A stretch of 64,000 nt of DNA, from assembly GCA_021732995.1 (NCBI GenBank), contig JAKFWA010000055.1, positions 62,001 to 126,000 of the forward strand, in the 5' to 3' direction. Below, piece after piece: positions 1-64,000 of the stretch. How positions within the stretch are numbered: position 1 is the stretch's first letter; the number at the start of each line of letters is the position of its first letter. The position numbers and the translations under genes were made by a program. The notes under the pieces are model-generated. The model was given only the letters and a program-made list of their open reading frames with translations. It ran no database searches and was not told the origin of the DNA. The DNA comes from Planctomycetaceae bacterium. Its GTDB lineage: Bacteria > Planctomycetota > Planctomycetia > Planctomycetales > Planctomycetaceae.

Positions 1-314
1 GATACCGCCCAGCCAGCAGGCATGGGAAGTTCAACGCTGCGGCGAGCGGCTCGTAACGAAAGTCGATCGAGTTCGATTGGATGCAGGTCGCGGACAACGT
101 CCGCCAGACCAGCGGTTTCAAGCCCTCGAATGGCACGCGCGCTGAGGCAGCAGCCACATACCTTGCGTCGTGGAAACGCTTTGCGTTCGACCAGCAACAC
201 GTCACAACCAGCCCGCGCCAACTCGCGCGCGACGATCGATCCAGTGACGCCAGCTCCGATCACCACAACGTCGCGTGTTTGGTGCTCATGGCCGTCTGCG
301 AGCGGTCCGATCAT
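1..314 (-). CDS. FAD-dependent oxidoreductase, geranylgeranyl reductase-like (partial, 3' end off window)
   Basis: The first 104 residues are visible. After a short leader comes a dinucleotide-binding fold: VVVIGAGVTGS, then an acidic strand end (LLVER) and the FPRRKVCGCCLS segment. This pattern is typical of flavin-dependent monooxygenases and geranylgeranyl reductase-family enzymes, which use FAD to oxidise or reduce lipid, prenyl or polyketide substrates. The ATG (314-312) overlaps the TGA of the upstream methyltransferase (313-311) as ATGA, so translation is probably coupled. With two methyltransferases in the same operon, a small tailoring pathway for an aromatic or isoprenoid lipid is likely, but the substrate cannot be read from this fragment. 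Confidence 0.8.
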   Translation of the reverse strand, partial: MIGPLADGHEHQTRDVVVIGAGVTGSIVARELARAGCDVLLVERKAFPRRKVCGCCLSARAIRGLETAGLADVVRDLHPIELDRLSLRAARRSVELPMPAGWAV

Positions 315-1027
315 GATCGGCTCCATGAGAGCAGGAAACGCCACGGCCAGTGTGTCTCGATGCGGGCTCCCTGCAGACCGGCAGCGTCGGCCATTGCTTT
401 GGCTTCGCTCACAGTGAAAGCGCCAGCAACAGACAAGGGGCCATCGACATGCACGACGTGCGAACGAGTAAGCAGTTGGGTACCGAACATCGCAGCAGCG
501 TAACCCACGCGACTGCGGATCAGGTCATTAATCAGTACCAGTTGGCGAGTTGCCGCAGCCATTTTTTTCATCACCTGAACGGCATCGACGTCGTCGAGAT
601 GATGCAGGAACAGCGAGCAGATGACGGCGTCGAAATCCTGCGGCAGGGGTTCATCCAGAATGTTGAGCTGCATGAACTCAACACTCGCCCCAATTCGAAC
701 GGCTTGCTCTCTGGCGACATCCAGCGCGGTCGAACTGATGTCCGCTCCCGTTAACTTCACAGGCAATCCGCTGCGTTGCGCGCGGAGGCCGAGAGCGACC
801 GTAACATCGCCACCCCCGCAGGCCAGATCCAGAACTCGCAGCTCGCTTCCGGAAGATTGAGCCTTGAGTGCCGCTCGCCGCAAACTGGGCCAGAAGATGG
901 CCGCGCTGCGACTCCAGCGGTTGATACGCGCGAGCCCCTTGAGAGCCTGTCGATGCTGATGTTCATCAAGGCCGGGCTGGTCCATCAGTTCCGGCTCGCG
1001 CCGGCGCGTAGCGAGGAAATCGAGCAT
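311..1027 (-). CDS. class I SAM-dependent methyltransferase
   Basis: A 238-residue protein with a Rossmann-type methyltransferase core. Motif I is VLDLACGGGDVT near residue 65, followed by an acidic strand end (TGADIS) that would hold the ribose of SAM, and by motif IV-like CSLFLHHLDD. It methylates an unidentified small molecule in the cytoplasm. The N-terminal helical part (residues 1-55) is charged and may form a substrate lid. It lies 54 bp after another methyltransferase and overlaps the following FAD oxidoreductase by 4 bp, so all three are probably one transcription unit. In other planctomycetes such groups often sit with polyketide or quinone tailoring genes; that assignment here is inference. 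Confidence 0.85.
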   Translation of the reverse strand: MLDFLATRRREPELMDQPGLDEHQHRQALKGLARINRWSRSAAIFWPSLRRAALKAQSSGSELRVLDLACGGGDVTVALGLRAQRSGLPVKLTGADISSTALDVAREQAVRIGASVEFMQLNILDEPLPQDFDAVICSLFLHHLDDVDAVQVMKKMAAATRQLVLINDLIRSRVGYAAAMFGTQLLTRSHVVHVDGPLSVAGAFTVSEAKAMADAAGLQGARIETHWPWRFLLSWSRS

Positions 1028-1081
1028 GGAATCGATCAGAGCTGTGGCGTTGTGTCACTAAAAAACTGCGGAGACCTACCG

Positions 1082-1915
1082 TCATGGCCGCCGACCAATA
1101 AAGCAACCGTAGCTCATCGCGCCCGAGCGATAAGCTTCCAGAATCGTCGAGAAATCATCGAGGAACCGGGTGGTCTGTCGATCAATCAGTCTGGCCAACC
1201 AGCGGACGCGCGTTTGTTCGACGCGACGTCGGCAGATGCTCCAGGTTTCTGCCACTTGAGGTGTCCAATCCTGGACTGGCTCGACCTCGAGGCCTGCGGA
1301 GTTCATCCACTCCACATAGTCCTGAGCGTTTCCCAACGACGGACATAAAAAGCCCTCGCAGACTTTGCGGACCTGCTCCGCCCCGCCGGGCTCCGTCGCA
1401 CGAGGTCCAGCCAGCCACGCGCAGATCGCCATGCGACCCCCTGGACGCAACCATTTGGCAGCCCGGTGGAAGAAGGCGGCTTTGTCGAAGAGATGCTCTG
1501 TGCATTCAATGCTCCAGACCACGTCGACTGACTCAGGTTGAAACTGAGCCACCTCTGCGTCGAGCCGTTTGAATGTTGTGTGCTGAGAAACACCATCCAG
1601 CCGAGCGGCCACGGACGCCCATAATCGCTGCACCGGACTGAGTGTGATTCCCATGACTTCTGCACCAAACTGCTTTGCGAGGCGAATCGACGAACCGCCC
1701 ATGCCGCAACCAACGTCAATCACTCGATCTCCCGGTTGGATGCCAGCCAGTTCGGCCAGCGTATCGGTCAAATTCAGTTGAGCGACGTCGGGAGCCTCAT
1801 CAGCTTTCCATAACCCATGATGAATGTGGCGGCCCCAGAGCAGGCGATAGAACAGAGTCGACAGGTCGTAATGAAACTGAATGTCCGGTTTGGACACTGT
1901 GGTGACGCTGATCAT
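1082..1915 (-). CDS. SAM-dependent methyltransferase, tocopherol/sterol methyltransferase-like
   Basis: A 277-residue class I methyltransferase. It opens with a HYD...FYRLLWGRHIHHGLW segment, which is characteristic of the gamma-tocopherol, sarcosine and mycolic-type C/O/N-methyltransferase group. Motif I is VIDVGCGMGGSS near residue 65, and GITLSPVQ follows it. The ATG is preceded by GGAGTG at a suitable distance (in GGAGTGCTGCCTCC), which supports this start. It is the first gene of the minus-strand operon that continues with a second methyltransferase and an FAD oxidoreductase. The family suggests methylation of a ring or lipid head group; the substrate is unknown. Confidence 0.85.
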   Translation of the reverse strand: MISVTTVSKPDIQFHYDLSTLFYRLLWGRHIHHGLWKADEAPDVAQLNLTDTLAELAGIQPGDRVIDVGCGMGGSSIRLAKQFGAEVMGITLSPVQRLWASVAARLDGVSQHTTFKRLDAEVAQFQPESVDVVWSIECTEHLFDKAAFFHRAAKWLRPGGRMAICAWLAGPRATEPGGAEQVRKVCEGFLCPSLGNAQDYVEWMNSAGLEVEPVQDWTPQVAETWSICRRRVEQTRVRWLARLIDRQTTRFLDDFSTILEAYRSGAMSYGCFIGRRP

Positions 1916-2271
1916 GGAGGCAGCACTCCTTGAAAAATGAGGCCGCTCACCACGATGTCACATGGATCGTGAATCGACTGGCGCCGGCGATCACCGTGAC
2001 GCACCCAATCCGAAACATAACGGACCTGAATGGTCATAGGCAGAACCGAATCGGCACCGCACTGAGAATGTCATGCCACAGAAGTCGCCCGTCAGAATTT
2101 CCGGCTCGAGCCTTTGATCAAGCGGCCGTGTTGTTCAACTTCGCGCACGAAGTCGAGCATCCACCGCGATGCCAAAGCCATCGAGACCATGAACTCGTGG
2201 GACAATCTTCGAACCTGTAGCATCGAAGTCTGACGTGTTTTGAGTGCACAGAGATTGAAGACAAACTCTCT
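1916..2271. other. intergenic region between divergent genes
   Basis: This gap of about 356 bp separates a minus-strand methyltransferase operon from thymidine kinase on the plus strand, so it should hold both promoters. Short open frames exist on both strands, but none has a convincing ribosome-binding site or recognisable protein. I see no repeat or hairpin of note. Confidence 0.5.
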
Positions 2272-2883
2272 ATGGCGAAGCTGTATTTTTACTACTCGAC
2301 AATGAACGCCGGGAAATCCACGACGCTCCTGCAGTCGAGCTACAACTATCAGGAGCGCGGCATGAATACGCTCATCCTGACTCCGCTGCTCGATCACCGC
2401 TTTGGCATCGGAAAGGTGACTTCGCGAATTGGCCTCGCCTCTGATGCCATCACGTTCGACCAGGCACAGAACGTGGCCGAGATCGTGGAACGTCAGTTAC
2501 GTGAGCGAACGCTGCATTGCGTGCTGGTCGACGAGGCTCAATTTCTCACTCGCGTGCAGGTGCAGCAACTGACCGACGTGGTCGATCGGCTCGACATCCC
2601 CGTGCTGGCCTACGGGCTGCGGACAGACTTTCAGGGCAACCTGTTTGAGGGCAGCCAGTGGCTGCTGGCCTGGGCGGACAATCTGGAGGAGATCAAAACA
2701 ATCTGCCATTGCGGCCGCAAAGCGACGATGGTGCTGCGGCTGGATGACAAAGGCAGGCCGGTTCGCGATGGTGAGCAGATCAAAATTGGCGGCAATGAAC
2801 GCTATCTGTCCGTCTGCCGCCAGCATTTCAAAGCGGGCATCGCCTCGCGACAATCCGCAGAACTTCCGTTTGATGAGTTGTGA
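2272..2883 (+). CDS. tdk: thymidine kinase (type II)
   Basis: This 203-residue enzyme phosphorylates thymidine to dTMP with ATP in the pyrimidine salvage pathway. The N-terminus carries the P-loop STMNAGKST at residues 9-17. A Walker B-like VLVDEAQFL near residue 86 supplies the catalytic glutamate. The zinc-binding lasso is recognisable from the Cys residues in ICHCGRK and LSVCRQH. The length matches the bacterial type II family (about 190-205 residues). The gene stands alone, upstream of a secreted protein gene 75 bp away. The assignment is firm. Confidence 0.96.
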
Positions 2884-2958
2884 TTCGGTGCCCATCATTT
2901 CCAATGCGTGCGTCGTTTGCAGCGGAGTTCCACGTCCTTTTGCCAGGAGGCCATTCGC

Positions 2959-3516
2959 ATGTTCTCATTTCGCGCTCGATGTTTCTGGAGTTTGACCGCG
3001 CTGCTGTGCGCCGTGTCATCGGTCGCCCTGGCCGATGTGGTCTCCGGACCAACCGCCGGTTCCAAACCAGAAGCGTTCAAGGTGGCGATCGCTACGGGCG
3101 ATGACGCCGGCAAGGAAGTCGATCTGGTTGAACAACGCAAAGACAAGCCGCAAATCCTGGTCTTTATCCCGGCAGACAAATGGGACCGTCCGATGGCTCG
3201 CTACTTGAAGACGCTGGATACGGAACTGTCGGAGAAGCGGCCTGACCTGCGAGTCGTGGCGATCTGGCTGACGGACGATGCCAACAAGTCGAAGGAATAC
3301 CTGCCGAAGGCCGACCAGTCCTTGAAGTTCAAGCAAACGACGCTGGGTGTCTACGAGAAAGACAAGAACGGCCCGAACACCTGGGGCATCAACTCCGATG
3401 CGCACCTGACCGCTATCAGCATGAGCGGCAAGGTAGCGGACTTCAGCGTGGGCTATCGATCACTCAACGAAACCGACGTGCCCGACCTGCTGAAGAAGCT
3501 GAAGCCCGCGAAGTAG
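2959..3516 (+). CDS. secreted protein, thioredoxin-fold-like
   Basis: A 185-residue protein with a classical signal peptide (charged MFSFRAR, hydrophobic core, cleavage near ALA-DV), so it is exported. The ATG was chosen because CCAGGAGGCC lies 7 bp upstream and the signal peptide begins there, although the frame is open further upstream. The mature part has the strand-helix pattern of a redoxin (KPQILVFIPADKWDRPM, then LRVVAIWLTDD), but it has no CxxC pair, so it is unlikely to be a disulfide oxidoreductase. I do not recognise a named family. A strong inverted repeat lies directly downstream. Confidence 0.8.
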   Translation: MFSFRARCFWSLTALLCAVSSVALADVVSGPTAGSKPEAFKVAIATGDDAGKEVDLVEQRKDKPQILVFIPADKWDRPMARYLKTLDTELSEKRPDLRVVAIWLTDDANKSKEYLPKADQSLKFKQTTLGVYEKDKNGPNTWGINSDAHLTAISMSGKVADFSVGYRSLNETDVPDLLKKLKPAK

Positions 3517-3536
3517 GGGCGAGGAGTGCAGTTGTT

Positions 3537-3592
3537 GTAGGGCGGACGATCCTGTCCGCCAGCGTTCCGGCGGACAGGATTGTCCGCCCTAC
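3537..3592. repeat. intergenic inverted repeat, family A (full-length copy)
   Basis: Two 24-bp arms (3537-3560 and 3569-3592) pair with one or two mismatches around an 8-bp loop. Each arm is itself near-palindromic (GGCGGACGATCCTGTCCGCC). Related copies occur at 6850, 15012 and 50678 in this window, each outside genes. It could act as a terminator for the gene ending at 3516, but the repetition suggests a dispersed element. Confidence 0.85.
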
Positions 3593-3627
3593 CAGGAAAT
3601 CTTGCGGCGTTGCCGCGTTGAAAGGGA

Positions 3628-4791
3628 GTGATGATGCGATACGCCGTGGTTGTGGACGCCGTGCGAACGCCGATCGCGAAGGCTTCTCCCGAGACGGGTT
3701 ACTTTCGCGACGTCCGAGCGGACGAACTCTCAGCGGGCATCATGCGGGCACTGGTGGAACGCACCGGCATTGATCCTCAGCTCATCGAAGACATTCGCTG
3801 GGGCTGCGTACAGCAGCAGGGCGAGCAGGGTTATGACGTCGCTCGTATCGCGTCGCTGATCGCGGATCTGCCGATTGAAGTCGGCGGAGTAACCATCAAC
3901 CGCAACTGTGCGTCAGGCCTGACGGCGATCTGCGACTGCGCGATGAGCATTGCTGCCGGTTGTGAAGACATTCAGATCGCGGGCGGTGTCGAGCACATGG
4001 ATCACATCCCCGCGTTGAAGGATTACGACCCGTCGCCGAGCCTGTTTCGCAAGCACAGCGAAGCCATCATGAACATGGGCCTGACGGCGGAATACCTCGC
4101 GATGAAGTATCAGGTTCCGCGTCAGAAGCAGGATGAATTTGCCGCCCGCAGCCATCAGCTTGCGGCGGCGGCAACTGCTCAAGGAGCGTTCGCGAAGGAG
4201 ATCGCTCCGACATGGGGCCGCAACGAGGCCGGTCAGAAGTCGTTAGTGAGCGTCGATCAAGGTATTCGAGCGGACACAACGGCCGAGGCCCTCGCGAAGC
4301 TGCCGCCCGCGTTCAATCCGGCGGGCGGTTCGGTCACGGCTGGTAACAGCTCGCAGCTCAGTGTTGGAGCCGCGGCGTTGCTGGTGATGTCTGAAGAGAA
4401 GGCGAAGGAACTTGGCTTCAAGCCGCTGGCTCGTATTCGAGCGATGGCAGTCACCGGTGTCGCTCCCGAAGAAATGGGCATTGGCCCGGTGCCTGCAATT
4501 CACAAAGTGATGAAGCGCGCCGGACTCTCTTTGAAGGACATGGACTGCATCGAGATCAATGAAGCGTTCGCCGTGCAGGTGCTGTCGGTGTTGAAGCTGC
4601 TCGGCATTAACGAAGAGAAGGTCAACACGCGCGGGGGCGCCGTAGCACTCGGTCACCCGCTGGGCGCCAGCGGAGCACGCGTCGCCGTGACGTTGCTGCA
4701 TCGCATGCGTGACACCGGAGCAAAGTACGGACTCGCGTCTTTGTGCGTCGGCCAAGGCCAAGGCGTCGCGACGATCTTTGAAGCCGTGTAA
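3628..4791 (+). CDS. fadA: acetyl-CoA acyltransferase (thiolase)
   Basis: A 387-residue thiolase. It cleaves 3-ketoacyl-CoA with CoA to acetyl-CoA and a shortened acyl-CoA, or runs in reverse to condense acyl units. The nucleophilic Cys is in NRNCASGL (about residue 94). The general-base His is in GHPLGASGAR (about 343) and the second Cys in CVGQGQG (about 373). NEAF is also present. The start is ambiguous among GTG 3628, ATG 3631 and ATG 3634, which are consecutive; GGGAG precedes them. No other beta-oxidation gene is next to it. FadA-type degradation is the most likely role, but acetoacetyl-CoA synthesis cannot be excluded. Confidence 0.93.
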   Translation: MMMRYAVVVDAVRTPIAKASPETGYFRDVRADELSAGIMRALVERTGIDPQLIEDIRWGCVQQQGEQGYDVARIASLIADLPIEVGGVTINRNCASGLTAICDCAMSIAAGCEDIQIAGGVEHMDHIPALKDYDPSPSLFRKHSEAIMNMGLTAEYLAMKYQVPRQKQDEFAARSHQLAAAATAQGAFAKEIAPTWGRNEAGQKSLVSVDQGIRADTTAEALAKLPPAFNPAGGSVTAGNSSQLSVGAAALLVMSEEKAKELGFKPLARIRAMAVTGVAPEEMGIGPVPAIHKVMKRAGLSLKDMDCIEINEAFAVQVLSVLKLLGINEEKVNTRGGAVALGHPLGASGARVAVTLLHRMRDTGAKYGLASLCVGQGQGVATIFEAV

Positions 4792-4834
4792 CGAAGTACA
4801 TGGAAAGATGATTGGTCTGCCATTCGCCTGATCC

Positions 4835-4906
4835 CATTCGTTTGTCTCACTGACAAGTTGCAACTCCGAGCCGTTGTAATGTCAGACGAATGGGGACAAA
4901 CGAATG
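4835..4906. repeat. intergenic inverted repeat (CATTCGTTTGTC type)
   Basis: Perfect 12-bp arms CATTCGTTTGTC (4835-4846) and GACAAACGAATG (4895-4906) flank an inner pair CTGACA/TGTCAG, so this stretch can form a large cruciform or RNA hairpin. It lies 43 bp after the thiolase gene. There is no T-run, so it is not a standard intrinsic terminator. Confidence 0.65.
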
Positions 4907-4960
4907 ACGCATCGCTGGTTTATCGCGTCTGAAGTCGCCTTGTAGAGAGGCCGGTTTGCG

Positions 4961-5332
4961 ATGGGTTGGGACGCAGATGCTGTCTATGGCGGTAGGCCGT
5001 TTGACTACGTTGACCCGGAGCAGGATCCGAGTGCCGCGAGAGCGTTCTACGCAGCATCAGATGAAGCAGTGGCGTTGGCAGGTGGTGTCGATAGTTTCCT
5101 GGTTCATGGTGGACTCGACGTTTCATCCTGCGTAGAGGTGCTAGCCCGACTCTCTGGTGAAACAAATCGTCAGGCAGTGTGGGACGTCGAAAGAACTCGC
5201 GAGCTCAACAATTCAATTCAGTGGCCTGATCTCACGACACTACCTGAGACAGAGCATTGGCACGTTGCTTCAGCGCGGGCGTTTTTGCGAGTCTGTGCCG
5301 AGCAAGGCTACGGGATCCAGTTTGATCCCTAG
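4961..5332 (+). CDS. hypothetical protein, 123 residues
   Basis: I do not recognise this acidic soluble protein. It has no signal peptide, membrane segment or metal motif. The sequence is rich in Asp, Glu, Ala and Trp (for example DVERTRELN and HWHVASARAFLRVCAEQ) and looks like a small all-alpha domain. The ATG has AGAGAGG about 10 bp upstream, and codon use resembles its neighbours, which supports a real gene. It stands alone between the thiolase and a DUF1501 gene. Confidence 0.6.
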   Translation: MGWDADAVYGGRPFDYVDPEQDPSAARAFYAASDEAVALAGGVDSFLVHGGLDVSSCVEVLARLSGETNRQAVWDVERTRELNNSIQWPDLTTLPETEHWHVASARAFLRVCAEQGYGIQFDP

Positions 5333-5489
5333 GGGCGTAGTAGCGCCCATCAAATGATTCACCTCAGCTCGCGATCATTCGCTGGTGCCTGAATTGAAAC
5401 TCGGACGTGCAGAGCAAGGCAATCTGTCGATACCCTACTCCAGCGCTACGAACTTCATGCGTTGAGCCTCCCTTGAGCGAGAGCCCGTC

Positions 5490-6842
5490 ATGTTGAAACT
5501 TCGAGGCAATTTGCTGGACGTTTCGAGTCCTCTCAGCCGTCGCGGCTTTCTGTCGCTCGGGACGCTGGCCCCCTTGGGCATCAGCCTGGGACACGCGCTG
5601 TCGACTCGTTCGGCACATGCCGCTGACACTCCGCCGAAGACGTCGGCCATCATGTTCTTCATGGCTGGCGGTCCTTCGCATATTGATACGTATGACATGA
5701 AGCCGGATCAGCCCGCCGAGATCCGCGGTCCGTTCGGCAGCATTGGAACGACTCTGCCCGGCTTGGATGTCTGCGACTTGATGCCGCAGCACGCAACCAT
5801 CGCGGACAAGCTGGCCGTGATTCGTTCCATCACTCATGACCTGTCGGTGCACGACGACGCGACGCATTGGGTGCAGACCGGTTATCCGTTGCTCAATGCC
5901 CGGCAACGCGGCCAGCAGAATCCCAGCCAGGGATCGGTGGTGTCGTATGTGCGAGGCTCGAATGCTCAGGGTATGCCAGCCTATGCCTGCATCCCTGAGG
6001 ACTACCGGCGGCACGCGGGTTTCTATGAGCATGCGGCGTTCTTGAGTTCTCGCCACAACGCGGTGGATGCCGGAGGCGATCCAACACTGGGCAACTATCG
6101 CCTGCCGGACTTTCTGCCGCCGAAGGAACTCACCCTGCCGCGAGTCGAGAACCGCCGCGATTTGCTGGGGCAGATGGATAGCCTCTATCGCAGCGTCAAT
6201 GCTGAGCGACCCGTCGTCGAAATGGACTCTGTGCAACGTCAGGCGTTTGAGTTGGTGTGCGGATCGAAGGCGCGCGACGCGTTTGACCTCACGCGCGAAC
6301 CAGCGGCGTTAAGAGATCGCTACGGCCGTCATGCCTCCGGTCAGTCAGCGCTGCTGGCGCGTCGACTGGTTGAGGCGGGAGTGACCTATGTCACCATCAA
6401 TCTCTACGAGAAAGATGTGGATTGGTGGGACGACCACTACACTATCGAGAAGAACCTGCGGAAGCGATTGCCACAATACGATCAGGCCTTGGCCGCGCTG
6501 ATTGAAGACATCTATTCGCGCGGTCTGAACGATCGAGTGCTGATCGGCGCGTTTGGAGAATTTGGTCGCGCTCCGCGAGTCGACCAACACGCCGGTCGCG
6601 GTCACTGGCCGCGAGCGATGCATGCGGTTCTCAGCGGCGCGGGCATCAAGACTGGGCAGATCATCGGCTCGACCACGAAAGACGGCGGCGAACCCGCCGA
6701 TCGAGCAATGGGTCCCGGCGATCTACTGGCGACGATCTATCATGTGCTCGGCATCGACCCGCATCACATGCTTCCCGACCGCCAGAACCGCCCCGTCAGC
6801 GCCATCGCCAGCGGCCAGCCGATTCGGGAATTGGTCGGTTAG
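5490..6842 (+). CDS. DUF1501 family protein, Tat-exported
   Basis: A 450-residue protein of the DUF1501 family, which shares the alkaline-phosphatase/sulfatase fold and is expanded in planctomycetes. The N-terminus has a twin-arginine signal (SRRGFLSLG near residues 17-25) followed by a hydrophobic stretch and a cleavage site after AHA. Family hallmarks are FFMAGGPSHIDTYDMKP, an LVEAGVTYVTIN segment, GAFGEFGRAPRV and GRGHWP near the C-terminus, where His and Asp probably bind metal. Its substrate is unknown; many homologues pair with cytochrome or DUF1549 proteins, but none is adjacent here. A paralogue lies at 13561-14979. Confidence 0.92.
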   Translation: MLKLRGNLLDVSSPLSRRGFLSLGTLAPLGISLGHALSTRSAHAADTPPKTSAIMFFMAGGPSHIDTYDMKPDQPAEIRGPFGSIGTTLPGLDVCDLMPQHATIADKLAVIRSITHDLSVHDDATHWVQTGYPLLNARQRGQQNPSQGSVVSYVRGSNAQGMPAYACIPEDYRRHAGFYEHAAFLSSRHNAVDAGGDPTLGNYRLPDFLPPKELTLPRVENRRDLLGQMDSLYRSVNAERPVVEMDSVQRQAFELVCGSKARDAFDLTREPAALRDRYGRHASGQSALLARRLVEAGVTYVTINLYEKDVDWWDDHYTIEKNLRKRLPQYDQALAALIEDIYSRGLNDRVLIGAFGEFGRAPRVDQHAGRGHWPRAMHAVLSGAGIKTGQIIGSTTKDGGEPADRAMGPGDLLATIYHVLGIDPHHMLPDRQNRPVSAIASGQPIRELVG

Positions 6843-6849
6843 GTTCGTT

Positions 6850-6894
6850 GTAGGGCGGACAATCCTGTCCGCCGCCGGACAAGATGTCCGACCT
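6850..6894. repeat. intergenic inverted repeat, family A
   Basis: A TAGGGCGGACAATCCTGTCC unit begins 7 bp after the DUF1501 stop and is followed by a shorter GCCGGACAAGATGTCCGAC hairpin. It matches the copies at 3537, 15012 and 50678. The double hairpin may end transcription of the gene before it. Confidence 0.8.
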
Positions 6895-6903
6895 GCTTCA
6901 CAG

Positions 6904-6935
6904 CCGAGGCGGCTCGGCAGGAGCCTCGCCCTCCC
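6904..6935. repeat. intergenic repeat, family B (half copy)
   Basis: CGGCTCGGCAGGAGCCTCGC followed by CCTCCC is the same sequence as one arm of the 26-bp inverted repeat at 35769-35836. Here only one arm is present, squeezed between a family A repeat and the 3' end of the HD-domain gene. Confidence 0.75.
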
Positions 6936-6944
6936 AAGGCAGTT

Positions 6945-7553
6945 CTACGGCCACAGTGCGTCGATGCGATGCCGGCAGGCGGCGGCGAGACGCTGCAGAC
7001 GCGGGTCGGAAGCATTGTCGGCCAGCTTCAGCGATTCGTTGTAGTACCAGTTGATGTCGTCCTTGCTGGCGTTGAACCGCGACCACAACTCCGAACCGTC
7101 AGCGAGGTCCACCAGCATCGACGTGAGATTGTGATACTTGTCGGCCAGCACGATCGCTTTGGCACCGGGCGGAGCGGTCTGCAGTCGCGCCAGATGCTCC
7201 CGCTTCCGGGCGTTCCACGGCAGCTTTTCGCCGTTGTTGCTGGCTTTGACTTCGCTGGTCGCGAGCACCAGTTCCACCACGGCGGCGGGGAACTCCGCCC
7301 GACAGCTTTCGATTGTGTAGCTGGTGTCCTCAATCACATCGTGCAGCAATGCAGCCGCGAGTATTTCAGGCTCAAAGTACCCGGCTTGAGAAAGCACGAG
7401 CGCGACACTCGCGGGGTGAGCGAGGTACGGCACCGGCGATGCCTTGCGCTGCTGATCCCGGTGCGAGATCGCCGCAATCCGCATGGCTCGTTCCATCAGG
7501 TCCGGGAAGAGTTCGTTCACGATCAGCTCTCTCCATGAATACTTCAGGGGCAT
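6945..7553 (-). CDS. HD-domain hydrolase, small (p)ppGpp hydrolase-like
   Basis: A 202-residue HD-superfamily phosphohydrolase resembling the N-terminal hydrolase half of SpoT and the single-domain SAH/Mesh1 proteins. The sequence shows the helix AMRIAAISHRDQ, the YLAHPASVA segment, and the HD pair in AALLHDVIED. A downstream Asp in KYHNLTSML...LAD completes the expected metal site. It probably removes pyrophosphate from (p)ppGpp or a related nucleotide in the cytoplasm; no synthetase is nearby. ATG 7553 was taken, but an internal ATG at 7496 (MERAMRIAA) would also give a normal N-terminus. Confidence 0.8.
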   Translation of the reverse strand: MPLKYSWRELIVNELFPDLMERAMRIAAISHRDQQRKASPVPYLAHPASVALVLSQAGYFEPEILAAALLHDVIEDTSYTIESCRAEFPAAVVELVLATSEVKASNNGEKLPWNARKREHLARLQTAPPGAKAIVLADKYHNLTSMLVDLADGSELWSRFNASKDDINWYYNESLKLADNASDPRLQRLAAACRHRIDALWP

Positions 7554-8152
7554 CGCCGCCCAACGGATGGGGAGTTCGAATCCTACGCATTAGTGCAAGC
7601 GGGAGCGACTCGTGCGGACACGACGAGTCCAGTCTTGGCTGGCACCAGCGCTAGCCTCTCCGCATCCTTCTTCCGTCATCGATTTGCATCCCTTAAGTGC
7701 AACTTAAGGTGCTTGAGATTCTGATGTTGCGTTCGAAGAGTTCGAGCCCTGAGTAGAGCGAAGGATCGCGCGGGAACTGCGGGTCACCGCAGTCGCTCGG
7801 TGAGCGAAATCATCAGGCCGGACTCGATACGTGCTTTTGGATGCAGTTGACTTGTTTGCGTGATGTTTCGGCAACCAGCCAATCCTAACTTCCCCGAATC
7901 GATGCGGCCGAATCCAGACACCACTGGTGCGAGTGCTTGGGTGGTTTTAAGCGACGTCCGTCCTGCATTGGATTCCCGATGCGCCCGGACTCGGATGGAA
8001 CTAGTCCCGCGAATGCGGTCTCGAACTGTTGGTTGCGACCTTTCCTGACACGAGTGACACTAGCGTTTTAGCCCGCCGGGCATCTTCCTTCGCGGCACTT
8101 CTTGCTCCCGAACCCGGCATGAGAGATCAAATCAGTAAGCAGAGGACAAAGA
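7554..8152. other. intergenic region, about 600 bp
   Basis: This gap lies between a minus-strand HD hydrolase gene and a plus-strand DUF1559 gene, so it should contain both promoters. A short plus-strand frame at 7860-8048 has no recognisable product or ribosome-binding site. I found no tRNA; one T-loop-like string near 7575 does not fold. Only the AGAGGACAAAGA ribosome-binding site at the right edge is clear. Confidence 0.5.
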
Positions 8153-9124
8153 ATGTCAAAATTATCCGTTAAGAAACGCGGATTCACACTGATCGAACTG
8201 CTGGTGGTGATTGCGATCATCGCCGTTCTGGTGGCTCTTCTTCTCCCCGCAGTTCAGCAAGCCCGAGAGTCCGCTCGTCGTTCACAGTGCAAGAATAACC
8301 TCAAGCAGATCGGCATCGCTCTGCACGACTACATGGGCACTCACCGCGTGCTGCCGATGGGCGGTATGGTGAACGGCAACGACTTCAGTTGGCACGTCTT
8401 TATTCTGCCGTTTGTCGACCAACAGTCGCTCTACGATCGCATCGACTTCAATCTGGACGGTGGCGGCAGCGCAGGGAACTGGATCACGACCACAGCACCG
8501 TATTTTAACTTGGGTGCCGTCAGGGTTCCTGCTTACACGTGTCCGAGTTCTACAAAGGAGTATGAAAATGGCGGCACTGTGAACTGGACCACCCACTACT
8601 ATGGCATTCAGGGTCCAAAGCTTAGCACGGTTTACCAGTGCCATTCGCTAACCGGTCCCGCCACGTATACCCCACCGACGGCGTACGCAGCCGACTGTGT
8701 CATGCTGCCTGGAACACTGGCAAACCACGGCGGCTACGCGACCAAGGGTGTGTTAAGTCGGATTTCCAAAGTCAGCGATCGCGACGTCACGGATGGAATG
8801 TCCAACACCATCTTTGTGGGCGAGATTTCCAACTCCAAAACACTGGCTGGAGCCGACATGGTCGGCTATCGAATCTGGCTGCGCGGCGCAGAGGGAACCG
8901 CGTCTGGAGGCACGAAGAACATCACGTATCCAATTAACTCGACAGGATACAACGGCTCCAGCAACTTCAACGACATCAGCTTGGGCAGCAACCACGTGGG
9001 TGGAACCCAGGCGCTAATGGGAGACGGCGTTGTGAAGTTCGTGAGCGAAAATATCAGCATGGCAATCCTGCTGGGAGCCGCCAGTCGAGATGGAGAAGAA
9101 GCCACTACGCTCGGCGACGAGTAA
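8153..9124 (+). CDS. DUF1559 protein with type IV pilin-like N-terminus
   Basis: A 323-residue member of the planctomycete-expanded DUF1559 family. It begins with a prepilin-type methylation motif: [20 protein letters not shown], with the cleavage site after Gly and Glu at mature position 5. The hydrophobic helix and [18 protein letters not shown] stretch that are constant in this family follow. The C-terminus has the H-x9-DG signature ([12 protein letters not shown]). It is probably processed by a prepilin peptidase and assembled in or held by the membrane; the family's function is not established. Ribosome-binding site AGAGGA lies upstream. A strong palindrome follows the gene. Confidence 0.95.
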
Positions 9125-9157
9125 CGGCATTGGCTCACGCCCGGTGCCATGATTTAA

Positions 9158-9197
9158 TTGCCGAGTTGCGACGTAAGCTTACGTCGCAACTCGGCAA
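9158..9197. terminator. 40-bp perfect palindrome, likely intrinsic terminator
   Basis: The sequence between 9158 and 9197 is a perfect palindrome centred on AAGCTT, with arms containing GCCGAGTTGCGACGTAAG. GTTGTTTTT follows immediately, so on the plus strand it fits a terminator for the DUF1559 gene ending at 9124. A perfect palindrome with no loop is unusual for a terminator and may also be a repeat unit. Confidence 0.75.
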
Positions 9198-9344
9198 GTT
9201 GTTTTTGATCAGGCATGCTACTTCGGATGTAGTCGCTTGCCAGCCGTGATGTCGCATCAGGGTAAGCTGGCCGCACCTGATCGGCAGTGTTCTTGTCATG
9301 GGACGACATCGCCCGCAGGGGCGACTTGAAGAAGGTAAATCTCC

Positions 9345-9707
9345 ATGTCACTACGCATTTTTCAATTGGCCGCGATCGGATTTCTTGCTTGCTGCCTGGC
9401 TGGTTGCGGAGGCGGGCCAACCAGCGGTCCCAAGCAAAGCACCGTGATGGTGGGCGATCGAATGGTGAACTCGTTCCTCGACGTCCCTGGCGAACTCAAG
9501 CAAGAGGGCGATTCAGCCGTCGTGACCATTGGTGCAGTCAAGGTGCAGATCGAGAAAGAGCGCGTTGTCATTGATGGCAACGATTCCGGTCCGATCCCTG
9601 CGACAGCACGGCGAATCGATGTCACAGTCGTGGATAACATGCTCACGGTGAACGCGGATGAGGCGCCCGTCTGCGCAAAGTCGATCAAGGCGAAAGAGAC
9701 GAAGTAG
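9345..9707 (+). CDS. small lipoprotein, hypothetical
   Basis: A 120-residue protein with a lipoprotein signal: a short charged start, a hydrophobic run, and the lipobox LAGC near residue 22, followed by a Gly-rich spacer. It should be lipidated and anchored in a membrane. The mature region is beta-rich (alternating Val/Ile: VVTIGAVKVQIEKERVVI) and has no recognised domain. GAAGAAGG precedes the ATG. It converges with tsaD, whose stop lies only 3 bp away. Confidence 0.75.
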   Translation: MSLRIFQLAAIGFLACCLAGCGGGPTSGPKQSTVMVGDRMVNSFLDVPGELKQEGDSAVVTIGAVKVQIEKERVVIDGNDSGPIPATARRIDVTVVDNMLTVNADEAPVCAKSIKAKETK

Positions 9708-9709
9708 GA

Positions 9710-10789
9710 CTATCCTGCGACTTCGGTGGCGGTTGGCTGCGGCCGGCCCAATCGAACGAGGCCTGGAGTCACGTCCACATCGAGCGCCGCGACTTTGCCC
9801 TGGTCAAGCTGTTCCCAGGCAATCGCGGCCATCGCGGCGTTGTCGGTGCAGAGCGCGAACGGAGCGATGTGCAGGTCAACTCGGGCGCGTTGTGTCATTT
9901 GCTCAAGCTGTGCTCGCAAAAGCTTGTTGGCAGCGACGCCTCCCCCCACGCACAGTGACTTGCGATCGCGCTGCTGCAAGGCTTTACGGCACTTGGACAC
10001 AAGCACATCGACCACGGCCGCCTGAAAGCTGGCCGAGATGTCAGCGATCCGTTGTTCGGTCTGCGGCTCGGGCGCAGCGGACGATCCGGGAATCCCCTGG
10101 AAAGCGTAGAGCACGGCTGTCTTCAGGCCGCTGAAGCTGAACTCGAGACGGTCGTTGTGCAAAAACGGGCGAGGAAAAGCCACGGCTTTAGGATTACCGT
10201 GTTCCGCATGCCGCTGAATCGCGGGTCCACCGGGAAAACCAATACCCAAAATCTGAGAGACCTTGTCGAAGGCCTCACCCGCCGCGTCGTCAATCGTGGA
10301 GCCGATCAGCTCAAACTCAGTCGGACTGCGGCAGTCATACAGGTTGGTGTGGCCACCGCTGACGACGAAACCAATCGTCGGGAAGATATCTCTTCCGGCC
10401 GCCATGCGGCAGGCGTAGATGTGGGCTTCGATGTGATTGACCGCCACCAGTGGCACATCCAGCACCAAAGCCAGTGTCTTCGCGGCGGTCAGACCAACCA
10501 ACAGCGAGCCTACCAGACCCGGTTGGGTTGCTACTGCGATGGCTCCGATGTCATCGAGTGTCACGCCAGCCTGCTGGAGGGCTTCGTCGATGACGGGAAT
10601 GATCCTTCGCACATGAGCCCGCGATGCAATTTCCGGCACCACGCCCCCGAAGTCACGATGCAGTTCAAACTGAGAAGCGACAACGCTTGAAAGCACATGG
10701 CGTTCGCGATCAATCACCGCAGCGGCGGTTTCATCACAGGAAGACTCCAGCGCCAGCAAGTAGCGGATACCAGCAGGGTCGTAGTTCAC
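9710..10789 (-). CDS. tsaD: tRNA N6-adenosine threonylcarbamoyltransferase
   Basis: TsaD (Kae1/YgjD/Gcp) transfers the threonylcarbamoyl group to A37 of ANN-decoding tRNAs, with TsaB and TsaE. The ASKHA-fold signature [14 protein letters not shown] opens the protein. The metal-binding His pairs are visible in ASRAHVRR and NHIEAHIYA, and the [10 protein letters not shown] and VVSGGHTNL motifs are intact. The frame is open to 10837 (TTG). GTG 10789 was preferred because it places the conserved core near the N-terminus as usual, giving about 359 residues, but the exact start is uncertain. The catalytic assignment is firm. Confidence 0.93.
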
Positions 10790-10947
10790 AACAACAACAT
10801 CCCGACGCAGAACACACTTCAACCGCAGCGACAACAACCGCCCGGTTCAAACACGCAGCTTAGCTGGTGGTTCTCAGCGCGTCGCTGGTTGCCACTTCCT
10901 CGGCTCCACTCACGAAGCCGGGCATTCAATCGTCGAGGCCGACGAGG

Positions 10948-12708
10948 TTACCTCGTGTTAATCGCCTGTGCCGCATCGGTGCCGGGCATCGGTAACGGGG
11001 CCGATGCGGGCAGCGTGTATTGCCGCTCGATCGCCTTGCGAATGAGCGACCGGCTTTCGTCCGCCGAGATTCCCGTGCGTCGTTCAACAGTCTGAGCTTC
11101 GTCGGCCAGGGAATCGTTCTTGATCCGTTCCCGAAACCACAGCGAATAGTCGCCCTGCTTCAGGTGATACAGCCACGTGTCCTCGTCCACGCCATCTGCA
11201 AGTTGCAGGAACAGGAAGAGGTTTTGTGCCCGCAGGTTGAGATTCCCCTTCCGGCCGCGAAAGTAGAAACTCCGATCTGGCGGAAGTTCGCCCTCGGCGT
11301 ACTTGCGGATGTGTCGGCGACGTTCCGTTCGGCAGGGTGAAATCCGCACGCGATACGGAGCTTCGCCACTGTGCCGTGACCACAGCAGCACCTCGCCCGG
11401 TCCAAGCGTGATCTGCGGAATCTCTGGAGGCGCCTCGCCCAGCACCTTGCAGAATTCGTTAATCGTCTGTTCGGGCGAAGCACCAACAGCCAATACGGTC
11501 CCGACCGATGCCAGCACCGGCGGCGCGACCTGCTCGGGATGCACAGTAATAAAAACACTGTTTCTCATATCGGCGGGAACGGTACCGGGTTCCCACGATG
11601 CGGGCAGCAGATGGTGCGCTTCATCCACAATCATCCAATGCGGACGCCCGGTGCGACCTTTCATCTCGCTCAACCGCGGCAACAAGCTCATGAAGAACGG
11701 CGGTCGATCGTTGATGGACATGCCAACCAGGTTAATCCCTGTGCAATGCTTGGGATCATTAAGCAATTGCAGGACTTCCTCGACTGCCGGGCCGTGTTGC
11801 GGATTCCCTTGCGAGATAATTCCTTCCAGTGATTCATAATCACCTTCGGGATCGATGATACAGAACTGGTAGCGCAGCTCCGTCAAACGCTCCATGAGAC
11901 TGGTGGCGACGGTCGACTTGCCACTGCCGGATGGTCCCGCAATCAACACGTTGGGCCCGTACGGGGACAGGCAAACTTCCTCGCCGTTATCGCGCAGCCC
12001 CAACAGCAGGTGGTGACGGTGCAGGCGGTCATCAACACCCTGCAGGTCGTGGTCCACCATGTTGTCAATCAGTTCCGCGACGCCTCGGCCATGATCCCCT
12101 GCAGTCACCAGATCGACTCGCTCCTTAACAACCGGCAGTGCGTTCGCGACGGCGACGCCACATTCGCAGATGTTGAGAAACGCGTGATCGTTCTCGGCAT
12201 CTCCGACTCCGACTGTCTCATGAGCCGACAACCCCAGATCCTTCAAAGCGGCCAGAAGTCCGGTCGCTTTGTTGATACTGGTGGGCAGGACCATGACCGC
12301 GCCCTTGTTGAAAATGACCTGCAGTTCGAGACCGAGGTCGCGGATCGTCTGGAGCACGACAGTCTCATGCGGGTGCCAGGTCGCGACGATCACGCGTCCC
12401 ACAGACAGTGGTCCGACGCCGCGATGCTTCAGCGCGCGCACGAAATCGTCACCAGCAGGATCGCCCAGCAGTTTTTCTTCGCGCGTCGAAGGGTGATAGA
12501 GCAACGCTCCGTTCTCCGCCACGACGCGTTCGAAGAGATGAATCTCCGGAAAAATCTCGATTAGTTCATCCAGTTCTCTGCCGGTAACGAGGATCAGCTT
12601 GCGTCCGGTCGCCAGCAATCGTTCGAGTGCGGCGAGAGTCGGAGCATCGACTCGTCCATCGTGCGCCAGAGTGCCATCGTAGTCACAGGCCAACGCGTGA
12701 TAGCGCAT
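10948..12708 (-). CDS. HAD phosphatase fused to a HerA/DUF87-like ATPase
   Basis: A 586-residue two-domain protein. Residues 1-220 are a Cof-type HAD hydrolase: DYDGT at 9-13, the VTGR threonine at 43, Lys147 and GDAENDHAFL at 170-179. Residues 245-500 are a P-loop ATPase with GPSGSGKST (258-266), IDPEGDYE (285-292), Walker B WMIVDEAHH (358-366) and an arginine-rich tail. The IDPEGDYE element is typical of HerA/VirB4-type ATPases. ATG 12708 has AGGAAAGG upstream and was preferred to TTG 12714. The substrate of either half is unknown. It sits alone, 158 bp upstream of tsaD on the same strand. Confidence 0.85.
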   Translation of the reverse strand: MRYHALACDYDGTLAHDGRVDAPTLAALERLLATGRKLILVTGRELDELIEIFPEIHLFERVVAENGALLYHPSTREEKLLGDPAGDDFVRALKHRGVGPLSVGRVIVATWHPHETVVLQTIRDLGLELQVIFNKGAVMVLPTSINKATGLLAALKDLGLSAHETVGVGDAENDHAFLNICECGVAVANALPVVKERVDLVTAGDHGRGVAELIDNMVDHDLQGVDDRLHRHHLLLGLRDNGEEVCLSPYGPNVLIAGPSGSGKSTVATSLMERLTELRYQFCIIDPEGDYESLEGIISQGNPQHGPAVEEVLQLLNDPKHCTGINLVGMSINDRPPFFMSLLPRLSEMKGRTGRPHWMIVDEAHHLLPASWEPGTVPADMRNSVFITVHPEQVAPPVLASVGTVLAVGASPEQTINEFCKVLGEAPPEIPQITLGPGEVLLWSRHSGEAPYRVRISPCRTERRRHIRKYAEGELPPDRSFYFRGRKGNLNLRAQNLFLFLQLADGVDEDTWLYHLKQGDYSLWFRERIKNDSLADEAQTVERRTGISADESRSLIRKAIERQYTLPASAPLPMPGTDAAQAINTR

Positions 12709-13087
12709 GATCAAATGCCTTTCCTCGGATCGAGTCGTCCTGTTCGCGCTGTCGAGATCAGCTCTGGTCGGTATCAGCAGGCGACGTCAATAAGCGGCGT
12801 CCCCTGTGTTCAATCTCTCTCCTACAACAAGCGCGCCGTCGTGCTGTGTACGCGGGCAAATCCTCGTTCGCGTGAAAAGTCTGACGGGCGCGCGGTCATT
12901 GCATGCGCTGATCACCCTCTGACCCGGACACGATCTATCCACGGCGATGGATCAGCTCCGTTTTTCTGGTCACGGCAAAAGTCGCGAGCAGCGGCACACG
13001 ATTCGCGAACTCAACGCCGGCATGCTCACTGACTGACATGCATTCGACATGCAGAGTGAATTCATCATGGAAACAAGAGGAGCAATC
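12709..13087. other. intergenic region, about 380 bp
   Basis: Divergent promoter region between the HAD-ATPase gene and a small membrane-protein gene. I see no gene or clear repeat in it. The right edge has AAGAGGAG as the ribosome-binding site of the small gene. Confidence 0.5.
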
Positions 13088-13225
13088 ATGAGGTCTCTTA
13101 AGACAATGAATGCCGAAATGCATCATCGCGCTGGAAAAGTGAAATATGCGTTGGCTGGCTGGCTGATTGGCCTGCCACTGCCCATCGTCCTGATCCTGCT
13201 GTTCTTCCGTGGCTGTGACTTCTGA
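13088..13225 (+). CDS. small membrane protein, 45 residues
   Basis: This short reading frame encodes a basic N-terminus (MRSLKTMNAEMHHRAGKVK), one hydrophobic helix (residues 21-40) and a short RGCDF tail with a Cys. It is supported by AGAGGAG at 6-8 bp before the ATG and by a strong intrinsic terminator 38 bp after the stop, so it looks like a complete single-gene unit. It probably inserts in the inner membrane as a single-span peptide. No family was recognised; a toxin-like or regulatory microprotein is possible but not shown. Confidence 0.6.
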   Translation: MRSLKTMNAEMHHRAGKVKYALAGWLIGLPLPIVLILLFFRGCDF

Positions 13226-13560
13226 CCAGTCTCGGGGGAACGCTGATTAAAGAATTACCTGCAAGGTCCTTCGCGAGATCAAGGCTGATGTCGCGAAGGA
13301 TCTTCGTTTTGGCGACCACGAGAATCACATGGAGGGCCCTGAGGACAGTCGTCGCAGCGGGTGAAGAACGCGGGCGATATCGAGCTTGAATAGACGGACC
13401 GAAGATGAAGCCTGCCAAATTCCGATAGTCAGATCGTCAGGATCGCGATCGGTTACGTGCCCAAACTGAGCCCGTAGCATCCAATGCGTCTTGCCAATAG
13501 CATTTCCGGTTGCAGACTTTGGTTACGTAACAACTACTGACTCGCCATGAGGCTTGATCA
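13226..13560. other. intergenic region with terminator at its left end
   Basis: About 335 bp separate the small membrane-protein gene from the second DUF1501 gene. The left part holds the hairpin at 13264-13303. The rest shows no gene and presumably contains the promoter for the DUF1501 gene. Confidence 0.45.
13264..13312 (+). terminator. intrinsic terminator after the 45-residue gene
   Basis: Arms AGGTCCTTCGCGA (13264-13276) and TCGCGAAGGATCT (13291-13303) pair over 13 bp with a single G-T wobble and a 14-base loop. TCGTTTT follows. Confidence 0.75.
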
Positions 13561-14979
13561 ATGAACTTCGGGAAATCGCTGTGTTCTGGCCCTGTCACGC
13601 GTCGCGAATGCCTGGCCGCGGGCGCGCTTGGTCTGGGCGGTCTGGCTCTGCCCGACCTGTTCCGGATGCAGGCTCAGGCCGCTGAAGCCGGACGGCGAGT
13701 TGATCCGGACACTTCGGTGATTTTCATCTGGTTGCCCGGTGGTCCACCACACATGGACATGTACGACATGAAGCCCAAGGCTTCGTCGGACTATCGCGGC
13801 GTGTTTACCCCGATTCCCACGACGGTGCCAGGCCTGGACGTCTGCGAGCTGATGCCGCATCACGCCCAACTGGCTCATAAGTATTCGGTCGTCCGTTCCG
13901 TCGCTCACAACTTTGCCGATCACGGCGGCGGCCACAAACGCCTGATGACCGGCCGCATTCCCAATACGCCGGTCGACACCGTGAACGACGCGCCCGCCAC
14001 GGGATCGGTCGTCGCCAAGTGCCGCGAATGGATCGATCGTGGCATTCCGAACTACATATCGATGAATCCGGGTGGACGTACCAACGATGTGTTCGCGCAG
14101 GGCGCCGCCTACCTCGGACAGTCTTACCTGCCGTTTAACGTTGAAGGCGACCCCATGTCGCCGAGGTTTTCGGTGCCGAACATCGCGCCGACCGGAACCT
14201 CTCAAGACCGAGTCAGCGACCGCATGTCGCTGCTGACCAATCTCGACCGCATTGAACGCCAGATGGACGCTGCGGGAGTGATGAGGTCCATCGACCGCTA
14301 TCAGCAGCGCGCGGTCAGTATGCTGTTGAGCGACCGCGCCAAGAAGGCGTTCGATCTGACACTGGAACCAGAAGTCGTCCGCGACCGCTACGGCCGTCAC
14401 TGCTGGGGCCAACGAGCCTTGATGGCTCGCCGTCTGGTGGAGGCCGGCGTCAGCTTCGTGACCGTCGTCATGGAAAACCCCTACCAGTCCAACGTGCCGT
14501 TCCTGAAGCAAGGCGTCTACAACTGGGACTCGCACGCGGTGAACTGCCACATCTGGGACGACCTCAACGTCCGCCTGCCAATCTACGACCAAGCCGTCAT
14601 GGCATTGATTGACGACGTCTACCAACGTGGTCTGGATGAGAAGACTCTGATCGTCGTTACTGGCGAGTTCGGTCGCACGCCGCGCATTGAGAACTCTGTC
14701 GGTTCACAGACAGGAGTGATGCAACCCGGTCGCGATCACTGGCCGCAGGCGATGTCCATGATCCTGGCTGGCGGCGGCATGCGTACCGGCCAGGTCGTCG
14801 GTTCGACAAACTCGAAGGGTGAGCACCCCGCTGATCGACCACTCACGCCGAACGATCTGTGGGCCACGGTCTATCGCCATTTGGGCATCGATTACACGGA
14901 TTCGTTCCTGGATCGCCGCGGACGTCCGATGCCAATCCTGCCCTTCGGCGAACCCATCAACGAACTGCTGCGTTCTTAG
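13561..14979 (+). CDS. DUF1501 family protein, Tat-exported (second copy)
   Basis: A 472-residue paralogue of the protein at 5490-6842. A Tat-like signal (VTRRECLAAGALGLGG) precedes a cleavage site after AQA. Family motifs are IWLPGGPPHMDMYDMKP, LVEAGVSFVTVV, GEFGRTPRI and GRDHWPQAMS. The fold is that of alkaline phosphatases and sulfatases, but the usual Cys/Ser nucleophile of sulfatases is not evident, so activity cannot be inferred. The insert between residues 300 and 345 is longer than in the first copy. A family A repeat lies downstream. Confidence 0.92.
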   Translation: MNFGKSLCSGPVTRRECLAAGALGLGGLALPDLFRMQAQAAEAGRRVDPDTSVIFIWLPGGPPHMDMYDMKPKASSDYRGVFTPIPTTVPGLDVCELMPHHAQLAHKYSVVRSVAHNFADHGGGHKRLMTGRIPNTPVDTVNDAPATGSVVAKCREWIDRGIPNYISMNPGGRTNDVFAQGAAYLGQSYLPFNVEGDPMSPRFSVPNIAPTGTSQDRVSDRMSLLTNLDRIERQMDAAGVMRSIDRYQQRAVSMLLSDRAKKAFDLTLEPEVVRDRYGRHCWGQRALMARRLVEAGVSFVTVVMENPYQSNVPFLKQGVYNWDSHAVNCHIWDDLNVRLPIYDQAVMALIDDVYQRGLDEKTLIVVTGEFGRTPRIENSVGSQTGVMQPGRDHWPQAMSMILAGGGMRTGQVVGSTNSKGEHPADRPLTPNDLWATVYRHLGIDYTDSFLDRRGRPMPILPFGEPINELLRS

Positions 14980-15011
14980 GGATGCATCAAGGTTGAGATG
15001 GCACGTCTATT

Positions 15012-15056
15012 GTGGGTCGGACAATTTTGTCCGACTGCCGGACAACATCGTCCGGG
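15012..15056. repeat. intergenic inverted repeat, family A (diverged)
   Basis: GTCGGACAATTTTGTCCGAC (15016-15035) is followed by TGCCGGACAACATCGTCCGG. The double hairpin has the same layout as the copies at 6850 and 50678, with several base changes. It lies between convergent genes. Confidence 0.75.
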
Positions 15057-15069
15057 CTGATTGCAATTG

Positions 15070-15555
15070 TCACTCAGGTTTGATCGGCTTCAGATCCGCG
15101 TCGCGCAGGCCGACCAGCAGGCATTCGCCGTCGGGTGAAACCTTCAGTTCGCCATATTTCGCTTTTGCGTAAGCCGGGCCGTGCCCCTCCTGGAAGAAGA
15201 ACGATTCCGCGCCGATGCGCACGCGCCAGTTGCGAACTCGATAGCGGATGCGTTGTTCGTTGTTCGCCAGCGGTTGACCGGCATCGATGCGGCGGAATCG
15301 GCCAATCCGACGATCGTCCAGAGCTACCACGAAGTAGCCGTTCTCGGTTTCCTTGTTCCAGGCGTTGCTGCGAGCTTCGTTGGAGACAGAGTAGTTCAAC
15401 GCCATGTAGTCACCCTGCATCAGCGAACGCGGGTCCGCCGGTGCCAGTTCCAGATACAGACTGTCGTGTGATTGAATGAACTGTTCTTTCTGAATGACGA
15501 TCCCATTCAGAGCGGCCAGCACCAGCGCGCTAGTGACGAGGAATGCAGACTTCAT
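15070..15555 (-). CDS. GDYxxLxY domain protein
   Basis: A 161-residue exported or membrane-anchored protein: residues 1-20 are a hydrophobic segment, and the family signature GDYMALNY is near residue 48. The family occurs next to DUF2157/DUF4401 membrane proteins in many bacteria, exactly as here, where its start lies 34 bp after that gene. The two probably form one membrane complex of unknown function. The mature region is beta-rich with many Arg residues. Confidence 0.85.
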   Translation of the reverse strand: MKSAFLVTSALVLAALNGIVIQKEQFIQSHDSLYLELAPADPRSLMQGDYMALNYSVSNEARSNAWNKETENGYFVVALDDRRIGRFRRIDAGQPLANNEQRIRYRVRNWRVRIGAESFFFQEGHGPAYAKAKYGELKVSPDGECLLVGLRDADLKPIKPE

Positions 15556-15589
15556 ATCAACCTCCCGAGGCGAACTGCCTCTTCAAACT

Positions 15590-17755
15590 TCAAGCCACGG
15601 CGTTGGCTGGTGACTCCAGCAACAGTACCTGACGACGGATAAAGAAACGCGACGTCCAGAGGATGGCTCCACTGGCAATGAGCGTGCCCGACTTGAACAA
15701 CAGCGACGTATCCAGGCTGTAGTAGAACGCGATCAGGTACAGCGGCAGGAAGGCGATGCCCAACGCTCGCAACGCACCGTCGCGTTCCAGATGCCCCAAG
15801 ACGATCACACCCAATGCGGCCAACACACCCGGCACGGACATGACGCCCAGCAGCGCGGCAGCTACCGCGATGGCGATCGTCAGCCGCCAGTTCCTGTGAT
15901 GGCCCGATGACAGCAACCAGACGGATAACCAGATCTCCGCGACGACCTGCACCATCGACGACGGCCAGGCCACCACGTTCACATGCGGCAGCAACGGGAT
16001 GATGAGCACGCCAAACAGGCCCAGTACCAGTGCGTAACCCAGCGGCCACAATATCCGGAGCGGTCGCCAGGCAAAGATTGCTCCGATACCCAGCGTCTGA
16101 GCTAGAACCAGACCGTGCACCCCATCGGGTACGCGCGAATCCAGAAAGGCGGCCACAATCCAGATCTGCGGCGCGGCAGCCAACATGAAACGGCAAACGC
16201 TGCTGGGAAACAATGGATAGAGAACCAGGCTGAAGACGGTAGACGCCAGAGCGATTACCCACAGTCCCGTCCCCGCTCGGCCAATCTGAGCGACTCCAAT
16301 CAGCAGGGCGCCGTAACCTGTGAAGGCCAGTGCGAGACTCAGATGCCTGAGGAATGGCTGCTGAGACACGCGTTGAATCACGATCGAGCCGACGCACAGC
16401 ATAGTGCCCAGCATCATCGTCGAGACCGAGCTGTCGTAGATCTCCATGATGCCGGCGCAGATCAGAAAGAAGATGCACGACACCCACGCACCAAACGCGA
16501 CCAGTGCTTGAATGAACCACGGCGCACGGTCGGCGGCATCGGCTTCGAGTGATTTTTCGATCGTCGGCAGATGGTCCGTCGTCAGGTGCCCCGTGCTGAC
16601 GAGATGCTGCAGCATCTCGCGAGTAGTACGTTCAGAGGTTTCTTCCGGGGCGAAGAGTTGAGCCGCGCCGGAATGTACTCGATCACGACGAAACTCCAGA
16701 CCAACGCGTCGCAGCCACACCGCCGCCATGCCGACACAGCCGATCACCGAGGATCCCACCACGAAGACGCCCAGTTCATCGGGAAACCCGCTATCGAATA
16801 GCACTTCACCGAGGATCGAGTTCACCAACACGCAGACACAGCCAACGATCACCGTCAGGGCGAACAGATCACGAGTCTGATAGCGATGAAAGCGATACAT
16901 CAAAGCGCTGGCCACTGCGAAGACAACGCTTCCCAGCGCGAAATCCCAACGGTCGAAACCGTCGAAGATGAACATCAACACGGGCGCCAGCAGCGGAACC
17001 AAAGTAGCCGGAACCAGCAGCCAGCGCAGCCAGTTGTTCTTCAACCACACGTAGCCGCGCTGATGGCCGAGTTCACGCAACTGCGCGGCGACTCCATTGA
17101 AGACGCCGAGCGAGATGGCCATACCCAAGGTCTGCATGTCGTGCGGCGCACCGCTCTGCTTCCACGCCAGACCGATCGCGACGTTGACGAGCCCGATCCA
17201 CAACGCCCAAAGAGCATCGAAGCGAGCGAGGATCACCCAGGGAAGAATGAGCACTGCCCAGCCGACAAACAGTTCGTATGCGTCGGCCCCGGTCTGATAG
17301 ACCTGTCCGTAAACCGCCAGGAAGGCTCCGACAAGCGCTGCGGCGGCCGTTTGGCCGGCTTTGCCCAGCAACGTGTCCAGCCCCTTCCATAAGGCGAACC
17401 CGCACGCTCCGAGAATCGCAACCTCAATCAGTCCCAGCTTGAGCAGTGGCGGCATATCCGCCCAGTTCCACGCGACGAAGCACACCACGCCCGCTCGCAT
17501 CAGCAACAGACCGAGGAACAGCAGCGCGCGTTCGATCCATTGCCACCAGCCGAGCGGTCCCAGCAACCACTGCAACGCCTCGCGTCGTCCGCCATCGTCA
17601 ATGTGGCCTGCGGCAAACAATAGGCGCGCGGTTCGAGTCTCGGCCGGTTGCTCCAACGCCGAGTCTGTGAGCGCAACGGACGTCGCAGGTGGAGTCGCAA
17701 TTGGAACGTCGTCGGAATTGAACATGCGGGGATCTCGGTGCGGGGTAAACCGCAT
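15590..17755 (-). CDS. DUF2157/DUF4401 integral membrane protein
   Basis: A 721-residue polytopic membrane protein. A soluble leader of about 75 residues precedes a first block of helices with DUF2157 character (ALQWLLGPLGWW, then hydrophobic spans to about residue 345). A charged soluble linker follows (about 350-405, including a helix in which a DHLPTIEKSLEAD stretch is evident), and then a second block of helices with DUF4401 character to residue 710. ATG 17755 has GAGAAGG upstream. It is the first gene of a two-gene operon with the GDYxxLxY protein. Transport or envelope sensing is possible; no activity is known. Confidence 0.85.
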   Translation of the reverse strand: MRFTPHRDPRMFNSDDVPIATPPATSVALTDSALEQPAETRTARLLFAAGHIDDGGRREALQWLLGPLGWWQWIERALLFLGLLLMRAGVVCFVAWNWADMPPLLKLGLIEVAILGACGFALWKGLDTLLGKAGQTAAAALVGAFLAVYGQVYQTGADAYELFVGWAVLILPWVILARFDALWALWIGLVNVAIGLAWKQSGAPHDMQTLGMAISLGVFNGVAAQLRELGHQRGYVWLKNNWLRWLLVPATLVPLLAPVLMFIFDGFDRWDFALGSVVFAVASALMYRFHRYQTRDLFALTVIVGCVCVLVNSILGEVLFDSGFPDELGVFVVGSSVIGCVGMAAVWLRRVGLEFRRDRVHSGAAQLFAPEETSERTTREMLQHLVSTGHLTTDHLPTIEKSLEADAADRAPWFIQALVAFGAWVSCIFFLICAGIMEIYDSSVSTMMLGTMLCVGSIVIQRVSQQPFLRHLSLALAFTGYGALLIGVAQIGRAGTGLWVIALASTVFSLVLYPLFPSSVCRFMLAAAPQIWIVAAFLDSRVPDGVHGLVLAQTLGIGAIFAWRPLRILWPLGYALVLGLFGVLIIPLLPHVNVVAWPSSMVQVVAEIWLSVWLLSSGHHRNWRLTIAIAVAAALLGVMSVPGVLAALGVIVLGHLERDGALRALGIAFLPLYLIAFYYSLDTSLLFKSGTLIASGAILWTSRFFIRRQVLLLESPANAVA

Positions 17756-18046
17756 TTGAGGACCTTCTCTGGAAATTCATCTTCATGCCCGCCAGAGCAG
17801 GCGAAATCCAAGGCTGGATATCATGCACGATTCCATGAAAACGCTGAACTATCTGTTGTAGCGCCCGGTTTTCCGCCACAGTCGCTACAGAATCTGAAGC
17901 TAAAGTTTGAGAGTGTTCGGCATCGATCATTTCCCTGGAATGAGATTGCGGTGTCGCGGCTTGTAATTCGAAGCTCACCAAGGTCTCATTCGTCGAAATG
18001 CCGCTCGCGGGATCTTTCATCAGCACGTTCTTGCGGAAGGAGCGAC

Positions 18047-19078
18047 ATGTCTGACGCCTACCTACTGGATTCGCTGCCACAGCAACTGGGTTCAGATATG
18101 CCCGCGCGCGACTTGTGGATCGGCTTTGATCTGGGCGGCACCAAGATGCTGGCCGCGCTGTGCGATGAGCGCATGGAAGTCATCGCACGCAAGCGCAAGA
18201 GCACCAAAGGCCACGAAGGCGCAGAAGCCGGTATCGAGCGTGTGAAGAACACCATCGAGAAGGTCGTCGAAGAAGCGGGCGTGTCGCTTGATCGAGTGGC
18301 CGGCATCGGCATCGGCTGCCCTGGTCCGCTGGATCTGAATGAAGGGGTTGTGCTGCAGACTCCGAATCTCGGTTGGAAAAATGTTCCGATCTGCGAGCTG
18401 CTGGAGAAAGAATTCGGTATCCCGACAGTTCTTGTGAACGACGTGGACGCGGGCGTGTATGGCGAGTACCGACTCGGAGCAGCTCAGAAGGCTCAATGCG
18501 TCGTCGGCCTGTTCCCCGGCACGGGGATCGGCGGCGGATGCGTCTACAACGGGCAGATCCTGCGAGGACCAAAGCTGTCGTGCTTTGAAGTCGGCCACAT
18601 GCGCGTCGTCCCTGAAGGCGACTTCTGTGGCTGCGGTCGTCGCGGTTGTCTGGAGACCATCGCCAGTCGACTCGCGATCTCTTCTGAGGTCGCAAAGGCG
18701 GCTTATCGAGGTCAGGCTCCGAACCTGCTGGAACTTGCGGGTACCGACCTGTCGAACATCCGTAGCGGCGTGCTGGCCGAAGCGATCGAGAAGGGCGACA
18801 AGATGGTCGAAAAGATCGTCCGCAACGCCGCCAAGCATTTGGGCGTCGCAGCAGGCGGCCTGATCAACTTGCTGTGTCCCGATGTCATCCTGCTGGGCGG
18901 TGGATTGGTTGAAGCGCTGCCGAAGCTCTACAGCGAAGAAGTCCGCAAGGCTGCCGAAGACTTCTCGATGCCTGCCTATCACGACTCATTCAAGGTCGTC
19001 GTGGCGACGCTCGGAGATGACGCCGCCGCCAAGGGCGCGGCCGTTTGGGCTCAAGCCACCATCGAGTCTCGGGGCTAA
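18047..19078 (+). CDS. ROK family sugar kinase (glucokinase-like)
   Basis: A 343-residue ROK kinase. The phosphate-binding motif GFDLGGTKMLAAL is near residue 25. GIGIGCPGPLD and VNDVDAGVYGEYR follow, the latter carrying the catalytic Asp. The ROK zinc site is present as GH...CGCGRRGCLE (about residues 183-203). It most likely phosphorylates glucose or a related sugar with ATP. The frame is open far upstream, but ATG 18047 follows GGAAGGAG and gives the normal length. A glycogen synthase gene lies 29 kb away in the same window, without operon linkage. Confidence 0.9.
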   Translation: MSDAYLLDSLPQQLGSDMPARDLWIGFDLGGTKMLAALCDERMEVIARKRKSTKGHEGAEAGIERVKNTIEKVVEEAGVSLDRVAGIGIGCPGPLDLNEGVVLQTPNLGWKNVPICELLEKEFGIPTVLVNDVDAGVYGEYRLGAAQKAQCVVGLFPGTGIGGGCVYNGQILRGPKLSCFEVGHMRVVPEGDFCGCGRRGCLETIASRLAISSEVAKAAYRGQAPNLLELAGTDLSNIRSGVLAEAIEKGDKMVEKIVRNAAKHLGVAAGGLINLLCPDVILLGGGLVEALPKLYSEEVRKAAEDFSMPAYHDSFKVVVATLGDDAAAKGAAVWAQATIESRG

Positions 19079-19176
19079 GCCAACAGACCGCAGATTGCAT
19101 GAGTGAGCGAAACAGCAACAGCGGTTCGTCGCTCTCGGTATTCTATTGGACGGTGACTGTGGGCCAATCGAAATGG

Positions 19177-20658
19177 CTACTTGCGTCCGGTGAATTCCAC
19201 CTGGTCAGGCGCAATCAGGAATTCGACAATTCGAGCCTGCTGGTACCGCGTCTTCAGCTTCACGCGTTTGAGTTCCGGCGCGGGCTTGATGAACAGGATC
19301 TGATAGTTCGCAAAGTAGCTGGCGTGTGACGTCTTCACAGGCTTGCCAGCTTCATCCTGAACTTCGTGCGTAACGTTCTGGTTCTCCTGATACTTGATAC
19401 CTCGTACGAGCAAACAGGGCCACTCGGACTTCAGATTCATTGATGCGATGTTCCCGCCCAACGACTTGATTTCGATGTGATACTGCTTGTTGTCTTCGAG
19501 TTGCCCGTTGGACGAGTAACCTCCCATGTTCGCACCCACGTCCTCTGTGATACTGGCCTCACCAGGTCCGATGGCGCGCACAATTTCCAGATTATGAACC
19601 GAGTTCTTGACGGTCATATTTAACGACGTGGTTTGATCCTTGCCCGGTAGGTCGATCCAGTCCGACTCAGTCACTTCGTTAGGTCCGAATTCGGCGGTAT
19701 CGTGGCGATAGCAGGTAAGAATCAGCTTCCAGGCAGGCTCTTCAGCGGACAGGTTGCCCTGCCAGTTGTTGTGGTTACCGAGAGCGTCGAGAAGTTGCGT
19801 GTTCGCATACCACAACGTCGTGGGCTTTCCCCCCTGCTCGTAGGAGACCTCGGGCATAACGTTCCAATTGACTTGCTCACCCTCGCCGCTGTTGTACTTG
19901 TGCTCGTGAATTCTGACCTTCTTCAGCGTAATCGCCAGGTCCCCGTCTGACTTCGAGGCCGGCAGAGACTCAGGCGTCCATGAAGGCGGTGGGGTGGTCA
20001 GCGGGTTGGGCAGATCGAGCTCACCGACCATCTCGTCCGCAGTGTTATACACGCGCAGCTTGAAAGTCTTCCCGGATCGAAACGCCTTGAAGCCGCTCGC
20101 GACGAGAATGAGTCGTGGCGCGCCCGAATGATCGACGGAAGTGTCCAGAGCAAACGGTCGACCTCCGCTATGCGAGCTGTGGGAATACCCGGAGTAAATC
20201 TGTCGCTGTGGATCCCAGTCCCGCAGTTCGTTGCCGTGCTGATCGACAATGGCGCTCCGTTTCCACCAGTCGAAATCGAGTGACTTTCCTGTCTTGGCGT
20301 TGCGACGAGTCATCCAGACAGAAACGCGAGTGGAGTGCGCGTGGTAGTGGGCAACTTCCCGACGCGATCCCATGCCAAAGAATCCGCCTCCAGCGGGCAG
20401 ATCGACGTGCAATTCGTGCGTTGACGTTCCCTCGCGAACGGCGTGCACGGCCAGAATCGAACCATCCGGCATTGTGACCTGCGCCAGCGTCGGCAGATTG
20501 AATAATGGAGCGGGCGGCTCGATTCTCGCCAGCACTGTGATGACACCCACCAGCGCCGCGAATCCGAGCATCACGGCGCCTGCGAGCAGGACAAGGGGTG
20601 GCACGTGCCGTGGGGGTCGGCCGGCGTACGGGCTGTGGGACTCATTAGAAGTGTTCAT
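19177..20658 (-). CDS. hypothetical membrane-anchored protein
   Basis: A protein of about 493 residues with one N-terminal transmembrane helix (about residues 22-45) and a long extracytoplasmic part rich in beta strands, Trp and His (HYHAHS, YSGYSHSSHSGG). I do not recognise a family; long DUF-type proteins like this are frequent in planctomycetes. The frame is open to a TTG at 20727. ATG 20658 was chosen because it places the anchor at the N-terminus; ATG 20703 is an alternative. It converges with the ROK kinase gene (98 bp gap). Confidence 0.75.
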   Translation of the reverse strand: MNTSNESHSPYAGRPPRHVPPLVLLAGAVMLGFAALVGVITVLARIEPPAPLFNLPTLAQVTMPDGSILAVHAVREGTSTHELHVDLPAGGGFFGMGSRREVAHYHAHSTRVSVWMTRRNAKTGKSLDFDWWKRSAIVDQHGNELRDWDPQRQIYSGYSHSSHSGGRPFALDTSVDHSGAPRLILVASGFKAFRSGKTFKLRVYNTADEMVGELDLPNPLTTPPPSWTPESLPASKSDGDLAITLKKVRIHEHKYNSGEGEQVNWNVMPEVSYEQGGKPTTLWYANTQLLDALGNHNNWQGNLSAEEPAWKLILTCYRHDTAEFGPNEVTESDWIDLPGKDQTTSLNMTVKNSVHNLEIVRAIGPGEASITEDVGANMGGYSSNGQLEDNKQYHIEIKSLGGNIASMNLKSEWPCLLVRGIKYQENQNVTHEVQDEAGKPVKTSHASYFANYQILFIKPAPELKRVKLKTRYQQARIVEFLIAPDQVEFTGRK

Positions 20659-20965
20659 GGTGGGGTCTTTGAGAAACTCAGGAAGCTGGAGGCTGGTGAG
20701 CATTCCACCTGCGACGTAGGTCCGCAATACGTTTTTCTTGCTCGTTGACAGCCTATTTTGTCAGTGATAGCGTAGCGATAACACCTTTCCGAGGTGTCAG
20801 TCACGTCTTTTTGGCCGCACCCCACGCATCCCTTCTGCGGCGAGTTTTCAGAATGTGTTTCGAAAAGTCGATTGCGGCCAATTGATTGGTGAGCGAGATT
20901 CACTCCGCCTCACGCGGCGGATAATCTGCGCTGAGGGCAGAGTCTTTTTGGGAAAGTCCGCTTCA

Positions 20966-22075
20966 ATGCTCAATGCTGCGTTAAAAGTGCTGGGGGGCAA
21001 GCAAGACGGAAAACTGATTCCGCTTGCAACGAAGAAATTCTTGATTGGTCGCGAGCAGGATTGTCATCTCCGCCCCAACAGCGATTCGGTCAGTCGCCAC
21101 CACTGCGTCATCACCGTTGACGACTTTACCGTGCATGTCCGCGATCTGGGCAGTTCCAACGGCACTTTCCTCAATAACATCCGGCTGGTCGGTTTGCGCG
21201 AAGCCAACAACGGCGACCGCCTCCGCATCGGCAGCCTCGAATTTGAAATCGTGGCCCGCAAGGGAGCACCAACCGTCGCAGCCGTCCCTGCGGCGCCCAC
21301 CAGCACCGGTTCCGAGTTTTCCATCGCCGACTTCGCCCTGCCCGATGTTGCTCCGGTGGAAGAAACGGCGATGTTCTCGAAGTCCGACACAGTGGTGATG
21401 TCGCGGTCGGACTTGCCAGGTAATGCCGCCGCAGCAACCGGCGAACTGGCATCCACATCAGACCCGCTCGGCGAACCTGACACGACGACGCTGCCTCCCG
21501 CAGACAGCCAGCCAGTTCCCACCCAAGAAGCCGCCCCCGCCCAGATGCCGGCCTATGACCCGATGGTCGCGGCTCAGCAGCAGCAGATGCCAACCGGCTA
21601 CGACTTAGCAGCGATGCAGGCGGCTCAAGCCGCAGCGATGGGTGCGTACCCTTATGGCCAGCCACAGGCTTACCCCGGCTATGGCATGCCGATGCAGCCG
21701 CAGATGGGCTATCCCTACGGCATGCCTCAACCACAGGCTTATCCGCCAGGTTATGGCATGCCGCAGCAACCGGGCTATATGCCACAGATGCCGTATGGGA
21801 TGCAGTATCCTCAGCAGGGTTATCCCCAACAGGCCTATGGCTACCCTCAACAGATGATGCCGGGAATGGCCGCTCCCCAGATGGCTCAACCCGAAGCCGT
21901 AGAGGAAACCGCCGCACAGAAAGTGGCCGATTCTCTACCTGTGCAACTCCCGCCACCGGAAGAGACGGGTTACAAGCCACCGGTCGCTCAGGCGCAGAAG
22001 CCGGGCGAAGCTCCCAAGCCACCACCACCGAACCCCGCAGCAGAAGTGCTGAAGCAGATGATGCAGCGCCGTTAG
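20966..22075 (+). CDS. FHA-domain protein with Pro/Gln/Tyr/Met-rich tail
   Basis: A 369-residue protein. Residues 1-95 form an FHA phosphothreonine-binding domain with intact hallmarks: GRE (28-30), SVSRHH (41-46) and GSSNGT (62-67), then Asn70. The middle is acidic. From about residue 195 to 310 lies a low-complexity tract with repeated GYGMP, PQQ and YPQQ units, similar to tails that drive clustering or adhesion in other proteins. ATG 20966 was chosen because the FHA fold starts right there. It is followed by a small gene 18 bp downstream. It could read Ser/Thr kinase output; a large kinase is encoded in this window. Confidence 0.9.
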   Translation: MLNAALKVLGGKQDGKLIPLATKKFLIGREQDCHLRPNSDSVSRHHCVITVDDFTVHVRDLGSSNGTFLNNIRLVGLREANNGDRLRIGSLEFEIVARKGAPTVAAVPAAPTSTGSEFSIADFALPDVAPVEETAMFSKSDTVVMSRSDLPGNAAAATGELASTSDPLGEPDTTTLPPADSQPVPTQEAAPAQMPAYDPMVAAQQQQMPTGYDLAAMQAAQAAAMGAYPYGQPQAYPGYGMPMQPQMGYPYGMPQPQAYPPGYGMPQQPGYMPQMPYGMQYPQQGYPQQAYGYPQQMMPGMAAPQMAQPEAVEETAAQKVADSLPVQLPPPEETGYKPPVAQAQKPGEAPKPPPPNPAAEVLKQMMQRR

Positions 22076-22093
22076 ACCCCGAAGGAGCCTTTC

Positions 22094-22291
22094 ATGTCCG
22101 ACCCTCAAGAGCAACAACGTCGATATCGCGAACTACTGGACCTGATGCCGTTGACGCTGGCCTTAGCCGGATTGCCTGCCAGTGAGCCCGGCAAGTACTT
22201 CACTGAGGAGCAGGTCGAGACGCGAATCTATGTGTTGCGGCATGCCTTCAAAGCCGCCCGCAACTTCGCCCGTGAAGTCGTGCTGAAGTAG
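22094..22291 (+). CDS. small soluble protein, 65 residues
   Basis: A charged alpha-helical protein (EQQRRYRELLDLMPLTLALA, then a second amphipathic helix, RIYVLRHAFKAARNFAREVV). AAGGAG stands 7 bp before the ATG, and it lies 18 bp after the FHA gene, so the two are probably one operon that ends in the hairpin at 22320. I do not recognise it. A partner or regulator of the FHA protein is a reasonable inference from position only. Confidence 0.7.
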   Translation: MSDPQEQQRRYRELLDLMPLTLALAGLPASEPGKYFTEEQVETRIYVLRHAFKAARNFAREVVLK

Positions 22292-22319
22292 CTCGATCCG
22301 CTGCGATCAATTGGTACTG

Positions 22320-22357
22320 GAAAAGAGCGGTGTCCCTGACGGAACACCGCTCTTTTC
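22320..22357. terminator. intrinsic terminator between convergent genes
   Basis: GAAAAGAGCGGTGT (22320-22333) and ACACCGCTCTTTTC (22344-22357) are perfect inverted arms around a 10-base loop. Each strand ends in a T-run, so it can stop both the FHA operon and the photolyase gene. Confidence 0.92.
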
Positions 22358-22372
22358 GTTGGTTGACATCGT

Positions 22373-23869
22373 TCAGTCGTCCTCGAAAAGTCGTTGCTCG
22401 CGACGGCTCGGCACTCCATATCGAGCCAGGTAGCCTTTGACGTTCAGCTTGCGAGCCGTGTTGTCGGAACTCATGTAGCGGATGGTGCCGAAAATAGGCC
22501 GCTCTGGCCCCCAGGCTCGGTCATAGCGTCCGAGCGTCCAGAAGATGCCCGAGTACGAATTCGGGTTGCGTCCATCCACCGCGTACTTGTTGTTGAGGTG
22601 AATCATCGTCTGCAGCGCTTCCTGCGGTGACGGCGACCATTCCAGAATTTTCTTGCCCCACAGCATGCGCAGGTAGTTGTGCATCTGGCCTTCACGCACC
22701 AGTTGGCGTTGCGCGGCGTTCCACAATTCATCGTGAGTCTTGGCTGCTTCGAACTCGTCGAGTTCGTACACCGTCGGACGCGAGTCCTTCGCATGCTTCT
22801 TCAGGGTGGCCTGAGCCCAATCCGGCAGCGATTCGTAGCGGTCGTAGTCGTCGCGCTGCCAGCAGAAGTTGTAGCCTAGTTCGCGCCACGTCACGACCTG
22901 ATCCAGAAATCCCTCGGCGGATGGACTTAAACCCCACCAGCCCTCGCGCGACCCATTGCCTTTCGGGGGCAGCACCTCAGGCTTCCAGTCTTCCTGCTGA
23001 ACGACTTTCGAGAAAACCTCGTGTGCGCTGATGTGTCCAAAATGCAGATAAGGCGACAGCCCGCTGGTAACTTGCTCATCAGGCTCGTTGCGGTCTTCGC
23101 CGTAGCGGACGAGCTTGTGCTTCAAGAACGCATTCAATGCCGCTTCCGCAGCGCGGCTGCCACCGTCAAAGGCCGCCTTGCCGACTTTGTGATCGATGGG
23201 GAACGACGACACGTCCGCCTGCTGAAGAGCGTCCGGCGCAACCATCGGCCAGCGGCGAGGGACGCTCTTGAGAGAGAACGTCAGCGCAGGCAGTTTGCGA
23301 CGAGCGAATGGATCGGGCGCGGGAAGATTGATGAGATGAGCCTGCAACTCTTTCTGCAGGAAACGGCGAAAGGCGTATGCCGTCGGATAAACCTGCGTGG
23401 CCGCTCGCAACGGCAGCAGCCCGTTGGAATCGACCGCGACCATTCGGACCGGCAACCGCCGCGCGACGGCCTGTTGCATATGCGGGAGGAAGAAGCACGG
23501 AAAATCGTCGGTCACGACGATGCAGGCATTCGCAGCCAGTTCTTCCAGCAGCCCCTTACCATCGCCGGGCTTAGGCTCCAGATAGGGCAGATAAGTCGCA
23601 GACTTGTCTTTGAGTCGCTCTGCGTTGTCCGCCATGCCTTGAATGACGAAACGATGCAGCCGGTCGCTGGCCCATTCGTAACCGGCCCGGAGCGCTTCCA
23701 GAATCACCAGCGGCTTCTTGAGGTACTCAGCACAATCAATCGTATGCTGCAGCGAAAAATTCCAACGCACGCGCCGGTTGGCCACCATCCAATAGAGCAC
23801 GTACTCCCCGTCTTCACGCACTGCTGCCTCGTTGAGATCCTGCACACGAATCTTCGGAACAGTACGCAC
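22373..23869 (-). CDS. phr: class II deoxyribodipyrimidine photolyase
   Basis: A 498-residue flavoprotein that splits UV-induced cyclobutane pyrimidine dimers using light. The N-terminal GEYVLYWMVANRRVRWNFSL pattern and the C-terminal FAD-domain motifs (SPYLHFGHIS, WRELGYNFC, LRMLWGKKILEW and a YAVDGRNPNSY Asn-rich turn) identify the class II type rather than the microbial class I type. The length fits the class (450-510). The start codon is GTG 23869 and lacks a strong ribosome-binding site, so the N-terminus is uncertain by a few residues. It lies downstream of an ABC ATPase gene. Confidence 0.93.
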   Translation of the reverse strand: MRTVPKIRVQDLNEAAVREDGEYVLYWMVANRRVRWNFSLQHTIDCAEYLKKPLVILEALRAGYEWASDRLHRFVIQGMADNAERLKDKSATYLPYLEPKPGDGKGLLEELAANACIVVTDDFPCFFLPHMQQAVARRLPVRMVAVDSNGLLPLRAATQVYPTAYAFRRFLQKELQAHLINLPAPDPFARRKLPALTFSLKSVPRRWPMVAPDALQQADVSSFPIDHKVGKAAFDGGSRAAEAALNAFLKHKLVRYGEDRNEPDEQVTSGLSPYLHFGHISAHEVFSKVVQQEDWKPEVLPPKGNGSREGWWGLSPSAEGFLDQVVTWRELGYNFCWQRDDYDRYESLPDWAQATLKKHAKDSRPTVYELDEFEAAKTHDELWNAAQRQLVREGQMHNYLRMLWGKKILEWSPSPQEALQTMIHLNNKYAVDGRNPNSYSGIFWTLGRYDRAWGPERPIFGTIRYMSSDNTARKLNVKGYLARYGVPSRREQRLFEDD

Positions 23870-23994
23870 GGCTGAGTTCTCTTCGAGTGCGGGATGCCAG
23901 TTTCGCAGATCAGTTCATCGACCACATGCCGGCAAGTTGTAGTTGTCCCTTCCGCACGATTCACCGACACAGCAGCGAATCGCGGGAACGCGCG

Positions 23995-24999
23995 TCAGGT
24001 GTCGCCAGCAACTTCGTGGCTGGTAAAGAACTCGGCGATGACTTCTTCCAGCGGGCGGTCTTGAACGGCGACGTCGTCAATCGCATAGCGCGACAGCAGC
24101 GACGACAGCACTTTCGGAACTTCTGCCTTCGCGACGCTGAGCTTCGCACGCGGCGGAACGACATCGAACACCGTTCCATAATTGCCGAGGTCTTCCGGGA
24201 CTTCGCTGCTGGCGAACTGCAACTCAATTACCTTGTGATGGCTGAAGCGGTCGATGATCTCGGCCAGAGGTCCGTCGTGCTTCAGTTCACCCTGATTGAT
24301 GATGACGGCTCGCTGACACAGCGCTTGCACGTCCTTCATGTAATGGCTCGTGAGGATGACCGTGATGCCCTGCTCTCGCTGATAACGTTTGAGGAACTCC
24401 TGCACGTTACGTTGCGAGACCACATCCAGGCCGATGGTAGGCTCATCCAGGAACAGCACTTCAGGACGATGCAGCAGCGCGGCGATCAGTTCCATGCGCA
24501 TGCGTTCGCCGAGCGACAGCTCCCGCACCGGTTGGCCGATGAGTTTCTTCACCGCCAGCAGTTCGGTCAGTTCATCCAGTCGCGCATCGAACTCGCGCGA
24601 GTCAATGCGGTAGATCTCTTTGTGCAGCCGGAACGATTCCTGTGCGGGCAGGTCCCACCACAGTTGGTTCTTCTGGCCCATCACCAGCGAGAACCGGCGG
24701 CGATAAGCGTTCTCACGTTTCCACGGTGTGTAGCCAAGCACCGACGCCGAACCCGATGTGGGATAGATCAGCCCGGACAGCAGCTTCAGCGTCGTTGTCT
24801 TGCCGGCACCGTTCGGCCCGAGGAACGCGACCATCTCACCCTGATAGACGCGAAAGCTGACGTCGCGCACTGCTTCGACAGTTTTGTACTCGCGCTTGAA
24901 GAGCCCCTTGATCGACGCCATCAATCCTTCGCGTTTGCGAAACACGCGGTAGTGCTTCGACAGGTGGCTGGCTTCAATGGCGATGGGCGGCGAGAACAT
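23995..24999 (-). CDS. ABC transporter ATP-binding protein (ABC-2 export type)
   Basis: A 334-residue ATPase. It has Walker [10 protein letters not shown] (61-69), a Q-loop in MGQKNQ, signature LSLGERMR, and Walker [13 protein letters not shown] followed by the switch His in SHYMKD. The long C-terminal domain of about 100 residues and the [15 protein letters not shown] segment match ATPases that work with ABC-2 permeases. ATG 24999 was selected as the first in-frame methionine next to the conserved part. No permease gene lies beside it in this window, so its partner must be encoded elsewhere or lost. Confidence 0.88.
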
Positions 25000-25136
25000 G
25001 AAAGCGTTTCTGGCTGAGAGTTCAGGATGTCGCCGCAGTCTATTGAAACCGCCAGCACTCGCCAGAACAGCCCGAGATGATCCGCACAAGAACGTAATGC
25101 CCGTGAAGAGGCACCTCGAACGCTGCGGAAGCGATC

Positions 25137-26000
25137 TCAGATGGTCATCGCCGTGAAACCACCGTCCACGACAATGTTGGTGCCGGTGATGAAGCTGCCG
25201 CCGTTCGGTGCGGCCATCAGCACGACCGCTCCGGCCAATTCTTCGGGCACACCGAACGGGCTCTGTGGATCATCACCCAGCGGTCGCGACGTCGGCGTAT
25301 GTCGCTTGATGTTGGCCACTCGCTCGGGCGACAGAATCTTGCGGTTTTGCTCGGCCGGGAAGAATCCCGGCGACAGTGCGTTCACGCGAATGCCGTATTG
25401 AGCGAACTCACGCGCCAGGTTCTGAGTCAGATTCAGCACACCCGCCTTTGTCACTGAGTATGTGAAGACGCGGGACAGGGCGATGATCCCGCTGAGCGAC
25501 GCGACATTGATGATCGAACCCTTCGTGCCACGTTCGACCATGTCCTTGCCGAAGATCTGGCAGGCAATCTGAACCGCTCGCAGATTGGTGTTCACGATGC
25601 GCTCGAACTCTTCATCAGCAATGTCGAAGAATGGCGTCGCCGAGTTCACCCCCGCACCATTCACCAACACGTTGCACTGCCGATTGTTCGCCTTCAGATG
25701 CGCGACAATCGCTTCCAGGTCTTTCCGCTGAGTGCTGTCCGCCGCACAGAACTCAGCCGAGCCGCCCGCGTCCTTGATGCGGTCCAGAATCGACTTGCCA
25801 GTCGCTTCATCGGTCTTGAGCGTACGTCCCACGACCACCACGTGAGCCCCAGCTCCCGCCAGAGCTTCGCACATCGCGCCGCCGAGAACACCGGTGCCAC
25901 CGATGACAACGGCGGTCAGGCCATTGAGTCCGAAGAGACGTTGCAGATACGTGGCAGATGTCTGACTCATGGTATGAGGTTCCGATTGAGGATTAGCCAT
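25137..26000 (-). CDS. short-chain dehydrogenase/reductase (SDR)
   Basis: A 287-residue NAD(P)-dependent oxidoreductase. It has the cofactor motif [10 protein letters not shown] near residue 37, LVNGAGV, the catalytic Ser in NVASLSG, and the YSVTK Tyr/Lys pair. The closest pattern is the fructuronate or gluconate dehydrogenase subgroup ([14 protein letters not shown]-like start, [11 protein letters not shown] near the end), suggesting a sugar-acid ketoreductase, though substrate calls in SDRs are weak. The start may be ATG 26000 or ATG 25970. It precedes the ABC ATPase gene on the same strand with a 137 bp gap. Confidence 0.85.
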
Positions 26001-26041
26001 TAAGATGGATTGCAGATCCTAATTACGCGTTCGCCCTGATC

Positions 26042-26125
26042 AGTAGCGGGCACATTCCATGTGCCGTCCGCCCAGCCAGGCATGCTGGTTTTTCAGGCCA
26101 CGGCACATGGAATGTGCCTGCTACT
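26042..26125. repeat. intergenic inverted repeat, family C
   Basis: Arms 26042-26067 and 26100-26125 (AGTAGCGGGCACATTCCATG and its complement) pair over 26 bp with one mismatch, around a 32-base loop. It lies between the SDR start and the 3' end of mqnD. Only one copy is in this window. Confidence 0.75.
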
Positions 26126-26211
26126 TTGCCATGTCAGTCCGCCGGGGTGCCACTGGCTCTGCCAGTGTCCAGTTCCTGCACCGCGCCCAAACAGCAAGCC
26201 AGCACAAAGTA

Positions 26212-27060
26212 CTAGCCAATGAATTCCAACTGCACCGGCTTCGGGATCACTCCCTGCTCGAAACCGCGCTTCAGCAACAGCTCAACCGCGCGGCGGCCTT
26301 TGTCGCCGAAGTCGAGCGTCCAGTCATTCACATACATGCCGACGAACTTATCCGCCTTCGCGGTATCGAGATCCCGGCCGTACTGCAGGGCGTGCTTCAA
26401 CGCTTCCTGCCGATGCTCGAGACCATATTGGATGCTCTGCTTCAGATACCGGGTGACGTCTTCCATCACCTCGCGGCCCAGATCGCGACGAATCGCGTTG
26501 CCACCCAGAGGCAACGGTAAGCCGCCGGTGTCTTCGTACCACCACTTGCCGAGATCGACGATCAGGCTCAAGCCCTGATTGGCGTAGGTCAACTGGCCCT
26601 CATGAATAATGAGGCCGGCATCGACTTTGCCTGCCGCTACGAGGTTCAGGATTTCATCAAACGGATGAACCTCATACGAGAACTTGTCGCCCAGCAACAG
26701 CTTTAGCGCCAGGAAGGCGGTGGTCAGCGTGCCCGGCACAGCGATCTTCTTGCCGTACAGCGACTCAATCGGTCCCGGTTCGCGAGCCACCACCATTGGC
26801 CCATAGTTATCACCAATGCTGGCGCCGCAAGCACACAACGCATACGTGTCGGTGATGTAGGCGTAGCCGTGCAGGCTGACGGCCGTTAGTTCCAGTTCAC
26901 CGCGTAAGGCTCGCTGGTTCAGTGTTTCAATGTCCTGCAGCGTGTGCGTGAACTGGTAATTACCGACAGGCAACTTGTCGTTGGCCAGCGCGTGGAACAT
27001 GAACGCGTCGTCGGGATCGGGGCTGTGACCGATGTTGATGCGAATCTTCGACTCACTCAT
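26212..27060 (-). CDS. mqnD: 1,4-dihydroxy-6-naphthoate synthase
   Basis: A 282-residue MqnD enzyme of the futalosine route to menaquinone; it converts cyclic dehypoxanthinyl futalosine to 1,4-dihydroxy-6-naphthoate. The family start is IRINIGHSPDPDDAFMFHAL. ELTAVSLHGYAY, GDNYGPMVVAR and IIHEGQLTY complete the periplasmic-binding-protein-like fold. The frame is open to 27285, but ATG 27060 (MSESKIR) gives the usual start. The other mqn genes are not in the window. The presence of this gene indicates that the organism uses futalosine rather than the Men route. Confidence 0.93.
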   Translation of the reverse strand: MSESKIRINIGHSPDPDDAFMFHALANDKLPVGNYQFTHTLQDIETLNQRALRGELELTAVSLHGYAYITDTYALCACGASIGDNYGPMVVAREPGPIESLYGKKIAVPGTLTTAFLALKLLLGDKFSYEVHPFDEILNLVAAGKVDAGLIIHEGQLTYANQGLSLIVDLGKWWYEDTGGLPLPLGGNAIRRDLGREVMEDVTRYLKQSIQYGLEHRQEALKHALQYGRDLDTAKADKFVGMYVNDWTLDFGDKGRRAVELLLKRGFEQGVIPKPVQLEFIG

Positions 27061-27299
27061 TGCAGACAAATCCAGCAAAAAGGAAGGAACAAGCGGCGGG
27101 ACGGTAGCGCGACTCCGCGAGGCACGCAACCAAGCACGAGAGAAGATCACCCGCCCTCCTCTGATCCGCGAAAATCCGCCGGGGTTAACAACGTGCCTGG
27201 AAGCAGACAAGCAACTGCTCCCGCCACTAGAACCACAATCCAGCGAATGATTTATGCGACCTAATTGATCATCAGTGCGATGCATCTGGAGCCAGCAAC

Positions 27300-27779
27300 G
27301 TGCGAATTCTCTTCCTGCATGGGTGGCATTCTGTTCCCGGCGGCGTCAAACCGACTTACCTCCAGGATCACGGCCACAGCGTGATCAACCCAGCTCTCGA
27401 CGACGACGATTTTTCGGCAGCCCTGGCCACGGCTCAGGCAGAGTTCGACAAACATCGGCCGGAAGTTGTCGTCGGTAGTTCCAGGGGAGGGGCGCTTGCC
27501 ATGAACATCAACAGCCAATCGGCCCGACTTGTACTCCTTTGCCCGGCATGGAAAAACTGGGGCACAGTGAAGACGGTTCGACCAGGAACGGTAATCCTAC
27601 ACAGCCGGGCCGACGACGTGATCCCGTTTACTGATTCGGAAGCCCTTGTCCAAAACAGCAATCTGCCTCCAACGGCCTTGATTGAGACGGGCAAGGACCA
27701 CCGACTGGCCGATCCGGAACCGTTGCAGGCCATGTTGCGAGTTTGTGAATCTCCCCAAGCGCCATCAACTCAGTGTTAG
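27300..27779 (+). CDS. small alpha/beta hydrolase
   Basis: A 159-residue hydrolase of the RBBP9/YdeN-like size class. Its start is MRILFLHGWHSVPGG, the oxyanion motif. The nucleophile elbow is VVGSSRGGALA (Ser near residue 61), the acid Asp is in HSRADDVIPF and the His is in GKDHRL, so the triad is complete. The start codon is GTG 27300. The substrate is unknown; serine esterase activity is expected. It has no obvious operon partner and diverges from mqnD. Confidence 0.8.
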   Translation: MRILFLHGWHSVPGGVKPTYLQDHGHSVINPALDDDDFSAALATAQAEFDKHRPEVVVGSSRGGALAMNINSQSARLVLLCPAWKNWGTVKTVRPGTVILHSRADDVIPFTDSEALVQNSNLPPTALIETGKDHRLADPEPLQAMLRVCESPQAPSTQC

Positions 27780-28086
27780 CGCAACCCTTTGCCTGACTTC
27801 CCGGACTGGGAACCGATCGTCTCAACATCAGTAATCCTGCCGGAGTGCCGTCCGGCGCAGGATGTGATGGGGGTGGCCGACGCTTTACAGTGCGGATTCG
27901 ACTACGAAAACAGATACAGATGTTGAGAAACATCAAAGACTGGAACAGCAACCGCGCGTCGCCGAGAACCGTTCACGCGAAACCGCTGTCTGGTTGATGC
28001 GAAACAAAAACAAGATGTCGTGAGTAACACCAGTCCGCCGGGCGAGCGGCTGGATGACGGATGGGCCGTCGCAGGTTCGTGGATTT
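27780..28086. other. intergenic region, about 300 bp
   Basis: Separates the small hydrolase from the HlyD-type adaptor gene. I see no gene, hairpin or repeat here. Confidence 0.4.
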
Positions 28087-29478
28087 ATGAAAACCAAATT
28101 CATTGTTGCCGCAGTGGTGATTGTCGGTGTGGTGGTGTTTGCAGTGGCCTCGATCATCAACGGCGGCAAGCCGGTCGATGCGGTGGCCGTCGAACGCGGT
28201 CCGATCCGTGAATTCGTCGAAGAGCGCGGCAAGACCCGACTGCCTCAGGTCTTCCAGGTGACGATGCCGTACGATGCCCGCATCGCGGCCATTGAGATCA
28301 TCGAAGGCACCCCGGTATCTCAGGGACAGGTGCTGGCTCAGATCATTCCCGCCGACCGCGAACTGGCGGTGCTGGCGGCCAAATCCGCCGTGGAACGCCT
28401 CGAAGCGATGATCCGCGAGAATGACGACGTCACGGTCGAAGAGACGTCGCTGGAGCAGGCTCGCAACCAGGTGGAATCCACCAAACGCACTGTGGAAGCG
28501 GCTCGCACGCGCACCGAGGCCGCGAAGGCCAAACTCGATATGGCCAAGCGCACGCTGGACCGCATGAGCAGCCTGCGGAAGAACAACGTCAAGACAGACG
28601 AAGAGTTCGAGAACGCGCAGCTCGCTCATGTAGATGCCGCGCTGCAGTATCAGCAAGACCTGCTGCAACTGAGATCGCTGGAAGCCAATCAGGCCGCGAC
28701 CGCGCTGTCACCCCGGACCATCGAACAGAACATCGCCCGTAAGGATCTCACGCATTCGGTGCTGGAAAAGCAGATGCAGGAAGCTCAGGTCAAGCTGACT
28801 CAGGCCGAGACCGACTCTGTACGCGGCGTGCTGCTCAGCCCGGTAACCGGCGTGGTGCTCGAGCGTCTGATCAGCGATGAGAAGCGAGTCATGGGCGGCA
28901 CCGTGCTGCTGACCGTGGGCCGTCTCGAAGACCTCGAAGTCGAAGCCGACATCCTCAGCCAGGAAGTGGTCGCGATCGTACCGAATGACCCCGTTGAGAT
29001 CTCTGGCCCGTCGATCGGTCGGCAACCCGCGATGGGCAAAGTGGCACGCATCTATCCGTCCGGCTTCACGAAGATCAGTTCGCTGGGCGTGGAGCAGCAG
29101 CGAGTGAAGGTCATCGTGCACTTCAACGCGTCAGAACTGCAGCGGCTGATCAAGGGCCGTGCGTTCGGAGCCGAGTACCGTGTCCGTGTGCGAGTCTTCA
29201 CCGCCAGCAACGAAGACGCTCTGCAGGTGCCGCGTTCCGCCGTCTTCCGCAGCATGACCGGAGACTGGCAGGTCTATGCCATTCGAGATAACGAGCTGAT
29301 CGTGCAGACGATCAAAACCGGCATCTTCAACGACGAACGAGTCGAGGTGCTCGAAGGCCTCAAGCAAGGCGAGTTAGTCGTGCTCGCACCCGAGTCTGAT
29401 CTCCTCGCCAATATGTCCGTCAAACCCGTAATCCGCGAGCTGCATCGCGCCAAAGATATCTTTTCGAGCGACGATTGA
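28087..29478 (+). CDS. HlyD/RND-type periplasmic adaptor protein
   Basis: A 463-residue membrane-fusion protein of tripartite export systems. One N-terminal membrane helix (about residues 4-22) is followed by the beta-barrel and lipoyl half (PYDARIAAIEII-GTPVSQGQVL). A long coiled-coil hairpin spans about residues 85-225, and the returning lipoyl half is SPVTGVVLERLI. The C-terminal barrel ends with LEGLKQGELVVLAPES. No inner-membrane transporter gene follows; the next gene is on the other strand. ATG 28087 was preferred over 28054 because the anchor starts there; neither has a strong ribosome-binding site. Confidence 0.88.
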   Translation: MKTKFIVAAVVIVGVVVFAVASIINGGKPVDAVAVERGPIREFVEERGKTRLPQVFQVTMPYDARIAAIEIIEGTPVSQGQVLAQIIPADRELAVLAAKSAVERLEAMIRENDDVTVEETSLEQARNQVESTKRTVEAARTRTEAAKAKLDMAKRTLDRMSSLRKNNVKTDEEFENAQLAHVDAALQYQQDLLQLRSLEANQAATALSPRTIEQNIARKDLTHSVLEKQMQEAQVKLTQAETDSVRGVLLSPVTGVVLERLISDEKRVMGGTVLLTVGRLEDLEVEADILSQEVVAIVPNDPVEISGPSIGRQPAMGKVARIYPSGFTKISSLGVEQQRVKVIVHFNASELQRLIKGRAFGAEYRVRVRVFTASNEDALQVPRSAVFRSMTGDWQVYAIRDNELIVQTIKTGIFNDERVEVLEGLKQGELVVLAPESDLLANMSVKPVIRELHRAKDIFSSDD

Positions 29479-29516
29479 GCATGAACCTCGATGGGTCCTC
29501 GATAGGCGGTGAACAG

Positions 29517-29945
29517 TCAATCGGAGACACCCGGCGCGTGAATGCCTTCCGTTTTCCGGCGTCTTCTTACGGCGACGATCAAGACCAACGACAGCAGCCA
29601 TGTGATTCCCGCCTTGCCGAGCAGGGCCAGACCGTTGAGGATCATCATTCCGCCGTCGTGATCTGCCAGCCAGGCATGGTCTGCATCCAGCGTCGCAATT
29701 CGGTTGAGGCTTTGCCACCAGCGATCGAGATGAGCTCCCGCAGCGATGGGAGATATGACACAGAGCGCAGTGACCACAAGGCTCGCCACGATGGGGCGGC
29801 GCACGCGGACGGCCAGCAGCACACACAGCGCCGCAATCACCAATTGTGTTCCATCCATCTGGCCCTTGATCGCACTGCGCTCGTCAAGAACCGCCTGGAA
29901 CCCGGGCGACAGGGAAACCGTGAAAGTATTCGTGCTTGCTGGCAT
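29517..29945 (-). CDS. hypothetical membrane protein, 142 residues
   Basis: It has three predicted membrane helices (about residues 35-51, 55-76 and 104-127) and a basic C-terminal tail (RRRRKTEG). I do not recognise a family. It starts 47 bp after the cupredoxin-like gene on the same strand, so the two may be co-transcribed. ATG 29945 was taken instead of GTG 29954. Confidence 0.6.
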   Translation of the reverse strand: MPASTNTFTVSLSPGFQAVLDERSAIKGQMDGTQLVIAALCVLLAVRVRRPIVASLVVTALCVISPIAAGAHLDRWWQSLNRIATLDADHAWLADHDGGMMILNGLALLGKAGITWLLSLVLIVAVRRRRKTEGIHAPGVSD

Positions 29946-29991
29946 CTCAGTCACAGACTGTTGTCAACGACCCGCGAAAGGTTTCGTGGAC

Positions 29992-30951
29992 TCATCGTGC
30001 TTTGGATGGTCGGCCAAAGCCGGCCGTGGACAAAGGCACTTCACCGAGGTCGAGCATCCCACTCGGATCAAGGGTGAACTCGACGGGGGTGGGCTTGAAA
30101 CAGCCTTCGTGCCAGAACAGTAGTTTGTGCTTGCCGGGTGGGATACTTGAGATCTCAAATCGACCGTCCATATCGGTTACCGCGGCATAGGGATGATCGA
30201 GAACCAGCCAATACCCGCCAATCCAAGGGTGAACAGCACACTTGACTTGAAATGGCATAGGCTCTGGTACCTTGAATTTCAGTTGGAAGAAATCTCTGAT
30301 GGGACCGCAATCGACGGCGTTGTCGTTCTTCATCGGGTTAAACGCCAAGTTGTGTGGAACGGGATCTCGATTGCGGACCGAGAAGAGATCACCGGTTCTG
30401 CCAAACACTACATGCGGAGCCATCTGACAACCCACGATGTCGACTTCGATCTCTCCCGGATGTGCATATTCATTCGATGCACCGAGCGGGCACTTGGCGA
30501 AATACACCACCGCGTTTGCAACGCCGCGATTTTCCGGATGAATAATCAGATGCTCGTCGGGGATATCACCGTCCTTCGCGCAAACACTGGCGTCGACCTT
30601 CGACATCCCTTGCGCGACCAGCGGCGGCAGTCGAGGGACATCCCCTTCAAACACGATACGCCCCCTAATACTGCCAGGTGGATTCGTCTGCCCATACTCC
30701 ACCGCTCGTTTGATCTCGGCCTCAGTCAACGGACGGGGAGCTGGCTTGGGTGGCTCTTGTCGCGGCTGATAAGATGATGCCGGCGAAGTCACGGGTGATT
30801 GATTTCTGCCTTGAGTTGACTGCATCTCCGAGCGAACGGGCTTCTGCCACCCCACCAGCAGCGTGGCCATCGAACCGATGACAACCACGGCCAAAACCAC
30901 CGCCAGAGTTCGATCAACCTGGTCGAATCGAGCGTCTTCGTTCTGACCCAT
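29992..30951 (-). CDS. membrane-anchored cupredoxin-like protein
   Basis: A 319-residue protein with one N-terminal transmembrane helix (about 13-33), a Pro/Gln-rich linker and an extracytoplasmic beta-rich part. Near residues 190-260 are GDLFSVRNRDPVPHNLAFN and VKCAVHPWIGGYW, whose His, Cys and His spacing recalls the copper site of plastocyanin-like domains. The C-terminus has a carboxypeptidase-regulatory-like fold (AVTDMDGRFEISSIPPGKHK). ATG 30951 has GGAGAG 6 bp upstream, which decides the start. It may carry electrons or bind copper at the membrane; this rests on motif spacing. Confidence 0.7.
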   Translation of the reverse strand: MGQNEDARFDQVDRTLAVVLAVVVIGSMATLLVGWQKPVRSEMQSTQGRNQSPVTSPASSYQPRQEPPKPAPRPLTEAEIKRAVEYGQTNPPGSIRGRIVFEGDVPRLPPLVAQGMSKVDASVCAKDGDIPDEHLIIHPENRGVANAVVYFAKCPLGASNEYAHPGEIEVDIVGCQMAPHVVFGRTGDLFSVRNRDPVPHNLAFNPMKNDNAVDCGPIRDFFQLKFKVPEPMPFQVKCAVHPWIGGYWLVLDHPYAAVTDMDGRFEISSIPPGKHKLLFWHEGCFKPTPVEFTLDPSGMLDLGEVPLSTAGFGRPSKAR

Positions 30952-31491
30952 GATGCTCTCCGAGGTGGCTCGAAGCATTCCAAACAGCCAGCGCTGCAGC
31001 ACCGTTGAGCAGGCCAAAGCCGAATTCAGCGAGTGCGTACAAGTAATCTATCGCTTTTTTGGGAAGCGAACTTTTGTATCGATGACGCGGCATGAGGTTT
31101 CTCAGGAATGACTTTGTGACGAGACTGGTTTCTCATTCCCGGTAAGTAAGGAGGTCACCGCAGGGGCTAGTTCTTATCAGAAGCAATCGCGTTGCTTGAG
31201 CCTTGAGACGATCCTCTAGCAGCAGACTATGGACGTTTTCAGAAGCGAGTAGGCCCGCGCCGTCGCTGCGCACAGAGTGGGCTCGTATCGAGCTCACCGC
31301 CTTCGTCACGCGTCCAGTTACCACTCGATCGAGCCCATCGAGAGTCTTGAATTATCGCACTAGCAACTCGTGATACGAACGTAGCAACTAAATATCACAT
31401 CAGTAGATTGTGATGTGGAAAACCGCCGCGCAGAATCCTGTCCGTCATCATATCGATGGCCTCTTTACATCTGACGGAAGGAGCACTGCGA
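30952..31491. other. intergenic region, about 540 bp, upstream of the molybdenum hydroxylase operon
   Basis: A divergent promoter region. A small hairpin (TCGCTTTTTTGGGAAGCGA near 31050) and a dyad at 31396-31417 are the only structures I can see. No convincing reading frame was found. Confidence 0.5.
31395..31417. promoter_or_regulatory. candidate operator dyad upstream of the molybdenum hydroxylase operon
   Basis: CACATCA (31396-31402) and TGATGTG (31411-31417) are 7-bp inverted arms 8 bp apart, about 75 bp before the ATG of the operon's first gene. The position fits a repressor or activator site. The factor is unknown. Confidence 0.35.
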
Positions 31492-32118
31492 ATGCACGAC
31501 CACGAAGAAGAATCTCGCGGTCCAGGCTTCAACCGACGTGATTTCCTCAGGGGTTCCGGCGCGGCGGTGGCTGCGACGGCTCTGGTCAATGGAGCTCACG
31601 AAGGTCTAGCCGCACAAGACGTCAAGAAAGGCGTCGTTGCGGCGGGGAAGGCTCAGGACATCAAGCTGAAGGTCAATGGCAAGGAAGTCACTGCCAAAGT
31701 CGAGAACCGCGTCACGTTGCTGGACGTGTTGCGCGACGATCTGCAACTGACTGGTTGCAAGGAAGTCTGCGACACCACCAACTGCGGCGCCTGCACGGTG
31801 ATGATCGACGGCAAGGCGGTTTACGCCTGCTCGCGTCTGGCCATCGAATGCGAAGGCAAAGACATCAAGACCGTTGAATCGCTCCGCAACGGTGACACCG
31901 TTGATCCCGTCATCACCGGCTTCTGCAAGCATGACGCCATGCAGTGCGGTTTCTGCACTCCGGGCTTTGTGGTCGCCACTCGCGCGTTCCTCAATCAGAA
32001 GCCGAACGCCTCGCTGGAAGAGATCCGTAAGGGACTCGGCGGCAACATCTGCCGTTGCGGGACCTACGCGGGCATTACCGCCTGCGCCATGGAAATCGCG
32101 CAGAAGGGAGGTGCGTAA
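31492..32118 (+). CDS. molybdenum hydroxylase, [2Fe-2S] small subunit with Tat signal
   Basis: A 208-residue iron-sulfur subunit of the xanthine-oxidase family. It starts with a twin-arginine signal (NRRDFLRG, residues 14-21) and a hydrophobic stretch to residue 40. Plant-ferredoxin-type Cys lie at about 89, 93, 98, 101 and 113, and the second cluster has Cys at 152, 155, 187 and 189. It passes electrons from the molybdenum centre to FAD or a periplasmic acceptor. AAGGAG about 10 bp before ATG 31492 decides this start. The following gene overlaps it by one base (TAATG). Confidence 0.92.
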   Translation: MHDHEEESRGPGFNRRDFLRGSGAAVAATALVNGAHEGLAAQDVKKGVVAAGKAQDIKLKVNGKEVTAKVENRVTLLDVLRDDLQLTGCKEVCDTTNCGACTVMIDGKAVYACSRLAIECEGKDIKTVESLRNGDTVDPVITGFCKHDAMQCGFCTPGFVVATRAFLNQKPNASLEEIRKGLGGNICRCGTYAGITACAMEIAQKGGA

Positions 32119-34316
32119 TGGCAGAACGCAAAGTTACCTGGGGTCCACGTGACAAGCACACGCTGATCGGCAAGAGCATTCAACGCATCGACGGCGTTGA
32201 GAAAGCGTCAGGCTTCGCCAAGTACACCAACGACATCAACCCGCCGGGCACGCTGTTCTGCAAACTGCTGGTTTGCAAACACGGCAAGGCCCGCATCAAG
32301 AAGTTGAATGTTGAAGCCGCCAAGAAGGTGCCCGGCGTGCATGGTGTCTACCTCTTTAAGAATGAGGGCGATACCTGCAACTGGGATGGCGACATTGTCG
32401 CCGCCGTCGCAGCCGAAAGGAGCCAGGTGGCTCAAGACGGCGTGCGAGCTATTGAAGTCGTCTTCGAAGAACTGAAGCACTTCGTCGATGAAGACGATTT
32501 GGCTGCAGCGACGGCCTTCAAAGAGACCGTTGAAACGGACGGCAAGAAGGAAGAAGTCAGCCGCGCGAAAGATCTCGTTGATCGCACGGTGGGCGACCCG
32601 GATGCTGCCCTGAAGGCTGCTGAAGTCGTCCATGAAGGCTACTACGGCATCAACACGATCAGCCACATGTGCCTCGAACCGCACGGTTCTCACGCACACT
32701 GGCAGACGGGCGAAGGGCCGAAGCTGGTTGTGCATCACTCGACGCAGAACGTCTCCGGTACCGGCGGACAATTTGCAACGAAGTTTGGGCTCGATGCAGC
32801 CGATGTGCGGATCATCTGCAACTACATCGGTGGTGGCTTCGGTTCCAAGTTCGCCGCGGACGAATGGGGTTGGGCGGCTGCTCAACTGGCAAAGGAAACT
32901 GGTCGTCCCGTACGTCTGATGCTGGACCGTGCGACGGAACTTAAAACTCCCGGCACGCGACCTTCCGGCTATGCCAAGGTGACGATCGGTGCCAAGAAGG
33001 ACGGCACGATCACCGTCTGGAAGAGCCATCACTGGGGCACGGACGGTCCTCAAGGCGGCACGATCGACGGCAATCAGATGCCGTACGTGTTCGACTTCGA
33101 GAACAAGGTCGTGAAGAGCACAGGCATCAAGACGGACTGCGGTCCGAACCGCGCCTGGCGTGCTCCGCACCATCCGCAACTCTGCGTGGTGACTGACTGC
33201 GCGATCGACGATCTGGCCGCGAAGCTGAAGATGGATTCGAAGGAAGTCTTCCTGAAGAACATCAAACAGCTGGATAAAGTCGCGGCTCAGAACAGCGATC
33301 TGTACGTCGCTGAGATCAACCGCGCGGCTGAGCTGATGGACTGGAAGGCCAAGTGGCATCCACACGGCGAAGGCGGCAAGGGCTCCGTCAAACGCGGCCT
33401 CGGTCTGGCGATTAATCGCTGGGGCGGCGGCGCGGTGAAGGGCACCTGCATGGTCAAGGTGCACCCGGATGGCGGCGCTGAGGTCTTCCTCGGCAGCCAG
33501 GATCTGGGAACCGGCACCCGCACCGTGATTGCTCAAGTGCTGGCTGAAACCTTCGGCCTGGCACTTAATAAGGTGAAGGTGAACCTCGGCAGCAACGCCT
33601 ATCCGGCGGCGAATCCTTCCGGCGGTTCGATCACCGTGGGCAGCGTGACGGGTTCGACTCGTCGAGCCGCCTCGGAGGCTTTGTGGAAGATCAGCGATCT
33701 CGTCGCTGAGAAGTACAAGGTCGCTGCGGACTCCATTGAAGCCGGTGACGGCAAGCTGTGGTCCGGTGGCAAAGCTGTATGCACGTGGCAAGAGGCTTGC
33801 CGGCTGCTGGATAACAGAGCCCTCGAAGTGATGGGCGAAAGCCCGGTCAAGGACGGTCTGACCAGCGTGCTCGTGGGTGGTTGTCAGATGGCGGACGTGT
33901 CTGTCGACACCGACACCGGCATCATTCGCATCCACAAGATGGTCGCGGTGCAAGACTGCGGCACGATCATCAACGAGATGACGGCCAAGAGTCAGATCTA
34001 TGGTGGCGTGATTATGGGCATCGCTTCCGCGCTGTCCGAAGAACGCATCATGGACAACACGACGGGCCGCTACATCAACGCCGACCTGGACACCTACAGG
34101 CTGCCGCGTATTGGTGACATCGGCGAGATCGTTATCGACCTGTGGCAGCCGGACAGCGAGTACAACCGCGGCGTAGTTGGTCTGGGCGAACCGCCGGTCA
34201 TTCCGACGGCTGCGGCCATCGCCAACGCCGTAGCCAACGCGACCGGCGTGCGAGTTCCTGTCCTGCCGATGACCCCGAAGCGCGTTCTGGACGCGTTGAA
34301 AGGAGCCCGCGCATGA
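32118..34316 (+). CDS. molybdenum hydroxylase, molybdopterin-binding large subunit
   Basis: A 732-residue catalytic subunit. It has the fold of the Moco-binding subunits of aldehyde oxidoreductases: YIGGGFGSKF, then RAWRAPHHPQ, SGGSITVGSVTGSTRRA, and the C-terminal GLGEPPVIPTAAAIANAV, whose Glu is the catalytic base in the family. No signal peptide is present, so it would be co-exported in the folded state with the Tat-bearing small subunit. The likely reaction is oxidation of an aldehyde or N-heterocycle with water as the oxygen source; the substrate is not determinable. Confidence 0.92.
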   Translation: MAERKVTWGPRDKHTLIGKSIQRIDGVEKASGFAKYTNDINPPGTLFCKLLVCKHGKARIKKLNVEAAKKVPGVHGVYLFKNEGDTCNWDGDIVAAVAAERSQVAQDGVRAIEVVFEELKHFVDEDDLAAATAFKETVETDGKKEEVSRAKDLVDRTVGDPDAALKAAEVVHEGYYGINTISHMCLEPHGSHAHWQTGEGPKLVVHHSTQNVSGTGGQFATKFGLDAADVRIICNYIGGGFGSKFAADEWGWAAAQLAKETGRPVRLMLDRATELKTPGTRPSGYAKVTIGAKKDGTITVWKSHHWGTDGPQGGTIDGNQMPYVFDFENKVVKSTGIKTDCGPNRAWRAPHHPQLCVVTDCAIDDLAAKLKMDSKEVFLKNIKQLDKVAAQNSDLYVAEINRAAELMDWKAKWHPHGEGGKGSVKRGLGLAINRWGGGAVKGTCMVKVHPDGGAEVFLGSQDLGTGTRTVIAQVLAETFGLALNKVKVNLGSNAYPAANPSGGSITVGSVTGSTRRAASEALWKISDLVAEKYKVAADSIEAGDGKLWSGGKAVCTWQEACRLLDNRALEVMGESPVKDGLTSVLVGGCQMADVSVDTDTGIIRIHKMVAVQDCGTIINEMTAKSQIYGGVIMGIASALSEERIMDNTTGRYINADLDTYRLPRIGDIGEIVIDLWQPDSEYNRGVVGLGEPPVIPTAAAIANAVANATGVRVPVLPMTPKRVLDALKGARA

Positions 34317-35314
34317 ATCCTTTTGAGTACGCTCGCCCGACGACTGAAGCCGAGGCGATTGATTTTCTGAATGATCACGGCGGACAGACAGCAGTCTTGT
34401 CCGGCGGTACAGATCTGATGAACTTGCTGAAGCGCGACGTGGTGCAACCGCAACGCGTCGTCGACATCAAGCACGTCAGTTCCATGAACGGCATCCAGCG
34501 CGTGGATGACGGAGTTCTGATCGGCGCCAATGTGACGCTGGATCAGGCTCTGGCCGCTCACGAGCTGGTGGAGTATCAGTCTCTCCTGCAGGTGATCGAC
34601 GGCCATCGTTCGATTCAAATGCAGGGCATGGGCACGCTGGTAGGCGATCTCTGCCAGATGCCGAGTTGCTGGTACTTCCGTAACGGCTACGGCCTGCTGG
34701 CTCTGAAAGATGGAGCCTCGCTCGTTGAGCAAGGTGACAATCGCTATCACGCGATCTTCGGCAACAGCGGTCCCGCCAAGTTCGTCTCCGCTTCGCGGTT
34801 CGCTCCTGGCTTCATCGCCTGGGAGGCCAAGGTCCGAGTCATCGGACCACAGCCCACTCAGGAAGAGTTCGTGCCGCTGGAGTACTTCTTCGCCACACCG
34901 AAGACGAACACTCAGGGCGTCACGATCCTGAAGCCGGGGCAATTGGTTACGCACGTGTGGCTGCCGATCGCGAAGCCAACGATGAAGAGTGCTGCATATG
35001 AAGTGCTCGAATCGAACGGCCTCGATCGCCCGCAAGCTGCGGCTTCGGTCTGCTTGAACGTGCAGAGCGATATCGTTCGCGAAGCACGGATCGTGCTGGG
35101 TCACGTCGCCCCGACTCCGTGGATCGCCCACGAAGCGGCTCGTGCTCTCGTCGGTCATAAGGTCACGGAAGACACAGTGTCGCACGTGGCTGACATCGCG
35201 GTCTCACGAGCGACCCCGCTATCGATGAACGACTACAAAGTTCAAATGACCCGCGCCGCGGTCAAGCGAGCTTTGTTGCGTGCCGTCGATCAGTTGGATC
35301 CCGAGTTGGTTTAA
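34313..35314 (+). CDS. molybdenum hydroxylase, FAD-binding subunit
   Basis: A 333-residue FAD subunit. The FAD loop LSGGTDLMNLLK is near residue 30, and Gly-rich QGMGTLVGDLCQMPSCWYFRNG is around residue 100-120, with two Cys that might hold an iron-sulfur centre as in the E. coli periplasmic homologue. The start ATG overlaps the previous stop (ATGA), so expression is coupled. The gene order (small, large, FAD) differs from paoABC (small, FAD, large). No XdhC-type insertion chaperone is next to the operon. Confidence 0.9.
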   Translation: MNPFEYARPTTEAEAIDFLNDHGGQTAVLSGGTDLMNLLKRDVVQPQRVVDIKHVSSMNGIQRVDDGVLIGANVTLDQALAAHELVEYQSLLQVIDGHRSIQMQGMGTLVGDLCQMPSCWYFRNGYGLLALKDGASLVEQGDNRYHAIFGNSGPAKFVSASRFAPGFIAWEAKVRVIGPQPTQEEFVPLEYFFATPKTNTQGVTILKPGQLVTHVWLPIAKPTMKSAAYEVLESNGLDRPQAAASVCLNVQSDIVREARIVLGHVAPTPWIAHEAARALVGHKVTEDTVSHVADIAVSRATPLSMNDYKVQMTRAAVKRALLRAVDQLDPELV

Positions 35315-35332
35315 CAGTCGTTGCTCTCCGTA

Positions 35333-35360
35333 GGGTGGGTCGAGGTAACGAGACCCACCC
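35333..35360. repeat. intergenic inverted repeat, family D
   Basis: GGGTGGGTC (35333-35341) and GACCCACCC (35352-35360) form a perfect 9-bp hairpin with a 10-base loop just after the FAD subunit gene. It could slow transcription before the small Cys-rich gene. Confidence 0.6.
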
Positions 35361-35445
35361 TGCAACGATGTGATGATCGATTTGTTCTGCATCTACATCG
35401 GCCGACTGTTCCACGGTGGGCCGCTTATCTAAGAAAGAGAGAGCC

Positions 35446-35661
35446 ATGCCATACGAACTTGAAGTCGTTCGCGGCGAGCGTTGTCGTCACCTGCTCTCCA
35501 AGGGTATGTACATCAACGCCGGGCTGAAGCCGGAAGAACGAACCGTCGGCGACGGCAACTTCTGGTGCGGCCAAACCCAGCGGATCTACGGCCCTGATCA
35601 AGGTTTCTGCAACGGCGTCGATTGCACCAAGACCGCCCGTTCGTGCTACGAAACTCCGTAG
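35446..35661 (+). CDS. small Cys-containing protein, 71 residues
   Basis: The protein has Cys residues in GERCRHL, FWCGQT, FCNGVDC and RSCYET, a spacing that suggests a metal site or disulfides, although there is no signal peptide. GAAAGAGAG precedes the ATG. It lies 132 bp downstream of the FAD subunit gene in the same direction, so it may be a minor member of that operon. No named family was recognised. Confidence 0.65.
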   Translation: MPYELEVVRGERCRHLLSKGMYINAGLKPEERTVGDGNFWCGQTQRIYGPDQGFCNGVDCTKTARSCYETP

Positions 35662-35768
35662 CTGAAGACTCGGTTGAAGTTTGAAGATGACAAGGCCACA
35701 GCATGCACAGTGCTGCGGCCTTGTTCTTTGTGTCGATGCTGTAACTGCACGGCGCGGCAACGCGATTG

Positions 35769-35836
35769 GGGAGGGCGAGGCTCCTGCCGAGCCGTCTCAA
35801 GTGGCTGCTGCGGCTCGGCAGGAGCCTCGCCCTCCC
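35769..35836. repeat. intergenic inverted repeat, family B (full copy)
   Basis: Perfect 26-bp arms (35769-35794 and 35811-35836; the left arm begins GGGAGGGCGAGGCTCCTGCC) surround a 16-base loop. A half copy lies at 6904-6935. It lies between the 71-residue gene and the kinase stop, so it may terminate from either side. Confidence 0.85.
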
Positions 35837-35891
35837 GAACGCACCCTGCGGATCCGTCAAGCCCCATGACTCTCCGCGACTGCACTTAGAA

Positions 35892-35921
35892 CGCGCAGTT
35901 AATTTCTGGAATCCGTATTAG
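35892..35921. repeat. solo copy of the IS630 element's right end
   Basis: Thirty bases are identical to the right end of the IS630-type element at 42563-42592 (CGCGCAGTTAATTTCTGG and onward to CCGTATTAG). No transposase or opposite end is close to it. It touches the stop codon of the kinase gene (35922-35924). It is the footprint of an insertion that was deleted, or of a one-ended event. Confidence 0.85.
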
Positions 35922-38900
35922 TTATCGCTGTGGCTCGCCTTTGGGGTTCAGGAGTGATGTCTTCCAGAGCCTGACTGTTGCGTCCCAGCTGCCTGAGACC
36001 AGAAAGCTGTCGTCGGCAGCGAAGGCGACGCTTCTGACCACATGGTTGTGGTCCTTGAGGCGAATCGTTTCCTGCCCGGTCAGCAGGTCCCACACCTTGA
36101 CCGTCTGATCCGAACTGACACTCGCCAGACGGTTGCCGTCGCTGCTGAAGCAGACGCCCCAGACATAATGAGTGTGGCCGCTCAGCTTCTTCACTTCCGC
36201 GCCGGTCTCCGCGTCCCAGATGCGGACGCTCTTGTCCCAACTGGCCGATGCCAGCCACTTGCCCGTCGGACTGAATGCGACGGACGTCACTCGGTCCTTG
36301 TGGCTGGTAATGACTTTGAGTTCCGTGCCGGACTCCGCGTTCCACAGCCGGATCGTCTTGTCACAACCCGCAGTCGCAATTTTGCCGCCAGAGATGTCGT
36401 AGGCGACGCCCCAAACTTCGTCGGTGTGGCCTTCCAGAGTGTGCAGCGCCTCGAAGGTTTCCGAATTCCAGCTGCGCACCTTGTGATCGGCACCGCCGGA
36501 GACAATTCGCCCGCCATCCGGGCTGTACGACACGCACATGATTGCCTTGGCATGAGCAGGCTGTGACTTGATCAACTCGCCAGACTTCGCGTCCCAGATT
36601 CTCAACTTCCCGTCTCCCGCGCCGGAAACCAGCCGGGACGAATCTGGGCTGAACGCGACGCTCGCCACGCCGCCTTTGTGATCTTTCAAGGCGAAGAGCT
36701 CTTCACCCGTTCCCACATCCCACAACTTAACGAGGCTATCGCCGCCGGCAGAAGCAACGAACTTGCTGTCCGGGCTGCTGGCAACGGCGGTGACGCCCAT
36801 TCCATGGCCCGAGAGTTTGTGCTTGCCGACGGAACTGGCTTGAGAGTCCCACAGCTTGATCGCGCTGTCGTAGCTGGCGGTGATCAGTTGAGTGCCATTC
36901 GGATGAAACGCCGTCTGCACCACGCCATCGGTATGACCACGCAGGGTCGCCAGATTTGCTTTGGTCTTGAGATCCCAGACCTTCCCCACCAGATCGGCTG
37001 AGGCCGAGGCGACCTTGCCGCCGTCAGGGGCGAACGTCACGGACCACACCGGTGCCGTATGTCCGGTGAACGTGGCGACTTCACGACCGGCTTTAACGTC
37101 CCAGACTTTTACGTAGTGGTCGGCCCCGCCAGAAACGAGTTGCTGGCCATCAGGGCTGTATGCCAGACCGAAGATCTGCTTCTTGTGCCCCTTAAGCACA
37201 AGTAGCTGTCGCTTCAGATCCGGAGTCCAGACGCGGATCGAGCGGTCTTCGCAGATCGTGGCGATCTGCTGATCGTCGGGGCTGAACACGGCTCGCCCTG
37301 AGGTGCCAATGAACTCTTTAAGCGTCGCCGTCTCTTTGCGGGTTGCGACGTCCCAGACCTTGACCGCACGATCGTTGCCTGCCGTCAGCAATTGGGTGCC
37401 CGTGGAGTTGTAAGCCACACTCGTTACTTCGCCTTCGTGGGCCGCAATCGTGGCGATGACGCGGCCATGCCGAGCGTTCCAGATCTGCACTGACCGGTCA
37501 TCTCCCGCCGATGCGACCGTAGTGCCATCCGGCGAAATGCAAATGGACCGCACCGGCCCTGAGTGTTTCTTGGTACTCCAGATTTCGGCCAGCGTCTCCA
37601 TGTTCCAGAGGTGCACGGTTCCGTCTGCCGAACCCGCCGCCATCAACCCCTTCTGGTTGTTGGTCGTGAAACACGTTGCACCCGAGTTCTTCTTGATACG
37701 GATCTCATGCGCGTGCACGTTGCAGACATAGTCCCAGTAATACCATTCAAAGCCCCGGAAGTTACTCAGCTCCGTCTGCGGTCCGTATTGTTGTAGCAAC
37801 TGCAGGACTCGATCCGTTCGTCCGTCGTCCCAGGCACTCTGCGCGAGATTCATGTGAGCGACATAGAGACGCTGCTCGGCCAACCGCGTTTGCTGCAGAG
37901 CATTGGTGGCACTGGCATCGGCTTTCTGGCGAGCAATCTTTTCTTCACCCGCCAGACGATTGGTTTCGAACCATGCAACCGTCGAGACCACGGCGATCAC
38001 GGACAGTAGTAAAATCGCGGTCGCTGAAAGTAGAGCGACCGTCGAGTTGCGACGGCACCAGCGCCAGGCTCGCTCCACACGACTGACCGGACGTGCCGCG
38101 ATCGGATGACCGGTCAGCCAGCTCCTCAAATCAGCGGCCAGATCAGCGGCGGACTGGTAGCGGTGAGCAGGATCCTTCTCGAGGCACTTCAGGCAGATGG
38201 TTTCTACGTCGCGCGGAATGCGGGCATCCAGCTTACGCGGCGCGGGCGGCTCTTCGTCCAGAATCTGCAGGATCAACATTTCCCGCTGACCTCGAAACGG
38301 CAGCTCTCCCGTCAACAGGCGGAACAGGATCACGCCCAGCGAATAGACGTCACTGCGGCGATCGGCGTGATGGGCCTCGCCGCGCGCCTGTTCGGGCGGC
38401 ATGTACGCCGGAGTGCCGAGAATTGTCCCTTCCAGCGTCACAGTGATCTCGCCGACGTCTCGCTTCGCCAGGCCGAAGTCCGCGACATGCGGCTCACCGG
38501 AAGTGTCTACCAGAATGTTCTGCGGCTTCAGGTCGCGGTGTACGACACCGGCGTCGTGAGCATGATGCAGAGCCTCGGCCACTTTCGCGCACAGAGTACA
38601 TGCCTCTTCCACCGTTGGCGGATGGACCTGCAGCCAATCGTCGAGATTCGACCCGTCAATGAAGTCGCTGGCGATGTAGATCGAACCATCCTCACGCCCG
38701 ACTTCATACACCGAGATGATGTTGGGATGCCGCACCTGCGCTGCCGCTCGAGCTTCACGCAAGAACTGCTCAGCATCGGCTTCCGTGAAGGTTTCCTTGC
38801 GCGGAATCTTGATCGCGACACTACGATCCAGTTCGGTGTCCTCTGCCTTCCAGACGGCGCCGAAGGCACCTTGTCCGAGACATTTCAGCAGTCGGAAGTG

Positions 38901-39422
38901 CCCGACCTTGCGAGCGGATTCCTTCCCCTTGTCCTTCGCCAGATCGCGTGCGAGATTGAAATTGCTGCCGCACGAAGGGCAGAGCATGTCGATCGTCGTG
39001 TCGGTGCGGCTCAGTGCCACCGGCTTACGGCACTGCGGGCAACGAATTTTGAGCGACCCGGCTGGAACCACTTCACCCCGGAAATCGCAGGTCGAAACCG
39101 CACCACCAGTATCGTGCCCCAGTGTGCGGCCGCCGCGAGACAGCTTGAGCCACAACGCGGGTAAACGCTCGAAGAGTGACGGAAAGCGCGACCGGTATTC
39201 GTCCTCAGACGCGGACTCTTGAGTCTTCAGCCGGTAGTCCCGGTCAATCTGAATCAACTCGATGAGCAGCGACCCGCTGGATTCAGGATCGTCCGTGGCG
39301 AAGTCGGCGATGTTCGGCCTCTGCCCGGACCGCCATGCGGACTCAAAGCGCTCGATCACGACCTGGCTGTTGCCCGCATGTGGCGCCGCGGAGTCATGAT
39401 CGTTGTCTTCAGGCACGGACAC
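35922..39422 (-). CDS. Ser/Thr protein kinase with N-terminal zinc ribbon and 14 WD40 repeats
   Basis: An 1166-residue protein. Cys at 128, 131, 148 and 151 form a zinc ribbon. The kinase domain (about 174-436) has the GQGAFGAVWKAE loop, Lys205, HRDLKPQN (295-302), DFGLAK (315-320) and a PAYMPPEQ activation segment, so it should be active. One membrane helix lies at about 461-485. After a helical linker come fourteen WD40 repeats (about 570-1160), enough for two seven-bladed propellers, which would be outside the cytoplasm if the single helix spans once. The 3' end abuts a solo IS630 end, but the last repeat is complete. Confidence 0.95.
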   Translation of the reverse strand: MSVPEDNDHDSAAPHAGNSQVVIERFESAWRSGQRPNIADFATDDPESSGSLLIELIQIDRDYRLKTQESASEDEYRSRFPSLFERLPALWLKLSRGGRTLGHDTGGAVSTCDFRGEVVPAGSLKIRCPQCRKPVALSRTDTTIDMLCPSCGSNFNLARDLAKDKGKESARKVGHFRLLKCLGQGAFGAVWKAEDTELDRSVAIKIPRKETFTEADAEQFLREARAAAQVRHPNIISVYEVGREDGSIYIASDFIDGSNLDDWLQVHPPTVEEACTLCAKVAEALHHAHDAGVVHRDLKPQNILVDTSGEPHVADFGLAKRDVGEITVTLEGTILGTPAYMPPEQARGEAHHADRRSDVYSLGVILFRLLTGELPFRGQREMLILQILDEEPPAPRKLDARIPRDVETICLKCLEKDPAHRYQSAADLAADLRSWLTGHPIAARPVSRVERAWRWCRRNSTVALLSATAILLLSVIAVVSTVAWFETNRLAGEEKIARQKADASATNALQQTRLAEQRLYVAHMNLAQSAWDDGRTDRVLQLLQQYGPQTELSNFRGFEWYYWDYVCNVHAHEIRIKKNSGATCFTTNNQKGLMAAGSADGTVHLWNMETLAEIWSTKKHSGPVRSICISPDGTTVASAGDDRSVQIWNARHGRVIATIAAHEGEVTSVAYNSTGTQLLTAGNDRAVKVWDVATRKETATLKEFIGTSGRAVFSPDDQQIATICEDRSIRVWTPDLKRQLLVLKGHKKQIFGLAYSPDGQQLVSGGADHYVKVWDVKAGREVATFTGHTAPVWSVTFAPDGGKVASASADLVGKVWDLKTKANLATLRGHTDGVVQTAFHPNGTQLITASYDSAIKLWDSQASSVGKHKLSGHGMGVTAVASSPDSKFVASAGGDSLVKLWDVGTGEELFALKDHKGGVASVAFSPDSSRLVSGAGDGKLRIWDAKSGELIKSQPAHAKAIMCVSYSPDGGRIVSGGADHKVRSWNSETFEALHTLEGHTDEVWGVAYDISGGKIATAGCDKTIRLWNAESGTELKVITSHKDRVTSVAFSPTGKWLASASWDKSVRIWDAETGAEVKKLSGHTHYVWGVCFSSDGNRLASVSSDQTVKVWDLLTGQETIRLKDHNHVVRSVAFAADDSFLVSGSWDATVRLWKTSLLNPKGEPQR

Positions 39423-39722
39423 TGGAGCCTCACAGTTATGGCCATATGAGAGGGCAGAGCCACTCGATTATCAGCCCGCTGCGCCAAATTCAACGCTTTC
39501 ATCGCAGCTGAGCGAAACAATCCGCCGGGAATGATCGTGAGGCGGTCTGACCTGCATTCGCGCGACGCGGCGAATCCCTCAAACCGCTTGCGGTCGGCAA
39601 TCCAATCAACCAACGTTCCGCAACTCGGCGTCGGGTTGAGAAGTGACCGTTTTCATGACGACGCAGAGTGCGACGGAACAGGCTGCATGAGGCTTGCGGG
39701 CTGCAGAAAGTGAGTCAGGGGC
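39423..39722. other. intergenic region, about 300 bp
   Basis: A divergent promoter region between the kinase gene and the OleC-like ligase gene. No gene or strong repeat was found. Confidence 0.4.
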
Positions 39723-41393
39723 TTGGGTGAGTTCATCAATATCGCGGAGCGATTGAGGGAGTCGGCGCGCCTCTATCCTCATCAACGAGCCGTGGTGTAC
39801 CCGTCAGGGCGAGATGCGCAGGGTCGCGTGGCTTACACGCATCTCACGTTTCAACAGCTCGACCACGAGAGCGATCGGCTGGCGCGCGGACTTTACGCGG
39901 CGGGAGTCGTTCCCGGCATGCGGCTGGTCTTGATGGTGCGGCCCAGCCTGGAATTCATCGCGCTGACCTTTGCGTTGTTCAAGACTGGCGCGGTGGTGGT
40001 GCTCATCGATCCGGGCATGGGTCGCACGAACATCTTTCGCTGCCTGGCCTCGGTCGAACCTCAAGGCTTCATCGCACTGCCGATTGTGCATGCCATTCGC
40101 ACTTTGCTGAGTTCCAAGTTCCCACGCGCTCGGCTCAACGTCACCGTGAACGGCAGCCGCTGGTTTTGGGGCGGGATGACATATTCAGACCTGCTCGGTG
40201 GTCCGTGGACTTCGTTTCCCACCGTGAAAACGCGTGCTGCCGATCCCGCAGCGATCATCTTCACCAGCGGCAGCACGGGACCTCCGAAGGGTGTTTCGTA
40301 CGAGCACGGTATGTTCAACGCTCAAGTGGACCTGCTGCGCGACTTCTACGGGATCCAGCCGGGCGAGATTGATCTGCCCGGCTTCCCGTTGTTTGCGCTC
40401 TTCAACTCCGCGATGGGTGTGACCACGGTCATTCCGGACATGGACCCGACGAAGCCCGCGCAGGTGAATCCGCTGCGGATTCTCGAAGCCATTCAGGATC
40501 ACGGAGTCACTCAAGCCTTCGGTTCGCCCGCGATCTGGAATCGAGTGGGCCGGTTCTGCGAACAGCACGGAGTCAAACTCGGCACGTTGCGCCGCGTGCT
40601 GTCAGCGGGAGCGCCAGTGCCGGTGCATGTCATCGAACGCATGACGCGCGCCTTCGAACGTCCCGACGCCGACATCCACACGCCTTACGGCGCAACCGAG
40701 TCCTTGCCGATTGCGTCCATCTCCGGCCGCGAAGTCCTGACTGAAACTGCCGCGCAGTGGCGTGTCGGGAAGGGAACCTGCGTGGGGAAACTCTTCCCTC
40801 AGGTGCGAGTGAAGATCATCGCCATCACGGAGGGACCGATCACTCATCTGCAGGCCGCACGCGAACTGCCAACCGGAGAGATTGGCGAGGTACTGGTGCA
40901 GGCACCCTCAACCACGCGCGAATACTTCCGTCTGCCCGAAGCGACGGCCAATGCCAAGATCGCCGACGATGCAGGCGGATTCTGGCATCGCATGGGAGAC
41001 GTAGGTTATCTCGACGATCGCGGTCGCCTGTGGTTCTGCGGCCGTAAGGCGCACATCGTCAAGGCGGCCACCGGGCCGATGTTCACGATCCCCTGCGAAG
41101 CGATCTTCAATCAGCACCCGCAAATCTTCCGCTCGGCGCTGGTGGGACTCGGCGCATCACCACAACGCCCCGTGATCGTCGTCGAACCGGAAGCGGGTGC
41201 CTTCCCGGAGACGGCACCGGAAGAGTTTCAGCTCAAGCAAGAACTCCTGGAACTTGCTCGAGCCAATCCGCTCACGCAAGCAATCGACACCGTGCTGGTT
41301 CATCCTTCATTGCCGGTAGATATTCGGCACAACGTCAAGATCTTCCGTGAGAAGCTGGTTCCCTGGGCAGAAGACCGGCTTCGGAAGGGATAG
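39723..41393 (+). CDS. oleC: AMP-dependent synthetase, OleC-like (beta-lactone synthetase)
   Basis: A 556-residue adenylate-forming enzyme. The ATP loop is [14 protein letters not shown] (about 177-190), with [10 protein letters not shown] for adenylate binding and [20 protein letters not shown] in the hinge. The C-terminal [19 protein letters not shown] ending and [11 protein letters not shown] are characteristic of OleC, which closes beta-hydroxy acids to beta-lactones during long-chain olefin synthesis. TTG 39723 is the only start possible, because an in-frame stop lies 12 bp upstream. OleA, OleB and OleD are not next to it, so the pathway context must be elsewhere. Confidence 0.85.
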
Positions 41394-41447
41394 TACCCTC
41401 AGCTAAGACCAAAGACGGTGAAAGGAGACTTATACGGATCCCAGAAA

Positions 41448-41909
41448 TCAACTGCGCGTTGTGATGTAGGATTTGGCACAGACGGACTTGATGAGTTCGG
41501 GGTTGAGGGCATGTTGTCGCCAGGTTGCCGTGGCGACTTCAAGCAGTTCGTCATAGTTCTGGTATGTCCGGTTGGACCAGCAGTGGCTGCGGAAGTAGTG
41601 CCAGAGGTTTTCGATGCCGTTGCACTCGGGTGAGTACGGCGGCAGCGAGATCAGCGTCACGTTGGCGGGGACTTTCAGCTTCGCGGAACGATGGAAGCCC
41701 GCGCCGTCCCAGATCAGCACCGCGTGAGTGTCGGGAGCCAGGGCACGCGAGAACTGGTTCAAAAATTGGTTGATCATGGCGGTGTCGAGCACCGGCGAAA
41801 GAATGGCTTCGGCCTGGCCGGTTTGAGGACTCGCCGCGGCGATCACCCACAGGTAATTATACTCCGTCTGCCGCACTGCCAGCGGTCTTGATCCGCGTTG
41901 AGCCCACAC
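41448..41909 (-). CDS. IS630 transposase, catalytic part (ORF B)
   Basis: A DDE transposase core. The frame is open from 42020, and the first ATG gives 153 residues. From the slip site it would begin KVPVELAQIQ and include FFQDECRFG, whose Asp is the first catalytic residue. The second Asp is in LIWDGAGFH and the Glu in PPYSPECNGIE. Without the upstream half it lacks a DNA-binding region, so it is probably made as a fusion with ORF A. Confidence 0.85.
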   Translation of the reverse strand: MWAQRGSRPLAVRQTEYNYLWVIAAASPQTGQAEAILSPVLDTAMINQFLNQFSRALAPDTHAVLIWDGAGFHRSAKLKVPANVTLISLPPYSPECNGIENLWHYFRSHCWSNRTYQNYDELLEVATATWRQHALNPELIKSVCAKSYITTRS

Positions 41910-42004
41910 GCGAGTAAGCGTTCCCTGCTGACCGAATCGGCATTCATCCTGAAAGAAGACGACGATCTTCCGGTCGGGATGGCGGGCCTGAATCTGAGCC
42001 AGTT

Positions 42005-42490
42005 CTACCGGGACTTTTTTTTAAACGCGGCCATTGCATCAGGGTCCGACTTGCGATGTCGCGGACGCGGTACCAGCCACTCGTAGCCCAGTTCATGAAG
42101 TAATTCATACACCGCCGAAAGCGACATTACTTTACCAAATTGACCTTCAATAAACTTCTGAAAGTCGACGCCTCGCAAGGAACAGGCATCACCCTCTTGG
42201 GATCCTGCCTCGACCCGCTGAATCAACTGCTGCCGTTCCGTCAGGGACAGAATCGGCTTGCGACCTCGCCCCGGGCGACTCTGCAATCCGGCCAGGCCCT
42301 CGGCGTTATACCGCTCGACCCAGGTCTGCACCGTGCGCCGCGACAGGCCGATGCTAGCCGTGATCTCCGGTTCGCTCTTCCCCAAACGAGCCTGCCAAAC
42401 AATCCAGATCCGCTTGGCGACCCGAGCCTCTGGCTCCCGCCGAAACAGCATCTGTAACTGGTCCGCCGAATGATGCTCTACCACCTTCAC
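42005..42490 (-). CDS. IS630 transposase, helix-turn-helix part (ORF A)
   Basis: A 161-residue N-terminal half containing two helix-turn-helix segments (EITASIGLSRRTVQTWVERY near residue 40-60, and LSAVYELLHELGYEW near 123-137). It ends shortly after a run of eight A (coding strand; plus-strand 42015-42022), with a TAG 9 bp later. A -1 shift in that run joins it to ORF B and gives one protein of about 347 residues, the usual IS630 length. Confidence 0.85.
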   Translation of the reverse strand: MKVVEHHSADQLQMLFRREPEARVAKRIWIVWQARLGKSEPEITASIGLSRRTVQTWVERYNAEGLAGLQSRPGRGRKPILSLTERQQLIQRVEAGSQEGDACSLRGVDFQKFIEGQFGKVMSLSAVYELLHELGYEWLVPRPRHRKSDPDAMAAFKKKSR

Positions 42491-42601
42491 GATCAGCCTC
42501 CTGCCATGTTGACTGTCAGTTCAATCAGGCATTCGGCTGCGCAAATCTCGTGCCAAAAGTGGCGCGCAGTTAATTTCTGGAATCCGTATTAGAGGTTGAA
42601 C

Positions 42602-43087
42602 TCAAGCGCGATTGCCATCAGAGAGCACTGACCGTTTGGGCTCCAGATTGGCGATTCCCGAAGCAATCAGGATCAGCAGCAGGCTGGCAAAGTTGACGTA
42701 CTTCGACCACTCATGAAGTTCTTGAAACTCAGGCAGTTCACGCGCGTCGGGTTTCGCCATCAGGTCGTCGAGCGGCAAGTAAACATGCAGGTAGTCAAAA
42801 GCCATAGTCGCCAGTGCCATAACACATAAGACACCGATGACACCCAGCGCGAGGCGGCGGTCAGTTTGTAGCAACCACAGGAACACGCTGCTGGCCAGGC
42901 CCACCAATACCAGAGTGAAACCAAACGCATAGAACGCGGGGAATCGCAGCGCGGCCAACTGATTCTTGGTGCTCGCGTCGAACAGCGGCGAAGTGACCTC
43001 GCGCACGCCCGTGACGACAAATAGTGTCGCCGCCCCCACCCAGGCACTGAGCGCGAACCTCAACACAATCAACAACAGCCGAACCAT
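42602..43087 (-). CDS. DUF4149-like membrane protein
   Basis: A 161-residue protein with four membrane helices (about 4-28, 49-72, 81-101 and 133-149) and the family pattern AALRFPAFYAFG and EFQELHEWSKYVN. Members of this family are inner-membrane proteins of unknown function. It starts 25 bp after the MlrC-like gene on the same strand and is probably in its operon. The IS630 element lies directly downstream. Confidence 0.78.
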   Translation of the reverse strand: MVRLLLIVLRFALSAWVGAATLFVVTGVREVTSPLFDASTKNQLAALRFPAFYAFGFTLVLVGLASSVFLWLLQTDRRLALGVIGVLCVMALATMAFDYLHVYLPLDDLMAKPDARELPEFQELHEWSKYVNFASLLLILIASGIANLEPKRSVLSDGNRA

Positions 43088-43112
43088 GCCAACCCTTCAT
43101 ACGAACACGAAC

Positions 43113-44603
43113 TCACCGCGACACGGTGTCGAGCGGATAAACTGGACGTCGCAGCTTTTCGTACCGAAACGCCGCGAAATCCGGTCGATGTATTCCGGGA
43201 GTGTCGGCATCAAAGATCTGCTTCGCAATGGGCCCGAAGTCCGCGCGGAAGTGCACAGCGCTCTTCAGCACAATCAGCCGTCGCGCCGCCGGGTTGATGC
43301 CGGCGATACGCAGCATCTCCGCATCGAGCAACTGCCGACGGATTGATGAGACGACAACTTCAACTCCACCGATCACCAGCGTCGCTGTCGGCCCCAACTG
43401 ATCTTCGACGCCGCGCATCATCGCACCACGGTAGGTGAACCGGCCGTCGCTCAAATTGCGAACGTATGCCCTGACTTTTACCGGAGCGCCGTGCAGTTTG
43501 TCTGTTTTGCCGCCGATGCAGGCGTCGATCGTGGCACCGACACCTGCTCGATGTGCCAGGGTCGCCGTTTCCGGGTCGTATAGCACACCGGCAACCGCGC
43601 CTTGAAAGTTGGCATCGAGCAGCGCCCGCAACGCCACAGTGCCATCGCACGGAGCCCCGCCTCCCGGATTGTCCGAGCCGTCAGCAAACAGAATAAGCCC
43701 CCCTTGAGGCTCCGCGTTCGCGATCCGGATCACTTCTTCGATCGTCGTCAGCTTCGGCTGCAGGTCGTCACGCAAGTCCCAAAGCCAACCAGCAAGTTCG
43801 TCGGCCTTGCGTTTGGCGAGTTCCCGATCACCATCGACCGTAACCAAAATGGACACGCCCGCGTCGGCGATGTCAGCAAACGGAAAGCCCATCGCTACAG
43901 TCGCAGTCAGCACGCCCGGTTCGGCTTCCATCTGGAAAACACGTTGCATCAGCGACTGCATCGGTTCACGCAGAGTGCACTGCATCGGCGGCATGGTGAG
44001 CAGCGGCAGTTGCCGGAACTCCATCACCGGCCGAACCTCGCCCCGAATCATCCGCGACAGCAAGACCGCCGCTTCGTACCCGCGTTCGTGCATATCCACA
44101 TGCGGGTAAGTATCAAAGCCAATGATGACATCTGCCAGTTCCGCCATGCGTGCGGTGATGTTTGCATGCAGGTCCAGCGTCACGACGATCGGCATCAGCG
44201 GTCCGACCGCTTCACGCACAGCAGCGATGAATGCTCCTTCGGCATCCTCATACTTTTCCGTGACCATCGCACCGTGCAGATCAAGCAGAATGCCATCGAC
44301 CGGCCCGGCCGCTCGCAGCCGTTCCAGAAACCAGCCGAGCATTGTGTCGAACGTCTTCTGTTCAACGACGCCAGAAGGTTGAGCGCGGGCACACAGCAAG
44401 GGAACCAGTTCAGCTCCGACGGCCTCGGCACCTGCGATGTAACCGCCATGAATCGCTCCGGTGCCGCGAAACCGCTCAAAAATCATTGAGCCGCCGCTCA
44501 AGTCAGGTCCGCAGTTGCTGTCGCGGATGAAATCGCTCAGGCATGTCGGAGTGGCGGTGAATGTATTCGTTTCGTGCTGAACTCCCCCGCTGGCGATGCG
44601 CAT
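43113..44603 (-). CDS. MlrC family metallopeptidase-like protein (DUF1485)
   Basis: A 496-residue member of the family named after MlrC, which cuts linearised microcystin. The N-terminal DUF1485 part begins RIASGGVQHETNTF. Metal ligands are probably in DLHGAM, TLDLHANIT and GFDTYPHVDMHERG. The C-terminal MlrC domain has ADGSDNPGGGAPCDGT. Most homologues act on unknown amides or peptides, and microcystin is not implied. ATG 44603 was chosen over a start 90 bp upstream because the conserved N-terminus begins there and AGAGGG precedes it. Confidence 0.88.
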   Translation of the reverse strand: MRIASGGVQHETNTFTATPTCLSDFIRDSNCGPDLSGGSMIFERFRGTGAIHGGYIAGAEAVGAELVPLLCARAQPSGVVEQKTFDTMLGWFLERLRAAGPVDGILLDLHGAMVTEKYEDAEGAFIAAVREAVGPLMPIVVTLDLHANITARMAELADVIIGFDTYPHVDMHERGYEAAVLLSRMIRGEVRPVMEFRQLPLLTMPPMQCTLREPMQSLMQRVFQMEAEPGVLTATVAMGFPFADIADAGVSILVTVDGDRELAKRKADELAGWLWDLRDDLQPKLTTIEEVIRIANAEPQGGLILFADGSDNPGGGAPCDGTVALRALLDANFQGAVAGVLYDPETATLAHRAGVGATIDACIGGKTDKLHGAPVKVRAYVRNLSDGRFTYRGAMMRGVEDQLGPTATLVIGGVEVVVSSIRRQLLDAEMLRIAGINPAARRLIVLKSAVHFRADFGPIAKQIFDADTPGIHRPDFAAFRYEKLRRPVYPLDTVSR

Positions 44604-44875
44604 GAGAACCCTCTTCTGATACCCAAAGTATGGAGAATTGAGCGGCTGGAGTTTGTCTGACAGTGCAACGGATCGTGACAGATCATCGCTCAAATGTCAG
44701 TCAACGAGCGAGGCTCGGCGTTCAGCGGGTGACTCGAGACGAGTCCCTGAGTTCGCAGCACTCCCTACCCAAGCAGTTCCAGCTTCCGGGTGCTGGTGCA
44801 GCACCTTTCAACCGCAACCGTTGCAGTTCCAATACTCCAACGGGAAGTGATGCCAACGGGCTCTTGTGGCAGCGA

Positions 44876-45088
44876 CTAAGACTGCAGTTCCTGCCCGCAA
44901 TGTTGACAGTGCTTCAAGCCCACGAGTGTTTCCCGGCCGCAGTGAAAGCACTTCAAGGTGGCCAGTTCGGAGTCCGTTTCGGCGATGGTGCGAACTCCGG
45001 CCCCCATCAAAAGAAAGCAAACTGCTCCCCCGGCCAGAAGCACGCAAAGAAATAACAGCGGGCCGTAGATTAAGAAATAGAACCACAT
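44876..45088 (-). CDS. membrane protein with zinc ribbon, 70 residues
   Basis: One membrane helix (about residues 4-29) is followed by a short linker and a CFHCGRE-CQHCGQ double CxxC zinc ribbon at the C-terminus. Similar small zinc-ribbon membrane proteins occur in many bacteria with no assigned role. The frame is open to 45235, but ATG 45088 puts the helix at the N-terminus. It lies downstream of the ribosomal S1 gene (194 bp gap). Confidence 0.7.
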   Translation of the reverse strand: MWFYFLIYGPLLFLCVLLAGGAVCFLLMGAGVRTIAETDSELATLKCFHCGRETLVGLKHCQHCGQELQS

Positions 45089-45282
45089 AGTCCGGCTTCC
45101 TGCATGCCCCAGGCATGAGTGGCGGAACGGGACTGCCGAAATCTCGCGGACGACAAAGCCGCAGAGGCAGTCATTTCTATTCTGCAACTCGGAGAGATGC
45201 GAGCTTTGAATTAAACAAAGCTCGCACCGCCCCAACCAGAATTCGAAACGGCTGCCTCTGCAGAAGCAATCAACGTTGCAAA

Positions 45283-46764
45283 CTAGCGTGAGTAGTCAGC
45301 GGAGTTACCGAACAGACCGCCCGAGGCTTTGCCTCCGAGTCCGCCCTTCAGATCGCCGCGCGGGCGACGCGGTGGTGGTGGAGCCGCCTTTGAGTCTTCC
45401 GCATGTTGTTCTTCGACGGGAGCAGCCTTCAGCGCCTTGAGCGACAGGGCAATACGCTTCTTGTCGACATCGAACTCCAGCACCTTGACATCAATTTCCT
45501 GGCCAACGTTCACCACGTCGATCACACGCTTGACGCGGCGATGTTCCAGTTCGCTGATGTGGATCATGCCTTCGATCCCCGGTTCCAGTTGCACGAACGC
45601 GCCGAACTCGGTGGTTCGCGTCACTTTGCCGTGCACCGTCGAATCGGCGGGATAGCGGTCCGCAGCGGCCATCCACGGGTTCTGAGTCAACTGCTTCATG
45701 CCCAGGCTGATGCGGTTCTTTTCGCGATCCAGCTTCAGCACCTTCACGTTGACCGACTGACCTTCCTTGAGCACTTCGTTCGGATGGCGAATGTGGTTCC
45801 AGGAGATCTCGCCCACGTGCAGGAAGCCATCAGCACCGCCGAGGTCAATGAAGGCGCCGTAGTCCTTGATGGTCTTGACGGTGCCCTGGTACTCCTGATT
45901 CTCGGTCAGGTTCTTCCAGAAGTCTTCTTCGGCATCTTTGCGCGCTTCCACCAGCAGTTGCTTGCGGCTGAGCACCAGGTTGCGCTTCGACTTGTTGGCT
46001 TCGATAATGCGAGCCTGGAACTTCTGACCAACATACTGGTCGAGATTCTCGATGAAGCCCAGATCCACCTGACCGGCCGGCATGAAGCCACGCAGTGAGC
46101 CGACCTGCACTTCGAGGCCGCCCTTGTTGGTCTTCGTCACCGTGCAATCGACAATCTGACCAGCTTCGACCGCATCCCAGTTGCCGCTGACCTTATGCTT
46201 GCCGCGCGGCAGGTTGACCGAAATCAGGCCTTCGTTTTCATCCACCTTGCGAACGGTCACCAGCACCTGAGCGCCAACCTGCGGTGGTTCGGTGCCTTCG
46301 AACTGGCGCAGTTGCAACACGCCGGGCAGACGGAAACCGAGATCCAGGAACACATCGTCGCCATGAATGGACTGGACGGTGCCCTGAATCTTGACACCTT
46401 CAGTTGGCATCTCTGGCTTGGCAGCGGTTTCGGAGACGGGGGCATTCTCCTGCAAAGTGCCCTTCATCGCGTCGCTGAGCTGCGCCTCCAGGTCGCCTAA
46501 CTCGGGCGCGTCAGGAATATCCACCGGCCCCTTCTGCTGGGACTTGGGAGTGATTCCCTGAGCCGCCATCTTCATCTCTTCTTCCGTCAAGGTCGCTTCG
46601 ACGGACTCGCCCGCACGCTTCAGATTCTGGCGCAGTTGCTGAGCCAGTTCGCTGGGAGCGTTGGTTTCCGGCACAGCCACGGGAGCTGCAGCCTCAGGAG
46701 TTGCAACTACGGGTTGATCGGGGGCGGGAGATGTTGCTTCATTCAACTGGGGGTCGGAACTCAT
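45283..46764 (-). CDS. rpsA: 30S ribosomal protein S1
   Basis: A 493-residue S1-type protein that binds mRNA at the 30S subunit. Four S1 domains follow a disordered acidic/Ala-Pro-rich leader of about 120 residues: they begin near KIQGTVQSIHGDDVFLDLG, DCTVTKTNKGGLEVQV, QGTVKTIKDYGAFIDLG and HGKVTRTTEFGAFVQLE. The third and fourth are the most typical. Four domains instead of the six in E. coli is common outside Proteobacteria. The C-terminus is a Gly-rich tail. The ATG has AGGATTGG upstream. Confidence 0.93.
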   Translation of the reverse strand: MSSDPQLNEATSPAPDQPVVATPEAAAPVAVPETNAPSELAQQLRQNLKRAGESVEATLTEEEMKMAAQGITPKSQQKGPVDIPDAPELGDLEAQLSDAMKGTLQENAPVSETAAKPEMPTEGVKIQGTVQSIHGDDVFLDLGFRLPGVLQLRQFEGTEPPQVGAQVLVTVRKVDENEGLISVNLPRGKHKVSGNWDAVEAGQIVDCTVTKTNKGGLEVQVGSLRGFMPAGQVDLGFIENLDQYVGQKFQARIIEANKSKRNLVLSRKQLLVEARKDAEEDFWKNLTENQEYQGTVKTIKDYGAFIDLGGADGFLHVGEISWNHIRHPNEVLKEGQSVNVKVLKLDREKNRISLGMKQLTQNPWMAAADRYPADSTVHGKVTRTTEFGAFVQLEPGIEGMIHISELEHRRVKRVIDVVNVGQEIDVKVLEFDVDKKRIALSLKALKAAPVEEQHAEDSKAAPPPPRRPRGDLKGGLGGKASGGLFGNSADYSR

Positions 46765-46876
46765 GAATCCAATCCTGACTGTCCTGCAGCACTACTAAAG
46801 AGGTCTTCTGATTGCCGGTGGAGTGAAGAGCCCGCTCACAACGTGAGACAACGACTTTCACTGCAGATGCACCGAG

Positions 46877-47761
46877 CTACTTCTTCACCTTGGCTTTCAC
46901 GCACCGAAAGCCAAGATCATCACTTGGAAAATCCACGGGAACCGAACGTCGTGCGGTTGATGTGAGAGCATCAAATCGCACTTTCCAGGAACCGCCACGA
47001 ATGACTTTGGCAGCGGGTCCGTCTCCCTTACGTTCGTAGACGCGACCGTCCGCGGAAGCTTCCGCGTAGGTATCGCGCCAGTCGTCGGCGACGAATTCCC
47101 AGAGATAACCGTGCATGTCATACAGCCCGAAAGCATTGGGCTTCAAGGCGCCAACTGGAGGATCGTTGCCAGCGGCGTTGCCCGTGTGCCAGCCGTACTC
47201 GTTCAAAACCTTCGCCACATTGCCCTCGTCACCCGGTTTGCGAGCCTCATCGCCGAAGCTGTAACGCGTTTTGGTGCCCGCTCGGCAGCAGTATTCCCAC
47301 TCCGCTTCGGTGGGCAAACGGATCTCTTCGTCTTCGGCGATCAGCTTGCCAGCACGCATCAAATCGGTCGCTCGCTTACAGAATTCAACAGCGTCCTTGA
47401 ACGTGAACATCTCGACGGAATTGCGAGGCCCCTTCCATTTGCTGGGGTTCTGACCCATCACTGCCTCGTAAAGATTCTGGGGCATCTCGTACTTGGCCAT
47501 CGCGAATGAATAGCCCAAGGTTACTTCGCGGGCGGGTCGCTCGCTGGCCGGGCCGTCATCCGTGCCCATGCGAAACGACTTCGGAAACTCCTTGGCCCCT
47601 GGAGTGATCGCCACAAATTCCGAGTTGAACGTCTTCAGCAGTTCAAGCTGCCGTGCATTCGGAGCGTCTGCTGCATGACTGTGCGACATCATGTTGAGTG
47701 AAACCATTAATAAGCCGAAGCAGAAATGAAGCGCCGGCGTCAACTTCGTGAATCGATTCAT
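46877..47761 (-). CDS. SUMF1/formylglycine-generating-enzyme-like secreted protein
   Basis: A 294-residue protein with a signal peptide (residues 1-26, ending ...SHSHA). The sulfatase-modifying-factor fold is evident from PAREVTLGYSFAMAKYE, LPTEAEWEYCCRAGT, FGLYDMHGYLWEFVADDW and VIRGGSW...DDLGFRCV. The pair of Cys needed for formylglycine formation is absent from the RGGSW region, so it is a fold relative of unknown role, perhaps a ligand-binding or enzyme-inactive member. ATG 47761 starts the signal peptide and has GGGAA upstream. Confidence 0.85.
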   Translation of the reverse strand: MNRFTKLTPALHFCFGLLMVSLNMMSHSHAADAPNARQLELLKTFNSEFVAITPGAKEFPKSFRMGTDDGPASERPAREVTLGYSFAMAKYEMPQNLYEAVMGQNPSKWKGPRNSVEMFTFKDAVEFCKRATDLMRAGKLIAEDEEIRLPTEAEWEYCCRAGTKTRYSFGDEARKPGDEGNVAKVLNEYGWHTGNAAGNDPPVGALKPNAFGLYDMHGYLWEFVADDWRDTYAEASADGRVYERKGDGPAAKVIRGGSWKVRFDALTSTARRSVPVDFPSDDLGFRCVKAKVKK

Positions 47762-48006
47762 GCGAATGTTCCCGTCAGTTTGGGAAAGCGAGAAGCCACC
47801 ATGCACGCGTTCCGCAGGGTGAGCGGGGCAGAGGTATAACTCACCGATCAGAAGATCGCACGTGCCCCCCGATGATTGAACTGTTCGGCGCGGCGATGCA
47901 CTGAAAGAGCGTGCTCGATGCGTCGAGTTGAACGGCTGAACTGCTACAGTCTATGACCGACTGGACAGGATATTCAGAGCGGCTGATGCCGCGTTAGGAC
48001 TGAGTC

Positions 48007-49593
48007 ATGCACGTGTTGATGGTGGCTTCCGAGAACGATGCGTTGAAGGGCGGCAAAGTGGGCGGCGTCGCCGACGTCGTGCGCGACGTGCCACCGGCTC
48101 TCGTGGCCCTGCCGGAATTCTCCGGCACAGTGTCCGTCGTAGTGCCTTCGTATGGCTTTCTGCACCTGCCCGCACTCAGACAAGTCGCATTGATCACGTT
48201 CAAGTTCGAAGGCCGGGATCACACCGCCGAATTGTTTGAAGTTGAAGGCACCCGCCCCCGTCGTGGAGTGCGTCAACTGGTACTGCATCATCCGCGTTTT
48301 GAAAGTGCTCATCCGCAAACCGGAGTGAAGCGGGTCTACGTGAACGACGCGAACGATGCGCCGTTCGCAACCGACGCCACCCGCTTCGCGATGTTCGCTG
48401 CCGCCGTGCTCGAAGGCCTGCATCAAGGTGCCTTTGGAGTGGTCAACGTGCTGCACCTGCACGACTGGCACACCGGCCTGCTGCCTGCCCTGCGGCACTT
48501 CGATGATCGCTACGCGTCACTGCGTTCGATGCGCACGGCCTTCACGATCCACAACCTCGCCCTGCAGGGTATTCGTCCCTTACGAGATGATGCCTCATCG
48601 TTTGAAACGTGGTTTCCGCACCTGCGATACGATCCAAAACTGATTGAAGACCCCGAGTACAAAGGCTGTGTCAATCCGATGGCGGCTGGCATTCGGTTCT
48701 CGCACCGCGTGCACACCGTCGCGCCGAGCTATGCGCTTGAGATTTGTGAGCCCAGTCGGCCGAAACGCAACGCCCTCGATTGCGTGTTCTTCGGCGGCGA
48801 AGGTCTGGAAGGCGACCTGCGATCTGCTCGCGAAGCAGGACGTTTGACTGGCATCCTCAACGGCTGTGAATACTCATCCAGCGGTCCATTGCCGGTGCGA
48901 GATCAAGCCTCGTGGCAAGGTTTGCTGAAGACTCTGATTTCTGAAGTCGATGGCTGGCAGAAGGCCAATCCGAACGCACGTCATGAATTGGCACTGCAAA
49001 GATTGAGAGCTCTGCAGAATCAGCCTCGGCCATCCGTTGTGATGACCAGCATCACGCGCGTGGTGGATCAGAAGGTCCGGCTGATGCGCTATCCCGAAGG
49101 CCCGTCACCCATCGAACGCGTGCTAGCGCGGACGGACGGTGAAGCGATCTACATTCTGGCCGGTAGCGGAGACGCCGACTACGAAAGGTTCTTCGCGGAG
49201 CTGGCACCGCTGCACAACAACTTCATTTTCCTCAACGGCTACTGCAAGCTGAGTGCGGATCCGCTGTACGTTGAAGGCGACTTGTTCCTGATGCCCAGCG
49301 CGTTTGAACCATGTGGCATCTCTCAGATGCTCGCCATGAGGTCAGGCCAGCCGTGCATCGTGCACGCGATTGGCGGACTGAAAGACACGGTGAAGAACGA
49401 AGAGACGGGCTTCACGTTCGCAGGCGCAACGCCCGAAGCCTTGGGGAATGAGTTTGTGAATCAGACCCTCAAGGCAATCCGCATCAAGCAACGTGATCCC
49501 GCGTCGTTTGATGGAATTCGCCAGCACGCCTTCGCCGCTCGATTCCTCTGGGAGAGCTCAGTGCGCGAATACATCCGGCAGTTGTACTCGTAG
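48007..49593 (+). CDS. glgA: glycogen (starch) synthase, GT5
   Basis: A 528-residue glucosyltransferase extending alpha-1,4-glucans from ADP- or UDP-glucose. The N-terminal GGKVGGVADVV motif binds the nucleotide sugar; HLHDWHTGLLPAL and AFTIHNLALQGI follow, and the C-terminal half has PSAFEPCGISQML with the catalytic Glu, then GGLKDTV. GT5 features are intact. No glgB, glgC or glgP is adjacent. It converges with fliR, whose stop lies 20 bp from its own. Confidence 0.93.
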   Translation: MHVLMVASENDALKGGKVGGVADVVRDVPPALVALPEFSGTVSVVVPSYGFLHLPALRQVALITFKFEGRDHTAELFEVEGTRPRRGVRQLVLHHPRFESAHPQTGVKRVYVNDANDAPFATDATRFAMFAAAVLEGLHQGAFGVVNVLHLHDWHTGLLPALRHFDDRYASLRSMRTAFTIHNLALQGIRPLRDDASSFETWFPHLRYDPKLIEDPEYKGCVNPMAAGIRFSHRVHTVAPSYALEICEPSRPKRNALDCVFFGGEGLEGDLRSAREAGRLTGILNGCEYSSSGPLPVRDQASWQGLLKTLISEVDGWQKANPNARHELALQRLRALQNQPRPSVVMTSITRVVDQKVRLMRYPEGPSPIERVLARTDGEAIYILAGSGDADYERFFAELAPLHNNFIFLNGYCKLSADPLYVEGDLFLMPSAFEPCGISQMLAMRSGQPCIVHAIGGLKDTVKNEETGFTFAGATPEALGNEFVNQTLKAIRIKQRDPASFDGIRQHAFAARFLWESSVREYIRQLYS

Positions 49594-49612
49594 CGGCAAC
49601 GTGGCGACCAAA

Positions 49613-50629
49613 CTACTGCGCCACCTGAGATCGAGCGACGGTCCGCTGTCCTTCGTCCTGCAGAACTTCCTGTACGTGACGGATGGCATCCGGGATCACA
49701 TCGATCACGGCGCGAGTTGATCCCGACAGCGTCAGCGCGAGCACAAAGACTCCCACCAGCGATCGAATCGGCATACCGATCACCAACTGGTTGAACTGCG
49801 GCACACTGTGGCCGAGATAGCCCATGCTGAGCGTAATGAGTGACATCGTGGCCAGCAGCGGGCTGCAGACCTGGACACTCAACACCAGTGACTTGTGGAT
49901 AAGTTCGGTCAGCAGCACATGAATGTTGCTGAAGTCAGCGATGTGGCCGACGGGGATCGTGTCGAAGGTCTCCATCAACGCGCCCAGCAGCATCAGATGA
50001 CCGCCCAGCGGCTGCATCAGCAGAATGGCCACACCGCCCAGCATGAAGAACGTCTGGCTGGTGAGCGCCGCGCCACCGAGGTCGGGGTTCAGTACGGACG
50101 CGGCGTCGATGCCAATCTGCTGATCGATGATCTGTCCCGCCAACTGCAGTCCGGACAGGACGATCATCACGCCCAGCCCCATGATGAAGCCGAGGCCGAA
50201 TTCCGACGCCGCGGATTGCAGCAGATCAGAATTGGAATGCTGCATGACAGGAGCTGCCGCCAGTTGCTGAAGGGGGACACCTCGTTCGGGGTCGACGTTC
50301 AAATCGGCGGCCACATTCAGCACGCGTTGCTGCATGTGCTGCGGAGCCTCGGCTGCGGTAAGTCGCCCATCCTGATTGCGGTCGTAGCTGGCCAGCATCT
50401 GTTGAAAGCTGTCCTGCATCTGCGGCGCCAGCAGGCAGCTTAACGCGAGGATCAGGCAGACCCTCGCCCGCGCCGGGACGACCGACTGACTGAAGATCGG
50501 GCCCGTCGTCATCAGGCCGCTCAACCGAAACAGGATCATCAAGAAGACGTATGCATGGTGCAGCGCGGCATCCAGCAGCCACCGCGTGCCCACGTTCATC
50601 AATCCGTTGAAGTTGAAGAAGTCATCCAT
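49613..50629 (-). CDS. fliR: flagellar biosynthetic protein FliR with inserted EF-hand-like region
   Basis: A 338-residue inner-membrane component of the flagellar type III export gate (FliP5-Q4-R1). The FliR helices are clear (VFLMILFRLSGLMTTGPIF, then FGLGFIMGLGVMIVLSG and AQLAGQIIDQQIG). Between the first and later helices, at residues 71-140, is an insertion absent from typical FliR. It contains DRNQDGRLTAAE at 83-94, which fits the 12-position EF-hand loop, and a weaker second loop near 109-120. Length is about 70 residues above normal. The last gene of the fli cluster. Confidence 0.9.
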   Translation of the reverse strand: MDDFFNFNGLMNVGTRWLLDAALHHAYVFLMILFRLSGLMTTGPIFSQSVVPARARVCLILALSCLLAPQMQDSFQQMLASYDRNQDGRLTAAEAPQHMQQRVLNVAADLNVDPERGVPLQQLAAAPVMQHSNSDLLQSAASEFGLGFIMGLGVMIVLSGLQLAGQIIDQQIGIDAASVLNPDLGGAALTSQTFFMLGGVAILLMQPLGGHLMLLGALMETFDTIPVGHIADFSNIHVLLTELIHKSLVLSVQVCSPLLATMSLITLSMGYLGHSVPQFNQLVIGMPIRSLVGVFVLALTLSGSTRAVIDVIPDAIRHVQEVLQDEGQRTVARSQVAQ

Positions 50630-50677
50630 GAAATGAAAACAGCTCCCCTCGCCCTGATAATGGGGAGAGGGGCAATT

Positions 50678-50725
50678 GTAGGGCGGACAATCCTGTCCGC
50701 CGCCGGACAAGATTGTCCGGCCTAC
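50678..50725. repeat. intergenic inverted repeat, family A
   Basis: GTAGGGCGGACAATCCTGTC starts a double hairpin ending GATTGTCCGGCCTAC at 50725. It matches the copies at 3537, 6850 and 15012 and lies inside the flagellar cluster between fliQ and fliR, so it may affect polar expression. Confidence 0.85.
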
Positions 50726-50735
50726 CGATTCCAGC

Positions 50736-51005
50736 CTAGTTCAGTGAATTCGGAATGCCGGTGAAAAGATCAATCGAGTACTGCGACATCTGAGCCAGCG
50801 CCCAAGGCATGATGAACAGGATCGTGAGCAGCATGATGACCAGCTTGGGCACGATGCTGACGGTCTGATCCTGAATCTGAGTCACCGCCTGCGCGACGCT
50901 GACGCCGAGGCCGACCACGACGGCGATTGCCAGCACCGGTGCGCTGACCATCAATGTCAGCATCACCGCCTGGCGAGTGAGTTCGGTAGCAAAGTCGGGT
51001 GTCAT
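50736..51005 (-). CDS. fliQ: flagellar biosynthetic protein FliQ
   Basis: An 89-residue protein with two membrane helices (about 15-38 and 53-75) and the family stretch AVTQIQDQTVSIVPK in the loop. It forms part of the export gate with FliP and FliR. The length is the family norm. ATG 51005 lies 109 bp after the fliP stop. Confidence 0.93.
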   Translation of the reverse strand: MTPDFATELTRQAVMLTLMVSAPVLAIAVVVGLGVSVAQAVTQIQDQTVSIVPKLVIMLLTILFIMPWALAQMSQYSIDLFTGIPNSLN

Positions 51006-51114
51006 GCCGCGTTTTCGCTCCGGGCCGTATCTGAGATTTTGTTTTCTGTCCTGAGTCTCTTCGCATGATGAATCGCATCTTTCGACCCACGAAAGGCGAC
51101 CTTGAAGGACTGCA

Positions 51115-52053
51115 TTATCCGGACCCGGTGACGCTGTGCAGCAGCATCTGGACGGTCAGGGTCCAGCCATCGATTAGAACGAACAGCATCAGTTTGAATG
51201 GCAAGGACACGAGCGACGGCGGCAGCATCATCATACCCATCGCAGTCAGCAGCATGGACACAACCATGTCGATGACCAGGAACGGCAGGAAGATCTGAAA
51301 GCCGATCACGAACGCAGATTTAAGTTCGCTCAACATGTACGCGGTGACGATGATCGACGGCTCGATCTCGTCGAAGGTTTCAGGTTCACGCCATTCGCCA
51401 GCAGCCAATGAACCCGGAGCCGGGCGGCGGTAGTCGACCAGCATGAAGACCACATCTTCGCCGCCCGCGTTGTGAATCTGCTCGCTCATGAAACGCTGCA
51501 TCGGCTGGAACGCGTTGAGGAAGACACGCTTCAACGGTTCTTCGCCAGCAACCAGATTGGGGATCGGCTGATTGTTGACGTAAGGCTCAATGCCCTCGCG
51601 ATAGCACTCCTGCCAGATCGGCGTCATGACGAACATGGTGAGAAACAACGCCAGCGCTGAAACCACTTGATTCGGCGGCAGGTTCTGAGTGCCCAGCGCC
51701 TGACGCAATAACCCGAAGACGATGATGAACCGGATGAAGCACGTCGTCATCATCAGGATGGACGGCACCAGGCTCAGCAGCGTGAGCAGGATCATGATCT
51801 TCACGCTCTGGCTGAGCCCAGAGGGTGCAAGCATCTGATCGAACTTCAAACCGTCATCGTTATTGCGCGCCGCAATCGGCTGATTAGCGGCGTTGGCGGG
51901 AGCATTGAGCTGCGGTTCAACAGCCTGCCGCGCAGGTTTTTGAATGGCCTGCGCGTGCGCCGTTGAGGTACCTGATGTCAGCAATCCGGCGATGACGGCA
52001 ATAAAGATCATCACCCAGCGTCGGACAGTCCGCTCTGTCGGCTTACGATCCAT
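51115..52053 (-). CDS. fliP: flagellar biosynthetic protein FliP
   Basis: A 312-residue export-gate subunit. A cleavable signal peptide (VMIFIAVIAGLLTSGTSTAHA, residues about 14-34) and a Gln/Ala-rich linker precede the FliP core. The first core helix is followed by LVPSILMMTTCFIRFIIVF, and the family hallmark PNQVVSALALFLTMFVMTP comes next; LSELKSAFVIGFQIFLPF is in the C-terminal half. It is longer than usual (about 245) because of the leader and a periplasmic insert near residues 180-230. ATG 52053 has GGAGGG upstream and overlaps the fliO 3' end by 11 bp. Confidence 0.95.
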   Translation of the reverse strand: MDRKPTERTVRRWVMIFIAVIAGLLTSGTSTAHAQAIQKPARQAVEPQLNAPANAANQPIAARNNDDGLKFDQMLAPSGLSQSVKIMILLTLLSLVPSILMMTTCFIRFIIVFGLLRQALGTQNLPPNQVVSALALFLTMFVMTPIWQECYREGIEPYVNNQPIPNLVAGEEPLKRVFLNAFQPMQRFMSEQIHNAGGEDVVFMLVDYRRPAPGSLAAGEWREPETFDEIEPSIIVTAYMLSELKSAFVIGFQIFLPFLVIDMVVSMLLTAMGMMMLPPSLVSLPFKLMLFVLIDGWTLTVQMLLHSVTGSG

Positions 52054-52798
52054 GTCGACCCTCCGAGGGTGATCGGACCGAGATGCTCGACAGCCGATTT
52101 CCGTTCTTCTCGGCTTCCTGAAAGAGCTGTTCTCCAAGTCGCTCGCCGAAGGACCGCTGATCGGTCTCGGGCTTGCGACCAGTGAGCCGATTCAACCAGT
52201 CGCCGACACCCCCGTCATGAGGTTCTCTCGCGCGCGACACGTTGACGAGCGTCGCGACTTCGATGGGGTCTGAGATCTCACCGAGTGGGGAGAGTCCATT
52301 CGAGGACGCTCCCAGGAGCAGCACCTTCCCGCCGACCTTGACCAGATAGACCGAGTTGCGGGGATCAACAGTTCGGCGTCCGAGAATCTCAACCGCATCG
52401 CGAGGCAGGCCCGGCACTGCAAACGGGTTCTTGCGCATGACGAGCTTGGCAACTCCCAACAGCACCACCACGACGCAGGCCAATGAGCCCAACAGCGTTC
52501 CGAGGCCAGCACCGGAACCGCGAGGGGTGTTCGTGTTCTGACCACCTGCTTCGGATGAACGCGATGACGAATTGCGTACCAAGGGAATCGGCGCGGCTGA
52601 CTGCCGAACTGGTGACAACGAGTTGTCGTGTATCGGCGGCCATTCGGGTGTCTCTTCGTTGCCCGCTTCTGCGGGTTCGACGACCAGCGACTTCGCGCCG
52701 AACTGAGCGCGAGGACGCGTATCGCCAGCTCGCGCTTGCGACGCGCAAGAGGCAATCCCCAGACAACACAGAGTGACCAGCAGTCTCAAGCGATCCAT
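52043..52798 (-). CDS. fliO: flagellar protein FliO
   Basis: A 251-residue chaperone-like factor for the FliP-Q-R gate. It has a signal peptide (to about residue 24), a long Pro/Ser-rich periplasmic stretch, one membrane helix (about 102-120) and a cytoplasmic domain with the FliO-typical VEILGRRTVDPRNSVYLVKV and GKVLLLGAS. The N-terminal periplasmic section is unusual in size. Its ATG follows GAGGAA. It overlaps fliP by 11 bp. Confidence 0.88.
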   Translation of the reverse strand: MDRLRLLVTLCCLGIASCASQARAGDTRPRAQFGAKSLVVEPAEAGNEETPEWPPIHDNSLSPVRQSAAPIPLVRNSSSRSSEAGGQNTNTPRGSGAGLGTLLGSLACVVVVLLGVAKLVMRKNPFAVPGLPRDAVEILGRRTVDPRNSVYLVKVGGKVLLLGASSNGLSPLGEISDPIEVATLVNVSRAREPHDGGVGDWLNRLTGRKPETDQRSFGERLGEQLFQEAEKNGNRLSSISVRSPSEGRHGS

Positions 52799-52810
52799 CG
52801 CATGAGTTCC

Positions 52811-53524
52811 TCAAAAGTCTGGTGTTACGATTTCGGCCACGCGAACGCAGAAGTTGTCGTTGAGCACCAGCACCTCGCCCCGAGCGAGCAGGCGGCCATT
52901 GACCACGATGTCCACCGGGTCACCCGCCATCTTGTCGAGCGGAACGACCGCGCCTTCCTTGAGCGACAGCACTTCGTCGATCAGCAGTTCGGCGCGGCCG
53001 AGTTCAATATGCAGGTCTAGCTCAACGTCGTCGAGAGTACCCAGTTGGTAGGCACGGCCGGCTCCCGAGCCTCCATCAGAGAACTCAGCCAGTTCAAACG
53101 GTTTCGCTCCAGCCGCGTCGTGCGAGACATTGGAACGCCCGTGACGATCTTCCCGCAGCATGGCTTCGATGCCCGACTCCACGCGATCCAGCATCTGCTC
53201 GGTGCGACGGCTCGGTCGCTTGTCCGCGGTGGGTTTTGGCTTGGCAGCCGGGGGAGCTGCAGCAGGCGCTCCAGACCCATTCAGCAGCGCTTCCAGATCA
53301 TTCGCGTCCAGCAGATTGTCGTTGGCCTTCGGCGCCGGGGAGGCACTGCTGTTGAGCAGCGCTTCCAGTTCGTTCGTGTTAATCAGATTGTTGCCGCCAG
53401 CCGCTGGCGGCGGCGACGGGGGTTCCGGTTTGGGCGCGGCACCCGGTCCGCGCGGCAAGCCAGCCTGAGCCTGCGCCAGCAGCTTCTGGATGTCACTACT
53501 ATTCATCAAGTCGTCGTCAGCCAC
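52811..53524 (-). CDS. fliN: flagellar switch protein FliN with extended N-terminus
   Basis: A 237-residue protein. The C-terminal SpoA domain (about 155-235; LDDVELDLHIELGRAELLID, then VLSLKEGAVVPLDKMAG and GEVLVLNDNFCVRVAEIV) is FliN and forms the C-ring. The N-terminal 110 residues carry three repeats of a short LL motif: SDIQKLLAQ, NELEALLNS and NDLEALLNG, separated by Pro/Ala-rich linkers. GTG start with AGGAG upstream. First gene of the visible fliNOPQR cluster; no fliM is adjacent. Confidence 0.92.
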   Translation of the reverse strand: MADDDLMNSSDIQKLLAQAQAGLPRGPGAAPKPEPPSPPPAAGGNNLINTNELEALLNSSASPAPKANDNLLDANDLEALLNGSGAPAAAPPAAKPKPTADKRPSRRTEQMLDRVESGIEAMLREDRHGRSNVSHDAAGAKPFELAEFSDGGSGAGRAYQLGTLDDVELDLHIELGRAELLIDEVLSLKEGAVVPLDKMAGDPVDIVVNGRLLARGEVLVLNDNFCVRVAEIVTPDF

Positions 53525-53658
53525 TTCCGTGTGCTCCTGGCAAAGCTTGCTGGCATCCTTGTCGCAAGGAGACCGGCCGAGTTGCGGCGCCGCGCGCGAT
53601 GCCGCTCAGCGGTCCAGACGGGAATCTAGTCAAATTTCCGATTTCAGGGACAGACCGA

Positions 53659-54816
53659 CTACAGCGGACGCACCAGGATGTCCGGGCGCGGCACTTTGAC
53701 CTGCTTGATGTCCACCGCCGTTTGCGGCCAATTCTCGACCGGTGTGAGCAGCTCAAACCCCGAGTCCTGCACCAGAATCGTGTCCTCAGCCACTCCGACT
53801 CCGATTGACGACCGCCACTGCACAGGCATGCCAGATGCCAGTAAAAATGTGCTATCAGGGACGATGGGAGCCTCGACGGCTTCGTAGCCCGTAACGTGCC
53901 CCTGGTCGGACAGATACCACTCTTCGCTATGCCCGAACTTTTCGTAGATGCGCTGTACCCGCCTCCAGGCATCACCCAGTTTGAGCCCATTCTGAGAGAA
54001 GTACATGCCTGCTGACTGCACCATCAGGCAGGCCAGGTGAGCTTCCCGAGCGTCCTTTGGCGGTGTTCCGAAACAGACAGTGCGGGACACTCCCAGATGC
54101 AGGCCACGCCGTCGTCCGACCGCCGAGATCGTGCAGGTTCTTTGTACTTGAGCATCGCCATAGGCTGCGTGCCGATGCCATTTGGTTCGTCCTTCCGCCG
54201 CGACTTGAATCCGCACCGGCTGCACATTGAGCCGCATCAGGCGGTGAGCCACCTGCCCCGCCACTTCAGATTCTGTCTCGCCACGCTGAAACGTGCGGGC
54301 GGTAGCTTCCACCGCGTGTACGACAGCTCGCCCCAGCTCCCGTAGCTGCTGCGTTTCATAAAGTGAGAGCGGCAAACGTAGTGTGGTCAGGTAGTCGGAA
54401 ACGTCCCGGCAACGCTCAAAGGGGATGTCGGCACCCGTGTTGCGACCGCGGCAGAGATCGGCCATTAGTAACGAATGATCTTCCAGCCAGGGCCGCTCTT
54501 TCATCTGAAAGCCGAGGTTAGAAACTTCCCAATCAAACAGGCGCTGCGAATCGGGGCTGCGAGTCAGCAGGACACGGGCGTCCGGGTTGATGAACAGCGA
54601 CGCGATGCGTTCGCCCGTGAAGCCGTAGGTGTTGTCTCCGCCGACCGAGAACCAGGCGAAGTTCGCTGGTCGGTTCAGCAGCAGAGCCTGCAGTTGCTGG
54701 GTATTGAGAAAGTCGGCAATCAGCTGTTGACGGCGCTCGATCTCCGCAACGCGATCCGGGTCGGCGAGAACGAATTCTCCCGACGACGTCGAATCGTTGA
54801 TTGCGCCCAGCGACAT
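53659..54816 (-). CDS. M24 (creatinase/Xaa-Pro peptidase-fold) protein, probably inactive
   Basis: A 385-residue pita-bread-fold protein. The N-terminal part (about 1-140) is creatinase-like, and the C-terminal domain carries the LSDQGHVTGYEAVEAP His and an AEDTILVQDSGFELLTP end. However, the two metal-binding Asp of M24 peptidases cannot be found: the matching stretch reads ISAVGRRRGLHLGVSRTVCF. A catalytic dimetal site is therefore unlikely. ATG 54816 (GGAGAG 6 bp upstream) was preferred over GTG 54828. It lies upstream of fliN on the same strand with a 134 bp gap. Confidence 0.75.
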   Translation of the reverse strand: MSLGAINDSTSSGEFVLADPDRVAEIERRQQLIADFLNTQQLQALLLNRPANFAWFSVGGDNTYGFTGERIASLFINPDARVLLTRSPDSQRLFDWEVSNLGFQMKERPWLEDHSLLMADLCRGRNTGADIPFERCRDVSDYLTTLRLPLSLYETQQLRELGRAVVHAVEATARTFQRGETESEVAGQVAHRLMRLNVQPVRIQVAAEGRTKWHRHAAYGDAQVQRTCTISAVGRRRGLHLGVSRTVCFGTPPKDAREAHLACLMVQSAGMYFSQNGLKLGDAWRRVQRIYEKFGHSEEWYLSDQGHVTGYEAVEAPIVPDSTFLLASGMPVQWRSSIGVGVAEDTILVQDSGFELLTPVENWPQTAVDIKQVKVPRPDILVRPL

Positions 54817-55029
54817 CGAACTCTCCACACATCGTGCGCACAGGGCGCACCTCCACCAATAGTCCAGCGGAAAGGATATCGCTTGCTCGTGAGTCTCGAA
54901 CGGATTTCCTTCGCGGCGACGCTCGTTCGCAGCGGGCCTGATTGCTGCCTGCCGTCAAACCTGACAGGCCGCACCCGCCTGTCGCAACCGGCTGTCATGA
55001 CTGACAGACTTTATCGGCGTGTGAATTGA

Positions 55030-56871
55030 TCAGCCGCTGGCGGCGAGACGCTTCAGCGTCACGCTTTTCAGTTCGAAGCTGGGATTTGGCATCGTCAGCT
55101 TCAAGCTGAGGGAACGTTCGCCCGCTTCGAGTTGCAGCTTGCCGACGTCACTTGTTGACCATCGCAGCTCGTAGACTTCTGTCCGCAGAAACCGATCTGG
55201 CGAAGGCACCATCTCGCGCTCAGTTTTGCTGATGATGGTGGCCACGGTCCGATCACCACTCTGAATCTCCAACACAGCCTCAGCGGGATCGGTGCAGAGA
55301 TACTCCACCGACACCGCGTACGTGCCCGCCGCTTCGACGTCCAAGTCCCAGCGCAGTTCAGATTTCGGACTGGTGAACTCAACAGCCCAAGCGTTGTTCG
55401 GATGCCGACCATTGAATTTGACGCCGCCGAGTAACTCGGCTTGTGGGACCGGCAGTTCCACCGCGCGGCCAGCGGGGCGGTCTACAGGAATCGGTGGGCG
55501 GGTCGAGCGGCATTCACGCGATACATCGCGCCACCACGCATCGAAGTCCGCTTGAGCACGCTGCATGGTCTGCGGATGCAGCTTCGCGACATCCTGCTTT
55601 TCGCCTGGGTCCAGCTTCAGATCGTACAACTCCCAGCCTTTGCCTGCGTTGACCGCGTGCCAGTTGCTCCAATGAATGGAACCTGTCGCTTTCAAGCCGC
55701 CCTTGGCTCCCATCTTCGGGTCCAACTGCACGGGGCGAGGTTCGTTCTTGATGAACACCTTGCGTTCCGCCCAGTCCTGGGCCGTGTCAGTGTCACCATT
55801 CAGCAAGGCTACCGCAGACTGGCCGTCCAGCGGCCGGTCTGCTGACACTTTGTGCTTCAGTTCGCACAACTCAACGAGAGTCGGAAACAGGTCGATGTGC
55901 GCGACGGTCTCTTTGACCTGCATCGGACGAGGAAACTTTGCTGGCCAGCGAATGAAGCACGGTACATGAATGCCGCCCTCGTAGTAAGAACCTTTGCGAG
56001 CCTTCAATCCACCGTTGAAGCGGTTCCCGTTGGGCCCGTTGTCCGTCAGGAAGATGACGATCGTGTTCTGCGCCTGATGGGCACGATCCAGTTCATCGAG
56101 CACGCGGCCAATGTTGTCATCGAGATTGCTGACCAAGCCGTACGCCGCCGCGTCTTCGTCGTTCAAGCCCTGCTGCTTGTAGCGATCGAAATAGGAATCC
56201 GGACACTGGGCCGGCCAGTGCGGGGTGTTGTAGGCGAGGTAGCAAAACCACGATTGCGACCGATTGTTGCGAATGAACTCCAGCGCTGCATCCGTGAAGA
56301 CGTCCGCGATGAAGCCTTTGGACTGCACCCAATCTTCGTTGTGCTTCAGCTTCGTGTCGAAATAGTTGTTCCAGTGACCAAGTTGAAATCCAAGAAACTC
56401 ATCGAAGCCTTGCCCCAGCGGTGAGTAGCGGTAGTGCTCGCCGTTGTGCCACTTGCCAAAGTAACCCGTTGAGTAACCATCGTGCTTGAAGACTTCGCCG
56501 AGCGTTGCTTCTTCAGCCCGCATGGTTTCTTGACCACCCTGAACCCCGATCGCTCCGGTGCGAATTGAGTAGCGACCGGTGAGCAGCGCGGCTCGCGTTG
56601 GTGCGCACAACGGATTCACCAGAAAGCGGTCAAAGCGGATGCCTTGTGTTGCCAGTGCATCCAGTCGAGGCGTCTTCAGCGTCGGATTTCCGTGCAGGCT
56701 GAGGTCGCCATAGCCTTGATCGTCCGTAATGATCAGGAGAACGTTTGGTCGCTGAGGCGTGATCGCATCATCAGCTTGGGAATGTGAAAATGGGCTAACG
56801 AGCAGTGATGCGGCAAAGATGAGTGTCCACAAGAGCGGCCATCTGCAACCATTCTTCTGAAACTCGGGCAT
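55030..56871 (-). CDS. sulfatase (arylsulfatase type) with C-terminal beta domain
   Basis: A 613-residue exported sulfatase. The signal peptide ends near residue 33. The CxPxR motif LCAPTRAALLTGR puts the formylglycine Cys at about residue 89, and Asp50-Asp51 and LTDNGPNG hold the calcium site. The sulfatase part ends near residue 470. A further 130-residue beta-rich region (GGVKFNGRHPNNAWAVEF onward) resembles carbohydrate-binding modules. It would remove sulfate from polysaccharides outside the cytoplasm. A genuine formylglycine-generating enzyme is not recognisable in the window. Confidence 0.93.
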   Translation of the reverse strand: MPEFQKNGCRWPLLWTLIFAASLLVSPFSHSQADDAITPQRPNVLLIITDDQGYGDLSLHGNPTLKTPRLDALATQGIRFDRFLVNPLCAPTRAALLTGRYSIRTGAIGVQGGQETMRAEEATLGEVFKHDGYSTGYFGKWHNGEHYRYSPLGQGFDEFLGFQLGHWNNYFDTKLKHNEDWVQSKGFIADVFTDAALEFIRNNRSQSWFCYLAYNTPHWPAQCPDSYFDRYKQQGLNDEDAAAYGLVSNLDDNIGRVLDELDRAHQAQNTIVIFLTDNGPNGNRFNGGLKARKGSYYEGGIHVPCFIRWPAKFPRPMQVKETVAHIDLFPTLVELCELKHKVSADRPLDGQSAVALLNGDTDTAQDWAERKVFIKNEPRPVQLDPKMGAKGGLKATGSIHWSNWHAVNAGKGWELYDLKLDPGEKQDVAKLHPQTMQRAQADFDAWWRDVSRECRSTRPPIPVDRPAGRAVELPVPQAELLGGVKFNGRHPNNAWAVEFTSPKSELRWDLDVEAAGTYAVSVEYLCTDPAEAVLEIQSGDRTVATIISKTEREMVPSPDRFLRTEVYELRWSTSDVGKLQLEAGERSLSLKLTMPNPSFELKSVTLKRLAASG

Positions 56872-57114
56872 GAGTCATTCATCCTCTGAAAGCGGATCCG
56901 TCCGGGCTGACAGTTGGCTGGATGCCTGCTCGGCACCGAGCTCGATTCTGCGTGAAGCGGTCTGCGGCGGCAACGAACCCGGCCTGATTCGACTGGTGTT
57001 TCAGTCAAAAGGGCCGATTGTTTCGGTTGCCAGAGTTGGGAGTCGCAGTTCAAATTGCAAGTGCCGGTAATACCTTAAGACGATTAGACAGGCTGATCGG
57101 GAGATGCGTTCTGG

Positions 57115-58887
57115 ATGTATGAGTTGTTGATCACTGGCCCTGAAGCCGCACAGCAGCAGCGTCGAGAGCTACCGGAAGGTGAAGTGATCCGGCTCGGACG
57201 CGCGCCGCGCAACGGTTGGCAAGTCCCTTGGGATTTGCTGATTTCGCGCGAGCACTGTGAACTTCAACTGGCTGGTACGTCACTGCTGGTCAAACGCCTG
57301 GAAGCCGCCCGAAATCCAATCTACTTTCAGGAAGTGGACTCGCGCGAATTCACAATCTCGGCAGGTCAGAGTTTTCGCATCGGCCAGACGATCTTTCAGC
57401 TCGTCACTATGGAGCTGTCAGACGGCCAGTCAGGTTCGCGCATCGAAGAGCAATCTTTCGCACCTGAGATGCTCAAGCGATTTCGGTTTCACAATGCCGA
57501 GCAGCGCCTTGAGATTCTTACGAAGTTGCCGGACGCGATTGCCCGCACGCGAAATGACGAAGAACTCGCCAACGAAGCGATCAAGATTCTGCTGAAGGCG
57601 ATGCCGCACGCGACGGCGGCCGCCTGCGTGCAGTATGGCCCCAATCCGAAGGTCGAAGACAAGCCGCTGATGATGCGGTGGGACACCCAATCAGAAGAAG
57701 TCGGTCGCTTCGCCCCGAGCCGTCGGCTGATGACATCGGCGATCAATCGCGGTGAAGGTGTCTTGCACATCTGGCAAGACACCGAGGACTCAAATCCGGC
57801 ATTCACCGTCAGCGGGAACCTCGACTGGGCCTTCTGCCTGCCGTTCCGTAGCGAAGAATCCAAAGGCTGGGCCGTCTATGTCGCCGGGACGTTCGGTGCC
57901 CCCGGCGCAACGTCGATCAGCGAGAACGACATCAAGGGTGACCTGCGATTCACGGAGCTGGTCTGCGACTTCATCGCATCGATTCGAGCTGTGCGTACGC
58001 TCGAGAAGCATCAGGCCGGTATGGCCCAGTTCTTCTCCCCCGCGGTCATCGAAGCCGTTCGCAAAGCGAACTCCGACAAGGTGCTGGAGCCGCGAGAAAC
58101 GGACATCACCGTCCTGTTTTGCGACGTGCGCGGCTTTTCGAAAAAGGCGGAAGCTGCTCAGGAAAACCTGAAGGTCTTGCTCGACCGCGTGAGTTCCGCT
58201 TTGGGCGTCATGACAGCCGGAATTCTGAAGTACGACGGCGTGATTGCGGACTTCCAGGGCGACGCCGCTCTAGGCTTCTGGGGCTGGCCGAGTGCTCCTG
58301 AGGACGGCCCCCTCTCTGCCTGCCGCTCCGCCCTGAGTATCCAAGACGCGTTCTGGCGCGCAACTACTGATGAGAACAGCCCTTTAGCGGGATTTAAGGT
58401 CGGTATTGGTGTCGCTCACGGACGGGCCATCGCGGGCAAGATCGGCACCACCGAACAGATCAAGGTCGGGGCGTTCGGACCCGTTGTTAATATGGGGTCT
58501 CGGCTGGAAGGGCTCACCAAACAGTTGAGAACTTCTATACTCATTGATGAGTTCACCGGTGAATTCTTAAGAAAGCACCCCAATCCAGCCGAAATGCGCT
58601 GTCGAAAGCTCGGCAAGTTCCGGCCTGTGGGCATGCAGACGGGGATGATGCTGTACGAATTGCTGCCGCCGGTGGAGGTGGATGGTCGCGTCACGGACGA
58701 CCATATCCGGATTTACGAAGAAGCGGTGGACTCGTTGATTGAAGGTGAATGGCAGCGTTCGATGGAGCTGCTCAATAAGCTGCCTGTGGATGACCGTACG
58801 AAAGACTTCCTCTTGATTTATATCGCCACAAACAATTACGAGCCTCCTTCAGGTTGGGATGGCATTATCCAAATGACGTCTAAATAG
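57115..58887 (+). CDS. FHA-domain class III adenylate/guanylate cyclase
   Basis: A 590-residue cytoplasmic enzyme. Residues 1-100 are an FHA domain (IRLGRAPRNG and ISREHCEL). Residues 130-290 are GAF-like by secondary-structure pattern only. The cyclase domain (about 330-480) has metal Asp in LFCDVRGFS (337) and QGDAALGF (383) and the transition-state Asn/Arg in VVNMGSRLEG (459, 463). The base-selecting position before FGPVVN is not the standard Asp, so ATP or GTP choice is open. It probably makes a cyclic nucleotide in response to a phosphothreonine ligand. The next gene is a cyclic-nucleotide phosphodiesterase. Confidence 0.92.
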   Translation: MYELLITGPEAAQQQRRELPEGEVIRLGRAPRNGWQVPWDLLISREHCELQLAGTSLLVKRLEAARNPIYFQEVDSREFTISAGQSFRIGQTIFQLVTMELSDGQSGSRIEEQSFAPEMLKRFRFHNAEQRLEILTKLPDAIARTRNDEELANEAIKILLKAMPHATAAACVQYGPNPKVEDKPLMMRWDTQSEEVGRFAPSRRLMTSAINRGEGVLHIWQDTEDSNPAFTVSGNLDWAFCLPFRSEESKGWAVYVAGTFGAPGATSISENDIKGDLRFTELVCDFIASIRAVRTLEKHQAGMAQFFSPAVIEAVRKANSDKVLEPRETDITVLFCDVRGFSKKAEAAQENLKVLLDRVSSALGVMTAGILKYDGVIADFQGDAALGFWGWPSAPEDGPLSACRSALSIQDAFWRATTDENSPLAGFKVGIGVAHGRAIAGKIGTTEQIKVGAFGPVVNMGSRLEGLTKQLRTSILIDEFTGEFLRKHPNPAEMRCRKLGKFRPVGMQTGMMLYELLPPVEVDGRVTDDHIRIYEEAVDSLIEGEWQRSMELLNKLPVDDRTKDFLLIYIATNNYEPPSGWDGIIQMTSK

Positions 58888-58975
58888 TTACGACGTTGAG
58901 TGCCTTGTCGTTTTCAGTCGATACTGTTTCAGGCCCTATTTCGGGTCCTCTTTTCTCTCCGATCGGTCGAGTCAC

Positions 58976-59743
58976 GTGAAAGTCACTCTTCTTGAATCCT
59001 CTGTCGGCTCAGGCAAGAACCAGCAGATCCTGGCTTCTTACATCATCAACGATGTGATCTCGATTGATGGTGGTTGCGTGGGCTTTGCAACGCCGCTGGA
59101 GGTGCAAAAGCGGATTGAGCACGTGTTCCTGTCGCATTCGCATCTGGACCACATCGCCTCGGTACCGATCTTTATCGACAACATCTACGTGCATGGCCCC
59201 AAGTGCCCCACGGTCTATGCCAACGCACCGACGATCACCGCGTTGAAGACAGACATCTTCAATGACCGCATCTGGCCGGACATGATTCGGCTGTCTGCTG
59301 AAGAGTCTCCCTTCCTCAAGCTGGAAGAACTCAAGAGCGAAACCGCGATCACTGTCGGCGATATCACCGTGCTACCGATCGATATTGACCATGTGGTTCC
59401 GACGGTGGGCTTTATTGTTTCGGATGGCACGTCCTCAGTGGCGTTCGTGTCCGACACCAGCCCGACGACGCGTATCTGGGAACTCATCAATCAGCAGCCG
59501 AACTTGAAGGCCGTGTTCCTGGAATGCAGCTTCCCGAACAACATGGAGTGGCTGGCTGAGAAGGCCAAGCACCTCTGCCCGCGTCTGTTCGCCGCCGAAC
59601 TTGGAAAGTTAAAGCCGGGAGCGCCGGTTATTGCCATTCACATCAAGCCCGCGTTTGAGCCTCAGATTCTGACAGAGCTGGCAGCGCTGAAGTTGCCGCA
59701 GTTGCAGATCGGGCAACCGGGAACGGTTTACGAGTTCAAATAA
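58976..59743 (+). CDS. metallo-beta-lactamase-fold cyclic-nucleotide phosphodiesterase (class II)
   Basis: A 255-residue protein resembling class II 3',5'-cAMP phosphodiesterases. The metal motif HSHLDH is at residues 54-59; further ligands are in PIDIDHVVPTVG, FVSDTSPT and IAIHIKP. The start MKVTLLESSVGSGKNQQ and the loop around ILASYIINDVISIDGG are typical of this group. GTG 58976 starts the gene 88 bp after the cyclase stop. The murG start lies 2 bp after its stop. It probably degrades the cyclase product. Confidence 0.85.
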   Translation: MKVTLLESSVGSGKNQQILASYIINDVISIDGGCVGFATPLEVQKRIEHVFLSHSHLDHIASVPIFIDNIYVHGPKCPTVYANAPTITALKTDIFNDRIWPDMIRLSAEESPFLKLEELKSETAITVGDITVLPIDIDHVVPTVGFIVSDGTSSVAFVSDTSPTTRIWELINQQPNLKAVFLECSFPNNMEWLAEKAKHLCPRLFAAELGKLKPGAPVIAIHIKPAFEPQILTELAALKLPQLQIGQPGTVYEFK

Positions 59744-59745
59744 CC

Positions 59746-60834
59746 GTGACGGCTTATCTCTTCGCAGGCGGTGGAACCGGCGGACATCTCGCGCCGGGCA
59801 TTGCTGTTGCTGAAGAGCTGCGTGTGCGAGATCCCAGCTGCCGCATCATGTTCGTCGGCGCCGGTCGTCCTATTGAAGAGCGCATGCTGCAAGGCACCGG
59901 TTTTGAATACCGCAAGCTGTCTGCTCAGCCGCTGCGAGCATTGCAGACGAAGCCTTATCAGTTCGTGCAGTCAACGCTGCGCGCTCTGCGCGATGCGCGG
60001 CAGTTAATTCGCAAATTACAGCCGGACCGCATCATCGGACTGGGAGGTTATGCCTCGGTACCTTTGGTTGTGTCAGGCGGCACTAACGGTATTCCGGTGT
60101 GGTTGCTGGAACAGAACGCCTTGCCGGGGCGAGCGAACCGCTGGCTATCGCATTGGTTTCCGATCTGCATCACGTTCGCCGCATCAGCGTTGTCACTGCC
60201 TGTGCGTGCTCGAGTCTTTGTGACCGGCAATCCCGCCCGGCGCGACCTGCGCGAGCGACTTAAAAACACACAGTGCGAAGGTGCGAGCGTCGCGCCTCGC
60301 ACGTTGGCGATTTTAGGAGGCAGTCAAGGCTCTGCGGGCGTCAACCGCGCGGTGCTGTCCGCCGTGAGTGCTCTGCGGCCACAACTCAGCGACTGGCAGA
60401 TCATTCATCAGACGGGCGAAGCTGAGTGCGATGCAGTTCGAACGGCGTATGCGGCGAAGGGCATCGGCGCTCGCGTCGAGCCATTCTTCACCGACATCGC
60501 GGCGCTCTATCGCGATGCGAGTCTGGTTGTCTCACGCTCGGGTGCCACGACGCTGACGGAATTGGCATTAGCCGGCGTGCCCGCGGTGCTGATGCCGTTT
60601 CCGTTTTCGGCCGAGCAGCATCAGACCGAGAACGCTCGCATTTTCGCGAACGCCGGAGCCGCGGAAGTCGTGCATGAACGAGACAACGCGGCAACAGCCA
60701 CCGCGTTGACTTCAGCACTCAGGCAGCTCAGCGAGAACCCCGCGCGACTGACAGAAATGTCGCGCGCCATGCGCTCGCTCGCCGCCTGCGACGCGACCGA
60801 GCGAGTCACCGATCTGATTCTCAACGAACGTTGA
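59746..60834 (+). CDS. murG: UDP-GlcNAc-transferase, lipid II synthesis
   Basis: A 362-residue GT-B enzyme that adds GlcNAc to lipid I to make lipid II at the membrane. The glycine-rich N-terminal GGGTGGHLAPGIAVAEEL, the IIGLGGYASVPLV stretch, NALPGRANRW and SRSGATTLTELALAGVPA are all typical. The start codon is GTG 59746, two bases after the preceding stop. It supports peptidoglycan synthesis in this organism. Other mur/mra genes are not in the neighbourhood, unlike in the classical dcw cluster. Confidence 0.93.
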   Translation: MTAYLFAGGGTGGHLAPGIAVAEELRVRDPSCRIMFVGAGRPIEERMLQGTGFEYRKLSAQPLRALQTKPYQFVQSTLRALRDARQLIRKLQPDRIIGLGGYASVPLVVSGGTNGIPVWLLEQNALPGRANRWLSHWFPICITFAASALSLPVRARVFVTGNPARRDLRERLKNTQCEGASVAPRTLAILGGSQGSAGVNRAVLSAVSALRPQLSDWQIIHQTGEAECDAVRTAYAAKGIGARVEPFFTDIAALYRDASLVVSRSGATTLTELALAGVPAVLMPFPFSAEQHQTENARIFANAGAAEVVHERDNAATATALTSALRQLSENPARLTEMSRAMRSLAACDATERVTDLILNER

Positions 60835-60842
60835 TGAAGCGT

Positions 60843-63236
60843 TCAGGTCCCCGCCTTGGCCAACGCCTCGGAGATCTTCTTGGCATCGGCGGCCAGTGGG
60901 CTTTCCGGGTAGTCACCAATCAGTTGATCAAACTTCTGACGGGCTTCTGAGCGACGGTTCATGCGGTAGAGGCAGCGTCCGTAGTTGAACAGAATCACGT
61001 CCAGGAACTTGGCATCGGGATGATTCGCCAGCACCGTTTCGAATGTGTCGATCGCCCGTGCAAAGTCCTTCTGGCGGTAGTAGTAGTTGGCCATGCGAGC
61101 GACGGCCTCACCGACTCGACCGCTTTCCGGGAACTGGTCGAAAACCTTCTTATATTCCTGGAAGGCACGGTCATAGAGCTGCGACTGTTGCACGCCCTGC
61201 GCCTGTTCAGCTTGAGCGTCATAGCATTCAGCGATACCGAATTGAGCCTCGCCGCGCAGTTGGCTGGTCGGCATGTTGACCAGCCGCGTGTAGACGCCGA
61301 TCGCACGATTCAGGTTGCCCTGCTTGCGAGCGACTTCAGCGAGTTTCAGTAACGCGTCATCAATGAATGCGCTGTTGGGGAACTCACGCTGCAGGCGTTC
61401 GGCCATCGCGGCCGCCAGTTCGAGCTTGTCCATTTCAAAGTAGATCGTGCCGAGCTGAACGTAGGTTTCTTCGAGCAACCGACCGCCCAGCTTCTGCACT
61501 TCGGCCATGATCTCTTCGCACATGGTCAGCGCGTTCGCGTACTTGGCATCGGCGTTCTTCTTCAGGCCGAATTCCTTGTAGCGGTTGGCGATGTTCGTCA
61601 GCGCGGCAGCGGTCTTGAGCTTTGTCTTAACTCGTAACTCGGCATCCGAAATCTGCGTGCGTGTGACACGCACTCCGCCGAGGTTACCTTCAATGCACTT
61701 CACCTGCGCGCGAACTTCACGGGCCTCGTCGGCCGTGTTGCGATCATCTTTGTAGGTGATGCGAATCACGTCACCGGGCAGAGCCTGCAGCACACCGTCC
61801 CCTGCGACGACCTGATCCGCTTTCTCCAGCCCGATGGCGGCGCGGAAGATGCCTGAGTGCACGCTGCCATCTGCAACTGCTGCCGCTGGTTCCGGCTTGG
61901 TTTCGGCGGCTGGCTTCTCGACTTTCGCGGCAGCCTTGCTGACAGCCTCTTCGGCGGAACTTGCTTTGTCGCCCGGCTTGGCTGCAGCAGTTGGCTTGGC
62001 AGAGGTGTCTTCCACCTTGCCTTCGAGCACATCCTTGACCGTCGCTGGCACTTCAACCAGCGTCACATTGATTTCATCAACCTTCTTGAAGCGATCGATC
62101 TCGGGCTTGGCATCTTTCTGCTCTGAAGCGTCGAGCTTCTTCAACGCCTCAACGGTTTCAACTTCGAGTTCTTCATCAGTCTTCGGCCGGAAGAGCTGCA
62201 CCAACGCGGGAACCTGATCGGCCTGATCGGTCAGATCGCGGTCAGCGTCGTTAGTCTGAATGTTGACAGGCTTGCCGAGCACGACACCTTGCAGTGATTC
62301 CGAGTACGCACCATCGGTGACCTGCACAATCGCGTTGCCGACGACAGGAATATCCTTCAATCGCTTGCGATTGAACTGTTTGTCTGAGGTCTGCGCGTCG
62401 TTGTAGGAAACGACGATCTTGTCGTCGCCCTTCAATTCCAGAACGCCGTTGCCTTTCACCGGCTTGCCGAGCCTGGTGGTGACGCTGCCGAGCACAATGC
62501 GCACGTTGCGACCGACGGGATAGCACTTCACGTCTTCGACGTCACCACTGGTGGCTTCGGCCTGCACGATGACCGCTTCGCCGCTGTCGAGTGCCGCGAG
62601 GTCCGCGTCTTCAATCTTCACGAACAGACGCTTGCCTGCTTCCAGACGCTCGGTCTTGGTATCACCTTCGCCAAGCGAAGTACCAACCTTCTCCAGCGCT
62701 TCGATCGCGCGGCTGTAGTGGCCGAGCTGAAAGTGGCCCAGTCCGATGTAGTAGTAGGCCTGATTCACCTGCCGGCTGACTGGAAACTTCTCGATGACGT
62801 CGCGCATCACCTGGAAGCACTTGCCGAAGTTGCGGGCTTCGTAGAAGCACACGCCCATCTTCAGAGTGGCTTCCGCACGCTGATCTTCATCGCGGTTGTC
62901 TTCCGCAGAAACGGCTTCGAACTGCACGCGAGCTTTGTCATACGCGCGATCGCGATCGAGGAAAAAGTTCCCCAACCGCATGTGAGCTTCGTAACGCACC
63001 TTGCTGCGCGGATAGCGTTCAATGACCGACTGCCAGATCTCAACGGCCTTCGAGACTTCATCGCCTTCGTAGCGTGAATCACCGGCTTCGAGCAGCTTTC
63101 GCGCGGCACGGTCTTCGACGATCGAACCCTGCGATGGTCCCGGCTTCGGCGCAGTTTCTTGAGCCGACAATCCTGAAGCAGCCAGCAGCAGCAGCAGCAG
63201 AGTGAGAACGCAACCTGCGAGAGAGATTCGTTTCAT
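60843..63236 (-). CDS. secreted TPR protein with duplicated beta domain
   Basis: A 797-residue protein with a signal peptide (cleavage near residue 25). TPR helices form two blocks, about residues 40-190 and 550-790 (units such as AVEIWQSVIERYPRS and AIDTFETVLANHPDAKFLD). Between them are two related beta segments, near GKPVKGNGVLELKGDDKIVV and later DQVVAGDGVLQALPGDVIRI, joined by an Ala/Lys/Glu/Pro-rich linker. It probably scaffolds proteins in the periplasm or cell envelope. The stop lies 8 bp from that of murG. Confidence 0.88.
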   Translation of the reverse strand: MKRISLAGCVLTLLLLLLAASGLSAQETAPKPGPSQGSIVEDRAARKLLEAGDSRYEGDEVSKAVEIWQSVIERYPRSKVRYEAHMRLGNFFLDRDRAYDKARVQFEAVSAEDNRDEDQRAEATLKMGVCFYEARNFGKCFQVMRDVIEKFPVSRQVNQAYYYIGLGHFQLGHYSRAIEALEKVGTSLGEGDTKTERLEAGKRLFVKIEDADLAALDSGEAVIVQAEATSGDVEDVKCYPVGRNVRIVLGSVTTRLGKPVKGNGVLELKGDDKIVVSYNDAQTSDKQFNRKRLKDIPVVGNAIVQVTDGAYSESLQGVVLGKPVNIQTNDADRDLTDQADQVPALVQLFRPKTDEELEVETVEALKKLDASEQKDAKPEIDRFKKVDEINVTLVEVPATVKDVLEGKVEDTSAKPTAAAKPGDKASSAEEAVSKAAAKVEKPAAETKPEPAAAVADGSVHSGIFRAAIGLEKADQVVAGDGVLQALPGDVIRITYKDDRNTADEAREVRAQVKCIEGNLGGVRVTRTQISDAELRVKTKLKTAAALTNIANRYKEFGLKKNADAKYANALTMCEEIMAEVQKLGGRLLEETYVQLGTIYFEMDKLELAAAMAERLQREFPNSAFIDDALLKLAEVARKQGNLNRAIGVYTRLVNMPTSQLRGEAQFGIAECYDAQAEQAQGVQQSQLYDRAFQEYKKVFDQFPESGRVGEAVARMANYYYRQKDFARAIDTFETVLANHPDAKFLDVILFNYGRCLYRMNRRSEARQKFDQLIGDYPESPLAADAKKISEALAKAGT

Positions 63237-63499
63237 AGGTGGGTCAGCAGTTGAGGCTTGTGGGTAGGTCTCGGCAGCAACCGATTGGACGGTCGCCAGC
63301 GATGATTCTGCTTGCAGTAGACCGATTTGTGACTCGCATCGGTCTACGCTGAAGTGACGACGCTACGCCTGCCGCCACTGAGAGTCAATTCTCCGCCCAG
63401 TCTTTCGAGCTTGCGCCGCTTGAATCGAACTGGCAATCCGGCGCCTCGTGACAGTCTTGCTCTTGGCGTCGGGCAGTGTCTTCGGTTCTGCTACGCGAC

Positions 63500-64000
63500 A
63501 TGCCACCTTTCAATCTCAGTATTTCCAGTTCGACCCCAGGCGGTCAAAAGGCGCCGTTGCGAGTTCTGGGCGTCGATCCCGGACTCAACCGCACCGGCTA
63601 CGCGATCCTGGAACAATCCGATCGTGGCCCGGTGGTGCGCGAAGGCGGCATCATCCAGACGAACCGCAAGCAGGTGCTGGCCGATCGCGTCTGCGAGATC
63701 GCTACCGGACTGAGAGAACTGATCGCCGAGTACCAGCCCGCGGTGATGGCGATTGAGCAAGTCTTCTCTCACGTGCAGAATCCCAAAACGGCGATTCTGA
63801 TGGCTCACGCGCGCGGCGTGATCCTGCTGTCCGCAGCCGAAAAGAAACTGCCCATCCAGCATTACACGCCGACGCAAATCAAACGCCTGCTTACCGGCAG
63901 CGGTCGAGCTTCGAAAGAGCAGGTACAGAACGCGATTCGTCTGGAACTGGGACTGAAGACAGTCCTCGAACCCAACGACGTGGCCGACGCCTTTGCGGTG
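63500..64000 (+). CDS. ruvC: Holliday-junction resolvase RuvC (partial, 3' end off window)
   Basis: The first 167 residues are visible. The RuvC catalytic residues are present: Asp26 in GVDPGLNRTG, Glu86 in AIEQVF, and Asp near 160-163 in NDVADAFAV. It resolves four-way DNA junctions with RuvAB. ATG 63500 gives a leader of about 19 residues before the conserved LRVLGVDPG, so an internal start such as TTG 63557 is possible. It diverges from the TPR gene. Confidence 0.92.
   Translation, partial: MPPFNLSISSSTPGGQKAPLRVLGVDPGLNRTGYAILEQSDRGPVVREGGIIQTNRKQVLADRVCEIATGLRELIAEYQPAVMAIEQVFSHVQNPKTAILMAHARGVILLSAAEKKLPIQHYTPTQIKRLLTGSGRASKEQVQNAIRLELGLKTVLEPNDVADAFAV

Follow-up and report, generated by a model that had tools for sequence, protein, structure and literature searches.

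The FliR protein encoded in the window (the whole stretch of 64,000 nucleotides that we analysed) appears to carry an EF-hand unit within its R-loop, between helices 2 and 3 of this flagellar export gate subunit. Comparison of related sequences supports well both the presence of the insert in an export gate subunit and its identity as an EF-hand and candidate calcium site. Neither FliR nor the EF-hand is new in itself, and what is new is an EF-hand inside FliR; no paper joining the two was found in the open-licence literature, including that on planctomycetes, type III export and calcium gates.

The fliR locus and the insert in the R-loop

The fliR gene of the window starts with an ATG at position 50629 and stops at 49613 (Table 1). 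Translation showed that the coordinates given in an earlier note on this DNA were right and supplied the strand, minus, which that note had omitted. The protein matched the Pfam family Bac_export_1 with 137.4 bits, above the cut-off of 27.8. According to Pfam, fliN, fliO, fliP, fliQ and fliR are consecutive in the window and all lie on the minus strand, a flagellar context that rules out the window FliR being a non-flagellar type III copy. Of the 53 loci with an EF-hand FliR, 51 likewise have FliQ upstream and on the same strand, at a distance of at most 600 bases in 50. The source genome also contains a second pair of FliP-like and FliR-like genes, which perhaps belongs to a non-flagellar type III system. 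The FliR-like protein of this pair (L001, C117:3089-3787) has 260 aa and lacks the insert, and a similar second FliR-like match was present on C148 of G001, a genome of the same genus as the source.

To place the insert, the window FliR and its relatives were compared with solved FliR chains, which the profile of our FliR alignment (A1, described below) retrieved with a best E-value of 1.1e-30. The profile aligned through its position 80, corresponding to Salmonella FliR residue 64, and resumed at position 137, corresponding to residue 68, so that profile positions 81–136 fall between these two residues. Kinoshita et al. 2025 (PMC12403130) give the 14 residues 55–68 of Salmonella FliR the name R-loop; the insert, lying between residues 64 and 68, is therefore inside it. 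The same paper describes this loop as extending into the beta-cap pore at the periplasmic gate and proposes that it blocks premature secretion. By analogy with the Salmonella structure, the insert would face the periplasm in the source organism. The same alignment columns hold 80 residues in the window FliR versus 28–29 in FliRs of other families. Thus, the earlier note was correct in placing an insertion inside FliR, but its length is about 50 residues by profile alignment and segment lengths, and not the approximately 70 that had been claimed. The window FliR resembles Salmonella FliR and SctT (PF01311; PDB 6r69 and 9k29) in its Bac_export_1 core and in the fliP-fliQ-fliR gene order, but the R-loop of 14 residues in Salmonella is here longer by about 50 residues, which include an EF-hand loop.

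By the kinship of FliP and FliR, the FliR insert would lie approximately at the place of the periplasmic segment of FliP, a protein that also has a p-loop. The window FliP, for its part, gave only the FliP domain in Pfam at E ≤ 0.01. About 116 residues precede this domain in the FliP frame, including, by eye, a signal-peptide-like stretch, and the mature FliP N-terminus would face the beta-cap.

Table 1. Coordinates of the fliR region in the window and of the features within FliR.
Feature	Position	Strand	Basis
fliR, flagellar export gate subunit, 338 aa	49613..50629	-	Pfam Bac_export_1 7.5e-40, translation
Insert, FliR residues ~72–133, replacing the Salmonella FliR R-loop (55–68)	50231..50416	-	profile alignment, length comparison, PMC12403130
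Putative EF-hand loop 1, FliR residues 83–94 (DRNQDGRLTAAE)	50348..50383	-	ligand conservation, loop pattern
Putative vestigial second EF-hand, residues ~109–123	50261..50305	-	column counts; like one-good-one-poor pairs in the genome
fliQ	50736..51005	-	Pfam Bac_export_3 1.6e-24
fliP, start codon uncertain	51115..52137	-	Pfam FliP 5.7e-66
fliO	52043..52798	-	Pfam FliO 3.2e-9
fliN-type switch protein	52811..53524	-	Pfam FliMN_C 1.6e-22

Conservation of the loop and likeness to EF-hand proteins

The earlier note had read the first loop of the insert as matching an EF-hand at positions 1, 3, 5, 6, 8, 9 and 12, and the checked translation agrees with this reading. Conservation of the ligand positions in relatives was tested on alignment A1, which consists of 34 rows picked from the 51 insert-bearing rows of a 70-row alignment to limit near copies. 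Positions 1, 3, 5 and 12 were kept in all 34 rows: position 1 is Asp, position 3 is Asn or Asp (26 and 8 rows, respectively), position 5 is Asp or Asn (28 and 6), and position 12 is Glu. The outcome that the earlier note had named as refuting, ligand positions not kept in close relatives, thus did not occur. Position 8 is L, I or V throughout, position 6 is Gly in just 20 rows and another residue in 14, and positions 2, 4, 7, 9, 10 and 11 are variable. D83 and E94, the first and last residues of the loop, are 2 of the 18 columns that are invariant across the whole of FliR. Their codons do change (GAC in 18 and GAT in 16 rows for D83; GAA in 26 and GAG in 8 for E94), and since these changes are silent and leave the residues unaltered, selection on the protein holds them. 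The surroundings of the loop are conserved as well, with a hydrophobic residue (F/L/I/V) at loop position -4 in 33/34 rows, mostly a hydrophobic one at -1 (at least 30/34), a hydrophobic residue five past the loop Glu (residue 99) in 34/34, and Pro at +2 after the loop in 32/34, the same number in which the loop is followed by E-[VIL]-P. The loop pattern was present in 58 of the 59 loci checked, the sole miss being the short FliR of G084. When the window FliR was shuffled 200,000 times, the pattern D.[DN].[DN]..[LIVM]...E arose 147 times, and a stricter form with G6 and a restricted position 9 arose 4 times.

The second half of the unit is weaker. It has a hydrophobic residue at 118 (34/34), an acidic residue at 122 (25/34) and F/Y/W/L at 123 (34/34), but no conserved ligand pattern was detected in it across the 34 rows. 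Hence, of the degenerate second loop described in the earlier note a half-pattern stands, without conserved ligands.

We then built a profile from the insert only (A3; 34 rows, 59 positions) and compared it with the source genome. The best match after FliR was an EF-hand stretch on C53 (4.0e-9, profile positions 3–52), and EF-hand stretches were also matched on C2 (4.8e-8, positions 2–55) and C93 (3.3e-7, positions 1–40). In all 3, as in FliR, a good loop is followed by E-[VIL]-P, and the units on C53 and C93 likewise continue with a weak second half. Unlike FliR, these 3 EF-hand proteins show no sign of a flagellar role. Judged by eye, the protein on C53 (L128/L199) has several EF-hands behind a signal-like start, the one on C93 (L129/L200) is a redoxin-like protein with a single EF-hand unit at its end, and a further one on C1 (L118) is protein-kinase-like and likewise has its EF-hands at the end. 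Such units occur repeatedly in the genome, with 13 PF13499 places; the one on C2 is L123. An exported EF-hand protein of this lineage is the most likely source of the unit in FliR.

A search of the PDB with the insert profile gave 462 sequences at E ≤ 1, of which 2m7n was the best with a whole-chain E-value of 1.2e-11. The 60 matches listed of these 462, with E-values from 1.2e-11 to approximately 2e-6, are calmodulins and other calcium-binding proteins by molecule name. These E-values refer to whole chains and sum several EF-hands per chain; single stretches are weak, with a best i-Evalue among the matches listed of 0.044 (calerythrin). Most listed stretches cover the first loop only, and 8rx8 (CML18) spans profile positions 6–55. 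The PDB match therefore rests largely on the conserved loop. FliR shares with calmodulin, calerythrin and similar proteins the pattern D-x-N/D-x-D/N-x-x-hydrophobic-x3-E and the hydrophobic residues at -4 and, mostly, -1. Compared with calmodulin-type EF-hands, FliR differs in its vestigial second loop, in the incomplete conservation of Gly6, in the Pro at +2, in the weak single-stretch matches and in that its unit is embedded in an export gate protein. In Pfam, the window FliR scored 12.5 bits against EF-hand_1, below the cut-off of 25.4, and 2 short peptides of the insert gave sub-threshold EF-hand matches only; among the A1 members, 11 of 34 matched EF-hand_6 and 9 of 34 matched EF-hand_5 at E ≤ 0.1.

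Structure prediction gave a weak helix-loop-helix. The AlphaFold2 model of residues 64–140, made from the single sequence, has helices at 69–80, 96–110 and 120–123 with a mean pLDDT of 60.7, and the likewise single-sequence model of full-length FliR has similar helices at a pLDDT of 41.2. The helix at 69–80, the loop and the helix at 96–110 are weakly in favour of the predicted helix-loop-helix, and Foldseek found no match for the 64–140 model at E ≤ 0.001. Because the models are weak, the identity of the unit as an EF-hand rests on its sequence. A dockerin-type loop was considered but not preferred given the Glu at position 12 in all rows, and a chance motif was rejected on the ligand conservation together with the insert-profile searches.

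Distribution, gain and loss of the unit

An EF-hand FliR is encoded in at least 58 of the 170 genomes of the window's family, in 28 of its 58 genera; this count leaves out fragmentary FliRs such as that of G097. With the window FliR as a query, matches at E ≤ 0.001 were obtained in 122 of the 170 genomes, which includes short FliRs and the second, non-flagellar-type relatives, and the A1 profile had a match in 147 of the 170 when weak ones were counted. The order-level search covered the same 170 genomes. The FliR of G092 (L196) has the EF-hand loop. We also searched a class sample of 397 genomes and a phylum sample of 392, both of which contain part of the family. Among the matches listed, those running through the insert were all within the window's family, and those from outside it began at profile position 123 or later. 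All 20 FliRs from other families of the class that we aligned (taken from the better class-search matches, in a 110-row alignment) have 28–29 residues at this place and lack the loop pattern. The A1 profile had no match in viral contigs. The sole locus from the named-genome search, a Methanosarcina protein, matched query residues 87–135 only and was rejected as it is not a FliR.

To follow the unit within the family, a quick IQ-TREE tree with SH-aLRT values only was built from 92 rows (the 110 rows minus 4 fragments and near copies), comprising 39 FliRs with the EF-hand, 33 from the same family without it and 20 from other families, after removal of the insert columns. On this tree, in which 33 of the 89 inner branches are open, the EF-hand trait changes at least 5 times, and 4 of these changes are forced by well supported branches. 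FliRs without the EF-hand are nested among those with it: L047 by the window's group, L061 by L058 and L060 by L020. The tree does not decide between one gain followed by losses and more than one gain. In genus g47, L058 has the EF-hand versus L061, which is without most of the insert and retains GFDRL where the loop of its relatives starts; this is suggestive of loss of the L061 insert by deletion, but no more than suggestive. Some same-family FliRs without the EF-hand have other additions in the R-loop stretch, which then has 50–85 residues versus 28–29; in L067, L071, L076, L176 and L064 it has 67–85. The DGRLHRNE stretch of L067 may be a decayed EF-hand loop. As relatives do without the insert, it cannot be a general requirement of the gate, and the unrelated additions indicate that the R-loop tolerates unrelated sequence.

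We also looked for FliE, which was found in 10 of the 13 family genomes tested, namely in 7/7 with an EF-hand FliR and in 3/6 without one (G084, G101 and G148, all with an EF-less FliR, had no FliE match). With 13 genomes, 6 of them EF-less, this association was set aside as too small to use.

Possible role of the unit at the export gate

We favour, with modest confidence, the reading that the EF-hand unit, with its one working and one vestigial loop, is a calcium-stabilised lid or collar at the periplasmic side of the gate. The R-loop is situated where the FliP5-FliQ4-FliR1 channel opens to the periplasm, and the unit would thus probably lie on the outer side of the gate. There it would bind periplasmic calcium and stay filled and folded, and the ion would fold and stiffen the small lid or collar that the unit forms at this opening. 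Such a lid may help the gate to stay closed before FliE, the rod protein, has docked, and may also help to position FliE docking. As there is one FliR per gate, each flagellum would have a single EF-hand. The sequence, the ligand conservation, the profile similarity to EF-hands, the alignment to the R-loop and the flagellar gene context are observed, and from them we infer calcium binding, an EF-hand fold, a periplasmic location in this organism and an effect on the gate; calcium probably helps to shape or control the gate because the ligand residues are fixed across many species. Compared with the calcium sensing coupled to secretion that the earlier note proposed, a constitutive structural site is an equally good or better fit, given that the loop seems to be on the periplasmic side and that several relatives are without the insert.

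The same sequence evidence can be read as a calcium sensor of weak affinity. In this reading the R-loop lid would open or shut as calcium in the periplasm changes, and would thereby control rod initiation or export. It is the R-loop that is proposed to restrain early secretion (PMC12403130). Because the loop stands beside a vestigial partner, its affinity could be weak enough to respond in the physiological range. Two points count against sensing: calcium is usually abundant in the periplasm, where a normal EF-hand would stay filled, and sensor-type EF-hands are usually cooperative pairs, whereas the partner here showed no conserved ligands in A1. We regard it as somewhat unlikely. In a bolder form, which we think unlikely, the R-loop EF-hand would set both gate plugging and the FliE rod start, and outside calcium would license the flagellum of the swarmer cell.

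Compared with the stabilised lid, it is rather doubtful that the unit is a docking or spacer module that contacts FliF, FliE or another periplasmic protein and uses calcium for its fold only, with no gating. The related units of the genome do look generic and occur in otherwise unrelated proteins, and its patchy occurrence among relatives points to an accessory specific to the lineage; however, the insert is in the R-loop beside the gate and not at a neutral end. Finally, a chance or non-EF acidic loop that merely resembles an EF-hand is highly improbable: the sub-threshold Pfam score of the single window sequence, the missing Gly6 in 14 rows and the want of a good structural model speak for it, but the complete conservation of positions 1, 3, 5, 8 and 12 and the retrieval of EF-hand stretches of the own genome and EF-hand proteins of the PDB by the insert profile speak against it.

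FliPQR is a core export machine that is conserved widely, and the way in which its periplasmic gate is kept closed and is opened is still under study (PMC12403130). A natural EF-hand in the proposed gate-plugging loop would offer a testable handle on this question, through calcium, the 2 invariant ligands and the insert-free relatives. Gene deletion by double homologous recombination has been reported for Planctopirus limnophila (PMC11958385). If gating is involved, an ion would be directly linked to type III export, and a calcium-operated lid, if true, would be an ion sensor built directly into a type III secretion gate. Even if the unit is structural only, it would show that the R-loop has room for a folded domain, a constraint on models of how the rod is initiated.
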